Positions 1 to 64,000 of a stretch of DNA of 64,000 nucleotides are shown piece by piece; the stretch's first letter is position 1; every line of letters starts with the position of its first letter. Source of the stretch: Akanthomyces muscarius. Lineage: Eukaryota > Ascomycota > Sordariomycetes > Hypocreales > Cordycipitaceae. The notes under the pieces are model-generated. The model did not search any database, was not told the origin of the DNA, and saw nothing but the letters and a program-made list of their open reading frames with translations. The position numbers were made by a program, and so were the translations under genes. The stretch spans positions 2,480,001 to 2,544,000 of the forward strand of contig NC_079246.1 of assembly GCF_028009165.1 (NCBI RefSeq). The letters are read 5' to 3'.

Positions 1-357
1 CCGTCTGCCCGGCTGGTCGCTGTCTCTTGTAACACGCCACTGACTGAGTGCTAACAACTACATCCACATCTACCACGTCGGTCATGCACACTTCAGCAAG
101 ATTAATTGCAATGAAAAGCAAACCAATGCAATTTAAAATAATAGATGGCTACCCCTTGACCAATTTTGCATCTCTTCCCCGTCATATCTCCTTTGTCTCC
201 TCTCCTCCAAACTCCACCGGTTCGTGTTCATCATGATATGCATTCAGTCCGCCATATAGCACCGTATAACGCCTGGTACTTTAGTCTGGTGTTCTCCCTT
301 TCCGCTTCCAAAAATGAGAATCCGCAAGTTAAACTGCTGGCAATTCCATGCCTTTCT
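1..357. other. intergenic, 3' side of ubc9
   Basis: No supportable gene. The stretch lies downstream of the ubc9 stop codon and presumably contains its 3' untranslated region. Short open frames here show no recognisable protein features. Confidence 0.5.
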
Positions 358-1017
358 TTACGGAGCCGGGTTCTCGCGCACCACGCGGCGCACGCGCTTC
401 TCGTACTCGACTCGGTCGCGCTTAAACAGGTTGTACGCCTCGGCTTGCGCAGGCGACTCGGGGTTCGGGTCGTTGAGGAGGTCCTGAATGCCTAGCATGA
501 TTTGCTTGACCGTGATGGCCGGCTTCCAGGCCTCTTCCTCATTCAAAATCGACAGGCAGACGGTGCCAGAGGGGTATACGTTGGGGTGGAACAGCGGCGG
601 GACGAATTTGCCTATTCGCAATTCTGTCAGTGTCTTCTTCTCTGTTTTATTTTCCTGCAGGTTGCGATATACACTTTGGAGGCTTTGTCGGGTATTCTAA
701 ACGCGCGCAAAAGGTCAGTCTCCCAAACGTTACACAATAGTCTCACGTGCAGCCTCACCGTCGGGGAAAGACATGGTCAGCTTGAACATGCCGCCCTCCC
801 AGATCGTCTTGTCCTTGCCGGGCACGCCGCACTCCCAGTTCTTCAGGTCCAGGACGCCCTCCTTTGTGCGGGTCGGTCGCGCGTAGAAGCCAAAGGGGTG
901 GTCCCGTCGCCATTGTTTGCTGCACGTTGCCCGGGTTAGCAAGCCCGCCGTTGGCCGCAAAAGTACCTGTCGCTATCCTTACCGCTCCTCTTGTAATCTG
1001 TTCTGACACAGCGCCAT
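358..1017 (-). CDS. ubc9: SUMO-conjugating enzyme E2 Ubc9
   Basis: E2 enzyme that takes SUMO from the E1 as a thioester and passes it to target lysines, mainly in the nucleus. Four exons (1017-983, 919-759, 696-673, 611-358) separated by GT-AG introns of 63, 62 and 61 nt join in frame to a 157-residue protein, the usual length of the family. The start [12 protein letters not shown] is the typical Ubc9 N terminus and is encoded by a 35-nt first exon. The HPN motif is at residues 82-84 and the catalytic Cys is C92 in [10 protein letters not shown]. The third exon is only 24 nt, so simple open-frame prediction would miss both the start and the EYPTKPPK segment. Essentially certain. Confidence 0.97.
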
Positions 1018-1771
1018 GTTTGGTTTCGTACTGTACGCGACAGTCGGGGGTGGTATCTCGGTGGCAAAGGGAAAAGCAAAGAACGTTGGAAAGAATCGGC
1101 GCGAGCCTGCAAAGATTAGGTTCACCTGTTCTTCACGAGGCGTGGAGCTCGAAATGAAAACTCGTAATTTAGAAGCGTATATGCGGTCGTGCGTGTAAAC
1201 GAATCTGTTGAATTCGGTGCTGTTGATGCTGATGGGAGAAGGCGCTGTTCACGTCAAGAGGTCGTGACGAAGGGATTCAGGTCTGCAGTCATGCACCAGT
1301 GAATGCGCTACACTTCACTTTCGTCCGCCCGGCGCCAACCAACCAGTTTGGGGTAGCTTGTGGTGAGGCCACAGGGAGGTGTCGCACTGCCACAGGCACC
1401 AGCCTCAGCTTTAGCACAATGCTTCAGGTGGACCCTATGTAAATATAAGACTGCCTTGGCTTTATTAAATTAGGCATTAGCTTATAACTGGAGTATTTTT
1501 GTAAGTTGAGAGGCTTGTTTTATACAATTTTTATATATTTAAATTAAAAATCTAAAAATAGTTTATTCTAGTCATTCTATTTTCAGAGAAGATTATTGTA
1601 GAATCTATATATAATTACCTATAACTAGTTTTTGTATAAACTTCTCCTGGACTAGATACTCTATCAGGCGTAATATCCAGCCGGCTATTCCGTGTAGGGA
1701 TTCAGACGAAGGCAGTGTTGCAGAGTGTACTTGTGTTAGGAAAGCCCCGTTATCTATCACCGAGTTCCATT
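1018..1771. other. intergenic with an A+T-rich block (about 1435-1680)
   Basis: The part next to 1017 is the ubc9 promoter side. From about 1435 to 1680 the sequence turns strongly A+T-rich with no coding potential, unlike the flanking genes. This would fit a small RIP-mutated repeat relic or relaxed spacer. A second such block lies at about 3520-3680, on the other side of the neighbouring NmrA-like gene. Confidence 0.5.
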
Positions 1772-2956
1772 CTAAGCTCCGAAGTGCTTGGTGATGAACC
1801 CTTCGATGGTCTGCAGCTCGGCATCCTCGCCAGTGAGACCTCTTGCGGCTGCGGCCTTGGCCTTGAGTGCCTTTGCCGTGGACGAGTCGTAGAAGGTCTT
1901 GGCAAACTCGGCATCCATAACGTGCGTCAGGCCAAAGATGCCCTTAATAGTATCTGCCTCCAAGTTGCCGTGCGTTTCGAATGTTTCCCAGTCGAAACCG
2001 ACATACCGGGCCTTTTTCTTTGTCACTGTCACGCTTGTCAGCAATATGTCTCAAGATTCAATGGCGTCTGTACTAGCACAAAGGCTTACCCTTTTCGAAG
2101 GTCGCGACCAAGTCTTCGAGACTGGCGACGCAGCTGATGGCCTCAATCTGCTTCTTGTCGTGCGTCTCGGGCTCGAGGAGGGCAGCGTGGACAATGTCGC
2201 CATAGTCACGCTCGATACCGACCCAGCTCATGTTACCGGCGCCTCCAAGCGAAGGCAGCTGCAGGGTGAGATAGCCATCAGCATCTGGAAAGAATGGAAA
2301 TCCGCCAAAGGACTCGGCCCCGGGCCTATTGAGGTGGTTTTCCATGTACCAAGCGGCGCTGACGCTAATGGCACTTTTGAAGCCCTTGTTCCTGGCATAT
2401 TGGGCGATGGCGGCTTTTTCTAGGGTAGGTTAGCACTGGCACGGGAGATGGTGCAAAAGTAATGGAGGAGGCTCTTTATAACGTACGGTCGTAGACACGG
2501 ACCGGGAGCACACCGTGCGTCGCTTCTGTCGCGGAGCGCATTCCGCTATATACCAGGTGCTGCACGCCCATTTCCGCCGCGGCGTCGACAAGTGCAATGC
2601 CAAAATCACTCTCGGTGGGACCACCAGGAGTATTGAGATCCTGTCAAGTAAGAAATTCCGTCAGTCTGAACGGTTAGAGTTGTGGTGGCTTGACTAACTG
2701 CAGATTCGGTGTCCGTGTTGAGGAAAACGGCCCAACTGCCACGGAAAGCTTGCTTGATCTCCTCAAGGTTGCTTCCCTCTGCCTTGACCATTTCCACCCC
2801 GAGCGCCGCAAGAGCCTTGGACTTTTCAGAGTCGGGATTTCTGGTGATGCCGCGAACAGAGAACTCGCGGTCCTTGTTGGAAATGAGAGACCGGATGACG
2901 CTGCCTCCCTGCAGGCCAGTGGCCCCAAAGACAGTAACAAGCTTGGTGGTGGACAT
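1772..2956 (-). CDS. NmrA-like / HSCARG-type NAD(P)-binding protein
   Basis: Atypical short-chain dehydrogenase-fold protein of the NmrA/HSCARG family, which usually binds NAD(P) and acts as a redox sensor or regulator; some members are reductases. Exons 2956-2699, 2640-2487, 2419-2090 and 2025-1772 (introns 58, 67 and 64 nt) join in frame to 331 residues. The N terminus has the dinucleotide motif GATGLQG (G11, G14, G17) after a beta strand (KLVTVF). An HLVYSGM strand and the segment MENHLNRPGAESFGGFPFF follow, typical of the family. There is no YxxxK active site of classical SDRs, as expected for NmrA-like proteins. The gene sits between two A+T-rich blocks. The exact target cannot be inferred from context. 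Confidence 0.9.
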
Positions 2957-4169
2957 TTTTGTAAATGGAGAAGAAGAAAAGTTGTCAATTGAGACGGTTA
3001 GATTTTGTGAGATGCTGTTGAGAGTAGATGGACTGAGAAGTTATCTGTACATAATATTATGCTTAGTTGGTCTGGTGCACTTATATACTTCCTTCAGCTC
3101 AGTGGACGGCTTCCGAGGGCTGCGATTCCGCATCATGCTCCGCGGTAAGTCGCATGCGCATTATAAATCATACTTGGATTGCTTATGCTGATGTATAAAC
3201 CAATATAAATGTGCAAATTGAGGACATTACTCTCAAGAACGACTGTTAGTCCGGGCTTGGCGCGGAGTTGGTGGAGAGCCTTGATAGGTTCGCGGTAGGC
3301 GGAGCGGAGTATCATGTCAACGTCTCGCCGCCGCACTATTCCACGATTGGCAGTGTTGGCGGAACCGACTGTTTGAATTGAATTGGATCGCGCCTTGACA
3401 GGTATTGTGATGCAGCGCTCTTTACGCCGCGTATGTTCAGTTGTGCTCGAGGCTAACAGTGAGGGCGCTACGACCATTTAGCTTTTTCTAAGCAGGTCTG
3501 TTGGCCGGCAAAACGACTAATGTTGTGAGAAATATAGTACAAATCAAAGGAAAGAGAGCACAATTAGAGTTTATAAGCTTATGGTAATATAAAAATAATT
3601 ATAAAAGAAATAATTAGCTAAATAATAAGCTTATAGTAGTCTATAATTCTTTCAAATAGGATTTTCAAGAATACCAGTCTACAAGTGATAACTACTGGGT
3701 ACCTACCACAACTGGGTGACGCCCGGGCTTGCCTTTGGAGGGGCGCTAGCTAGGGTCTTACGTGGGGCAGCAAGCAAGCAAGCAAGCAGCCTGTGTCTCA
3801 TCTGGTCAGCGGTCACTCTCTGGCTCTGGCTCTCCCGCAAGTCGTGCTCCAGCCCTTCTAGTGCGTTCCCTCGGCCCAACATCCAATGGCTGCGTCCGCA
3901 AAGCCCTCTTGCATAACCATTCATTCCATGATTCCGACACCAGCAAGCCACACGCTTCATCTGTAATACACCGCATTTTCTTGTTCCAAACTCATTTCTT
4001 CTCCGTCTCTACAAGCAAGCAGCAGCTACTACACCATCAGACGAAAAAGAAGCTCGCTCGTCTCTGCCCCGCGGCTATTTGTTGTTCTTGGTGCATGTGG
4101 GGTTAGCCGGCGGGCAAGTTGAGCTTGTGATACAACCACACACACACACACATACATCTTTGCCTCACC
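2957..4169. other. divergent spacer between the NmrA-like gene and pex19; A+T-rich block and GCAA microsatellite
   Basis: Holds both promoters. An A+T-rich stretch at about 3520-3680 lacks coding features. A short GCAA-type microsatellite lies at about 3770-3788 and a CA repeat at about 4138-4153, immediately before the pex19 start. Open frames here (for example 3133-3477 on the minus strand) have no recognisable features. Confidence 0.5.
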
Positions 4170-5384
4170 ATGGACGCGACTGGTACGGCGCCGGCCAAGG
4201 CCGAGAAGCAAGATGTCGAGACAAAAGTGGCAGATGCTCCCGCTGGCTCCACGAGTGCTGCCCCGGCGGCGCCTGTCGGCGACGTCCCGGATCCGGATGA
4301 GGACGACCTAGATGACTTGGACGGTAAGCTCTCAAGATCACCTTCTCCCGCGACCAGGATGTAATCTGATGAACGTGGGGTCAGACATGCTGGATGAATT
4401 TTCTACGGTGAAGCTGGACGCAAAACAGCCCGCCGATGCGCCTGCCGCTGCTCCTGCTGCCGTCGCCGCTCCGGCCGCCGAGGTCGGCGCAAAGGCCGAG
4501 GGTGCCATCAACCCCGAGGACATGACGGAAGAAGATTTCGCCAAGCAACTCCAGGCCGGTATGGCCAACCTGCTCGGCGAGCTCGAGAACTCGGTACGTG
4601 CTATTCCTCGCTGATCCTCTCGCATGGCCCCATGCTTCCATGCTAACACAGCCAACCACCCACACCAGCCAGAGATGAAGGCCGAATTTGAGAGCATGTT
4701 CAAGGGCATGGCCGCCGCCACCGAGGGCGGCGGTGCTGCTCCCGACGCGGCCGGCGGTGCCGACGGCGCGGCCCCCGCCGGCGACGAGTCCTTCCAGGAC
4801 ACGATCCGGCGCACCATGGAGCGCATGCAGAGCTCGGGCGACCAGGCCACGGCCGCCGCGGCCTCGGGCGGCTCCGACGACTTCATGTCGGAGCTCCTCA
4901 AGCAGATGGCCTCGGGCGCGGGCGGCGCGGGCGGCGAGGGCGGCGAGGAGGAGTTTTCCAAGATGCTCATGGGCATGATGGAGCAGCTGACCAACAAGGA
5001 GATCCTCTACGAGCCCATGAAGGAGCTGCACGACAAGTTCCCCGCCTGGCTGGCGGCCAACGGCGAAAAGACGGGCGCCGAGGAGTTGAAGCGCTACGAG
5101 GACCAGCACGCGCTGGTGAATGAGATTGTGGCCCGGTTCGAGGCGAGCACGTACTCGGATTCCAACGCGGCGGACAGAGAGTACATTGTGGAGCGGATGC
5201 AAAAGGTGAGCTGCACGCAGAGAAAACATGGCAATAAAGACTTGGGGGAAGGGAAAGCATTTTTTACTAACGGGACTGTGTGTAGATGCAGGAGCTGGGC
5301 TCGCCGCCGTCGGATCTGGTGGGAGATCTCGACACAGCACAGGAGGCCTTTGCTGGCGCTGATGAGCAATGTAACCCACAGTAG
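4170..5384 (+). CDS. pex19: peroxisomal membrane protein import receptor Pex19
   Basis: Cytosolic chaperone and import receptor that binds newly made peroxisomal membrane proteins and docks at Pex3. Exons 4170-4323, 4385-4593, 4669-5205 and 5286-5384 (introns 61, 75 and 80 nt) join to 332 residues. The N terminus is acidic (DPDEDDLDDLDDMLDEF), the Pex3-binding type. The middle is Ala/Gly-rich, followed by the helical cargo-binding region (FSKMLMGMMEQLTNKEILYEPMKEL). The protein ends in CNPQ, a CaaX-type farnesylation box as in other Pex19 proteins, which is only reached if the last intron is removed. The start is the first ATG of a good frame after a CA repeat. Confidence 0.95.
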
Positions 5385-5646
5385 TAGGAGGACGACAAAA
5401 AAGAATAAATATACAAGACTTTATCTACATGACCAAGGGTTTTTCTTCATGGTCTTTTTTTGGAGCATGCCGTGTCTATATACCCATGCGTACAAGTTTG
5501 AAGACGTGATGATAGTGCCGTCGAGGAAGAAAAAAGTAGGACAGCTATGAAACGCCAAACCGTTGTGCCAAAACGCCCAAAAAAGCCAAATATCCAGAAC
5601 GCCGTCTTATGTACCGTGCAAGTGAATATTCCATCATATAATACAA

Positions 5647-6466
5647 TTATTCCATGTCCATCTGATCTGCCGTGTCTGCAAATTGTTGCGTCTGCATGGC
5701 CCGATCGATATCCTTTGCCGAGAGCAGCTCCTCAAAAATGTCGTCGTACTCGTCGTCGGACAGGGACGGCGATATCGGGCGCGTCGCCGGTGAGCGCGGC
5801 GGCTGCTGCTGCTGTTGCTGCTGTTGCTGCTGCTGATACGAGGCGAACATGGCCTCGAGCTCGGCATCCTCGGCATACTCATCCACCATGTCGTCGTTGC
5901 CGTCGTGGTCATTCATGTCCTCGTCACCTCTATCGGCTAGCGGCGCCATCGGCTGGAAGCTCGAGGCGTCTTCTATATCCGCCTCGGAGAGTTCCGGCGC
6001 ATCGCGCGACAGGCGATCCATATCTGCGATCCAGTTCGTTTTAAGAAACTAGGGAAACCATTGTCAGCCTACCCGTAACCCATACAAAACAAGAGCGCCG
6101 GCGTACCTGTCCCTCGATATCCCGCCTTTGCCAGGCCTTATCCTCGGCTTTATCACGCACGCTGCGCAGGAACGTGGCGCGGCGCTGCTGCTGTGCGTCC
6201 TCGCGGCGGCGCAGCACCGGGTTGGCGCGCGCCGCCGCCGCGCGCGCGGCGTACTTGAACTTGGGGGCTTGGATAGGCGAGGATTGCGTCTGGCGGAGAT
6301 AAGAAGCGTCATCTTCTGCGCCGGGGGCGCGGAGCGGCGAGGACGAGAGCGGCGAGGAGACGGCCGGGCGGTGGTGGTCCCAGTTGGCCGTGAAGATGGG
6401 CGCGGGGGCAAACGACAGCATGGTCTCGGCCGCGGTGGTGTGCGCGGGTAGCTTCTCTTCTGGCAT
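5647..6466 (-). CDS. conserved-looking protein of unknown function with a polyglutamine tract
   Basis: Exons 6466-6107 and 6048-5647, joined over a 58-nt intron, give 253 residues. I do not recognise the family. Visible features: an N-terminal segment MLSFAPAPIFTANWDHHRPA, Ser-Pro repeats (SSPLSSSPLR), a basic Arg/Ala-rich stretch (FKYAARAAAARANPVLRRRED), an acidic C-terminal half (ADIED, GDEDMNDHDGNDDMVDEYAEDAELEAMF), then eleven consecutive Gln and a Pro/Ser segment. The intron joins DIEGQ to FLKTNWIADMDR smoothly, which supports the model. The start at 6466 is the first ATG near the conserved-looking part; a start at the later MLSF methionine is possible. The composition suggests a largely disordered, possibly nuclear protein (inference). 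Confidence 0.75.
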
Positions 6467-8285
6467 ATAAAGACCAGGTGGGAAGAGGTTGAGGAGCAGG
6501 AGATGGCGTGTCCCGATACTTGATGCAACTGAGAGCGGAGGGCCGGTTAATTGGCGAGAATTTTGGTCTGCGTTGAGAGTGGTGGGCTGGGAAACGTTCC
6601 AAAGCGTGTCTCGGTGTTTAATGGGCTTCTGGCGACGAGACGCGATGGGGGAGCATATTGGTGTCGCGCAGTCACGTGTAAAGTGACAAATACAGTGCAT
6701 TTTGGCGTCGCGTTTTGGCGGGCGGCGGGCACTGTCCAGCGTGGTATATAGATCTACTTGTGATGAAGTTATCGAAATTAGGCGTTTTCTCGAGAAGAAT
6801 TATATACATAAAACAAAATAAGATCGAAAGGGCATTTAAATACTAGAACTTTGATGCTCAGTGGTAGACACTTGGGCTGTGACTTTACCTGCTGTAAGAC
6901 AGGCTTGCCAGGCTCTCCAGCTAAAAGTTCGCTGCGCACTGTACTTGCTGGAATCGCGGGCTGCAGCGAGTGGGCTTGGGCAGTCAGCAATGGGACATAT
7001 CAAAATAACATTGAAATAATGATAATCATCACCAGCTTTTCGAGAGTCTTTGGATCTGCTTTTGACTTGTCTGCTGACTTGTGAGGCTTCAAGTTATAGA
7101 AGCATCTTAGGCAAGTTGTCGGTGAAGCCATGTATTTGCAATTCAGTCGGCCACATTGCCATCAGCTGAACTCGCTCAATATTTCATTGCTGGAAAAATC
7201 AACGCAGTTGGCTTTGGAAAGAGAAGCAGCCTCGGCCTTGAACCTTGCCTGCCACAGATAGTGTGCGGTCCGCGCGAGGGTCTCGAACGGTACAACGGTT
7301 TGCCCGCCAGCCGCACGATGCAAGCACTTCCTGGGCCACAGAGTTTGCTATTTCAGAGCCAAAGGACTGTCTCTAACAAGCCTGTGATTTTAAAAACGGT
7401 ATATGCATCAAGTCGCAGCAATGCCTTGGTCGTACAGAAATGCAAGTCGCGGAATGACAACTTGTTTCCAACTTGTTCTGCTTCTCACCACCAAGACTTT
7501 CTTCTTTGCCGGTACCATTTGTCCACTTGTCTATCAAAACTGTCTATGTCGAGATGCGCCCTCGGCCAATCATCAAGCCTAGATGCACAAACTGTCGACG
7601 CAAAATAGCAGCGAGATAGCTGGCCATGCCATTGGCCTCGCGTCCATAATTCAGCTGGTCGGCCCCGACGCATTCCAGGATGGCCATCACCACCAAGCGT
7701 TTGTCTTTTCTCGTTTGGTGTTGGTATGTCCACTCGGGTATCCAGTCCTCATTTTCGCTACCTTTGCTAACCCTGACATGTTTCTTCGGACAGCGACGGC
7801 GCTTGTCAAAGAGCAGCCCACCTTCTTGGATGTACCATTGTGAACAGACTTCTGTGTAGTACTGAGCACCACTCGTAAACGGCCAATAAGCGTCACGAAA
7901 CCATTCTCGTTTTTGACAGTAATTCTCGGGGTAAGTTTTTTTGTCGACGAGGTATTACTAGTGCTAAAAGGCGCTGGCACTGGTGAGATGTCTTAAACAA
8001 GGAAAACACATCAGCATAGACCCCTACGCCCTAGTTCTTACCATTATAGGCTTTAGTGACTTGAAATTGGGGACTCCAATATTTGCTCCATTCCGCACTG
8101 CAGTCTACGTATGTCAACCATTCCAATCCACATCGCACATGGCTATCTTTTTCTCAGTCATAGACATATATTAATCGGACAGGTGCCAGAGTTTGCGAGG
8201 TGTGGCTGTGGTTGCAACTCTATTTGCTCTTGACCTAGTTCATTTTCTTACCCTCATTCACCGATCCAGACGCCTTTTCGTTACG
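6467..8285. other. 1.8-kb region without an intact gene
   Basis: Several short open frames are present but none has recognisable domain content. A short frame at 7554-7619 begins like a fungal zinc-cluster protein (CTNCRRK) and stops after 21 codons; see the separate entry. The last 100 bases before 8286 are pyrimidine-rich, as expected for the leader of the micro-exon gene. Confidence 0.45.
7554..7619 (+). pseudogene. possible relic of a Zn2Cys6 zinc-cluster N terminus
   Basis: A 21-codon frame, MRPRPIIKPR followed by CTNCRRKIAAR and a stop, resembles the start of fungal C6 zinc-cluster factors (CxNCRRRKIKC). The third cysteine is replaced and a stop follows directly. About 175 bases further on, a frame beginning near 7792 after an AG reads CDGACQRA, which also echoes zinc-cluster sequence, but I cannot build an intact joined frame. 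This may be coincidence. Confidence 0.2.
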
Positions 8286-9373
8286 ATGAAGCTGACTCTC
8301 GCCGCCTGTGCACTTCTAGCCGCCTCCGTCGCTGCCGCTCCCATGCCGGAGATGAATGCAGCTGAGAACGCTGCTGCAACTAATGAGGTACATATGCTAA
8401 CCGGCCGTTTTCAAGTTGTAGGCACAAAGCTGATAGAGTTCCAGAATGTACGAGATGGTTATTCACGCTACTAGTATACCGCTGACAGGATTGACAACGA
8501 CAGTGTGTGAGTATAGAGCGACTGTTACTTTACGTTTGAGAAGAATGCTGACGAAAAATGGAAACACAGGGTGTGAGTAGTGGGCCTAAGGACCCTCATA
8601 CACATCTATTACAGTCGAGATCTAACATCAGGGGTGGCAGTTTGTAAGTCGCCCTGCTTCCAACATTTACATTGCTATAACTAACTATCTGTCATTTAGG
8701 AAGTGAGCTTTTGTACTCCTTGAAATCTCACATGTGAACAAAGTTCTAACCTGGCTTTCAATATTAGCTAGTAAGTTGTGTCAGAGAATTTGATCGTGGA
8801 GTCTTCGCTAATCGATGTATAGCTGGTATGTGTCAAACGATGTTCTTTGCCCGCGTGATGTGTCCCATACTGACATGAAGTAGGGAGTAAGTTGTTATTC
8901 TCGGCATGCTCCGACTTGAATGATTTAGCGAAGCTGATCCATTTCTTTATAGCTGGTCAGTATTTCTGCAAGTCAATTAACATCTTGATCTTTGTTAATT
9001 TGTACTACAGATTGTGAGTTGTATACTACTGATCTACTAACGCGTGGGCTACGGACTGACGGCTCCATCTACAACAGAAAGTAAGTGGTGACTTTGGCAG
9101 TGACTGTAAAAGTCACGGGTTCTTATCAAGTCGTCTATAATGCTAACCAGGATAGGCGGTGAGTGTTGTTTAAGCTCAGTCATGGTTGAATAACTGACGA
9201 GGAAAATATAGGGGTGCATTGATGAGTCCGCGCTTGGTGCTATCCAGAAAGTCCTCGGTGGATTGCTTGGGAGCTTGGGTAAAGGGAAACCCCCGGCTCC
9301 AGCTACACCTACAGCTCCGGCTCAAGCTACTGCTTCGGCTCAAGCTACTCCTTCCGCTGCGGCAGGCCAATAA
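8286..9373 (+). CDS. secreted small protein encoded by a micro-exon gene (twelve 3-nt exons)
   Basis: A 300-nt coding sequence (99 residues) spread over 1088 bp by 13 introns. Exon 1 is 8286-8387 (34 codons, signal peptide MKLTLAACALLAASVAAA). Then come twelve 3-nt exons: 8445, 8504, 8570, 8641, 8700, 8768, 8823, 8884, 8953, 9011, 9078 and 9156 (first base of each), reading AAT, TGT, GGT, TTT, GAA, CTA, CTG, GGA, CTG, ATT, AAA, GCG = N C G F E L L G L I K A. The last exon, 9212-9373 (53 codons plus TAA), starts GCIDESALGAIQKVLGG and ends in an Ala/Pro/Thr/Gln-rich tail. Introns are 57, 56, 63, 68, 56, 65, 52, 58, 66, 55, 64, 75 and 53 nt, all phase 0. Donors are GTAAGT, GTGAGT or close variants, and branch motifs such as GCTGAC or CTAAC lie shortly before the AG. 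The size class equals that of introns in neighbouring genes. The mature protein would be small, with two cysteines (residues 36 and 48) around a hydrophobic helix-like stretch. Function unknown; secretion suggests an effector or antimicrobial-type role only by analogy. Confidence 0.88.
8388..9211 (+). other. micro-exon tract: 13 introns alternating with 12 single-codon exons
   Basis: The tract has a period of about 55-78 nt: donor GTRAGT-like, branch motif, AG, three exonic bases, donor. Likely branch motifs: GCTGAT 8429, GCTGAC 8481, GCTGAC 8548, TCTAAC 8621, CTAAC 8681, TTCTAAC 8744, GCTAAT 8807, ACTGAC 8869, GCTGAT 8933, ATTAAC 8976 or GTTAAT 8994, ACTGAC 9055, GCTAAC 9142, ACTGAC 9193. 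Every intron-exon boundary falls between codons, so loss of any micro-exon keeps frame. Several nearer AGs exist (8488, 8631, 8880, 9150). Using 8488 or 8880 adds an in-frame stop and using 9150 shifts the frame. Only 8631 gives an open alternative, with a 12-nt exon. Confidence 0.85.
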
Positions 9374-10215
9374 ACTGCGGTGAGTAGATGCATTCGCCTT
9401 GTCTGGGCGGAAGAGTTGCGCTGATGGAAAACATTTGTCGCCGGGACAGGCAGGGCATTGTGCACAGTTATTGGGGTTGTGGATTTTAGCAGCATTACGG
9501 CCCGGCCTGCTGTCCTCGGATACTGGCTCTATTTGGTATCTCGGGCGTAATAGTACACCCGTTTCTTGGCCCTCGCAAGGCTGCAATGTGGTCTTAGAGT
9601 AAGCCTACAATATTCACCTTGGCCTAGCAGCTATTGAATAATAAGCAGCCTTCCGCGTAAAACTTGTTAGCATGTAAGAAGCTCTTTGCTACTTCTTCAC
9701 TAGTGGCTCAACTCAAACTGTGCACTTGTGGTACGCCTAGGTGGTCAACAGGGATGTTGGCGCATGCCACAGCACGAAAGGCTCAGTGCAAGGACCGTTA
9801 CCTTCTACATACTACGTACTCAGTAGGTAGCCTTTAGGCCTGTGTGCGGAGCGAGACCCGAGCGGAGCCCTTTTCGTTAGAGCCTGCCTAGGTATCCGTA
9901 AATAGGTACCAAAGCCGACGGACACGGGCAGACGATCCTCGGCGAATCACGGCGCTGACGCTACCAAAAAAAAAATTGTTGAGTTGTCGCGACACTTTTG
10001 TTCTTCGTCATTCTCACTTTCCGAACGGGCAATTAGCCATTGCTCTACTTTTCCGTGAAGCGAACACATTGGCAATTTCATTCTCCCCTCGTCGTTTGTC
10101 CTGAATTGGAAGTCCCGCCTAGGATGATAGCCTCTAGCCCCAACGATTCCTCCTAAAACCCCCTCGAAGAAGCCCCAGGCAACAACGACACAATACACCA
10201 CCTCCAGCGGCCGCA
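9374..10215. other. spacer between the micro-exon gene and the ABC1-family gene
   Basis: Contains the 3' end of the micro-exon transcript and the promoter and leader of the gene starting at 10216. I see no further gene; short frames on either strand lack features. Confidence 0.5.
9380..9449 (+). other. candidate 3'-UTR intron of the micro-exon gene
   Basis: Six bases after the stop codon there is a GTGAGT donor at 9380. A GCTGAT branch-like motif at 9420 and a GGACAG acceptor ending at 9449 give a 70-nt intron of the same form as the thirteen upstream ones. It does not affect the protein. Confidence 0.45.
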
Positions 10216-12117
10216 ATGAGTAGCTTTTCGCTCTCCGTCTTCACTAGGCGCCTTGGTCCCCGCCAATGGACCTGCACGACCTGCAAGAGCCAGCTCCCCC
10301 GATTTCCCAAGCCGACCTCGCCCTTGGGTGCTCCCAGACGCTTCGCCACCGCAACGGGCAGGAATGGCTCGTCGCAACAGCAGCGCCGCCCGCGCAGAGC
10401 TCTGTTGTTCGCATCTACTAGTGCGGCCGTGGGCGGTGTCACGGCGCTTGCCTTCATCGATGACATTAAAGGCGCCTACGAGGCTGCTGGGCGCAGCGGT
10501 CGCGTCGTCTCTGGGCTCGCCATCTGCATCAACGAGTATGACGCCGCAGCAACAACATGACCTCGACGGCCGGCGATGCTAACAAAGGTGCTAGCTACCG
10601 TACCACACTGAACCAAAGAGCCCTGATCGAAGACGCCGACGAAAAGGAAGCCATCCTCAAGGCATGCCACAAGCGATGCGCCGAACGCACCCTCAAGGTG
10701 CTCGAGAAGAATGGCGGCATCTTTATCAAGCTTGGACAGCATCTTGTACGCGATCCGCATGCACCCATCACCGGCTGCGCACCGACTGACACATCCACAG
10801 AGCGCAATGAACTACCTCTTACCCTCCGAGTGGACCACGACCTTTATCCCTCTCCAGGACAAGTGCCCCGTCTCGTCCTACGAATCGATTGAGGCAATGT
10901 ACAGAAAGGACACGGGCGAGGACCTGATGGTGTACTTTTCCGAATTCTCGCACGAGCCCATCGGCGCCGCCTCGCTCGCTCAGGTGCACCTGGCCACGAT
11001 CCGCGCCACGGGCCAGCAGGTCGCCGTCAAGGTGCAGCACCCGGAGCTGCAGGCCTGGGCGCCGCTGGACCTGGCGCTGACCCGCTACACCTTTTCGACG
11101 CTCAAGCGCTTCTTCCCCGAGTACGACCTCGAGTGGCTGTCGTCGGAGATGGAGGTGTCGCTGCCCAAGGAGCTCGACTTCCAGGAGGAGGCCGTCAACG
11201 CCAAGTCGATGCGCGACCACTTTGCCAAGATCCCCCACCTCCCCCTCATCATCCCCGACGTCGTCTGGGCCCGCCGGCGCATCATCGTCATGGCCTGCGA
11301 GGCCGGCCACCGCCCCGACGACCTGGCCTACCTCGACGCCAACGGCATCGACCGCGACGAGGTGTCGGCGACGCTCGCCCGCATCTTCAACGAGATGATC
11401 TTTGGCGACGGCGCGCCGCTCCACTGCGACCCCCACGGCGGCAACCTCGCCATCCGCAAAAACGACGAGTTTCGCGGCTTCAGCGGCCGGCCCAACTTTG
11501 ACGTCATCCTCTACGACCACGGCCTGTACCGCGAGATCCCGCTCGCGCTGCGCCGCTCCTACGCCAAGATGTGGCTGGCCGTCATCGACGGCGACATGGA
11601 GCGCATGAGGCGGTACGCGCACGAGGTCGCCGGCATCACCGACAAGGACTTTCCGCTCTTCGCATCGGCCATTACCGGCCGCGACTATAGCGTCATCTCC
11701 AAGCAGGGCTCCATCCTGCAGACGCGCACCGGCGACGAGGAGGCCGCCATGTCGACGTCCCTGCAGGAGGGCCTCATCGTCGACCTGGTGCAGCTGCTGA
11801 GCCGCGTGCCGCGCATCATCCTCCTCATCCTCAAGACCAACGACCTGACGCGCAGCCTCGACGAGAACCTGCAGACGCGCCAGGGCCCGATCCGCACCTT
11901 TATGATCCTGGCGCGCTACTGCACGCGCACCGTCTTTTACGAGCAGCTGGACAAGATCCGCGAGCGCGGCGGGTCGTTCCTCTGGCCGGCCAACGCGGTC
12001 CGCGTCGTGTCGGCCTGGGCGTCGCTGATGCGTGTCGAGATCAAGCTCGAGGTGTTTGAGCTGTGGCTGAGCATCAAGCGCATGCTGGGGCTGAGGAGCA
12101 CCGCAGCGCTGCAATAG
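10216..12117 (+). CDS. ABC1/ADCK (UbiB) family atypical kinase-like protein, Mcp2/ADCK1-like
   Basis: Member of the ABC1/UbiB family, mitochondrial atypical kinases or ATPases linked to lipid and coenzyme Q homeostasis. Exons 10216-10535, 10595-10745 and 10801-12117 (introns 59 and 55 nt) encode 595 residues. The N terminus is basic and Ser/Thr-rich (mitochondrial targeting type), followed by an Ala/Gly hydrophobic stretch near residues 70-80. The family-specific KxGQ motif is seen as GGIFIKLGQ (about residue 152), the Ala-rich loop as EPIGAASLAQVHLA (about 208-221), the catalytic-loop equivalent as HCDPHGGN (about 365-372), and the DFG equivalent as YDHGLYREI. The overall arrangement fits the Mcp2/ADCK1 branch better than Coq8, but that assignment is inference. 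Confidence 0.92.
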
Positions 12118-12631
12118 TAGAAGCTATGTTGATAGAATAGACTGTACATATACATATAGACAACTCAAAAAGAGGGGTTCAAGATGCCCGGCGTAAAAGC
12201 GCCGAGCAGATAATGCGATACAACATATACACATGCAGCACTACCCTACATCTACCGTGAAGTTTTGATATGGCTTTTCGATGCGCTTTTTGCCATGTTC
12301 GTTCTGTTCGTGCGACGTCTTTTTGTCATTAAATACTGACCGCTAATTCAGCTTCGATTCAGGCAGCGATTGTTGCGAACGTGTAGCTTGCTGCTTCTTC
12401 ATTTGGAAGAGGTACTACTCTATGGCTCCACGACCATATAAAGCCAACAGCAGTGCCCAGTACCATTTCTGACGGCGAAAGGAAAAGAACGCATAGTTGT
12501 AGTTCAATCAGTAGTCCGGTGAAATAAAAGAAACACCAAAAAAAAAAAAGAACCTCCAGACTAATCACAACTCGAAAAGAAGAAGAAAAGAAGAAACCAT
12601 TCAGTTGAGTGAGGATGGGGCAAAAAAAACA
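12118..12631. other. spacer between the ABC1-family gene and the tRNA gene
   Basis: 3' flank of the ABC1-family gene, then A-rich sequence with a poly-A run near 12540. No gene seen on either strand. Confidence 0.5.
12622..12629 (-). terminator. RNA polymerase III T-run terminator
   Basis: A run of eight T on the minus strand, three bases beyond the 3' end of the tRNA-Val gene, is the normal Pol III stop signal. Confidence 0.8.
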
Positions 12632-12704
12632 GGTCCTGCCCGGGCTCGAACCGGGGACCTTCTCGGTGTTAACGAGGTGCCATAACCAACTAGACCACAA
12701 GACC
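12632..12704 (-). tRNA. tRNA-Val(AAC)
   Basis: The 73-nt minus-strand sequence folds as a cloverleaf. The acceptor stem pairs GGTCTTG with CAGGACC (one G-T pair), the D arm contains the A box (GTGGTCTAGTTGG), and the anticodon loop TTAACAC carries AAC, decoding GTT as valine. The T arm is CCCGG TTCGAGC CCGGG. No intron. The outermost anticodon-stem pair (27-43) is a C-A mismatch; the other four pairs are good. A Pol III T-run follows. Confidence 0.93.
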
Positions 12705-13466
12705 CTGTTTATTGTTGAAGAACCGTTGCATAATTGTTTATATAAAGGCTCAACTGTTTTTCTGGCATTTTTTCATCTTTACTATCTGCTGCCTGTCAGA
12801 CCGGCGTCCTCGGGACCGATTCATTACACAAAACTCCGCGTTCCCTGGCGCGCCTTGAAAAACGCCACAGCATCTTTTTTTCGATGCTTGGCCTACTCCG
12901 CCTGGTCACTCGTCAGCCTTGCGTGAGATTGCCTTTCGGCGCGGGAAGTGTCCAACTTTCCGCATCGGCGTTTCAGCAGCCTCGTGTCGCTGTATCTCCG
13001 AACAGGGCGCTTGATAGTACCACCACCGGATGTGAGGCAACGTACTCCGGTCCTTAACGCCATTACCGAATACTTTTTGTCAAGGCTCTGGAAGAGAAGA
13101 AGAGGTACAATCAGCACGATGACAAAATTTGCGGATATTGTTTTTTTTTTTTTTTTGACCAGGCAGTGCATGCGCGTCTGGAAGCGTCGTCAGCGTCTCT
13201 GGAACGGGCGTTTCTTTACCTGGTTGGGATGTATGTGTGAAAGTAGGCATCCAAGTCGTAAAGCCTATAAATAATGTCGTAGAGAACGTTTCTCAGAAAC
13301 CACAGAATCAGAATAGTATCCAAGAAAACCAGAGCACTTAACCTCATCGGTAACGGCCAAGCACACCCTTTCAACACCGAGATTATTGACTGGAACAGCC
13401 GTCTCCTCATCCCCATAGGAAACCACAACACCACCGCCCAAACACGACAAATACCAGTACTTTAAA
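12705..13466. other. spacer between the tRNA gene and the SDR gene
   Basis: Holds the upstream flank of the tRNA and the promoter of the dehydrogenase gene. A poly-T run of about 17 bases lies near 13139-13157. No gene seen. Confidence 0.5.
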
Positions 13467-14768
13467 ATGTCCATGCTTAGCCAAATATTCCCCCCCTCGC
13501 CGACTTTTACCGAAGAGCATGTCCCCAATCTCCAAGGCAAAGTAAACCATCCCTTCCTTGCACCCGTCCCCTGCCCGTCCCCTGCCCGTCCCCGACTAAC
13601 AAGCCCCCAGGTGTGCATCGTCACCGGCGCGGCCGTCGGCGTCGGCTACCAGCTCGCCAAGATGCTCTACGCCCAGCACGCCACCGTCTACATTGCCACG
13701 CGCTCCGCCGCCAAGATCGACGCCGCCATCTCGTCGCTCCGCGCTTCGGCGCCGTCGAGCCGGGGCGTCCTGCGGGCCATGGTGCTGGACCTGTCTGATC
13801 TCGCGACCATTGGCCCCGCGGCGCGGGCGTTCCTCGACCAAGAGAGCCGGCTGGATGTGCTGGTGCACAATGCGGGCATCATGACGCCGCCAGCGGGCAG
13901 CAAGTCCAAACAGGTGCGTGTGTGGTTCTCGCCGCGCGCTTCTCTATGCGTGTAGAGCAATTTCAGGAAAGGAGCAGAGCGCTAACGATGGGGAAAAAAC
14001 AAGGGTCACGATCTGGAAATGGCAACCAACTGCCTCGGACCGTTCCTCCTCAGCCGGTTTCTGCAGCCAGTCCAGCAGCGTACCGCGTCACTGCCAGATG
14101 CCAGTCCCGCCGCCGTGCGCACCGTCTGGGTCGCGTCCATGCTCGACGGCTTCAGCGTCCACGGCGGCATCGTCTTTGGCGGTGGCGACGGCAAGACTGA
14201 CAGCAGCGGCGCGCCGGTCGTGCAGAGCAATGCCATGGACAACTACATGCAGACCAAAGCCGGCGCCGTCTTTCTCGCGCACGAGTCTGCGCAGCGCTTT
14301 CCCGACTCTGGCGTCGTCAACATGGTAACCCCCCCCCTCCCCCCTGTCCCTGTTTCGCTTTTTGTCCCTTGTCAATATACTGATGGCTCGGGGGGAAACA
14401 ATAGAGTGTACATCCGGGACTCATGCGCACAGAGCTGCAGCGTCATCAAAACCGCATTGTCAAGCACGCCATGGTAAGTTTCTGAAGCGACGGAACAAGA
14501 AGAAGAAAAGGGAGTTAACAGACCGAAAAAGGGCGTCGTGTTTAAACCGGCCAAGTTTGGTGCGTACAGCGAGCTCTTTGCCGGCTTCTCGCCGAGCATC
14601 ACGGCCGCGCACAACGGCCGCTTCGCCATTCCGTGGGGCCGTCTCGGGACGGTGCCCCGGCACATTGAGGAGGCGCTCAAGGGCAGGGAGCGTGGCGGCA
14701 CGGGGGCGTCGAGGCGCTTTTGGGAGTGGTGCGAGCAGGAGACGGCGCCGTACTTTGTCCAGGCTTGA
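13467..14768 (+). CDS. short-chain dehydrogenase/reductase, retinol-dehydrogenase-like
   Basis: NAD(P)-dependent oxidoreductase of the classical SDR fold; substrate unknown. Exons 13467-13541, 13611-13913, 14004-14324, 14405-14473 and 14532-14768 (introns 69, 90, 80 and 58 nt) join in frame to 334 residues. Motifs: cofactor motif TGAAVGVG at residues 30-37, D-L-S-D after the fourth strand, HNAGIM, catalytic Ser in VWVASMLDG (about 171) and YMQTK (Y207, K211), then HPGLMRTEL after the active site as in retinol-dehydrogenase-like fungal SDRs. The last acceptor (at 14531) was chosen because it keeps the frame MGVVFKPAKFGAY. An alternative start at the third codon is possible. Confidence 0.92.
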
Positions 14769-14992
14769 TTTCCTCTGTGTATGCGAGTTGATGCTGTCAT
14801 CTTCACCGTCGCGATTCAGATTCAGTGGAGATGGAGTATATGAAAGATGTGAATAATAGTCCGCTCCAAATAATAATATCAATGCTGAAACACCAGTAAA
14901 TCCTTCCTACATGTACAAACGCCATTCCAAACGCCAGTCATACCCAATGAGTCCCTGACCCTAAACATCGAAATGCAAAATGTGGTCTGATA

Positions 14993-17900
14993 TTATGCAA
15001 ATGAGCCGCGGCCCAATAGTCCTCCTACAACACCTAGCCTCTTCTCCGCACCCTTCATCTTCTTCTCCTCGCGGCGACGCTCACTCTCCTGGATGCGCGC
15101 GTGGCCCTCGTTGCCCGGCACCGCGCGGCTCACCACGCCGCTGCGCTTGCCGGCTGCCTTTTTGATCTTGGCCTCCTCGCCGAAGCCGCCAGCCGCAGAG
15201 CCGCTCGACGTGGTGCTCCCCGCCGTCGAAATGATGGACGAGTTGGTCGTCGCGCGGCGAAGCAGCGGCGGCACCTTGAACGCAGCCCCAGACGCTGATG
15301 CTGCCGAGGCAAACGCAAGACGGCTGCTGCTGCTGGATACATTGGAGTTGCCCCTCTTGAGGCTGATACGGTCGACGACGCCGGCAGCTGTGCGGCGTGG
15401 AGAGCGATTCTCCTTGTTACTGCGCGACGCGCCGTCTTCATCTTCGCTGTCGGAACCGGCCTCGGTTGCTGGTATCAACGAAGCGTCGGGCTCTTCGAGC
15501 AAGTTAGACAGAGTCTCGCGGACTTCGCCAATGTTGGAAGGTTTCTTGGCGTCTTTGGTCCTGCGCATGCGGGCCGGCGGCCTGTTGTTGTCGCCGCCAG
15601 CAGGTGCGGTGGCGAGTGCCTGACGGGCCGGCTGCTGGGGCTGGCTATCGGGGATCGTCTGCTGAGCACCCTCCTGTGTTTCAGGAGCAGGAGATTGCGA
15701 GGAGTCGCGCTGAGAAGGCGACTCAACAATCTCCAGAATGTCCATCTCATCGTCGCTGCCGCGGTCCTCAATGGTTCGCAGGAATGCTTGGTTGCCGGGG
15801 TTCTCGGCCATCTTCTTGACGCGCTCATCTGAAAAGAGAGCCTTTTGCATCTTGGCAAACTGGCGACGCTTCATGCGTCGGCGCGCCTCACCGTCGTCAT
15901 CAGAGTCGGAAAGGTCGTAGTCGGCGCCACGTTTGCGGCGCAGATTACCCGTGGTAATGTCTTTGAATAGCTTCTCAACTTGTTGCTCATCCTCCGCACG
16001 AGCCCGGTCACTAAATCATGTCAGTCGATGTACACCATACATCATGACAAATCACTTACGCATAGAAAGCAGCCAGCTTGCTGTCGTCGGCATTGTTGGC
16101 AGTGGCGTCGTCAATCATTTCCTTCACAGAGGCGTTGGATTCGTTGTCACTGTCCTCGCCGTCAACGCCACCAAGGCCAGCGTACTCGTCATCGGACTCC
16201 ATAGCTTCCTGCTCCACCATTTCCTTCGCCTTGCTCGTCTTGGTGTTGAAAGCATCCGTGAGACGTCTTTTTTCCTTCTGTTTAGCTTGTGCCTTTAGCT
16301 TGGCAAACGCATCCTCCGCAGTGGCAGAGACTTCAGTAGCTATAGGTTGAGTAGGCTCGACAGTTTTTTCAACATCAGCCTTGCGACGGAGCTTTCCTCG
16401 TCGCAAAAGAGGCGACGCTTGGGGGCCGTCTTCCATGGTACCGGCAACATCCGTAGCCACAGTAGAGAACGGAGGCTCCACAAAGCGCTCCCTAAGAGGC
16501 GTATACGCTTGGAAGCCACCATCCTGGGAAAGCTCGATGGTCTGCGACTCGCCCGGGTAGTCCCGCATAAGACTATCTAGGCCGTGCATCTGTGACTGCG
16601 ACATATTGAGGCGGATACCTTGCGTGGCACCCTGCGTCTCGGGACGCTGCGAATCCATGACAATGTGATCCTCGGGCGGACCCATGGTTGCTGAAAAGTT
16701 GGAGTCGGGGAACTGGTCAAAGTCCGGCATCATTGACTGGGTAGGAGCATTGGCGGTGCCGATCTGGCTATCGTCCATAGTGCCGGCAAAGATCTGGGTT
16801 AGCCCAAGACCAGCGGGTCCCTTGACTGGCAGACCGGGAATAAACGTCTTCTTTGCAGATCGCAAAACGGAGCCAGGTGCAGCAGGGGAGTCGCCATTTG
16901 CCGCAGCGGGAGAAATCTGGTTAGTCGACCTGACTGGCTTGGGAGTAGACTTGATTTCCACCTCGCCTTCGTCGTCCGAAATGACGACTGTGACGTTTCT
17001 GGGTCGCCTACGACGCGCCAGCACCGCAGCCTCTTCCATCTCCTCGTCCTCATTGGCCTTGGTTTCGTCCTGGACATCTTCGTCCTCAGCTTCGTCATCG
17101 AAAAGGGGATTGGCCGCGTCACTCTCGTCATCAGCATCATCGCCCTCGTCTTCTTCAGATCCAGAGAGCTCAATAGCTTCGACTTCCATCTCCTTTTCAG
17201 AAGCCTGGTACTCATCATCACTGTCGTCCCAGGCAAGTGGATCAGCGGTGGTGGTTTCCCTCTGCTCCTTTTTGGCGGCCTCGCGCTCGTGCTCCATGAG
17301 ACGTTGGACTTCGTTACGAGCCTTGGTGACGATATCCTCCACCTCTTCCATTTGCTTCTCACGCTCCTCCATCGTCTGGACAACAATGCCCTGAGACTTG
17401 AGAAGCTCGAGTCGACGGGCGCGCTCCAGCTTGGCCTGTTGTCTGGCTCTTTGCTGAAGGGAAGCTTGAAGTTGGTTGTTGGTCATCCCCGTCTGATTCT
17501 TCTTGCGACGGCCCTGGTTTCTGTCTGGGGATTGCACGAGAGCAAGGGCGCGAAGAACCTGTAAGGAGTGCGACTCTTGGGCGGCCTTTACAGGCACGTT
17601 GTCAAAAACAGCCTTGACCTTGTCCTGGACTGTGGCGGTGATTTCAAGCTCGTCATCAGAGCCAGTAGCGAGTGACTTTATGAGGTTAGGAAGGCGGACA
17701 CGAACACGGGTTTTGGCCGTTTCGGTCTCAGCTGGCTTCTCTTCAGCGACCTCAACGGCTGTGCTCTTGCTTTTTTCGATGGGCTGAGCACGAGCGGAGC
17801 CAGAGATTTCGTCCAAAGTGGGCAGGTCCTCGTCGATATCAATCCCAGCGTTCATGGTGATGGGGGCCTCAGGGGCTTTCTTGGCTGATGGGGGGGAGCT

Positions 17901-18926
17901 TGGTGGCGTTTCCGCGTCTGCCATCTCGACATCGGATTGAGGGGTAGTAGGACGGCTGGAGCTGGCAGGCTCGGCGGCAGGCTCGGCTACAGGCTCAGCA
18001 GGCTGGCCATTCGGTCTGAAGTTGAACCTCTCGAAGAGGCTGCTCTTTGTAATCTTCTTTCGCGTCTTGGCCTCATGGGCCAACTGCATGCTTCGGGCCA
18101 TGCGCTGCGTCTCGCGGTTCATTTCCTCAACGGCCTTTTTGCTAGCCTTGCGGGACGGCCGGGCTGACTTTTGCGTCAGAGTCTGGCCGCCCTCGTCGTC
18201 ATCAATGTTGGAGACGTCATCATCGTTGGAGTCGAGGCCGTCGAGCTCAGAAGACAGCTTCTCCTGTCGCGCTCGGCGCTCGGCTCGCTCAGCTTCTTCC
18301 TTGGCCTCGCGGGCCAGGCGCTCCTGGCGCTTCCTCTCGACGAGAGCCTTGAAACGGTTCGACTTGATGTCAGGTAAAGCATCGCTGTCTGAGTTCGAGT
18401 CATTTTGCTGTACGCTGCGGGTGGGAGAGGGGCCGGCCGGTGACGAGACGAAGAGACCGGGGCTGGAAGGGTTTGTGTTATTTTGCTGCGTCGAATCTTG
18501 CTCTGGTGTGGTATCGCGAGCTTGGCGACGTTGTAAACGACGAGGAGCTACGGGTAAATCGTCATCGTCATCATTCTGCTCCTCTTGAGGTTGCTGTTGT
18601 CCCTCTTCGCGTTCTAGCATCTGTTTTACGCGTTCACGCGCGTTTTGTGGCTTCTTTTCGTTGGGTGATGCGCTGTTGGCCTGCATACGGGCCGCGAGTC
18701 TACCTCGGGGGCGGATCTCGACATCGGACTCGCTGTCGTCGTCGTCGAGCTGTGCAAGGGCTGACCTCACCGAGGTACGAGCCGTCGTTTTCAATGGTGT
18801 AGATGTGCCGTCTTCGTCATCACTGCTGCCAACAGTAGCGAGGAGGGCCTTGATTTTAGAGCGAGGCGTCAGCATGGGAGCTGGCGAACCTCCTCGCGAA
18901 GACGCGGGCGAGGACGGCGCGGACAT
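14993..18926 (-). CDS. mrc1: replication checkpoint mediator Mrc1 (claspin-like)
   Basis: Mrc1 travels with the replication fork, couples helicase and polymerase, and when phosphorylated by the sensor kinase recruits the effector checkpoint kinase. Exons 18926-16060 and 16010-14993 (intron 49 nt) encode 1294 residues. The protein is highly charged and disordered, with many SQ/TQ sites for the checkpoint kinase between about residues 690 and 810 (LTQIFAG, DDSQIG, APTQSMM, DSQRPETQGATQ, MSQSQM, ESQTIELSQ). The conserved Mrc1-like domain spans the exon junction, with DDEYAGLGGVDGEDSDNE, AAFYADRARAEDEQQVEKLF and MKRRQFAKMQKALFSDERVK. The C-terminal tail is Ser-rich. Stop at 14993-14995. Confidence 0.94.
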
Positions 18927-20000
18927 GGCGCGTCGAGAGGGTTATGAGTGATGCAAAGAATAAGTGACTTTCTGAAAGATTGATGTGCCGGGAAGAAACA
19001 GAAATGGAGTATTAAAACAGGTCTCTAGTGCTGCATTGGTACAGAGAATAATGAAGTTGATGTCCAAAAAGTATGGAGGAAGACGGTAGGTAGTTTAAGA
19101 GGTGCGGGTGGGCTTTTCTGTAGGCGACGCGCGACGCGGTGGGCTTTGGCTGGGATACACCAACCGCCGCCACCTGGAACGCGCCGACGCATCGCTGGTG
19201 GGCCGACCCGCGTAAAACACTTGCCCAGTTTGGCCCTGTCAATTTAGCACGTCAATTGAGGATTACCTATCCGTACTACTCTGCACAACGCCCTGTAACA
19301 CTGCCATTATCTTTTATTCGAGTCAAGTTCTGTGGCAATTCATGAAGATGCGTGACCGACTTACCCATGATCTTGATACCCATGTCACTGGCCAGCGTGA
19401 ATGCGTTGTAAAATCACCACAATGACACCCAAATAGCGCATGTTAATTAGTAAGATGGACTTGTCTGCAACCGTCGACTTATACGAGGAACGCCAGTGTC
19501 ATGGCACGGTGTTATATTAAAGAGTGGTTGTCAAGTGCTACCTACACTGCATGTGCCACACACCGTACCGCATTGGTGGGGTGTGTGGCGCATGTGAAGC
19601 TTGTGCTGAAGAAGAGTGCTATGGAGAGCGCCACAGAAAGACTTACCGGTAAGTATCCTCTACAGGAGTACTACCAGGAACATTTTTCATCAGCGTTAGA
19701 AAAAAAATGGAAAAAGTGAGAGAGCTTTGCACACTATTTTTGCCTACTAATCAAACTTAATCAAGGGTATGGTTGGCGCTACACGACCAGGTCAAGCAAC
19801 TTTCAGACTGTCCGTCGCCTACAAATGTACCCTTGTCGCGATAAGGCTTATCGGCCTCGGACCCAGAAAAATTTCTGCCAAAGCACTGGTGGGATTGCAG
19901 TTTAATGCTTCCTGAACGACAATATCTTTGTAAAAAGTATTCATCTTTGAATTGCACTTAAAAGACCATTCAAGCAGAAGTTCGCATCTGTACTGGTCTC
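18927..20000. other. divergent spacer between mrc1 and the nop13-like gene
   Basis: About 1.1 kb carrying two promoters. Short open frames (for example 19501-19719) have no recognisable features. Confidence 0.5.
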
Positions 20001-21233
20001 ATGTCTTCCGACGAAAAAGAAATGTCCCCCGTGGACAGCGCGCCCGAGACGAATGCCTCGAAGCGCAAGGCCGATGTCGACGAGATTGAAGTCGATCTCG
20101 AGGCCCCAGAGCCGCCGTCGAAGCGCGCCCGTCGTGCGATGAAAAAGGGCAAAAGCGCGACATCGAAATCGAAAAAGGACAACGACATTGACGACCTCGA
20201 AGAGGACGAGACCACCGACAAGAAGGACGACAAAGCGGTTGCGCGCTCCGAGCACGGTGTCTGGATCGGCAACCTGCGCTTCAGCGTGACACCACAGGAG
20301 CTACGCAAGTGGCTCATTGACAACTCGGGCGGCGTCCTCACCGGCGACATGATTACGCGACTGAAGCTGCCGCTGTCTAAGACGCCCGGCCGCGACAAGA
20401 GCGCCGCACCCATCAACAAGGGATTCGCCTACGTCGACTTTTCCGACATTGGTGGCAAGGTCGCCGCCATTGCGCTGTCAGAGACTGAGTGGAACGGCCG
20501 CCGCCTGCTGATCAAGGACTCGAAATCTTTCGAGGGCCGTCCCAAGAAGGAGCCCGAGGCCAAAGAGGATGGCGAGGGTGGCCGCAGCGGGACCCGAGGC
20601 CAGCCCGCCGTGGACCCCAACGCCAGCCGCAAAATCTTTGTCGGCAACATGAGCTTCAAGACGACCGAGGACGACGTGCTGCGTAACTTTGAAAAGTGCG
20701 GCGAGATTGAGTGGGCCAAGGTCGCCACGTTTGAGGACACGGGCAAGTGCAAGGGCTACGGCTGGGTCAAGTTCAAGGACCCCGAGGCCGCTGCCTGGGC
20801 CGTCAAGGGCTTTGTCAAGATCAAGGAGGCCGTCGAGACGGAGGACGATTTCCGCGACGACGACGACAAAGTCAAGAGCGGGGATGAGGATGAGGATGAG
20901 GACGAGGACGAGGAGAAGGAAAAGAAGAAGAAGAAGAACAACGGCCAGCAGCAAAAGCAGTTCAAGACGCGCAAGTGGTACGTGAACCGCATGCTCGGAC
21001 GCGAGCTCAAGCTGCAGCTGGCCGAGGACGACCAGGCCCGCTACAGGAAGCGCTTCGGCAAGGACAGGCCGGCCAACGCCCGCGAGGGCGCTGGTGGCCA
21101 GCGCGGACCGCGTGAGGGCGGCGGTGAGAGGAGACAGCAGCACAAGAAGGCCGAGACGGCAGAGGACATCCAGACGGCGCGACTGACTGGTAGAGTCGTC
21201 GAGTCTACAGGTACCAAGGTTACGTTTGATTAA
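20001..21233 (+). CDS. nop13: nucleolar RNA-binding protein Nop13-like, two RRMs
   Basis: Intronless, 410 residues. Two RNA-recognition motifs. RRM1, at about residues 84-175, starts GVWIGNLRFSVT with RNP1 as KGFAYVDF. RRM2, at about 211-300, starts KIFVGNMSFKTTEDD with RNP1 as KGYGWVKF. An acidic/basic N-terminal tail contains nuclear-localisation-type clusters (KRARRAMKKGK), and a long Asp/Glu then Lys run (DEDEDEDEDEEKEKKKKKN) follows RRM2. This layout matches Nop13/Nop12-type nucleolar proteins involved in pre-ribosome assembly; assignment to Nop13 rather than a close paralogue is from family resemblance. The start is the first ATG of the frame, shortly after a clear A/T-rich leader. Confidence 0.9.
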   Translation: MSSDEKEMSPVDSAPETNASKRKADVDEIEVDLEAPEPPSKRARRAMKKGKSATSKSKKDNDIDDLEEDETTDKKDDKAVARSEHGVWIGNLRFSVTPQELRKWLIDNSGGVLTGDMITRLKLPLSKTPGRDKSAAPINKGFAYVDFSDIGGKVAAIALSETEWNGRRLLIKDSKSFEGRPKKEPEAKEDGEGGRSGTRGQPAVDPNASRKIFVGNMSFKTTEDDVLRNFEKCGEIEWAKVATFEDTGKCKGYGWVKFKDPEAAAWAVKGFVKIKEAVETEDDFRDDDDKVKSGDEDEDEDEDEEKEKKKKKNNGQQQKQFKTRKWYVNRMLGRELKLQLAEDDQARYRKRFGKDRPANAREGAGGQRGPREGGGERRQQHKKAETAEDIQTARLTGRVVESTGTKVTFD

Positions 21234-21984
21234 AAAAATGGGGGTTTCGGTGATGGGTCTTAGAAATGTTTCATGATCATTTAGCGATTTAACACGAATA
21301 AGATTAGCATATAAAGATGTCAATTTTAATACCTTCTAGGTGTGCACATGCTCACAAATACTTGCCATGCGTTCGTCTCACTAACAAGCCGACTAGAGCA
21401 TGTATAAAAACCGGGCGATGGAAACAATGGCGAACGGGAAGAAGTGATCCAGCTTCAGCCCAATTGAAAAAATAGATACTAGTCTTACCAGGCCATCGGC
21501 TCATCAAAGCTGTGGTCCCGTTCAGTTTTATCTGAAAACCAAAATTTAGGCAGGTTGTTCTTGCAGAACAGCATCGAGCTACGGTATTAGGTTTTTGAGT
21601 AATCCTGCGCAAGGTATTTGCAACAAAGTTCTGGTTCTCCATTGCGCCATCCACCAGCGCCGCGCAGGCTACGAGCAACGGCCATGTACTGTAAGCGCAG
21701 GCAGGAAGTGCACCAGCGGATGAATTGTCCTTGACGGCTTTATCAGCTTCTCACGCTCCGATATTCTCAGAGCTGTATAGAGATCGAGACCAGCATCCCG
21801 TTTGTGCGCCACAAGCGTGCGCTGTAAAAGCTGCGCCAACTATCCCATCCTCCGGCCCGAGCTGGTGACCCCGCATCCACTGGGCCTATGATGTATACTT
21901 TTATAAGCAGCGCGCGCATGTTTGACACATCACCTAGCAATCCATCCTTGCATCTCAGTATAATCACATAAATAATCAGTTACA
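21234..21984. other. spacer between the nop13-like and DsbA-like genes
   Basis: 3' flank of the first gene and promoter of the second. Open frames on the minus strand (21352-21678, 21767-21967) look like chance. Confidence 0.5.
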
Positions 21985-22800
21985 ATGTATCAATCTCAAG
22001 TCACTTTTACGCTGGACACGATATGCCCTTGGTGGGTTTCTTCCCGACCTTTTCATCAAACCACGGAACGCCACTAACACGATCTCTCAAAAGGACATAT
22101 TTGGCAAAGAAGAGGTAGGCAACTTTATAAACGATGCGACCGCGCATTCCACATTCTCAAGCTAAATGATTTCCCTCCTGCCAGACTCGACGACGCTCTC
22201 AAACAGGTCCGCGCCAGCGACGCCGGCCAAAAGGTCAACTTCACCCTCCACTTTGAGCCCTACCAGCTGAACCCCGACTTCCCCGACAGCGTCGACAAGA
22301 ACGAGTGGTACCTCGCCAACAAGCACATGGGCAACGCCGACGCGCAGCGCCTCTTCCAGGCGCACATGACGGATCTGCTCGCGCCCGCGGGCGTCGCGCT
22401 CAACTTTGGCGGCCTCATGGGCAACACGCTGCACGCGCACCGCGTCATCCAGCACTTTCAGGACGCAGAGCACGACGGCGGCAGCGCCCGCACGAACCGG
22501 CTCGTCGAGGCGCTGTACGCGGCCTACTTTGCGCGGGCGCAGCATCCGGCGGCGGACGAGACGCTCGTCGCCGCGTGCGCGGAGGCGGGCATCGCCGAGG
22601 ACGAGGCGCGGCGAGTCGTGGCGGACAAGGAGCTCGGGCTGCGGCAGGTCAGGGACAGGCTGAGGATGAACGGCCAGGATGTGGACGCGGTGCCGGTGGT
22701 CATGGTGGAGGGCAAGCGGCGCGATCTCACGCTGACGGGGGCCAAGGAGGTGGCAGACTACGTCAAGGCGCTGGAGACTATTGTCAAGGAAAGTTCCTAA
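21985..22800 (+). CDS. DsbA-family thioredoxin-fold oxidoreductase, FrnE-like
   Basis: Thioredoxin-fold protein of the DsbA/FrnE/2-hydroxychromene-2-carboxylate isomerase superfamily, acting in thiol-disulfide or glutathione-related chemistry; substrate unknown. Exons 21985-22031, 22094-22114 and 22185-22800 (introns 62 and 70 nt) give 227 residues. The middle exon is only 21 nt and encodes TYLAKK with split codons on both sides. The active-site region reads DTICPWTYLAKKRLDDAL: the usual CPWC is CPWT, so only the first cysteine remains. The C-terminal part has the cis-Pro region VDAVPVVMVEGKRRDLTLTGA typical of the fold. Confidence 0.92.
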
Positions 22801-23098
22801 AGATAAACCTGTCACGGTGGTTTTTGTTCTTCTTCGGTTTTTTTATGACGAGTATATGCGTTCATGTATTCAAAGTTTGTATGCTAAAAAGAGATTGAAA
22901 AAAAAACTACATGTTAATGACAGGAATGATGTGTGCATTCGAAAAGAAAGGAAGAAAAAGAAGAATAAAACGGAGGAAAAGAAGGTGGGTGGACTTTCAA
23001 TCATCAGTCGCGATGTCTCGTTGCTTTCATTACATGGATTCATCTGTCAAGTATCGCTGCCAAGTCATGAGTCGTCGCCGTCGTCATGCGCAGCATAA

Positions 23099-25288
23099 TC
23101 AGGCGCGGCTAAACATGAGCGGCACCATGGCCGTCTGGCTATCCATGGTGCGCCTGTCCTCGAGCACGAAGCTGCTGTTGCCCGTGTAATAGCTGCCGCT
23201 GCCGCTGAGGAGGTCCCTGCCCGCCATCAAGCGACACGCCGCGACGGCGCTGCTGTTGTTCCCACCGCCGCCGCCATAGCCGCGGTGCTGCTGGCTTTGC
23301 GCGTAGTGACCGCCGCCACTGCTGTTCGACTTGTGACCGAGCTTTCTGGAGAACTCGCGCGTCAGCTTCGTCATGACGGCCTCCTTGGCGCGCTGCAGGG
23401 CGCTGACGCGCGCGGACGCGTCCTCGGCCAGCAGCCGGTGCGCCTCCTCCTGCTCCAGGTTGCGCTGCACGGCGGTGATGCCGTCGTCCCCGTTTGCGCA
23501 CGGCGGCGATGGCTGCCTCGGCGCGCTGGGGTCGTACACGGTCGGCTGCAGGAGCAGCACCGGCCGCGGCTCCGAGGAGAGGATGGGCGCCGAGATGAAG
23601 GGGTCGGGGATGGTGATGGGCGCACGGATCGTCTCGAGGGATGCCTTGCGCTGCGAAGCGGATGAGGAGGAGTGAGATGGGCGACGGTGGCGGCGCAGAG
23701 GGGAGGCGGATGAGGAGGAGAGTTGTGAAGAGGAAGAGTATGAACGGGGCAGAGGGGGGGGTGGCGGCGGCGTCGACTTGTGGTCTGGCTCGCTGGCGCT
23801 TCGGCTGTGCTTGCGCTTGTTGCGGTGGTGCTCATGCTCATGGCCATGGCGGTGCTTGGAGCGCTTCTTCTTCCTGATCCTGGTGGTGAAGCCCGTGCTG
23901 CCGGCCTCGCTCGGCGCGGCCATGTCCTCGGCCGTCAGCTCCTCAATGACCGTCTTTTCATCGTCATCGAACCCGTACGCGCCGACGTCAAGCTCCAGCA
24001 GTTCCCTGCCGACGGCCTCGACCGCGGCGCTGGGGCTGGCGGGCAGGTCGTCGGAGCTCTCGCTCGTCACGAGACTGTACTGCGACGCCTTGGTGGCCAG
24101 CGACGGGCTGCTGCTGCTGCTGTTGTGCAGCGACCACGCGCGCTCCTCGCGGACGGGCGCCAGCGCCTCCTCCCAGCGGCCATTGTCCGTGAGCGAGACG
24201 TTGTCCAGGTCGTACTCCTTGACCGTCGCCTGGTGCGCGCTGATGAGGTGGCGCAGCTGCGGCGCGTTCATGGCCGTGTTGCGGATCTGCAGATACCGCA
24301 GCGCCGGCATGTGGATAGGCGCGCGCAGCTGCGGGCGCACGGGCAGCGGCGACATGGGCGACGTGACCTCGTGGAAGAGCTTCTGCGAGGCGCGCGGCGG
24401 CGCAAACAGCGGATCGGCGGCCAGCGCGATCGGGCAGGGCCCCTTGGCGCCGATCCAAGAAAAGGAAAACTTTTCGAGGCGCGGCGCCAGCGCGCGGATG
24501 TAGTCGTCCATGATCTTGAGGTGGTCGCGGCCGGGCGCCGCCGCGCTGCCAAAGTCCCACGACTCAATCGACATGTGCAGTTTGCGGATCTGCTGCCAGC
24601 GGCGGCCGGCCGACGGCACGCTGCCGATGCCGTTGACGTGCCGCAGGTAGCCGAGCGCCGAGGGGTGCAGGCTCGACAGCGACAGCTTGTGCAGCGTCGT
24701 CAGCGGCGCGCGCTCGACGGCGATGCGCAGGCTGATGAGCGCGTAGTCGACAATGTCCCGGCGGTAGCGCTCCGCCGGGTTCTGGCCCGGGCAGCGCACC
24801 GTCAGGTGGCGGATGCGCGCGAGGTGCGCAAAGGCGTGGATGAAGCTGGGCACGTTGGTCGCCGCGTGGAACAGCGGCGGGTACTGCTGGGTGAGGATGT
24901 CGCCGAGCTCGCTGTTGGCGTACTTTGGCCTTGTCAGCGCCGAGCCCATGCTCGTGTGCGGCGTGTAGAGGAAGGATATCTCCTGGCCCGTCTGCGGGTG
25001 CACGAGCGGCGGGAGAAAGGTCGTGTCCGAGTGCGGCAGGTAAAACGTCAGGTGCTCGACGTGGTGCCCGATGCGCCCCAGGGCGGCCACGCGGCAGGGT
25101 TTGGTAAAGGTGGCGGCGGAAAAGGTAACATGGATGCGGGTAAAGAGGCGCTTGGTGAGCAGGTTGCAGCAGGCCGAGGAGGACTGCCGGACGGCGCAGA
25201 GGTCAGTCGTGGAAAGGTGCGGGAGGAGGTGGTCTTTGATGTGGTCGCTTCTCAAGAGGGCGAGAAACTGCTGTTCTGTGGACGCCAT
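23099..25288 (-). CDS. F-box domain protein
   Basis: Intronless, 729 residues. The N terminus (LRSDHIKDHLLPHLSTTDLCAVRQSSSACCNLLTKRLF, about residues 12-50, quoted here only as a region) has the form of an F-box, the Skp1-binding module of SCF ubiquitin ligases. Key pattern: L-hLPHL-D-L-VR-S-CC--LT--LF. The middle contains degenerate leucine-rich segments (LHKLSLSSLHPSALGYL, LRYLQIRNTAMNAPQL) that could bind substrate. The C-terminal third is low complexity: KKKRSKHRHGHEHEHHRNKRKH, a long Pro run, and Ser-rich stretches. It converges with the DsbA-like gene, leaving 298 bp between stop codons. Substrate unknown. Confidence 0.8.
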   Translation of the reverse strand: MASTEQQFLALLRSDHIKDHLLPHLSTTDLCAVRQSSSACCNLLTKRLFTRIHVTFSAATFTKPCRVAALGRIGHHVEHLTFYLPHSDTTFLPPLVHPQTGQEISFLYTPHTSMGSALTRPKYANSELGDILTQQYPPLFHAATNVPSFIHAFAHLARIRHLTVRCPGQNPAERYRRDIVDYALISLRIAVERAPLTTLHKLSLSSLHPSALGYLRHVNGIGSVPSAGRRWQQIRKLHMSIESWDFGSAAAPGRDHLKIMDDYIRALAPRLEKFSFSWIGAKGPCPIALAADPLFAPPRASQKLFHEVTSPMSPLPVRPQLRAPIHMPALRYLQIRNTAMNAPQLRHLISAHQATVKEYDLDNVSLTDNGRWEEALAPVREERAWSLHNSSSSSPSLATKASQYSLVTSESSDDLPASPSAAVEAVGRELLELDVGAYGFDDDEKTVIEELTAEDMAAPSEAGSTGFTTRIRKKKRSKHRHGHEHEHHRNKRKHSRSASEPDHKSTPPPPPPLPRSYSSSSQLSSSSASPLRRHRRPSHSSSSASQRKASLETIRAPITIPDPFISAPILSSEPRPVLLLQPTVYDPSAPRQPSPPCANGDDGITAVQRNLEQEEAHRLLAEDASARVSALQRAKEAVMTKLTREFSRKLGHKSNSSGGGHYAQSQQHRGYGGGGGNNSSAVAACRLMAGRDLLSGSGSYYTGNSSFVLEDRRTMDSQTAMVPLMFSRA

Positions 25289-27244
25289 ATCGGCCTCATT
25301 GGGCGGGCTGTGCTGGGCAGGGCAGAGGTGGGGTGTATGGTTGATGGAGTAGTTGAGGGGATGTTGGATGTAACTGCTCAGTGGAAGACTACTGGTGAGT
25401 GCTGTTGACGGAGTTTGTGTTGTGGTTATGAGAGTTGAGGAGTGAGGGCAAGTATGGTGATGGTCGAGTCAAGATGCTGTGTATCGAGGTTGTGTCTTGA
25501 CCAACTGTCGTTGCAAACGTTTTGAATAATAAGGAAACAAGGCCACAAGAAGTGGCCGCATTGGAAAGGGAAGCAGTGGGATGGTATATATCCCGGCCAC
25601 GACCCTCGCCACTGATTTTCGTCTTTCTTCCCTATCCCCAAGCATCTCTTCCTCCACCGACCTGCATAAGCCTGCCAGCCACCCACTTCAAAAGGTAAGC
25701 TTGTTCTACGGCTCTCACGAAAAGGAAACGAAACAACTGCATCTGGACTGGGGCGGGTTTCTCCTCTTGCCGTAGGGCGACAGACGTGGGAGGCGGGGAC
25801 TGCAGAAGGAGACCTCGCGTGGGATTCGCGCAATTACAGGCCTACAATGCCGCAGGTGGGTATATGCAGCATCGTCGCCACGGGTACTGCCATCGACTGG
25901 TCGGTGAGTGAGCGAAAGAAAAAACCCTTGTCCGCCTTGCAGTAGCTTGACCGCCGTGTAAGTGGCCGCGGTGCCAATCAGCCCTGCAGAGCAATGGGGA
26001 GCAATGGGGTGTCCCCTTGTCTCGCGCGTGATTTTTTTCTCTTCTTTTCCGACAGGGCTGGCGACGGGCCTTGCCATCCAACGGAACTCTTCCGAATGTG
26101 GTAGTTTCGCGGCAGCCTGGTGTGGGTGGTCCCGCGTTGGCGATGCATCAATGCAGGTCTGCAGCGCGATATTGGGCGTTGGCTTCGCGTTGGTGGCCAA
26201 TCAGGAGCGCGCATCTCGACGCGGGGGGGGAGTCGCGCGGTGCGAGATCGCGGATCGCGCCCGCGTTGTGCCCAGCCACAACGCTAGACCAAATCCACCG
26301 GCAGGTTGCATTCAGCAAAGGCTTTTTGAGTCATTTTCGGACAACGACGGCGGAGAAAAAACTCTGTGGCAAGGAAAAAGGACGGCAGTTGAGAGTCTAC
26401 CATGGGCCCCGACACCCGCTCTGTCACAATGCCGATTCCGTCGTGGCATCCAATGGAGCAGCGATGGCAGAAGGCACGCTGAGAACACATGTACCCCCTT
26501 CGCTTCTCATCACACCCATCCTCTGCCTTGCTTAGGACCAGGGATTGGCCCTTTTTCTTTCCTCAACCTCGCCACGCTCCATGGCCAAAGAATTTGGAGT
26601 GGAGGAGGCCTCCTAGTGGAGGCGAGGAGGATAAATGTCGTGGCATAGCCTATCGTTGTAGTATATTGTGGCCTTGTCCGAAACAAGTGAAGAAGATATT
26701 GAGGCCAATGGAAAACAAAACTAGTCCTTACTTCAAACGACTGTATTCAAGGAGCTCCCATAGAGAGTTCGAATGGAGGTAACGCTGCTGTGCGAGCCCA
26801 AGGGAGCATATATACTTTCTGCAACGCCGCATCATTGCCCAATTTTAACCACATGAGCTTCCCGAGCTCAACCCGGTGCATCATGTATGGCCCTCCTACG
26901 GAACACACGGCTGCCTTTTCCACCAGTGCTTTGCGTATGATTTGATGTCCCGGCCCGAGCGATGACCAAGGCTGCGTGTAGGGGATGACGTGGAGGCCGG
27001 ATACCGGCTCGTGTGAGGTGCCGTGGAGCCAAGGAGCTTGCTCCGACTACCGCATCTGGCAACGTGCAGCAAACATCTGCATCAGACAAACAATAATTTC
27101 GTGTTCAAAGGTCAAGACATAGCCAATTGTATTCAATAAATGCTTTTGGGTATCGTAATAAGTTAGATAGCATCTCTCACCCCCCTTCTACACGCCATGC
27201 AAGATGATGATGGTGATAGATGCCGCCGTGGCTTTCGAGCACTC
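25289..27244. other. 2-kb spacer upstream of the F-box gene
   Basis: Contains the promoter of the F-box gene and the 3' flank of the zinc-knuckle gene. A G-run lies near 26222-26230. None of the open frames (for example 25962-26648 plus) shows protein features. Confidence 0.5.
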
Positions 27245-28987
27245 TCATCGCTTTCCTCGTCCTCTTCCACCTCCACGCCCGCCTCGGCCACGCGGGGGAC
27301 CGCTCCGTCCACGGCTGTGGCTACCACGGCGTGAATCTCCCCTAGACGGCGGAGGAGGTGGAGGTCCACGGTTGTTCCGTGCCGCTGGCGGCTTTGGTGG
27401 TAGCGAGGGTGGTGGCCCGCGCTGGTTTCTACCATAACTAGACGTGCCTGGAGGTGGGGGATGACGCGGAGGAGGTGGAAGTGGCGGCGGAGGACCAGGT
27501 GGCAGCGGCGGCTGGACGACATGGCCGCCCAGCCTAGGCATCTGGATGTTTGTCGACATTTGCATACGGCCAAGCGGGGGTCGTTGCTGTCGGGGTGCTG
27601 CTCGGTGGCTGAGGAGGTCCATGTCTGAGTCGTCGCTTTCCGAGTAGTGCACATTCATAGTGCGCGAGGCATGGCCGCGTATTCTAGCATCCTGTCGACC
27701 CGTGTTGGGCTTCGCACGAAGATGCAGATTGGCAGCCTCCTCGATAGATTCCTTGCCGCAGTGCGGATCTATGAAGAAATCTCGATTCCGCAGCGTCCAC
27801 GATGGGTTAAAGGGTCGACTGCCCTTCTGCGAGCAGTCCGACGCGAAGTGGTTACGCGAACCACATACCGCACAGGACGCCTGAATGGCAACGACGGGGA
27901 GTACAGTGTCTCCTTCGGCGTGGAATGATCGCCAAGGCTCTGTGCATTCGCCTTCAAGGTGATCCTCCATGCCGCAGTAAGCACAGGCCAAGCCCTCGTC
28001 CTTGGTGAGGGCTAGTTTTTCCACGCAAGACGAAGTGTCATGACCAAGTTGTCGGCACTTCCCGCATCTAGCCTTGATGGCTTTGCAGCTGAATGCCCAG
28101 TGGTCAGTCTCTCCACAAAATTTGCATTTTGTGTGACTGCAGGTGCCAGAAGCGTGTCCCTTGCGACCACACAGAACGCACATGTCGGCAGCATTTTCCG
28201 CAGAAGGAAAGTATCGACGTTGTTCAGCTGTTGGTTCTTGTCCGTGAGCCGATTCACCATTCGTCGCAGTCACAGTATCATTCGTGGGACCGTCGGCAGG
28301 TTGGCCAGTTTCCAGCTTCACCGACTCACTGGGCTCGTATTCGGGCGAGTTCGCGACTTCACCATCCTCCACATCGTTTGTCTGCTTCGCCGGTGCAGGA
28401 GACGGCGGTTTTGCGGTTGCAACAATGGTAGCAATCTTGCCCGACTCCTCCATGGCGCGAACAGTCTGCTTGGCAGTTCTTCTTTTCGGCGGTTTCAGGC
28501 CGCTGTATACGTCAATGTATTGACCAAAGGCGGAGACAACCGTCGGTGGCTTGATGTCGGCTAAGGAATCAAAGTTGATTGTGCACAGAACGTTGGTCCA
28601 GTCCGAGACGCGCTCCACCCAAGACCCCTCCTTCCTCTGCGACAGCGCCGGCAGCTTCAAGTTGATGGCTTCGGTTGTGAACAGTGGCGGGTCCGAGGGA
28701 ACGAACGACTTGGCTGCTGGCTGGCTGTCTGAATGACCGGACTGGCTGCCAATGGACTTTGAAAAGCTTTCTTCTATTTCGCCCTCCTCGGAACCCTTGC
28801 TTGCGTTACTGCTGGATGATGGGCGGCTGAATTTGGGCCGCTTGGAGATGTGTGAGAGTTGGTCTTGTTCGGCATCGGAACCGTCGACCTCAGCTAATGG
28901 TCTCTTTTCGACCTGACTGTTCTCTTGCTCACTGTCGCTTCCGCCCATGCTAATAACATCGCCGGGTATTTTTTCTTCCGACGCCAT
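27245..28987 (-). CDS. five-zinc-knuckle RNA-binding protein, Air1/Air2-like
   Basis: Intronless, 580 residues. Five CCHC zinc knuckles lie at about residues 270-283, 288-301, 308-321, 335-348 and 372-385 (for example CVLCGRKGHASGTC, CKFCGETDHWAFSC). Five consecutive knuckles is the hallmark of Air1/Air2, the RNA-binding subunits of the TRAMP polyadenylation complex that hands nuclear RNAs to the exosome. The N terminus is acidic and Ser-rich. The C terminus is a proline-rich segment followed by an Arg-Gly tail (RGRGGRGGGRGRGKR), a common RNA-binding and methylation target. Assignment to Air is by architecture and could be a related zinc-knuckle protein. Confidence 0.87.
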   Translation of the reverse strand: MASEEKIPGDVISMGGSDSEQENSQVEKRPLAEVDGSDAEQDQLSHISKRPKFSRPSSSSNASKGSEEGEIEESFSKSIGSQSGHSDSQPAAKSFVPSDPPLFTTEAINLKLPALSQRKEGSWVERVSDWTNVLCTINFDSLADIKPPTVVSAFGQYIDVYSGLKPPKRRTAKQTVRAMEESGKIATIVATAKPPSPAPAKQTNDVEDGEVANSPEYEPSESVKLETGQPADGPTNDTVTATNGESAHGQEPTAEQRRYFPSAENAADMCVLCGRKGHASGTCSHTKCKFCGETDHWAFSCKAIKARCGKCRQLGHDTSSCVEKLALTKDEGLACAYCGMEDHLEGECTEPWRSFHAEGDTVLPVVAIQASCAVCGSRNHFASDCSQKGSRPFNPSWTLRNRDFFIDPHCGKESIEEAANLHLRAKPNTGRQDARIRGHASRTMNVHYSESDDSDMDLLSHRAAPRQQRPPLGRMQMSTNIQMPRLGGHVVQPPLPPGPPPPLPPPPRHPPPPGTSSYGRNQRGPPPSLPPKPPAARNNRGPPPPPPSRGDSRRGSHSRGRSGPPRGRGGRGGGRGRGKR

Positions 28988-31303
28988 GGTGAATGTGATG
29001 CTGCAAGTTGCCGTACTTCATGTGACGTTGAGACTCAAGTCTGTGTCGCAAGTGAAGCAGGGCCGAGGTCAATGCACCAGCTGCGTCGCCATCCAGTGCA
29101 ATACTCAATACCATCAAGGGTGAAGCTCAAAATTCGCCGCAAGGTGGCGCTCTAACAATTGAGCAGCGTTGACTGAATCTCTGCAATTGTCGCAATATCA
29201 GCCAAAAAAAAGTCGACGCGAAAAACATCATCATCGAATCAGCGCAAAAGCTGAATGCCCCACTGCAAGAGCGACCGGAGCTAGTAGCCGGAGCACGCGC
29301 AGGGCAAGGGGCGGGTCCAGGTTAACCCGTGCCGCTGAACACCAGCGCTCGTACTCGCGAAAAGGACTGCCGAGTTTCTACTCAGTAGGATCCATTGGTC
29401 GCCGTCATGCTTATTACTGTATTCCATCGGCTCCTACGGGTGGTGCCGCGCCGCGAAGCAGGCGTAAGACCAGGGACAAAGCACAGTTTGCCTTGCCTGT
29501 GTCGGCCGCGGGCAATCGAGCACAGTGGCAGCTACCTGACTACGCCAGCCGAGCATCAGCCAGGCAGGTAGAAGAATGCCGCCGTGACCATGACACCATC
29601 TAACACTGGAGCCGCCTCAACATTTGGATTGTCCTTCTTGTCATTTTAGCTGTATTTGTTCCCCACTTCTGGTTGGCCGTGCAGGGGGGCCAAGGGGTTT
29701 GACGACAAGACTGGAGTGGGCAATTTAACAACGGTTCATACGAATAAGACCGGCCAGCACGGGAGAAGTGGGCAGAAGTGCGAGAGTCGAGCGCATGCTA
29801 TTCTCGAGCCTGTTGAGTTCTCTATATTTGATCGGGTATCCAGTATAAAAGTGGCGCTTTCTCGGAATAGTGTACAACCTGCAATCTGTCTTGTTCTTAT
29901 TTGATGCCTCTGGTTCAAGCTACCTACCACGGCATCTGGTGCAGGCGCGAAGCAGCTCACCCCCTGCCAGCTCTGACGAGCGGCCAAGGATCTGCAGAAG
30001 CAAACCAGACATGCAGCAGCAGTAACAAGCTTTTTTGGCCCCCTCCCAAGTGCATCCGGGGCAGGGGGGCCGGCAACCTGATGCGCTTACCAGTAGGTAG
30101 ACAGTCAATGCCAGCGCGGTACGCTCATCGCAGTTTGGCCAGATGCTGGCGCCTACATGTTATATTGGTGCATGGGACAAGACAGCTTAGTAATATGATG
30201 TGTGGTGCCAGGGCAGCAAATTGGACTGACTCTTGTCTGCCGGCATTAGATGTTGCCTGTTTTCCATTCTCCATTCGTAGTTATAAGTTGTAGAAATGGT
30301 CCCTTTCGTCTGCAGGGTATCTCCAACGTGGCCTCTGGAATTGCCCGTGATAACGGTAGGCCGCACTGCCACAGTGGCAGCTGGCCCGACAGGTTCTAGA
30401 CAGGGCCCATCTACACTAGCGCCAGCCCATTACAGCGCAAACACCACTAGCAGAGCGCTGGAAACCAGCTAGCGCCAACAGGTAATGCTTCCCAGCGCCT
30501 TGGTCCCTTGACTCTCGCAACCCCAGTGGCGGCCCCTCTCTCATCAATCCAACTCCCCTTCTTTTTCTTTTCAATTGTTTTTCCGACCACGACTCCTTCT
30601 CCTCAGGCCTATTCACTACGGCCGACCATCACAGCCACCCGCTAACCTAAGCGCCAAATACCCAGTTCCGAGGACCCTCTACGCTAGTCCAGTATCCGTA
30701 CCTGCTGCCTACTGGTCAGCTCACTGCTGCCCCGTTCAGCTTGTTCCTGTCACAAGGCCGTCTCGCCACACGCAAGCCTACTCTTGCCTTAAACACCAAC
30801 CGCTGCTTTTTCTTCTTTCATTCGTTTCTCGTCCGTTTTCGCCAAATACTATTTCTTCATCTTCATCAACATCATCGCACGACGTACTTGTTCCGATTAC
30901 GCGCCTTCTCCCACATCACGCTCGCGCTACCGACGATACTAAATTCTCCGGCTCGACCCCCCGAATAGCGCCTCGGGCAAAGAAACCTCCCCCGACAGCC
31001 AATTGCCCCGTCTCGAAATCGAGAGCCAGTAGGAAAATTGGAGCTATCGTGCGCTCTTGCTCGTCCGCTTCACAGCGTCACTCGACAATCTCGCTCGCTA
31101 CACCTTCCCGCCTTCAACCTCCGACTCTCCCGGCAGCGTTGCGTGTCGTCCCTCCCACACCAGGGACAGCACACGATCCTCGTTTGCGGCTTGCGCAGTA
31201 CCCAGCCACAACCGCCAAGCTGGCTTCTCCAACTCTTCTTCACCCCACCGTGTCGTACGACGCTAGGACAAATCCTCCGCGCTCTGGAAGTACTTACCTT
31301 GAC
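28988..31303. other. 2.3-kb divergent spacer and long leader upstream of orm1
   Basis: The part next to 28987 is the promoter of the zinc-knuckle gene. From about 30540 onward the sequence is pyrimidine-rich and likely the orm1 promoter and 5' leader. The orm1 reading frame stays open upstream to 30575 (243 codons) but the translation is Ser/Pro/Arg-rich without family features. No other gene is seen. Confidence 0.5.
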
Positions 31304-32040
31304 ATGGACGATAAGGCCCCCGGTCGTCGCAGACGCTCCAGCAGCATCCTGCAGGTCTATCACGAGCCCCGCGAGACGCTCGAGCAAATCTCTGACCAGG
31401 CTGCTCTTCCAAATCTCAATGCAAATTGGACCAACGCAAAGGGTACGCCAATATTGTCCCCTTCAAAGCCCTTCGTATTATGTCGTCAGGGCCCCATACT
31501 AACGTGCCCATACAGGAGCGTGGACTATTCATTTCGTTTTGATAGCATGCCTCAAAATCTTTTACGACGTCATTCCCGGTGTCTCGCAGGAGACATCGTG
31601 GACCCTGACCAACATAACCTACATGGTCGGCTCCTACATCATGTTCCACTATGTCCGAGGAGTCCCATTCGAATTCAATAGCGGTGCCTTCGATAACCTC
31701 AACATGTGGGAGCAAATCGACAACGGTGCTCAGTACACGCCCACAAAGAAGTTTCTCCTCAGTGTACCGATCATGCTCTTTCTCCTGAGCACCCATTATA
31801 CACACTACGACCTTGCCTACTTCATCATCAACTTTATGGCTGTCTTGGCCGTTATTATTCCCAAACTTCCCTTTGTGAGTTTTTTGACAGTCGTGTACCG
31901 TGTCGTCCTTGCGCTGCACATCTATACCAGATTGCGCCTGCTGGTCTACCGATTAATCTTATGAGGTATCAGAGCTAACTTATTTGCAGAGCCATCGCAT
32001 GCGCTTTGGCCTCTTTTCAGGTCTCCCCGAAGACGAGTAA
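31304..32040 (+). CDS. orm1: ORMDL-family regulator of sphingolipid synthesis
   Basis: Endoplasmic-reticulum membrane protein that binds and inhibits serine palmitoyltransferase. Exons 31304-31442, 31516-31874 and 31990-32040 (introns 73 and 115 nt) encode 182 residues. The N terminus RRRRSSSIL provides Arg-rich kinase sites like those through which yeast Orm proteins are switched off by phosphorylation. The conserved ORMDL core is clear: NANWTNAKGAWTIHFVLI, YDVIPGVSQETSWTLTNI, FHYVRGVPFEFNSGAFDNL, MWEQIDNGAQYTPTKKFL, HYTHYDLAYFIINF, with four hydrophobic segments. The C-terminal exon encodes SHRMRFGLFSGLPEDE. The start was chosen at the methionine adjoining the family's usual N terminus. Confidence 0.95.
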
Positions 32041-32873
32041 ATGGTGGATCAAGGCTTCGATAGCCATTACTGGCTGTGTGTCAAAATGTTGTAATTCAAG
32101 AATGTTGGGCTGGCAGGAATGCGTGGTCATGGGACATGAGGAGTTGAGAGAGCGGCATTTACATATAGCGAGCATTATCCTTTTTGTGGTCTTCATTCGC
32201 CACTAGAAGAATTTTCCATGTATCATGTTTTACTCGTCGGTCTGTGTTGTTAGTATCTTGTACGTGTTTTTTTTACAGTCTAGGGCCGACAAGCGACGCC
32301 GCGCAAACTTCTTTTCGCGTCCAACACGGTTTTGCAAGTTCGGAAGACGTGATTGCCTTCGCGCATGCAGCGTTTGCTCGACATGGTTGGACGACACGCG
32401 TGAACTTAACGTTGAGACTTGCGTTAACGAAAATAAGCATCGTCGGCGTCTAGCTGACGCTACCAAGGCGCCGCTCGACTTCACGGCGTCATACATGCGA
32501 GGTTGTCCATTGCTTGCAGCCCAGCAAAACTCAATTGCCTATGTCTTGCTGTTGGCTTGAGGGGGCTGGTGTTTGAGCAGACCAACTCACCCAATCCCAT
32601 TGCGAGAAGCCAAAGTCTCTTGCGTAACATGATGGGCTACTATTGCGACGGCGTCAACCCGCAAGAGTCTAGACACTCTGCTTGCCGCTGCAAAGTCGGC
32701 AGCGGCAAATGTCGAGAGAAGACATACCGTTTCGCTCTATATAAACCTGGCCAGGCCTCTTGCTCCAAACTCTCGTTCTTGTTCTCCTACCAACCACACT
32801 CGTTGTTACTTCTATTCGAACCCTTCGCTTACTCTTTTCTACCCTTTCTCAACCAACACACTTGCCCATCAAG
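32041..32873. other. spacer between orm1 and the wall-protein gene
   Basis: 3' flank of orm1, then the promoter of the next gene with a TATA box at 32738-32745 and a pyrimidine-rich leader. No gene seen. Confidence 0.5.
32738..32745 (+). promoter_or_regulatory. TATA box of the GPI wall-protein gene
   Basis: TATATAAA lies 129 bases before the start codon at 32874 and is followed by a CT-rich leader, as in highly expressed fungal genes. Confidence 0.55.
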
Positions 32874-33689
32874 ATGCGTTTCTCTGCTGCTACCGTCCTG
32901 GCCGTCGCCAGCATTGGCTATGCCCACGAGGGGCCGTACACGTCCTCCAGCATGACCGGCATGGCCTCGTCCTCCTCGCACCACGCCAGCTCGTCCTCGA
33001 CGCACCCCCCCAGCTCGAGCACCACGCACCACTCCAGCTCGAGCACCACGCACAAGCACAGCAGCGAGCACCATACCAGCAGCGTCTACACGGAGCGTCC
33101 CCACCACTCTAGCAGCGTCCCCCATGTGATGTCCTCGTCCTCTTACACCCCCACCAAGAAGCCGTCCAAGCCTTGCCCCAGCGAGTCGACCAAGACGCAC
33201 CACCCCCACCCCCATCACTCGTCGTCGGATCACCACGGCCACCACGGCCACCACACCACGGCCCCTTGCCCGACCCTGACCACCAAGAAGCACCACCACA
33301 CCGCTACCTACCCCTACCCCACGCCTTCTGGCAACAAGGGCAACGGTAACGGTGGTAACGGTGACAATGGCAACGGTAACAAGGGCAATGGCAACGGTGG
33401 CAACGGCAACAGCGGCAACAACGGCAACGGTGGCAATGGTAACAATGGCAATGGCAACAACGGCAACGGTGGCAACGGCAACAATGGCAATGGCGGTAAC
33501 GGTGACAATGGCAATGGCAACAACGGCAACGGTGACAGTGGCAATGGTGATAACGGCAACGGCAACACCGGCACTGGCACTGGCAACCCCATGCCCACGA
33601 TGCCCATGGTTGTCGCTGGCGGTGCTGCGAAGGTTACCGGCGGTGCTGCCGTCCTTGGTAGCTTCGCTGCTCTCTTCCTCGCTCTGTAA
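32874..33689 (+). CDS. GPI-anchored cell-wall-type protein, Ser/His-rich with Gly-Asn repeats
   Basis: Intronless, 271 residues. A signal peptide (MRFSAATVLAVASIGYA) is followed by a Ser/Thr/His-rich region likely to be heavily O-mannosylated, with His clusters such as HHPHPHHSSSDHHGHHGHH. A region of about 80 residues made almost only of Gly and Asn (NGNGGNGDNGN type) comes next. The protein ends with a hydrophobic tail (VVAGGAAKVTGGAAVLGSFAALFLAL) typical of a GPI-anchor signal. No enzyme domain is visible. It is probably structural or surface-coating; His clusters could bind metal (inference). The start at 32874 is chosen because the signal peptide begins there; the frame is open further upstream. 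Confidence 0.87.
   Translation: MRFSAATVLAVASIGYAHEGPYTSSSMTGMASSSSHHASSSSTHPPSSSTTHHSSSSTTHKHSSEHHTSSVYTERPHHSSSVPHVMSSSSYTPTKKPSKPCPSESTKTHHPHPHHSSSDHHGHHGHHTTAPCPTLTTKKHHHTATYPYPTPSGNKGNGNGGNGDNGNGNKGNGNGGNGNSGNNGNGGNGNNGNGNNGNGGNGNNGNGGNGDNGNGNNGNGDSGNGDNGNGNTGTGTGNPMPTMPMVVAGGAAKVTGGAAVLGSFAALFLAL
33380..33575 (+). repeat. GGY-AAY coding minisatellite
   Basis: Imperfect tandem repetition of GGC/GGT and AAC/AAT codons encoding the Gly-Asn region of the wall protein. Purely coding, length likely variable between strains. Confidence 0.8.
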
Positions 33690-35378
33690 GCGTGAGTGCT
33701 TGCCCTATTTTGCAGCAAAACCATACGTTGGGAAAATAACGAGACTGTTTGGGCCAAGACGCCCTGCTCTTGCTTCCCATTGGAAACTTTGGGGAACAGG
33801 GGAGGGCACACTTGGAACAGTTTGAAGAAAAGAGAAGAAAGAAAGAAGAGGCGGGGGAAAGCAAGCTGGTAGCGAAAGTGTGTATACTCTTCTGCTGAGA
33901 CTGGTTTTCTAGTTTGGGGAGTTTTCATGCTGTCAAAAGAGAGAAAAAAGGATCAAGATTGGGGAAGAAAAGAAAAGATTTGACAAGAGAGGCGGTAATT
34001 GATAATGTTAATACGGTAGATAGCTACACCATCTTCAGTCCCCTAATACCATCTAATTTGTTGAATGAAGGAGAAGCTGGTTTTGGATTGTCCGTAATGT
34101 TGGTGTGACAGATGATGTGAATATTGTGCATGTTGAACTAAGGCGTGGTCGAGACTCTACATGGAACATGTATAGTTGTAGAATGGTCGACTCGTCATTG
34201 GAAAGTCTTGTGTTGGGTACTTGTACCTCGGAGCTTGTGTACAAGTCGACCAACTACGGATGAAAACATTACATTGACTGCCATTCGAGATTTAGTTCCA
34301 CGTCGCTTCTGATGCCAGCGCAAGAGAGTGTTTGCACCGGAGAGACGTTTTGCACCAGATGCCAGCGGGAGAGCCATGCGCCACACATGGAGCGCAGTTT
34401 GGGAGGCTGGCCGGCTTTCTGGGGGCTAGTTGCATCTCCGTCTGTCTAGATGGACTTTTGCGCGTTGGATGTATCCGCCCTCGCAAAAGAGCGCAAGGGG
34501 GGCGACCAGGACTTTTCTACATTCTTCAAAGAGCCGATCAGTCCCCCTCCTCAGACCGCCCTTCAGACGCAAGTGTGGCTGCTGGGTGCTGTTTTTGCTC
34601 TGCTAGGTTGGGCTCGGCAATTCGTTGACCAAGAGGTGGAATGAGACACGGCGCGCCCGACCCAAAGCGGGCGGGGTCAGTGCCGACGAGGTTGTGCCAG
34701 CTCATCTACGTCAATTACGAAATGCGATGGCATCATCAGCGTTGGAGAAAAAGGGAGATGCTCAAGATGAATGGATGAGTGAATGAGGATGACGTAGCTG
34801 GTAGTCGCAAGGGAGTTGTACCTGAAAGCTAGTCATGTAGTAGAGATCTTTGTGCCATCGCGAGCGCACAAGCCACACTAGGCGGCCTGCGGATTGAGAT
34901 GCGATCGTGCCGATTGGGAGGGGGTGGAACGCTGCCTAAGATGCAGCAGGGAAGGGGTCTCTGCATAGCAGCGTGGTGGTACAAGGCTTGCACAGTTTTA
35001 AACTTGCGCGGAAGAGGAAACAGACAGGGAGAATGTTGTTGCTCCAATAAATTTTATTATCAGTGTATAGAAACTCGCATTAAAAGTCAAATGATCAAGT
35101 CATGAGCCAGTGGGATATCATAGCTTCTTGTACACAAAAACACACGAGGGCGTAAAACACTCCAAAACCAGCCGGAGAGACGGGCATTACATCATCAGCA
35201 GGCAGGCACAGCCAGAAATTAAAATTAGAAAACCATTACCACAACATCGTCTCGTCCAGCTCTTCATCATGGGCTGCGTACCAGGGGCCAAGCTGCGTCG
35301 TCGTAGCCTTTATATCTTGACAGGTATAACCTTGTAGATTTTTCAAGCCACAACCGACGCGCCACGGCGCCTAGCTTT
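33690..35378. other. 1.7-kb spacer between convergent wall-protein and SUR7-like genes
   Basis: Both neighbouring genes end here. Open frames (for example 34332-34628) have no recognisable features. No RNA gene identified. Confidence 0.5.
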
Positions 35379-36363
35379 TTAGCGGCGCTGCCAGAACTTG
35401 CGCTTGGGAACCGTCGAGTCGGCAAAGCCAGCCTCCTGCTTGTGGACGGTGTCAGGCTTGTTCTTGCTGCGCTTGCTGGCGCAGCAGCTGAGGAAGACGA
35501 TGACGGTGGCGAAGAAGGAGGTGACGAGGGCGGCGACGACACACCAGAGGGCGCCACCGTAGGTGGCGTGGTTGCCGCGGACCTCGTTGACACGGTGGTG
35601 GACGATGCTGAGCGCGGTGAAGTCGCAGGCGAGGGCGACGACGGTGACGATGAAGGTCAGGCCCGACAGCAGCGAGGCGGTGAAGGAGGAGATGACGTGG
35701 GTACCGATGACGGCGAGGAGGAAGGCGACAAAGGAGAGGACGGCGCCGACGGGGTGCAGGACCATGACGCGGGTCAGGCCAGAGGCCGTGTTGCGGCCGA
35801 CGGAGCCATTGTCGACCTGGCTGTCGATGCCGCGGACTAGGGCCAGCGGGTTGTAGCCGAGGTGGCGGTGGCAGTAGTCGGACGAGCCACTGTGAGAAAA
35901 AGAAATGGTTAGCCAAATTCAACTGTTTTTTTTCCCTCGTCGCAAGATGGGCGCATAAGAAAACGACAAATGAGCAAAGCGCATTGTGGTTGCTAGGGCT
36001 GCTTCTTGGCGTTTGAGCATTTCAGCTCTCACTGGGACCCATGGCGCGTTTGCGCAAATCTCGGGTGGGCTGCCAGATGAGCTCATGGTGGAGAGCAAGC
36101 AGCCCGGCTAGGCTGAAAATGACCAGGGGAAAGAAAAGGCTAATTTGCATGCGCAGAAACAATGGTGCAACTTACTCGTACATCTGGCAGTAACCAAAGG
36201 AACCAAAGGTCACGCGGTCGGTGTCGAGGCCGCCGTGGAACTTGACGTTGAGAAGCGACAGGCTGTTGACGACGGGCGAGGAGATGGAGGCGACGAGGAG
36301 GAGAATGGCCGTGACGAGGAGCAGCAGCGTGCCAATGTGGTGAACAGCGAGGAGGATACCCAT
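35379..36363 (-). CDS. SUR7/PalI-family four-transmembrane plasma membrane protein
   Basis: Exons 36363-36176 and 35889-35379, joined over a 286-nt intron, give 232 residues. Four hydrophobic segments: near residues 5-28 (LLAVHHIGTLLLLVTAILLLVASI), about 107-125, 132-152 and 173-195. The first extracellular loop contains FGSFGYCQMYE ... DYCHRHLGYNP, where G-Y-C is the paired-cysteine pattern of the SUR7/PalI/claudin-like family. The C-terminal tail is basic and cytosolic. Family members organise eisosome membrane domains or sense ambient pH (PalI/Rim9); which applies here is unknown. The intron is long for this window, but the joined frame is clean. Confidence 0.88.
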
Positions 36364-38692
36364 TGTGGCGGTTTGTTGTTGTTTGGTGTCGTTTGGTAGT
36401 GGTGTTACTTTTAGGACGACGTCAAAAAAATCGGCACGATCAATGGGCGTGATGTTATTTTGCGTGACGAGAGAAGGGAAAAAGAAAATAGGCAAGAGGG
36501 AGGATTCCGGGGAGAGAGGGAGCTCATATACCACCGTAGGGCAGTAGAGCAGATCGGGGGAAGGGGGGGGGGGGGCGGCCTCTGTTTCACAAGCCCACAG
36601 CTAATGAAAACAGGGACAGACCACAAACTGGTAACTACATCATGATCCCATCTCGGTCGGCCAAATGAAAAGGCACTGGCAACGACACTAAAAACTGAGT
36701 AAGTAGACTGGGGACTGGGCGCCGGGGTGTTGACCGACCAAGCTGGAAGGGGGGCGGAGACGCAGCCGGTGGTGGTGATGTTCACAGCTGGCATGACGTT
36801 GACACGGCCCCAATTGCCGAAGCTTGGGCAGCTTGCAGCTTGCCGCCAAGCCACCCTGCCAATAGATTTCCTCCTTCGTTTTAGATAGACGACTGCTCTA
36901 TGACAGTGTTGCAATGACAGTGCTCAGCGCCTGCTATACCTCTTGCTAGTCCTGCGACGTCCCCCCCGCAAGAAAAAGACACAGGTTGCTGGCCTGCAGA
37001 AGAGCATCGCCAGCTGCCCTCGGTACCTAGCACCCAGCATCGGGCCATCATAAAAAAAAGGCACGATCGCTTGCAGCCCAAGCTAAAGCAGAACCACACA
37101 GGCTGCAGCCGGGGGGCTGCCGTGCTATTGCGCCGCGCTAGCAACGAAAAAAAAAAAAGAATGGGTCCGCGCACGCTCGTCGCGAGATGAGCCCAGCAAG
37201 CCACAACAAGAAAAAAAAAAAGGCTGTGCCGATGCCCCGTGGTGTGGATGCGGAATAGCGTCACAGACCTTTGAGCCCAAGCAAGCTGCTGCTGCTGCTG
37301 CCGCTCCCAGCGCAACAACAGCCACAATCATCACGGCTCCAAAAAACCTGTGGAGAAGTCCGCCCGTTTTTCTCTCTCTCTTCACCTTTGGATGTGATGT
37401 GCGCGCGCGCGCGCTCAGATATATGTAATAATGATGATACTGTCCCCAGTGTCCGTCAAAGCATAAACTTTGGAGGTAAACAATAGGCGGCCCCCCCTGT
37501 TCAGCGCAAAGAAAAAAACTGTAACTGTAACTGTAACCTCAAGTCAAGTCATGTCGCTGCAAAGCCACATCCTTGTTTTCTGTCCAGCGCCACAGCTCCT
37601 CCCCTCCCTGCCTTGGAAACCACCCCATTCCTCGCTAGTTCCATCCAGACATGTGCTCTCGTAGCTTCGTTACTGGCTCGCTCTAGTTTAATGAGACAGA
37701 GCCTCCGTGTGACCAGATTGGTTCCTTGGTAGCGTGGTACTGAGACGGTCGAGAACTGAGGCTTTGGCTTTTAGCGTCGCTGTGACGACTTTTTTGATTG
37801 GCAAGTTCCACCGCGGCGACCAGGCTTTTGTCGCAAAGCACAGCCTCTCTCTCTCTCTCTCTCTCGCTCTTACTGGTATTCTCTAAAGACGTTTTGATGC
37901 GCTGCGGGACAGCAGGGTCGTAGGGCTAACGCGGGATCCCAGATCGAGGTCCCTCTGTAAAAGAACTGATTTCTTCACTCTACAAATATCGCTTCATGAT
38001 TTCTTATTCGGTTGCAATTGACCTGGAATTATATGTTGTATATCTTGTGTACAATCGCCCATGGCGTCTGTCACATGTACAGCTACACATCTTCCGCACT
38101 ACAGTACCCACGGAGTTACATATCGACTTCTGCACTGCGCCGCTTGGGGGCCACTTTCCACCCTGGCACGACCTGGCCAAAACCGAAGAATGGCCCCATC
38201 ATCGATTGCCAGCGCTCTGCGCCGATCACTGCGCACCAACCGATGGCCGCTGCCGACCAATTTTTCCAACCCAGTCGCTGCCACAGCGCGCCACATTTGG
38301 GGAAGCTCACAACATTCTTTCTCCGAGTATTCTCAACCAGCGCTGGCCGGGAGCGGCTTGCGCTGCAATATAAAAAAGTCGAAAAATGCAAGTAACAACT
38401 TGCTGCCGGCTCAACCCAATACGGCCAATGCAGCCTGGCCTGGTTCCCTTTCTGTTCCTTGCTTGACCCAACTCGGGTCTATTACGTAGCTTGCAGCCCA
38501 AACCGGGTCGGAACCCCTGCTGAGCCACACCACTCCAAGGCACTTTGGGTCCGACTGTGGCCGTGCTGCCCTGGCAGCCATGCAGCACTGCAGCAATTAG
38601 TTTCGGCATGACCCGACAATCCTGAGGCCGCCCGAGGTAACTTGATCCTTGCCTGCCACTTGCGTCTTGGCAGCCGCTTGCCCAAACATGCT
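36364..38692. other. 2.3-kb spacer with many simple repeats
   Basis: Promoter side of the SUR7-like gene and 3' flank of the next minus-strand gene. Simple sequences include a G-run near 36560-36576, A-runs near 37146 and 37210, a GC alternation near 37402-37414 and a CT repeat near 37848-37865. No gene seen. Confidence 0.5.
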
Positions 38693-39477
38693 TCACCTGC
38701 TTCGCTGCGGCTTTGGCGCCGGCTTGACTGAGTCGGCGGCCGACATCTGCCCTGGTATCTGCTGCTTCCGCTCCAGTCGCTGGCGCATGCTGTCCCTCGG
38801 GCTGTCTGGCGCCGCGGGTTTGACGTTCCAGTGGCAGAGGCCCTTCTTCAGCAGCGTGTCCGGCAGCGCCTCCCGCAGCGCCGTCACAGCAAACGACCTG
38901 TCCGTCTTGTAGCCCTCCGGCCAGCTGGTGTACTCGGTCGCCTTGGTCGCCGCGTTGCCGTGGTCGTAGTCGCGCGCGGGGCCAATGGTGAGCACAAACT
39001 CGCGCGTCTCGTAGTCGATACCTGCTTCTCGTGCCGCGCCCTGCGACGGCTGGCCATGTTCCTCGTGTCTCTTGCTCGTCTGTGTCTGGAATTCGATGCG
39101 CGGCTGCGCCGAAGGCTCGGCCAGGCTCTGGAGCTGCCTCGCACGCTTCTCAGGCTCAATCTGCGGCAGCGATATGCGGCAGGCGATGGGACTCAGGCGC
39201 GTCAGCGCTCTGGCTGTGTCTTCGCTTTTCGTGACGGAAATGTATCGATTGGGTTCGTACTAGAAAACGTCCGACATCAGCACGACGTGTATTGCCGTAG
39301 GATAGCGCAGGGTTCGCCTACATTTTCTCTCCTGAAAACATCAATGTGTCCGTATTTCTTGAGAACTTGTAGTATCGAACGTCGCTCCGCAAATGTCGAC
39401 GGCGTAGGGGATATCATAACCCGGATTGACCGGTTGGCCAATCGGCTGTTGATGCCGCGAAACGGCGCCAGCGCCAT
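38693..39477 (-). CDS. conserved-looking protein of unknown function
   Basis: Exons 39477-39322 and 39259-38693 (intron 62 nt) give 240 residues. I do not recognise the family. The N terminus is basic and lacks acids (MALAPFRGINSRLANRSIRV), suitable for mitochondrial targeting. The first 90 residues read like a small alpha/beta domain (MISPTPSTFAERRSILQVL, KYGHIDVFRREN, then YEPNRYISVTKSEDTARAL), vaguely RRM-like in strand and helix order. The C-terminal half contains DYETREFVLTIGPARDYDHG and TSWPEGYKTDRSFAVTALREALP, then a Pro/Lys/Gln tail. The joined frame supports a real gene. Mitochondrial or RNA-related function is only a guess. Confidence 0.75.
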
Positions 39478-39909
39478 CTCGTATCTGTATCGTGTTTGCG
39501 TATCCGATGTTGGGTTCTGATTCCGATTGCAATGCTGTAAAGGCAGCCGCGATCGCGTTCAGCTAGAAATTCCGTTGATGGTGAATGCCGGCGCAAGTCT
39601 TTTTTGGCCGCCTGTCACTTCGGAAAGCTATTGTGGGGCGGCTTCAACGCCCGCCAAAGCAAGCACCAGCGTTTCGCGCTTTTGCATCCGCGCAACTCAA
39701 ACCCAACGCGCAACTCAAACCCAACGCGCAACACCCACAACTGTCTTCAAGCTCAACCCAACTCACTCTGGCTATTGCATGCGAATGCGCTCACAGTACT
39801 CGATTTGCTAGTATATCATTACTCTGGTGGCCGCGGGCTGCCGGTGTGTAACCCTTCGAGCGAAGCGCCCTCGAATTGATCCCGAGCTCACTACGCAATC
39901 GCATCCACC
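39478..39909. other. divergent promoter between the unknown gene and med1
   Basis: About 430 bp between two start codons. A short direct repeat (CAACTCAAACCCAACGCG, twice) lies near 39696-39730. No gene seen. Confidence 0.5.
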
Positions 39910-42037
39910 ATGTCGACACCGACGCCGGCGGCAATGAAGCATGCGGCCTCGCAGCAGGGCCGCACCCCTTCGGGCCAGCAGGGCCGGACGCCGTCACACT
40001 TTCCAGCCGCCACGCCGCCCGTCTCTACGCCCTTCTCCAACGCTGCGTACGCGGCCTTCTCCCCTCACGGCCAGCGATCGTCGCCGCAGCACGTCAAAAA
40101 ATCACCTGCCACCATGGGTATGATGGGGCAATCGACAATGACCTCGCTCAACTTCGACAGTCCCTCGACAGCGGTGGCCATGGGCGCTCTCGTCATGGGA
40201 AATGGCTTTGACATGGGCCTTGCAGGCGTCGCAGGCCTCGATGGCGTCAATTCTGCCTACGCCAACGAGGACGAGAAGCTGCGGCGACTAGAGTCAATCA
40301 TCAAAATGTTGAACGTATGGATTTGCCTCTGTCTTGCGCGTGGATCCCGTAATGCTAACTAACCTGCAGGAAAAAAAGGGCATGGTCAGCGAGGCAGGCC
40401 TGGAGCGACTCGCGCAACGACTTGGCATGGAAATCCTCGCCGAAGAACACTCTACACCCGGCGGGCGAAAAACGAAAACACTAGCTATCGCTGGATCTGC
40501 TATTGCCCTTGATATTATCCTGGACAACAACATCGTCCAGAATGCGACGCTTTCGTACCATGGAAATGCCGACTCCGTCACAAACCACATCGATGCCGCT
40601 AGTCAGATACTGCTCAAAGACCTACAGCTTCTGCCAGGCCAAAGTCCTCTAACAAAGACGCTGGAGAGATTTGCCATCAATTTTGAGCGTCTCGCTAAGC
40701 TGGACAAGCTTAGCATCATTCCCGGTCTGGATTGCCACGAGGCGCTGTCGAGCATGTATTCTTGCTTGATGCGTTTGCATGAATGGGACGTGGAGCAGCT
40801 GCGCCAAAGTTCCGCCCTGACTGGCAAGCCAGATTCTCTGATAGCAAGTGCTGCCATGTGCACAAGGCATGGAAATCCAGTCATGCATGAGCGCGGCCAG
40901 GTTGGGCTCGCCCTGCAATACTGGAAAGAGGCGAGATTCGTCGCACCACCAGCCGGACAAGGGACCAGTGGCGACAGCAAAATATGGTCCATGCTTCTCG
41001 GTTGCGCCGCCATTGACGGCGTAGGACTACCGCCTGTCAGAGTGTCAGAGAATTGGATCTCCAAAGACATTGTCAAGCAAGACGAGATGACCGACTCGCC
41101 AATTCCTGCCCTCGACTGGCAGGAGCCAGATCACGTCTCGTTACCTGCATCGGAGGAAAATAAGGACGCAAGTATGGATATGCTCCAGGCCGACCTCTCG
41201 ACCACGAGAGTGCCGCGTGTCATGTTCACAGCCACTTTTGACCCGCCCGTCATTCTCCCACAGAGCGAATGGGGGCGCATGTACAATATTGCGGGTGTCG
41301 AGCCGCCCACCGACTTCCATCGCCAGCCTCCTACCTTTGATGTTCTTTTCTTTCCGGTAGCCCCGGGCTCGCGGCAGGACCCTAGCGAGGCCCGTACTAT
41401 TGTTCGTAGACGGGAGCTGCCCATGATCAACACGTATAATGACTCTTTGTCAAGGACGCACCAAAGCAGCTTATTCATTTACAAGCCGATATACTCGCAA
41501 AAGATATCGGAGCTGCCATTCGCACATCCGCGCCAGCTTATTGAGATGCTGCCTGTGCTTCGCCAGTATGCATTCTTGTCGACATTGCTTGAGAGAAGCT
41601 TCGGTCGAGAGGACAAGTCTGCTGCTGAGAGCAATGTCGCACCAACTACGCAAGAGAACGGAATCGAAAAGTCAGATACCTCGACCATGAGGGATCAGCT
41701 CGCCGACTTTATGAACTCGGACGAGACAAGCTCAAAGACAGACGGCGGCCTTCCAATCAACATCCCGGCAGACGTCTCGCTCGATGTCATTCTCTGGGTT
41801 CATCCTTCCCCGCACATGCAGGTGGTATTCCCGATGCGGGATACAACCGCCAACATCACACTGAGCATTTTGGAAAACGGACTGGTGCAAATCATTCACG
41901 AGAATGTTCTCGGCGAAGAACCCGGCCCGGTCAAAGAGATTAACGGAAGCAATGTCACAAGGGAGCAGCTGGCCAAGGTATTGGAGCACCTCGAGGATTT
42001 GAGCAAATGGGCCGAGTGGATTCGATCTCGGCTGTAA
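39910..42037 (+). CDS. med1: Mediator of RNA polymerase II transcription subunit 1
   Basis: Subunit of the middle module of Mediator, which links DNA-bound activators to RNA polymerase II. Exons 39910-40314 and 40370-42037 (intron 55 nt) encode 690 residues. After a disordered Ser/Pro/Gln-rich N terminus, the conserved Med1 domain starts near residue 125 (EKLRRLESIIKMLNEKKGMVSEAGLERLAQRLGMEI, a region), with IALDIILDNNIVQNATLSYHG and a TLERFAINFERLAKLDKL helix. It ends near the C terminus with VILWVHPSPHMQVVFPMR-type strands. Length and domain order fit fungal Med1. Confidence 0.92.
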
Positions 42038-42214
42038 CATAGATATTGGGAGGCGCCCTCGACAAAATGCATTCATGATACCCCCCCCCTTTGTCTACAA
42101 TGGTCAAGGTTGTGATGATGAAATATGCTCTCGCTTTATCGCTTTCTAAATGCAGAACAAATGGATATCTAACTAGGAAAAATGCTGATTACGAACAGAA
42201 CAAAAGGAAATTCC

Positions 42215-43429
42215 CTAGGACGGAGGCAGACGGGCCTTGGGCCACGTCGGCGTGTCGGCAAACCACCGCGATCGATACAGCTGCTGCGGGTACGTCAGCG
42301 CCGGCTGCAGCTGGCCATTCTCGAGCAGGTTGATCTGGTACGACGTGACGTCCTGCCAGGCAGCCTGCACGTACAGCACGTTGTTGTTGCCGTCAATGCT
42401 GAGCGACTTGATGTCGGACCGCGGCAGCGACTGGCCGTCGCTGCCGACGCGGCTGTCGACGGGCGTGAAGCCGGGGAGGTACTTGCTCGCCACGGAGCTG
42501 CCGCTCTCAAAGGTCTGAGAGTCAATGTCGAAGACGTGCAGGTCCGTGTCGGTGGACAGGAGCAGCTGGCGGCGGCCCGGCACGCCCGTCATGTCGTGCC
42601 CGCCGTCCCACCAGCCGCTGTACTCGGAGTCGGCCCACTCGGTGTCGAGCGCGACGGCGGTCGTGACGTTGTAGCTGTACGTCGGCTGCGTGACGAAGCC
42701 GCCGCCGGGGCCGCGGGTGTACCTGTACCCGTTGAGCGCCGGCGCGGAGCTGCCCGACGCGCCGGTCGGGTCGGCGCTGCTGCCGGCGCCCCAGAGCAGG
42801 CCGCCCTGCTCGTCCCAGACGAGCGCGTGCACCGCGGGCAGCAGGTTGAGCGACTGCACGGGCGAGGGGTCCGTCGTCAGCCCCGCCGAGACGTTGAAAA
42901 CCTGGATCGTGGCCTCGGTGCTTGACGTGGTCGTGGCGATGGCCACCTGCCCGTCGGGGACCAGCTCGAGGCTGTGCGTGTTGGTCCGGCCGTCCTGGTT
43001 GAGGCACACGCCCCACGTCACCTGCTTGTCCGTATCGCCGCCGGGCGCGTGCGTGATCATGAGCGCCGCGGCGTTGTAGATGGACAGCACGCTGCGCCCG
43101 CCGTCGGCCCATTTGGCCTCGGGCACGGCCGTGACCGACTGGATACAGCTGAGGAGGTCCGCGGGTATGTTGGACTGGGAGGCGACGTCGGCGGCGCTCC
43201 ACGTCCACGAGGGGTTGCCGTGCATGTCGTGGATGGCGATTTGCGCGTCGGCCGTGTCGTTGGCGTACAGACCCGTGATGACGGACGACAGGGACAGGCC
43301 CGTCGGCACGGCCTGCAGCGCGCGAAAAGGGCTCTTGGGCGGGCGCCGGGGAGCGGCGGAGACGCTGGCGAGGACGTGGAAGAGGCAAGTCGCTATGGAC
43401 CGCAGCGAGGGTATACGTGTTTGTGTCAT
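42215..43429 (-). CDS. secreted protein of unknown function, propeller-like (DUF6528-like)
   Basis: Intronless, 404 residues. The start at 43429 is chosen because a signal peptide begins there (RSIATCLFHVLASVSAA). The body contains repeated short strands with DG/DD and Trp motifs (IAIHDMHGNPSWTWSAADV, VHALVWDEQGGLLWGAG, LLLSTDTDLHVFDIDSQTF, IKSLSIDGNNNVLYVQAAW), a pattern of extracellular beta-propellers. The WSW segment after a strand resembles DUF6528 proteins, but I cannot confirm this. No catalytic motif recognised. The gene converges with med1, leaving 177 bp between stops. Confidence 0.8.
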   Translation of the reverse strand: MTQTRIPSLRSIATCLFHVLASVSAAPRRPPKSPFRALQAVPTGLSLSSVITGLYANDTADAQIAIHDMHGNPSWTWSAADVASQSNIPADLLSCIQSVTAVPEAKWADGGRSVLSIYNAAALMITHAPGGDTDKQVTWGVCLNQDGRTNTHSLELVPDGQVAIATTTSSTEATIQVFNVSAGLTTDPSPVQSLNLLPAVHALVWDEQGGLLWGAGSSADPTGASGSSAPALNGYRYTRGPGGGFVTQPTYSYNVTTAVALDTEWADSEYSGWWDGGHDMTGVPGRRQLLLSTDTDLHVFDIDSQTFESGSSVASKYLPGFTPVDSRVGSDGQSLPRSDIKSLSIDGNNNVLYVQAAWQDVTSYQINLLENGQLQPALTYPQQLYRSRWFADTPTWPKARLPPS

Positions 43430-45446
43430 GGCGATCGTGTGCTGCAGAGTCGTTGTGTGTGTAAGTCGCCGCAGTGGTTGCGTGAGGAGCCAAAGAGGAA
43501 CGAGGTGTAGATCAGGATAGATCAGCACAGCACAGGTCTTTATCAATGGATACCGCTTGGTACTTTTGCCTTCCTATCATGTCGGCCTCACAATCACGGG
43601 CGGCGGCGCCATTTATCAGTGACGATCAACGAGGAGCATCAAGCCCTTAACCCCCCCCCTTACCCGAGGCAGCCCAGCCCATGCAGCAGAGACGCCGCCT
43701 GCCGTACGTGTCTTCCGGCAACTCCATTGCCGCTCCTCTCGCCGAAGGCATACGCAATTTCATGGTATCCGTGCCATATCGGACTGGGCGTCTCCCCCAG
43801 TCCCGGTAGCCCCCCTTCCCGGCACCAACTTGGCCACTCCGTACGGTGATTTGCTCACGCGACAGCGCTGGCGCTATAAATTTTTAGCCTCTCAGCGGCG
43901 ACCCGCCGCCCCCCGTGGCGCTCTTTTTTTTCAGGTCTGGCTTGTTACGGAAGGAAATTGATGACGACGCCTGCACGGCTGTCCAAAGCTGAATGAAACA
44001 TGCATGGAGAGAGTGGTCTTTTGTTTCCTTTTTTGGTGAAATCTAAATTGGATCGTGGCCAGATCCGATTTGCGTAAGCATGGGCAAATTTCCACTTGCG
44101 AGACAAAAATGTGACATGACAATAAAAGGTTTGTCAGACATGCATGAGTATATAGAATTTGATTTCAAAAAATGTCGCAGTGACGACACCATTTGGCAAA
44201 GTTGCGGGAAATAAAGAGGTAGATTAACAATACGCCAGTTCTTGGCAACGAGAAAAACTGCACGAAAATCAGGGAATGGGTGCGCGGACAGCTTCACTGG
44301 TGATGGGCAATGGGCCGCCGACGCGGCGCCGGGATGTGGCGGCCGTCGTGGCCTTCGGGGTCTGTGAGGGCCGCGTCAGACGCGGCGGTTTCACTGGCTG
44401 CGCTGGCTCCGCCCACGATGCCGATAAAGCCGGTGTGGCTTTTGCTGTTGTTGCGATGCGTGTGGTCTATCAACAGAGAGCAATCGCGTTTCTCGCCCGC
44501 TTTTCCTCTCTCTCTCCCGCTCTCCTCAATTGGCGGAACCTCTGAGTGCGGGAAGCCCCCCAAACAGAGGAACCCAGCCTACGATTGGCAACTGATTGCT
44601 GATGACATGTCTTGGCGGTTCGGAGCTTGGCAGTGGAGAGAGACCTGACTCGCCCAAAGTGGCAAGTTGTCGTCAGACCACGGAATTGATTAGGCTTTTG
44701 AAGGAAGCATATCTGTTGCTGTCCGCGGATTCGGAAAATGTCTGCACCGCGGAGCTATTGACTCGGGGGTCTGTAATATAGATTGCGTACCCCGGATTAT
44801 TAACTGAAATAATGACTCGGCCATGGTTGGGAGTTGAGAGTGTGGCATGCGAGTACAGAGCAAGTCTTGGGTGAACCTCTTCCAGCCCGGGTAAATTTCC
44901 GAGTCTGGAATTTGAGTTCCATTTGATACATTTGGCGTAGTTCTGACTGTAGGAAATTATTACTTTGTTTCTCGCATCACCTCGCGTGCTGAAACGGCAG
45001 ACTGACGCGGCTGAAGCTAAGCAGGCGCTTGCAATTAAACCTCGGCAACACCAACGGCCTGTTGCTAAGAAGGAGAAAAATTCACGGCTTCCTCATTCTT
45101 ACCAGAGTGACTGAATTCTAGTTGGTAACTGAGGTCCAATGCTGATACTCATAAAGAGAATTAAAAACTTCACCCTCGCAGACGTGAAGCACACGGTCGC
45201 CAGCTATGAGCAGGACGGGATGCCGCAGATTGAGCGCCGGGGCTGCCGTCACGCGACGTGCCAGCTCTATGCGTCTCACTACAGATTTGAAGCTGGCCAG
45301 AACGAAAGTCAGATGGTGCTTCACTGATGCTCTGCTGAATGGAGCCACCGCACAACTATACAAAGTGGCATACTAGAGTCCATGTTGAAACATCTATTTG
45401 CGAATGAATATACAAAAATGACAAGGCCGTGTAATATACAACTAGG
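43430..45446. other. 2-kb spacer between the secreted-protein gene and fmt1
   Basis: Promoter of the secreted-protein gene plus the 3' flank of fmt1. Open frames at 44276-44648 on both strands are G+C-rich shadows without features. Confidence 0.5.
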
Positions 45447-46806
45447 CTAAGGAGGGGTTCCGAGAAGCGTCCTCAGCGCGACTGCGGCCTTCTTTTCGCC
45501 TTCGCCCTCCATCTTTGCCTTTTCCACCTCCAGCCACGTCCCATCGCCAAACTCAAAGTAGCACCTGCCGGATCCCGCATCGACCTTGACCCGAACGTGC
45601 TTCTTGACCTTGTCAGTCACCCAGATGAGCTGCTCCTGCGTAGAATTCGCCTCCGCGGCAGCGTCGGTGACCGCCTTGGCCTCTGTGAGCAGCACCCTCT
45701 TGACCAAGCCCGCATCCTTGCTGCCGTCTGCCCCAACGGCACACGTCCACACGGCGCCAAACGCGCTGAGCCGCCTCACCGCATCGTCCGCTCGCCACGT
45801 CTTCCAGTCTACTTCCGTGTCTGCCTTGGTCATCTTGGGCGCGTGCACGAGCGCCGCCGCGCCGCCGGGTGCCCAGCCGGCGACGGCCTCGTGCGGCGGG
45901 ACGTGCACGCCGTCGCGCAGGCCCTGGACCAGCATCGCGGCGCCGCGGACGGCCAGGTCGCGCTTGAGGTCGGGAAACTTCTGGTTTTTGGGTATGCGCA
46001 CGCCGGGCGCGGGCGTCTGCGCAAGGATGGTGCCGTGGTCAAAGGCCGTGGGATCAAGCGTCTGCAGGGAGACGCCGGTATACTGATCCCCGCGGAGATA
46101 GGCGTGGTGGATTGGTGCCGGCCCGCGTAAGCTGGGTGGTCCTGTTAGCATGTGTTGTCAAAAGGAGGATGTCTCTCTCATTTGAACTGACTGAGGCAGT
46201 AGTGAAGGGTGGACGTTCAGGCCCCCGTATCTTGCGGAGGAGAGGATCCGAGGGGGCACAAAGAGCCCAAATGACACGGCAACAACCAGATTGATACCTT
46301 GAGGAAGCTGCAACGGCTCGTCAGATCATCGTGTCGGAGTTGGTTTTGATGTTGCGCTTACCTTCCAGCCTCGGAACGTCTCTTTCTCGTGAATCTTCAG
46401 CCCCAACTCTTGCGCAAGGTCTTTACAGGGCACTGCACGAATCAGCAACCAATCCCTTAAATTTAAACATTGACCATGTATCGAACCATGAGCACACACC
46501 TTGAGCAATCTCTTTGTAGCCTCTTCCCATCCTTTTCCCCGGCAGCACCATCACCTCGAGCTGCTCCACCAGCGCCTTGTTCCGCTGGTGCTCTGTGTGC
46601 AGCGCCTTGAGCGATTCGCAGCTAAACGTGTCAGACCCGCAGAATAATATCCGCAAGGCATCGGATTGCGCTTTGCTGAGCACATTGGAACTGGTGAAGC
46701 TCCGGCTGTGGATGATGGTGGTGTCGGCGTGCTGAGCACATGCCTTGATGGACTGGCGGCAGACGCCTAGCATGGAGGGCACCGCGCGGCGCAAATTGTG
46801 CACCAT
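45447..46806 (-). CDS. fmt1: methionyl-tRNA formyltransferase, mitochondrial
   Basis: Transfers a formyl group from 10-formyltetrahydrofolate to initiator Met-tRNA for mitochondrial translation. Exons 46806-46500, 46432-46362, 46307-46192 and 46131-45447 (introns 67, 54 and 60 nt) give 392 residues. The N terminus is an Arg/Ser-rich presequence. The formyltransferase domain starts at LRILFCGSDTFSCESLKAL, and the active-site region is NVHPSLLP...LRGPAPIHHAYLRGD (Asn, His and the downstream loop) followed by TGVSLQTLDPTAFDHGTILAQ. The C-terminal tRNA-binding domain follows. The acceptor at 46132 (second AG after the branch site) is required for frame. Confidence 0.93.
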
Positions 46807-47089
46807 CGTGGCTATTGGACGGACTCTCGTACAGAGATGCGCATTGATTTGAGATGAGGTGTAATGGCCATTGATTCTCAAAAACCTCGTCTCCGTTTGG
46901 CAGCATGTAGGGGACAAGACATGATGGAGAGCTGGGACGCCGCTTCGCGTTTGTTGCAAGCCCGCTTTAGTGCATCATCATCTCCAGCCCATGACACCGC
47001 AGTCAATCTTTTCAAAGTATCCTCGACAATTTTTATTATTATTCGTAACATCACCAAGCTATACACTCGTAGATAAGCCTGAATTTTTC

Positions 47090-48247
47090 TTAGCCCTCCA
47101 AAGACTCAACACACCACTCGCACGCCACCGTCCACTCCTCTCCTAAATGCACCTCCCACGCCGGCGCCGCCATGATCCTCAGCACGCTGCCCTCCTTGAC
47201 CAGCGCGCCTCCTCCTCCTTCGCCTCCCGCGAGGATGTACCTGCGCACAACGCCCTCGTGTTCCGCCTCCGCACCCCGCGAGAGCAATCTGCCCTGGACG
47301 AGGTGCATCCGCGTGCCCAGGCCAATCTCGTCCACCGAGAGCCGAACCACAGCCCCGTCGCCTGCGCCGCCGAGCGTCTCCGAACCCTTGATCTGGGACA
47401 GCAGGCCCTGCAGCTGCGCGGCGAGACCCCCAGGGACATACCGTGCACCTCGGCGCTGGGGTGAGAAGGGTGCGGCGATCAGAGCGCTCGTGGGGACGCC
47501 CTGATCGTGGCCAGGAAGCTCGTCCTCGGGAGCCTTGAAGCGCGGCGCAGGCTGGAAAGTTGGCTGTTGCGCGGAGGCGCGTGTCCTTGTCTTGTCCTGC
47601 ACGTCGTGCTCTTCGTATTCCTGTTCCGATCCAGAATGCGTTTCGTAGTGTCCCGCGTTTGAACCGTACGCGGTGACCATGTGTTGTCTCGTTGGCGACG
47701 CTGAAGCCGACAATCTGCGCCTCTTCACAGGCGGCGGCGAACCAGCATCCTCGTACATGTTTTGCGCAGGCGCCCCCAACCCCTCATCCTCCGCATCTTC
47801 ATTGACGTCACTCACGTAGCCTCTTTGTCGTCTTTCATCACCGCTCTCATCCTCGTCCGTCTCATGCTCACTGCTCCCGCTGCTGCGCAGCTCCCCCTGC
47901 GACGCCAGGCTGTCCGCATAAGAGTCCACTTCGATCGAGTCTGATGCAATATCTCGTCCATCGGAGCGCGGCTGCTCGGTCGCGCTGCTCTGCGACTGCG
48001 ACTGCGATGTCGCGGCGTCAATCTCCTCGACAACCTCCATCTGCCGCGTCGCGCTCTGCGTCGAGCCGAAGCGCGGCGTGGACTGGAAGCGCATCGGCGT
48101 GGGCGTCGGGTGCGAAAGCTGTGACGACGCCGCTCGCTTCGCCAAAAAACGCCGAGGCGTTGGCGTCTTTTTTTATCTCATGTTAAAGTCTGCGGTGTCG
48201 ACAAGAGGGAATGCGTTGCGGTAACTCACAGACGGGGGCGGCTTCAT
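47090..48247 (-). CDS. unknown acidic, Ser-rich, probably nuclear protein
   Basis: Exon 48247-48230 (only 18 nt, MKPPPS) joined over a 63-nt intron to 48166-47090 gives 364 residues. I do not recognise the family. The N terminus reads MKPPPSTPTPRRFLAKRAAS; then come Gln/Ser runs (TSQSQSQSS), acidic stretches (ETDEDESGDERRQ, DVNEDAEDEG) and a nuclear-localisation-type PVKRRRLS. A folded C-terminal region begins near residue 245 (PGGLAAQLQGLLSQIKGSETLG) and includes the strand-rich RLSVDEIGLGTRMHLVQGRLL and a final WTVACEWCVESLEG. A chromosome-associated role would fit the composition, but nothing shows it directly. The short first exon is supported by consensus donor and clean phase, not by homology I can name. 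Confidence 0.7.
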
Positions 48248-48881
48248 CGTGAACAAACGATGAGTCCGGCACGTCAAAGATGTCGATGCTGCCAGCGCTC
48301 GGCCAGTTTCATCCGTTTCGCATATTGGCGTAAGAGTGATCAACTATGTATAGACGTTTACATTTAAAAAAAAAAACACACAGACCAAAATGTAATAATC
48401 GCGCGATTTCTGAGATACGCGAGGTTAGATGCTGAGTTCAAGTTGCAGAGCAGTACGCCAGCAAACTAATCATTAAGTGGGGAGCGTGCAACTCATAGCT
48501 ACGGCGTCAACACGCAACGACCAAAAAGCAGCGTAGCAAAATGTTTTGATGATACTCTATTTTACAGGGTACTTGCCAACTATCATGTCTATTCTACAGT
48601 TTACGGTCATCCCGGACCACATCTCTAACCCAAAGTTACATACATCACGCAGACACGCCTGCGCATCCTGCTCTCAACACAAGAGAAAAAAAATATATAG
48701 GAAAGCGTCGCCGATTATTGGATGCCCAAAAAGAGAAGAGAGAAAAACAAAAGAGCCGAAAAAGGGAAGAAAGAGGAGATTGCGAAGTTCACGACGCCAG
48801 ACTGAAGATACTTTGTCTAGTTGCCACGGGTTCCAGGTCCGGGTAAGGTTCAGGTAATGATGCTCCATTGAAAACAGAAGC
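48248..48881. other. spacer between two minus-strand genes
   Basis: Promoter of the unknown nuclear-type gene and 3' flank of the DUF3405 gene. No gene seen. Confidence 0.5.
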
Positions 48882-51288
48882 TTAGCCATACCCAAGATCA
48901 AAGCCCGTGGCGTGGCCTTTGTTCGTCGGCTCTGAGTTCTTGATAGGATGAAGCATCATGGACGGTAGGCACGGGCGTCCGTTGTACTTTTCCCAATTGG
49001 TGCCGCCAATACCGGTGTCTTCCCACCCCATCCAGTTGTTGTAGAGGCGATTGGGAGGCTCGGCTCGATAGTACCACGTGGTACCCTGGTAGCGACGCTC
49101 GCGGCCCCAGCCCATGGCGCTGCCGTAGCCGCCGGCAGCACCGTCCGGCCCAGCATTGAACCACTTGTTGACAAAAGACCCAGTCCATTTGCGGTCCATA
49201 AAGACTGGCTGAGGGGCGAAGACAGCCTTGAGCCCGTGATGCAGCGCCACTGTCTGGGGTGTCATTTCCGAGGCGACGTGGTTACCTCGTATATTCTCGG
49301 TGTGCATAAGGCTGAGCAGGCGCTTCGAGATGCGAGAGTGCGTGACAATCGTAGTTCGTCTGGGGACGTCTTCTCTCCTGTGATTCTCGTCATAGTAGCC
49401 CCAAACGTGATCACCAATGATCCAAAGGCTGTTGATCGGGTTGAACATCGGGCCGACAGTAATCACATCCGCATCTTCTCCAACGCCCCATTCGTAATTG
49501 TCCTCGGACGGCGTCGACGGTGGCGTTGGTCCTTGCGGGTTGATGAAAGGCAGGTCTGGAGGTCCCCACACAATACTGTCGCCATATTGTTGTTCAATCG
49601 ACTTTCGGAAAGTAGTGTCGTAATCGCCGTGGTACTCGGGAATGTACCAGCGCTCGTTTCTCTCCCACAAACCTTTGCGGGGCTGTTTTCGCGCAAATTT
49701 ATGGATATTGTCGAGCAAATCGTAGTGGTGGCCGGTGTAGCGGAAATCCATTTCCCAATTCCAGATGTACTCGAATTCTGGGTGGTCGTAGCTGAACTTC
49801 TGGACCGAAAGCCATTGTGCAGTGTGTACGTCTCTTTCAAAGTCGTCCTGCATCTCGGTATAAATTTCCTTGACAGCCTGATCGTTCCAGAGGACTGTGA
49901 GACCATGAAACTCGACAGGAACATGCTCAAAGAGAACTTGTAGATAGTCTTGCTGATTCCCGAAAATGTCTTTAGAGTCGTCTCTGACCTGGACAAGTAA
50001 GAAGACCTCGTATTCACCCCCTGATTTCAGCGAAAGCTCAGTGATAAGGGCGCGAATGTTTTGCTTGTCATTCTCGGTGTATTTTTTGCCGGTATAGGAC
50101 CGCAATAGAAGTGCAGTGCGGTTTTCTGTCGTGTACTGCGACGCCGCCTCGACGGTCATCGCATCGGACGCTGTGTCAGCCGACGGGGTACCGCGGACCT
50201 CGACGTTGGGTGAGTTATAAATCTCTCCGTTGCCTTTTATAGAGAGCTGTGCTTGGCCAGTGACTGACTTGGCTGGAATGAAACGTTGCGTCTCGGGATA
50301 AGCAGCAAGGTATGGGTTGTTGCGGCCGACGTCGTTCCTAAAACGTTTTGCGTTGCTCTTAGTACATGTTCGCTGCAGTTTGCCCCAGTCGACTTTGTCC
50401 CATTTTAAGGGCTGCAAACGACCGCCAGTTTGTTTCGTTTGCTCAAGGAGCCCGTATGTGCCGAGTCGCGTATCGCGCTCCCAACAGATGTTAGGATCGA
50501 GGTTGAGTGCCTGGTAGCTGCCCATGAGATTGGCGGGAAAGTTCTCAGGGCGACCTTTGAATACCATGACGTCGTCAATCGGCTTTCCATTTGCGCCTTT
50601 GCAGGCAATGTGGGGGGCATAGCCGTCGCTCTGCCACTCGTCGCTGTTGTAGCTCGGGTAAGGGTTGAACTGGACGGGCTCATCCATGCTGTAGCTGGGC
50701 TTTATGGTAGACCCTGGCTGGCTGACCAGTTTTTTGGCTTGCTCATCGGTCCGATTCTCTTTGTTGTTGAGTGTGGCTAGAGTTTTGCCATAAATCTGGT
50801 TGGAGCTTTTCAGGCTTTAACTTGTCAGTACGTAGACCAAGTCTAGAACGGCGGCCATCTTACTTGGCAGTCGCCCGATAGAGATATCGCCAGAGCTTGC
50901 GTTTGTCTTTTTCATCCTGCAAGAGGCTTATTTCGTTTGCGCCGCGCGGAGTGCCGTCCTGCTCTGTGCCAGGCTCGACCCGGTCGGGATCCTCGTTGTC
51001 ATCGGGATCGCTCCAGTGCTTGATGTCGCTGGCACTGAGCTCCACGTGAGGAATTGCAGCATCAACACTGTCTAAATTTGTGGCCGCCAATGGCTTTTCC
51101 GCGCCAGCAAAGAGGCCTATGCTGTGGGCTTTTCTGCTGTCGTGGACGTAAGGGACAATACGCATGTCTGCAGAGCGGGTAAGGAAGAGAAAACACGTCG
51201 TAAAGGCCATAACTGCTGCAAACAATATAAATCGAGGCTTGAAGACCGGAAGCCGCGTGCGGCTTAATCTGCTGGGGCGCCGAATCAT
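48882..51288 (-). CDS. DUF3405-family type II membrane protein
   Basis: Exons 51288-50864 and 50805-48882 (intron 58 nt) encode 782 residues. A short basic cytosolic tail (MIRRPSRLSRTRLPVFKPR) precedes one membrane segment (FILFAAVMAFTTCFLFL, about residues 20-36) and a large lumenal part, the layout of Golgi glycosylation enzymes. The lumenal region has family-typical segments: ICWERDTRLGTYGLLEQ, LITELSLKSGGEYEVFLLVQVRDDS, FEYIWNWEMDFRYTGHHYDLL, GVGEDADVITVGPMFNP and WFNAGPDGAAGGYGSAMGWGRE. DUF3405 proteins are fungal and suspected glycosyltransferases; activity is not proven. The start was chosen by position relative to the membrane anchor. Confidence 0.88.
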
Positions 51289-54200
51289 TGTGTTCACTTC
51301 GCAGCGGAGTTGAGATATCTGTGCTAATTGGGAAACGGTCCTTCGACGATCTGCGACCAGGCGATCGTCGCGGCTTGTGTAAACAAAAGAAAAAGCAAAT
51401 AGGGATTCGACGGAGTTTAGGTGGTACTTCGAGAAATGTAGCGTGCCGAAGGAAAACGAGGGTAATGTTGGTGTGCAAACAGCGATAATTGCTGTCACTC
51501 AAGCTTGCAGCTGGCAGGAAGCATGTAGGCGAAGAGGGCGCGCGGCACCCACCAAGACTCGACGCGAAGCAAAGTGGTTTGCTAAGCACAATTGCACAGT
51601 CTGATTTGTATCAGCTTGCCTTGGAAAGAAAATCCTTGAAAGTACTTTAAAAGAATGGAAGAAAAAGCTGGACAAAGTAACCAGAAGAGATGCCACTGAG
51701 TCCCCGTTTGTAAGCTGGCGAGACGCAATGCTGCCAACAATTGGCAACTGTCTGTCTCTGCCCAGGTCAAACAGAGTTCGACAGTAAAGAAAGACTGTTA
51801 TTCTGCGTCCCAAACAAAGTTCTCGATGTATTGAAGAACCGGATAACCAGTATGCACTCCTCGTCAAAGCAGTGGGTTTTGGCAGCAGAGGCTCGATAGA
51901 GTACTCAGCTATTCAAAAAAAAAAAAAAACGAGAAGAAGAAAATTGACGGTAAGGAACGAAATTGATAGAGTAGAACAACAAAAGATGAATGAAGGAAAT
52001 ATTGAAATGCTAAAGTGATGCGAGCACGTTTTTTCTTTCTGCACGTAGTACACGCCGGCCCTTGAGGGGAGATATGGAGACCGAGAAACAATAAGGGGAA
52101 ATGCACACGTAAACAGCAAATCACTGGGTCCAGGTCTTGTCTGATGTATTCTTATTTTGGAAACGTTGGCAGAGGATCAGATTAAATTAGAATACAGGGA
52201 GCACTGCCAACGTACTCAGTATCAGTAGCGATGGCGCAAGCTGGATGGCGCCACTGGAATTGAGCAGCTGGCTTCCAGGGCGACAACCACGCCTACGTCG
52301 ACACAGAACAACTACGTAATGGGTTTCTCTTGCGAAGGATTGCCCGCGAGGTCAATTTACAACGCCCGTCCGCACGTCTATAACGAATCGCTTCTCTGGC
52401 GCGGCCCACACCAGCGTTCCACCAGGTCCCGCTTGCGCTGGTCGTACCATGGCGCTGGCACTCGGGAGTAATTACTATCGAGGGCGTGGTTTAGGAAGGT
52501 GGCCGCGCGAATACCTTGGCGTGCGGAGTGGCTTGTGCTGAAGAGAATATGGTTTGTTGTTAGTAAATTGTCGCCTCAAGTTCGGAACGAGTCATCACGA
52601 GGTGGTCAGTGTAAGTCGAGGCGGCAAAAGACAAACGCACCCCTACAGCCTATCCTCACCATGTGTGTCCCCCTTTTATTCTTACTACTGAGTATGATTC
52701 CCGAGCATCTTCTGGAAGTCTCAAAGACAAGACTGAAATTAGGTGCGCAATTTGATCTGCAGGGCACCGTGTAGTTACGTTTGCTTCAGGGGCGAGTGGC
52801 GCCGCGTTCCACTGCCTCAGAGAGCGTGCCTCTCATGCAGCACGTGGATACTCGGGCCCTTGAAATTTCGATCCTACCCAAAGTGCTCTGCAAGGTATCA
52901 ACTTATTGTGCCGATCCAACGCCTGATAGTCGACCGAGATGGCGCTCGGTCAGCGTATCGCTTCCAGGAATTGTAGCGCCTTGACGGCGCCTCTCGACAG
53001 CGCCGCCACAGAAGAAGCTGATATCGTAGAAGAATGCGCATGAGACCATAAACTGGGGTCGTCATGTGGATTCCGCCGCACATGTTCATCAACCAAAGCA
53101 GGGCGCAGGGGTCTTGGTTGAGCCTCAGCGACCAACGTTGTGTCACTGATCGGCCATGTAAGAAGTAACGATTCCTGAGATTCCAGTTGATTGACTATCA
53201 ATACAGAATGAAAAGAGTGGATGATAGCCAGCACAGAGGCCCCGCCATCGCAAATTTTTATTGAGATGTACGAAACTGCGGCTCGCCCAGACAAGCCGCC
53301 GTCTCACATAAGAAGCACGCCCAACACCACGACTTATAAATGAATTTTCAATAGAATCCCTCCCAATAATTGCTGCCTGTCATTTTTTTCCCTTCTAGGG
53401 CCTTTTTGCTCGGAATCAAACTCAGCTTTCATGTTTATTTCCGTTTGCCGCTTGCTCGGGTGAATCGGCATTAGAAGCTTGCGCGTCCATCTCTAGTGAG
53501 CAGATAAAAAAATGGTGGCGATCGCATGCCCACACCACCGGGGATGATCGCATGCTAGTGCCAGCGCCAGAGGAACCAATGTACGGGCCAATGCCCCATG
53601 CCCGTCCCTTTCGTCGGACCACTGTTTTGCAACGCACAAGGGGGCAACGCGCGGCGCCGATTAGAGTTGGCAAATGTGCTTCGCAGCTTCTGAGTTCCGC
53701 GGCCTTGGCCGACATTGGCTACAAAGCGATTCATCTTGGACGATCAATTTCAATGTGTGGCGGATAATCTCTAGTTCACTTCCAACAACAAGAAGGAGAT
53801 GAGCGCAAATGAAATTCGGTGGCTCTACGCAAATACAGCGCTATCCACGGCGGACGGAAGGCCGTTGAAGCTGCACGATCGTCATAGATGGCACTTGGCT
53901 GGTTTAGACAATGGCCGAAGCGAGTCCCTGAGACGGGAGCAATCATCCAGGCCGAATCTGGCCTGGGCCGGTGCGAGTCCCCTCCAGATGCCAAGACTCT
54001 ACCGAGAGCCTGGTTTTTAGGCTATGCAGCCGGTTGACACTTTAGACTTTATTGAAGCTTACCTGTCTAGTAAGAAACGCCCGCTGTCAAGTTCAAATAG
54101 CTTCATCCGGTCTCGACATTTCCTCCAGACAGCATCGCGCCCATGTATTCCGCCCGTATCGTCTGGCTTGATGTAGCAGCAGGGGGCGTTATCAGGATAG

Positions 54201-56378
54201 GATTGGAGCCATCCAATCATCCAACGCGGCGCCACACGTGTTGCCGCTCAATTGCTGCTTAGAGCAATGATGGGATGACAGGAAATTGGCAGGTTGATAA
54301 GGTACCCATTTACGAATCGATTGAGGGATAGTCGCGCAAAGAAAATTCCAGCATCTATTTTTACATGCTGGTCGCGATTTTCTTCTATGCATCCACAGCC
54401 GAGGAGATCGTGGGCGGCATGCCGTGGTGACGTATGTCATGGTGGCATATCGGTGCACGCAAACTTGGCAGGGCGCCGCAAACTGTGCAACACAGCCGCC
54501 AAGCGAATTTGCATACCCAAGATCGACTAAAGAGCTAATAAAGGAAGCTATTTTCCGCCCAGGATCCTTGATGACGCGTTGCATTTCATGGATATGAACC
54601 TCTGCAATGAAGAAGCCACAAGCTACGCCTCATAGATGCCGGCCCGGCAACCATCATTGCCGCCGGGCCGCCATTTTCCCACCACCATGCACAAGTCCAC
54701 GTATACCGCCACGTCCTTTTGGAAAAAAATTCTTCAAGAAGAAAACAGCAACTTAGACAGTGCAAGCAGTTGTGGGAGAGGAAGAGAGGAAGTTTTCTTT
54801 CTTTCTTGGCGATTTCCTTTGAGCGGTGACGGTGGCTAAACAGAACGGCTTACAGCGAGTCGGCATTTAGACAGCAAACCGTCTATAAGTCAATTACCAA
54901 AGAAGAAGAAAACATGGGAGATCAGTTAAACTTGATGGTTGCCAGAAGTCTGCTGCCGAGTTCCCGTTCCTTCTTTGCTCCCCTCACTTCCTCCCCCTTG
55001 CATCCTGTGAAGCGGGAGAACTCTTCCCTGGCTCCATCCGGAGTGTGGTTGTAGATGAGGCGAGGCTGGCTCGAAATTTGACCTGAGGGTGGACCGGCGT
55101 GACAATGTCGAAAAGAGAGGGTGTACGCTCGGGTTAGGTCTTAGTCCCAATCTCGCCTCATTGACAGTTGCTAGTATCTCTACCTCAACCGAGTGTGGTT
55201 GACAGTTGAGTTGAGGGGGTTTTGAAAGTTGACCAGAGGGTGGCTCGACTTGGCGCATACTGAGTAGTTGCGCCCACACTCGGATCAACTCTCGAAGCCA
55301 ACCTCAGTTGAACAGGTCCAGCGTTCGAAGCACGTTCGCTTAACGTGCAGCCACGCGTTTCGAGCCAATCAAACCCAGCTCAACAGCTCGACGAATGGGT
55401 CCACACTCAGGTCAACCTCGAGACCAACCTCAGTTGATGTGTAGCTACGTGCTACGTGATTTGTCTTTTCAACCACAGTTGACAGGTGGATCTAACCCTC
55501 AGGTCAACTTTGATGCCACCCTCAGCTGTCTTTTGAACCACTGTCAACTTTAAAGGCAACTTCAGTTGAGGACGCTGCTTTCAAGGTAAGCCCAGATGAA
55601 CAAGTCAACGTTCGAGCCACCCTCTGTCCCCCGCCGATCCCCCGTTCTCCTTGCTCATTCGCATTTGATTTCCCATGTATTTGCTTCAGGGAAATCCGCA
55701 ATAGCACGCGACATCATCCCTGCATAGAGGCTGCCAATGACACCTGCACGCAGCTGCTTGCAGCGCATGGTCTGTGTGACTTGAATAAATCACCATTGCC
55801 AGTCCAAGCGCAAAGACATACCATCTTTGCAACAAACTACGCCCGGGCCTACGCGCCTCGCATTCATTCAAGTAGATTGTTCAGGAGTTTGGGTTATTTG
55901 AACCATACGCATCTTATTCCAAATGTTGGGAATACCAAAGTAAACGAATGCTAAAGCCACACCTCGCAAGGCATGGAGATGTTCTTTAAAGTAAATCAAA
56001 AAATCCTCCCAGTGATGCAATAAAACCTTGTCAAAACAAATTTGACATTTCCCAAAAACGGCAACTCCCTCGATAGTATAAGAAAACAGGCAAGGAAAAG
56101 TCTTGTCATCGTCAATATAAGAAAACGTACAAAAAACTAGATGCTTTCCAAATAAGTCGAGAGCATATGAAAGGAAACACGCCTTGCTAGAAGAAGATAA
56201 TCTCAGAGATTTCCTTTTCGGATATTATAGAGCCGCTACTTGTAGCGGGGGTATCATAAACTGGACAAGAGAGGCCAAAAAACGAATCTCGTCTCGTGGG
56301 ATCGTTTGTGTGACGATTCCGTGTCCAGTATTAGGTATTATGGTGTGTGTATTGGCGTGTTCTCCAAAGGCGGACAAT
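51289..56378. other. 5-kb gene-poor region
   Basis: No open frame longer than about 130 codons and none with recognisable features. Holds the promoter of the DUF3405 gene at one end, the 3' flank of the LIM gene at the other, and a degenerate repeat array at about 55190-55620. A stretch at 55950-56200 is A+T-rich. Confidence 0.5.
55190..55625. repeat. degenerate array of about 35-bp modules, with an inverted-orientation copy on its left
   Basis: Modules of the form CCACACTCRGRTCAAC...GCCAACCTCAGTTGA start near 55274 and 55401, with more diverged copies near 55495, 55537 and 55595. To the left, near 55191-55245, the reverse complement appears (GAGTGTGGTTGACAGTTGAG ... GACCAGAGGGTGG), and weaker pieces lie near 55040-55095. 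Spacing is irregular. No coding potential. Confidence 0.6.
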
Positions 56379-58656
56379 TTACATCATGCCGATGCGTGTC
56401 ATGCGCTTGTTCATGCGGCCACGACTCCCCGGAGCCACGCCGTACGGACCCCTCTCCATGCCAGCGCCCACGCCACGACTCGCCAGTCCTCTGGTACCAT
56501 TGGTGTTCACGGCTGTCCCGTTCGGCGACGGCAGCGGCTGGCTGTAGTCGGCCTCGACAGGCATTGGCGGCGGTGGCGGTAGCGACGACGACGTTTCGCT
56601 CTCCATGCGGCGCCTGGCGTCGCGCTCGCAGTACGACTTGCCGTCGACCTCAAAGTAGCCGTCCTCGAGCGAGACGCCGCAGTCGAGGCAGCGGAAGCAG
56701 CCGACGTGGTATTTGACGCGGGCCTCGTCCTCGGCGTACTGGCCCTCGATGCCACGGTCGCAGGCGCCGCACAGGCTGCCGTTGAGCTTGTGGTAGTGGA
56801 TCTCACAGTACGGCCTATCGCGGTGGACGTAGAACTCGGCCGACGTGAACGGCCGCGTGCACGTCGTGCACACGAAGCACGCCTTGTGGTACTTGCCCGT
56901 TAGGCGGCCGTCGGCCGACGAGATGCTCTTGCCTGTGATGGGCAGACGGCACGCCTTGCAGTCGCCGCGCGAGGGCGCGTGTAGAGGATCGCGCGACCCC
57001 TGGCGAATGGGTGCCGACGGCGGTGGCGGTCTCGCGGCGCCGTGGCGATCGGATCGGGAATTGATGTTCGCGCCGTAGCCACCAGCGCCGAGACCGCGGC
57101 CGGCGGCGGGAAGACCCGACTGAATGGCCGGGTCATAGCGGTCGTCCCGAGGAGACGCGCTGTAAGGCGACTCTACGAACCGTCCGGGGCCGCGCAGAGG
57201 CGCCTGGATGGCAGGGTCGATGCGAAGTTCGGGGCGCGCATTCTCGCGACGCAGCGGCATCGCGTTGCTCTCGGACATTGGAGGTTGCAGGGGTCGTCGG
57301 GATCGATCTGACGGATCCGAGGGTTTCCGCTCCATGGTGCGCTCCGGGTCATTCTTGACGGGTCTAATGCTGTGCTCGCTATGCGACGAGTAGCCCGACG
57401 ACATGGAGTCGTTAGGTGTGTGGTAGGGGTTACGGACGCCAAACTCCTTGTCGAGGTCGACAGAGGAGGTGCTGCCGCTGTGCTTGATGAGACTTGTGCG
57501 AGGTGGCGGACGTCGCGAGGTGTCGGGGCGCATGGACGGTCTGCGATTCACATCACCGTTGCGCGGCAGAGGTGCCGACGGATGGCGGTTGATGTCAGAC
57601 GGCGCCCCGGGACCTGATGGCCGACGTTCCAACGCAGCGTTGGGGTACGCAGGGCGCGGAAACGTCTCTGCACGTGTCATGCCCCGGGCGCCATTGTCAG
57701 TAGGTGCTGGTTCATCAAAGCCTCCATAGCCATTCTGCCGCACGGGCTTGAGCTGGTCGTTGGCAGTCACCGTCAGATCAGGCGGAGGGTCCCAATGATC
57801 TAAGGAGTCTTTCCTTTGGGGGAATGCGGCTTTGTTGGGCGCAGAAGGTCGACGGCCAGCATCGAATGCAGCGCCAGCAAGATCATTTATACGTTGCAGA
57901 AATCCGGGTGTCTCTTTGGCTACCTCCGGCTCCGGCTCCTTTTCAAGAGGCTTCACCGGCTCGACAGATGGCTCGGCAGGTGGCTCAACTAGTCGAGGGC
58001 CGAATCCTCCGTAGCCGCCAGCGAGCTCACCCATACGCTGAAAGAGCGACGGCGCCGGGGTTTCCTTTTCAGCTGACTCTGACGTCTCGATGCTCTCTGG
58101 TTCTGGTGTCTGGCTCCCGAAGCCTCCGTAACCTCCAGGTCGACGACCATAGCCGCGAGGGGATCGCTGGCCGTCATCTGGGTTGGCAATTGCCGGAGCA
58201 TAGTCGTCGTTGTATCTTCTACTGGCCCCCGAGCGCCTGCTTGGCGTTTTGGGAGATGTGTTGCGGGAGCTTCCGGAGTGGCTCACTGGTGTGAGCTGGC
58301 CTTGGCTCAGATATCGATCTAAGAGTATGTTAGTGGATCTGCTACGGGCCTGTCAAGTTTACATTGAGTTCGAGGACGAAGCATACTTGCGGCTCCAGTA
58401 TCTACTGGAGGTGGTGTTCGTAAGTACTTGTTGCGCGTGGCTTGGTATGCGCTTCCGAATGTCTCCTGGGCCTCGAGCGGAGGCGACACTGCTATCCTGT
58501 TAGCTTTGCACGGCTTACTGACGCTTGGTACTCCTTACGTTCTGGGATTTCCGGTGCATCACACAGGTGCTCTCCCATCATGGAGATTTCCACCTCATTT
58601 CCACATTGTGAGCACTTGATGGTTGGTAAAAACGCAGACTCTCGCGGCAAGGCCAT
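56379..58656 (-). CDS. LIM-domain protein, paxillin-like
   Basis: Two adjacent LIM zinc domains make this a cytoskeletal or Rho-signalling adaptor, resembling fungal paxillin-like Pxl1 proteins that act at growth tips and septa. Exons 58656-58539, 58491-58387 and 58318-56379 (introns 47 and 68 nt) encode 720 residues. The first two exons restore an N terminus starting MALPRESAFLPTIKCSQCG with C15, C18, H30 and C32 spaced like a small zinc-binding motif. The middle has repeated GGYGGFG segments and a long Pro/Ser/Arg-rich disordered region. LIM1 starts near residue 528 (CKACRLPITGKSI) and LIM2 near 588 (CGACDRGIEGQYA). The C terminus is Gly/Arg-rich. The second intron ends with GGATAG shortly after GCTAAC. 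Confidence 0.9.
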
Positions 58657-61600
58657 GATGTGCTAGTGGGCCTCGCCAGCCAATACTGCAAAGTGAATAC
58701 AAAATAGCGTCGTAGATGGTGTTATTGCTTTGCGAATTTCGGCATCGAATAGCTTCGAGAAGCAAGTGAATTCCGTTTCTGTCGTGTCGTGAGGCCGGCG
58801 CAGCGGTTGGCGCTTCCTTTTGGCGTACCGTTTGTAGAGCGATGTTGTGCTGAGTCGTTGCCCTTTCTGCCGACGAGAACAATAGCGGATATTCGTTTAC
58901 GGACGCCCAACTCTTTCACGCTCTTTTGCTTTGCTACCAGACAAATGAAGATGAGGACGTTGAAAGACGGTGAATATGACAAAGCTGTCGTTTTGGTCAA
59001 TCAGGGCATTCGAGGGGCTTTGCTCGACGACGGCGATACGTTGTGGCGGTGGATATTCGAGTAGGCGATGCTAGAGACTTTAATCAAGGCCGATGAGTTG
59101 AAACGAGGCGCGCATCAAACGGAAAAACACAAAAATCGGCAAGTCCAGCTGTGGAGGGTAAGTATGACGAAGAGAGAAGCAAAAGTGGAAAAGAAGGGTA
59201 TTTGGAAACAAGGCGAGTCGGAGAGGGAAGTTTTGATGATGCGAATAGTGTCTCGAATGCGGAGTGGCTGCTGGCTGGCACCTGCTGGCTGGGTGCTGGG
59301 GTAAGCTCAGGCCAGGCCAGGCCAGGCCAGGCCAGGCGAGTCCCCTGACCCTGAGTCCAGTGGGTTGCTCCAGCGCTCCGCTGGGCCCCAGTCGACTGCT
59401 CCAGCGGGCTTAGCGCCTGGGCGGCCCCCTGCTCGATAGTTGCACCAGCATATGTTGACCAGTCTTTTGCGCCTGGGCCGTCCGGTGATGGGCGTGCACG
59501 GATACGAGAATATTGGTCTGCAGTTCTTGTGCTCAGGTCTACTTCCAAGGTCCTAGTGCAAGGTTCAGGCGCGCTCCGGGGCCGGCGGTGACGGTGACAG
59601 CCTGGGCAGAAGGCCACGGACTACCTCTGATTATCAGCCGCACCATAGACACCAGTATGAGCACATCTACCCAATATACAGCCTCTAGCGCTTTCCAGCA
59701 GACTCAAAATATGAATGCAATGGGTTACAACCTCCCGAGTTGCACACTAGCAGTCTCCTGCTGTCTGGTTGCTACACCGGTAGCCGCCCCGTTGCTATGG
59801 ACCGTCAACCAGCGTCAACGGTCGTAGCATGTGTCCCTTGTGTAATAGACTGGGCAATACCAGCAGAGACACGGACCGACTGGTATTATTGGTCCCTTTA
59901 TTCGACCTCCCTTGCGCAGCGAGGCAAGACACGGCCACGAGGGCAACGACATCCATACGGCTGCAAAACCACGAATTGTCACTCGACCACTCAAGTTCAG
60001 TCCTCGTCTTCAAGCCGGAATAAAAGAGATTACACTAGCCAGAGAGATTACCTTACAAGGCCGCCGTGTCCACTTGCTGGTGGCGTTAGCGCCGCTGGGC
60101 CCTGAGTCTGGCCGGTACCTGAAATTGCACGGACATGGCACGCATAGCGCCATGTATCATTGTTTAGCGCATTTCTATTTTCTGTCTGCCGTCCTCCTCG
60201 GCTGCCCTTGTTTGGATGGAGTGGGCTTTCAAGTTCCTCGAGTGTCGTGTGTCCCGTGTCCCAACGCCTCTTCCGCTCCCTTCCGATTGAATAACTACTG
60301 GTAGCACACTATCCCAAGGGATAGCTCCGTTGGTGGCTGTCAAGTTTGGCCACACGAGGGCACCGTTTCATGCGTTTGAAGTCAAGGAGGAGGAAAAATC
60401 ATTTATTACGGGCCGGCTCTTCTCTTCAGCGAGACCAAGCAACCGGCTCACAGCTGGCTGTCGAGCTCTTAGACAGGCAATGAATCATGCGACCGACTCT
60501 GTTCCTTCACCATGACAACCACGACTTTTTTGTCGTCTTCGATGAATCAAACCATGAATTGCCGCTCTGAATAGTTGCATGCGCCAATCTAGCCATGCTT
60601 CGCCTGGTTTCTTCTCTCATCACGAATGCAAACTCGACAATGGTCGTCGATAGCGGGACACTCACTGACTGGAATGCAATACTGGTAAATCCTCCGATGG
60701 TTCTTTGCCGGAACAATGAGAGCCAGCGAAAAGGTGTGGATCGGCCCTTCTATTGGCGAGCTAGTGCTCCCTCCCCTGACGGTTCATTATTCCATCGGCT
60801 CTGGCATGGACTCGATTCGGATAGCCTGAGTGGCCAGGGCGCCGCGGCCCCGAAATAAGCAGCACAAACTGTTTATTTTAAACTAGTGCTTGGTCCGTGT
60901 GATGTCATTGTGGTTGCATTCTGCGCTGCTCTGGCTCGACCAAACACCATCAGAGAGCAAAAGGGAAAGAAACATATGGGCAGAGTCATAATCACCGACC
61001 TGGCGCTCAATACTCCATAATAGCAGTTGATACAGAGAGCCGCATAACAAAGGGAGCCAATCGCATAGCGACCGGCTCTACCGAACGCCGCGTTTCAGTT
61101 GACAATGGAGCCATACAGCCACCTGGCTTACACGCTCATGGCCAGTCATGGCCGCTGAATGCCCTCGGTAAAGACAGCAACAATCCCATCTCTGGCATCC
61201 GCAACTCACCCTGTCGCCTGCTGCCTGTTCGTTCCTTTTCGACCCATCGAAATCTGTAGGAATCATCCTTTTGTCTGCCAATTTGCCTGCGGCGATGGAT
61301 CCTTCATTAGACCGCAACCCCACTGCCTTGGCTTTTTGGCCCCTGGATACCTTGCAGCGAGCTCGCCACCGACCCCGATCCCAGCCTAATTCGAGGTCCC
61401 TGTATCCGTAGCCTGTCCTTTCGGCCAGGATTGCATTCGCTCCACTGCCTGGACTTGCTGCTCTACCGTCGTCTCATGTCTATTATCCCAATATTTCAAC
61501 ATCCAGGGTGATAAACCGTTTGAAGAAGAACGAGTGGGCTCTCTTGAACGGAATGGAAGCCAAGTACATCATGTCGAAATTTTTCAGGAGCACACTCGTC

Positions 61601-64000
61601 GTCAATATACGGATATAAAGTAGCAGGTTCTGTGGAATGCCGCCACCTCCTATTGCGCTAACGCAGGTTCATCATTCATCCCCCCTGTCCAACTCTATTA
61701 GATCTCAGTATCCTTGACCGCACGGTGAGCTTTCTTCTCAGTAATCAGACAATTTGAAGCCACATCACAGTCCAAGCTCCTATTGTTCCTATTCCCCAGG
61801 CTTGTGCATCCCAACTTCCAAGACACTTTGACACATAACGCTTGCGCGTGGCAGAAGAAAGAAAAGCCACGGTTCAACGCATTGTCAACTCTAGTTTGAT
61901 TCGTCCTGGACATGACGACGCATCTCCTTTGCTTTGCAGATCAATGCTCATCAAGTCAGCATTGCGCAGGTCCTCCAACGGCATAGTGCTACTACGCTCT
62001 TCTTTGTTTACTTTTTACTTTTTCCCCTGTATGCACATCATTCCCCTCTTCTTTCTATCACAGTGCATCTAAAGAATTGCATGATTCGTTGATCTTCATC
62101 TCTAAACCCCCATCTCTTGTCGCAAGTGCCCCTATTCCTTCCTACAGGTCGTCCAGTTGTGTACCAGTACCTGCATGCAGCCTTGCCGGGGTCCGTCGCC
62201 CAGACAAGCCCAGCATGTGTTCATCCCCAGCACATCACAGTGCATCTGCAGGCAAAGCCCCAATCATGGTTGCTTCTTCTCCAAGCTGCATGTTTGATTT
62301 GCCTGCGGGCTTGTTGTTTATTGCCATTTGGGGTCACATTGCATTTCGTCGACGGCAAGGTCCGTGAGCTTCATCGATGCAGGCCCGTGCGAAAACCGCG
62401 GGTGAATATTTCCGATGCGTCCGTCTCCTTTGCATCCTTACTCGGGAAAATGATGGCGTCTGTCGGCCCCGGGGCCTAGAATATTATCATATCCGTTTAT
62501 GGTATCAAAGCCGTCATATCGTGATTGGGTACGGAAACCTTGCCTGTAATAATTGCGCCATGCTAGCGCCCTGCCTACCCATGTACCAGTAGCAGGGCCT
62601 CGGAGCATCGCTGTGCAAGGCGCTTGTTATTGCTCATGCGAGTCGCGCCGACTACCAACATAACCCTGGCCAGAAGGAACCTGTCTTCCGTAATCAAATT
62701 TAATTGACCAGGGCTTCACACGTTTCTAGAATCGTCGCGATTTCGAGCCCCATTTTAGTTCGATGCTTGCGGCATTCTTGGCATATTTTACGTTTGTTTC
62801 GTGATCTTGATGTACTCGTTACAGAGCAACCGACCGGGGTTTACTACGAAAATCGATTCTGTTCTCCGGGATGCAGGTCTTTTAGCGTTTTGCGGAATGA
62901 GTCATGCCCGTGAAAAATCGACGAGTGTTCACAGAGGGATTTTCGCATGTCTGGTTGCTGAAACTTGCGCGCGTTACGGAGTTGCTCCAGATTCACTCGC
63001 CGGCGAGGCCGTTTGTCCTTCATCCTACGCATGACAATGCCATGCATTTCGAAAACAGTTCAAGAAACATGCATGGGTTATTTGACTCGTTTGAGTCACA
63101 TGGCTATCAGGCATTGTCCCTGGGGTCTGTAGAAATATGTGACAAGGTAGTTTGTGACATCACAATCGACAATAAACGCTGGTATCACGATATACCAGTG
63201 CAAACAGGTGGAGTGAACATAGCATTTGGCCACTGAGCAAGCGAGTCATTGGCCTGATCGGGCAATACTTGGCACTTTAGACTCTCCAGGCGATAGTCTT
63301 CCAGCACCAAATTTTCTTCGTGGGTAAGGACTGCACAACACAACCCATTTGCGCCGTTGATTGCAGCATCCACAGCCATGCCACGGCGTTTGCTGGAGCC
63401 TGTGACTGGTTTAACCCAAATATCGCATGCCAAATAGCTGAGCAATCTGCCGTGACCAAGCCGCTAAAAGAATGCAAACGTTCTCCGGGTCGTCACCTGT
63501 CGAGGCACGAGGCCAGTGTCAGGTACCGGGTAGCTGCGCGTTCAAGAATCTGTAGCAGTAGTGAAACAGGCTCGTCACGCGCCCGACTTCAGTGTTTCTC
63601 CGACAGCCACAGGCACTTCCAGTTCATGCACGCTGCAGGCTCCCCCGCCAGGAATCTGAAACTCGTTTGCGTTTTTCCTTCTTCGTACCGTGACGGCACA
63701 AGGCCAGATAATTCTTTTGGCGCGCCGGGTTATGTGGGTGCGCGCGCCGTTACAACGGCTCCGGATAGATCCACCACACCGGCCGGCCAGACAACTCGGA
63801 GGCTGTGCTTGTCTCCCGTATCTCGGGATAGAAGCCGAAAGCTGAGAAATATCAGGCGCAGCCGTTGAAATCCCCACGTGCCGTATTACTGTTTTGATCC
63901 TTCTCAAGCCAATGACGGCTGTGCTATTATTATCCCTAGGGCTGCTCAGCCACAACGGGCCGCGTTGGCAGAAATCCGCAGACTGGGGTCCCTCGGCCGT
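58657..64000. other. 5.3-kb terminal region without a recognisable gene
   Basis: Contains the promoter of the LIM gene and then only short frames. The longest, 182 codons at 63320-63868 plus, shows no signal peptide, domain or intron support. A gene may begin beyond the window edge. Confidence 0.45.
59308..59337 (+). repeat. GGCCA tandem repeat
   Basis: About five and a half copies of a 5-bp unit (CCAGG/GGCCA) in noncoding sequence. Confidence 0.85.

Follow-up and report, generated by a model that had tools for sequence, protein, structure and literature searches.

Can a fungal gene carry twelve internal exons in a row, each of them exactly one codon long? The question is raised by positions 8286-9373 (forward strand) of the window, by which we mean the whole analysed stretch of 64,000 nucleotides. 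A direct reading of this locus, repeated by script, gives an exon of 102 nt, then twelve triplets framed as AG-NNN-GT and finally an exon of 162 nt. We consider it probable, judging from the DNA sequence, that the locus is a real, unannotated nuclear gene of 14 exons, whose product, 99 residues long, would be a small and probably secreted protein and whose twelve consecutive internal exons would each supply one codon.

Structure of the locus

All features described here lie on the forward strand. Exon 1 (8286-8387) contains 34 codons and its N-terminus, read by eye, resembles a signal peptide. It is followed by the micro-exons AAT (Asn, 8445-8447), TGT (Cys, 8504-8506), GGT (Gly, 8570-8572), TTT (Phe, 8641-8643), GAA (Glu, 8700-8702), CTA (Leu, 8768-8770), CTG (Leu, 8823-8825), GGA (Gly, 8884-8886), CTG (Leu, 8953-8955), ATT (Ile, 9011-9013), AAA (Lys, 9078-9080) and GCG (Ala, 9156-9158), which together spell N C G F E L L G L I K A in one-letter code. 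The last exon (9212-9373) comprises 53 codons and its own stop; to the eye it has a tail rich in Pro, Ala, Thr and Ser, and at 9309-9358 it includes 2.8 copies of an imperfect 18-nt repeat. Joined together, the exons make 300 nt, that is 99 codons plus the stop, open throughout. Exon 1 ends on a codon boundary and, given its frame, all introns are in phase 0.

The introns are of similar size, each 52-75 nt long: intron 1 occupies 8388-8444 (57 nt), intron 2 8448-8503 (56 nt), intron 3 8507-8569 (63 nt), intron 4 8573-8640 (68 nt), intron 5 8644-8699 (56 nt), intron 6 8703-8767 (65 nt), intron 7 8771-8822 (52 nt), intron 8 8826-8883 (58 nt), intron 9 8887-8952 (66 nt), intron 10 8956-9010 (55 nt), intron 11 9014-9077 (64 nt), intron 12 9081-9155 (75 nt) and intron 13 9159-9211 (53 nt). 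The ladder thus advances in uniform units of 55-78 nt, with an exon length of 3 nt at all twelve steps. A preliminary description of this DNA had already proposed the twelve triplets, the thirteen phase-0 introns, the stop-free 300-nt product and the 53-codon last exon with its stop; the script found the triplets where they had been placed, and recomputation returned the same introns and product.

Several other features of the window may be mentioned here. A candidate intron upstream of the start codon, in the putative 5' UTR, has a GTATGT donor at 8109 and an acceptor at 8182 or 8189 (8109-8189). Another candidate, of 70 nt, would lie in the 3' UTR (9380-9449, forward strand); it starts 7 nt past the stop and has a GTGAGT donor, a branch-type motif and a CAG. 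In many eukaryotes an intron in the 3' UTR normally marks the message for decay. The preliminary description likened the intron sizes to those of ordinary introns in neighbouring genes; one such candidate, of 55 nt, was read by eye beside the ABC1 gene, at 10746-10800. Positions 33329-33567 hold a long imperfect tandem array with periods of 6 to 63 nt and units of the GGC AAC/AAT type, within or beside an ORF (32745-33689) in which no Pfam family was found, and CAGGC stands in six perfect copies at 59308-59337.

Splice signals

The preliminary description credited each repeat of the pattern with a consensus-type donor and a CTRAY branch-like motif. As to the donors, those of introns 1 (GTACAT) and 2 (GTACGA) are weaker. 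The branch motif was confirmed in 12 of 13 introns, where CTRAY lies 9-18 nt upstream of the acceptor; intron 10 has motifs of the TTRAY type only, the nearest being GTTAAT, 12 nt from its acceptor. In two introns an earlier AG has to be skipped, at 8631 near the branch motif of intron 4 and next to the branch motif of intron 12. The signals are strongly concentrated at the locus. In the 824-nt stretch 8388-9211 there are eight GTRAGT sequences, all of them ladder donors, where the rest of the window would predict 0.22; for CTRAY the count is 15 and the expectation 1.79. All thirteen donors and all thirteen acceptors of the ladder were recognised by the splice-site patterns applied; outside the ladder, the same region has 8 donor-like and 6 acceptor-like sites. 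The exonic side of the donors is not tuned to U1, position -1 being G in 4 of 13 cases.

Does such a ladder call for unusual splicing machinery? Two U1-like loci were found in the genome (L023, 1501-1658, and L024, 1501-1632), both scoring under the Rfam cut-off; the control genomes gave no match. Their sequences differ and both start with the standard ATACTTACCT, so no special donor recognition is needed. The eMIC domain (Pfam SRRM_C) belongs to the factor behind the neural microexon programme of animals; a search for it had zero matches in this genome, and the control genomes were equally silent.

Is the ladder a product of chance?

A chain finder was written which requires a donor GT[ACG]NG or GTAC[AG]T exactly 3 nt after YAG, a YTRAY motif upstream and introns of 45-90 nt, criteria that were fixed after the ladder was already known. 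It was run on both strands of 254 kb of the genome, made up of the window and 19 genome samples of 10 kb. One chain of 12 links was found, at the locus, and everything else consisted of single matches: 7 in the window (5 on the forward and 2 on the reverse strand) and 13 on both strands of the 19 samples. When the locus was dinucleotide-shuffled 2,000 times, 1,804 shuffles had no match, 195 had a single match and 1 had a chain of two links. A rough expectation, calculated from the density of single matches under the assumption of independence, is about 2e-27 twelve-link chains per genome.

A looser finder, which accepts exons of 0-24 nt, found no chain of more than two links on both strands of the remaining 254 kb, and 12 of exactly two; with each sequence shuffled once, there were 18 chains of two and a single chain of three. 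At the locus itself this setting replaced the pure 3-nt path by a path of 13 links in which one step measures 10 nt and another 14 nt; this is a tie in the algorithm. The finder singles out the pure 3-nt path only when triplets, or multiples of three, are required. As far as these controls reach, the regularity of the ladder is not due to chance.

It may be objected that the case for a gene is made from sequence, and that the pattern could be accidental or an artefact of assembly, with no gene behind it. The chain finder, the shuffles and the expectation all contradict chance, the locus is non-repetitive, and the database entry P0001 (described below), listed with three member sequences and two contigs, repeats exon 1 together with introns 1 and 2. 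We find an explanation by accident or artefact hardly credible.

Coding content and predicted protein

What can be learned from the twelve codons? Their G+C content is 0.39, compared with 0.42 for the whole stretch 8388-9211 and with 0.60 and 0.58 for the flanking exons, and their GC3 is 0.25, values that rest on only thirty-six nucleotides. GC3 is also low in the last exon (0.39). The residues themselves form no evident pattern. Compared with random triplets they had no excess of amphipathicity (helical-moment P 0.45, 0.74 and 0.82) and no significant difference in mean hydrophobicity (P 0.15). The intron-like composition and these negative tests speak against selection on the peptide. A run of twelve triplets free of stops is expected 41% of the time, and for this reason an uninterrupted frame through the twelve codons is weak evidence when taken alone; the strength of the case comes from the spacing and the splice signals. 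Instead of forming a conserved motif, the triplets may be a cargo that the splicing architecture tolerates. No Pfam family matched the predicted protein. The only match of the last exon in a PDB sequence search had an E of 1.5 and was dismissed as meaningless.

The effects of skipping and of retention were computed. Since the micro-exons are triplets in phase 0, the loss of any of them would remove one residue and leave the frame intact. There are 4,096 combinations of skipped micro-exons, all of which keep the frame, and the 2,496 distinct stretches that they yield contain no stop; even with all twelve skipped, exon 1 joins the last exon in frame (36 nt, a multiple of 3). Retention of a single intron, in contrast, moves the stop from codon 100 to an earlier one, within codons 44-66, in 12 of 13 cases; intron 1 is the sole one whose retention leaves the frame open. 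Errors of skipping would therefore cost one residue and errors of retention the protein.

These properties bear on two other readings of the locus. According to one, positions 8388-9211 are a single long intron of 824 nt which is removed in the main product, while the twelve sites within it serve as stepping stones or are relics. The in-frame junction of exon 1 with the last exon agrees with this, as do the intron-like composition of the triplets and the patternless residues. However, a relic would not preserve thirteen full sets of good splice signals (donor, branch motif and acceptor) at an exact spacing of 3 nt, nor would it keep introns of uniform, ordinary length. The splicing ratchet of animals uses AG/GT junctions of zero length, and ratchet-type sites of this kind occurred in the 254 kb as singles only. 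We regard the long intron as unlikely.

According to the other reading, the ladder is mainly regulatory: thirteen obligate splicing events would act as a sensor of splicing capacity, and the twelve codons would be merely tolerated. Retention of any of 12 of the 13 introns would give an early stop and so probably decay of the message, the exonic bases on the donor side are not adapted to U1, and the codon composition resembles that of introns. On the other hand, an early stop upon retention is common for any intron. We hold a mainly regulatory ladder to be possible, though doubtful; it is compatible with the spliced one-codon gene that we favour and not opposed to it.

Searches for relatives

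The joined protein was compared with 5.77 billion proteins, and one match, P0001, remained out of 48 candidates. P0001 corresponds to exon 1 read through intron 1 and part of intron 2 (8193-8474 of the window). It is listed with three member sequences and with two contigs of up to 4,321 bases, from which it follows that near-identical DNA is present in other data sets. A query restricted to the 59-residue core gave 1 candidate and zero matches in the protein database, and no spliced or annotated homologue was found among the 5.77 billion proteins. The preliminary description had expected standard gene finders to miss the gene. The lack of an annotated homologue in this collection agrees with that expectation, but it also fits a gene without relatives. 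Long reads, too, can misplace very short exons, as one study of a fungus remarks for Iso-Seq (PMC11590231).

In the organism's own genome (36.2 Mb, 12 contigs) a protein search returned the locus alone, with no paralogue or second copy. Scans of GTDB and IMG/VR contigs gave 350 and 84 pattern matches, respectively, among which no relative was confirmed; this absence is expected, since these are collections of prokaryotes and viruses. Rfam found nothing at the gathering score in the window. That the gene is fungal, as had been claimed, is borne out by another protein of the window, Med1 (40313-42037), whose closest named matches are fungi of the Cordyceps type: Cordyceps javanica and Aphanocladium album (81% each), Cordyceps fumosorosea, C. 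militaris and Beauveria bassiana (80%) and Lecanicillium saksenae (79%). Higher values, 98% and 85%, come from environmental proteins without a name. On these grounds we assign the organism to Cordycipitaceae or its vicinity.

Origin of the ladder

How could such an array have arisen? Uniform units of 55-78 nt with exons of identical length, together with short similar stretches at the splice sites (families D5 and D7), are what one might expect of a recent tandem duplication of a unit of intron plus triplet, or of an introner-type array. Introner elements are introns that resemble one another and have copies elsewhere in the genome. Here the interiors of the introns, with the splice signals removed, show no more likeness to one another than shuffled sequences do (mean similarity 9.45, against 9.69 for the shuffled), and the highest similarity between interiors was matched by 59 of 60 shuffled sets. 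Tandem Repeats Finder detected no array within 8388-9211, and a DNA search of the genome with the whole locus returned the locus itself and nothing further among the best candidates scored. Unalike interiors and the lack of genomic copies imply that the introns are neither recent duplicates of one unit nor a visible introner family, and we think a recent origin of this kind very improbable. There may have been an ancient duplication whose traces have since been erased. The interiors have no likeness, yet thirteen sets of signals and the reading frame are intact, and selection on splicing is the natural reading of this combination. The sequence suggests that the introns are old and have been retained by selection.

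Comparison with known systems

To what extent does the predicted gene resemble micro-exon genes described before? The comparisons below refer to those portions of the cited papers that were available. There is a structural likeness to the micro-exon genes (MEGs) of flatworms. By their structural definition, these have at least 7 exons, of which at least half are micro-exons (under 70 nt and a multiple of 3) with a run of at least 4 (PMC7653826); our model has 14 exons, 12 of them micro-exons, all in one run. The MEGs of schistosomes consist of a long 5' exon with a signal peptide, symmetrical micro-exons in the centre and a long 3' exon (PMC4671649), and in the predicted gene the flanking exons have 102 and 162 nt of coding sequence, the signal peptide being judged by eye. 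A small secreted product and frame-neutral skipping would also belong to the plan that the predicted gene has in common with the MEGs of Schistosoma, Echinococcus and Hymenolepis (PMC4671649, PMC7653826). The differences are that the present locus is from a fungus, that every micro-exon is 3 nt long and in phase 0, whereas published descriptions put MEG exons below 36 nt or below 70 nt, and that the introns are tiny. The likeness is one of structure, on paper, and no kinship is claimed.

The bicycle genes of aphids, which encode secreted putative effectors, have many micro-exons, about 17 exons on average, and internal exons that are nearly all in phase 2 (PMC9168663). Many micro-exons and a probable secretion are shared with the fungal model. 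The phase is not, all introns of the ladder being in phase 0, and the CYC motif of bicycle proteins is absent from the predicted 99-residue protein.

Among fungi, the basidiomycete Phlebia radiata has been reported to have gene models in which one-codon exons are numerous and some exons measure two nucleotides (PMC6540522). In the available part of that paper, one-codon exons appear as a general feature and an exon made of the start codon is named, but no consecutive run is described (PMC6540522). A microexon is also reported for Xlr2 of Trichoderma virens, which is hypocrealean, in a paper according to which no functional microexon of a filamentous fungus had been described until then (PMC11121469); as far as the available text goes, this concerns one regulated microexon in a transcription factor, compared with twelve here (PMC11121469). 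Our literature search yielded no fungal run of single-codon exons among the matches listed. The preliminary description knew of no described fungal gene with twelve one-codon exons in a row, and none is among these matches; one-codon exons as such have been reported in Phlebia radiata. What would be new is the use of the smallest in-frame exon size within the micro-exon kind of gene.

Short runs of microexons exist in other eukaryotes. Human RPS24 has three consecutive microexons, one of 3 bp, which are included combinatorially, and in plants adjacent microexons of 5 and 12 nt are found (PMC11162997, PMC8831610, PMC11096116). According to the available portions of these sources, these runs consist of two or three, as opposed to twelve here (PMC11162997, PMC8831610, PMC11096116). 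The stwintrons of ascomycete genes also undergo consecutive splicing events, as we propose for the ladder. In the descriptions available, the internal intron of a stwintron splits a splice signal of the outer intron, whereas the introns of the ladder are complete and separated by a whole codon: none of the 13 lacks a donor, a branch-type motif or an acceptor of its own, and they lie 3 nt apart. Nor does the ladder correspond to recursive splicing at zero-length sites, as its spacing is 3 nt throughout. As for introner elements, the interiors are unalike and, among the best candidates, the locus finds only itself in the genome.

Proposed mechanism and significance

A spliced gene best explains these observations, and how it would work, from splicing to the order of intron removal and the secretion of its product, can be proposed from the sequence. 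The introns are of the form usual in fungi, and each of them, 52-75 nt long and with its own donor, branch motif and acceptor, would be removed by ordinary intron definition. An exon of 3 nt offers no room for factors on its acceptor and its donor simultaneously. Joint occupation of an acceptor and of the donor that follows it at 3 nt is unlikely, and neighbouring introns would consequently be removed one by one, each event appending one codon to the growing exon.

Could the ladder serve to diversify the protein? We put forward, tentatively, that it generates peptides combinatorially: the twelve frame-neutral exons would be skipped variably, and a gene of 1.1 kb would give rise to up to 4,096 combinations. 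This would be the first micro-exon gene of a fungus. As part of the same tentative proposal, the architecture would have been reached independently of the MEGs of flatworms and the bicycle genes of aphids, and it would take the smallest possible in-frame exon and use it twelve times in succession.

If true, such a gene would be an extreme natural test of how the spliceosome copes with exons on which no exon-bound factor can fit, and it would test whether adjacent introns need to be removed in order. It would also bring to light a kind of gene that gene finders overlook, and the origin of the array would become testable through close relatives. Finally, the micro-exon architecture of secreted proteins, known from parasitic flatworms and sap-feeding insects, would extend to fungi.
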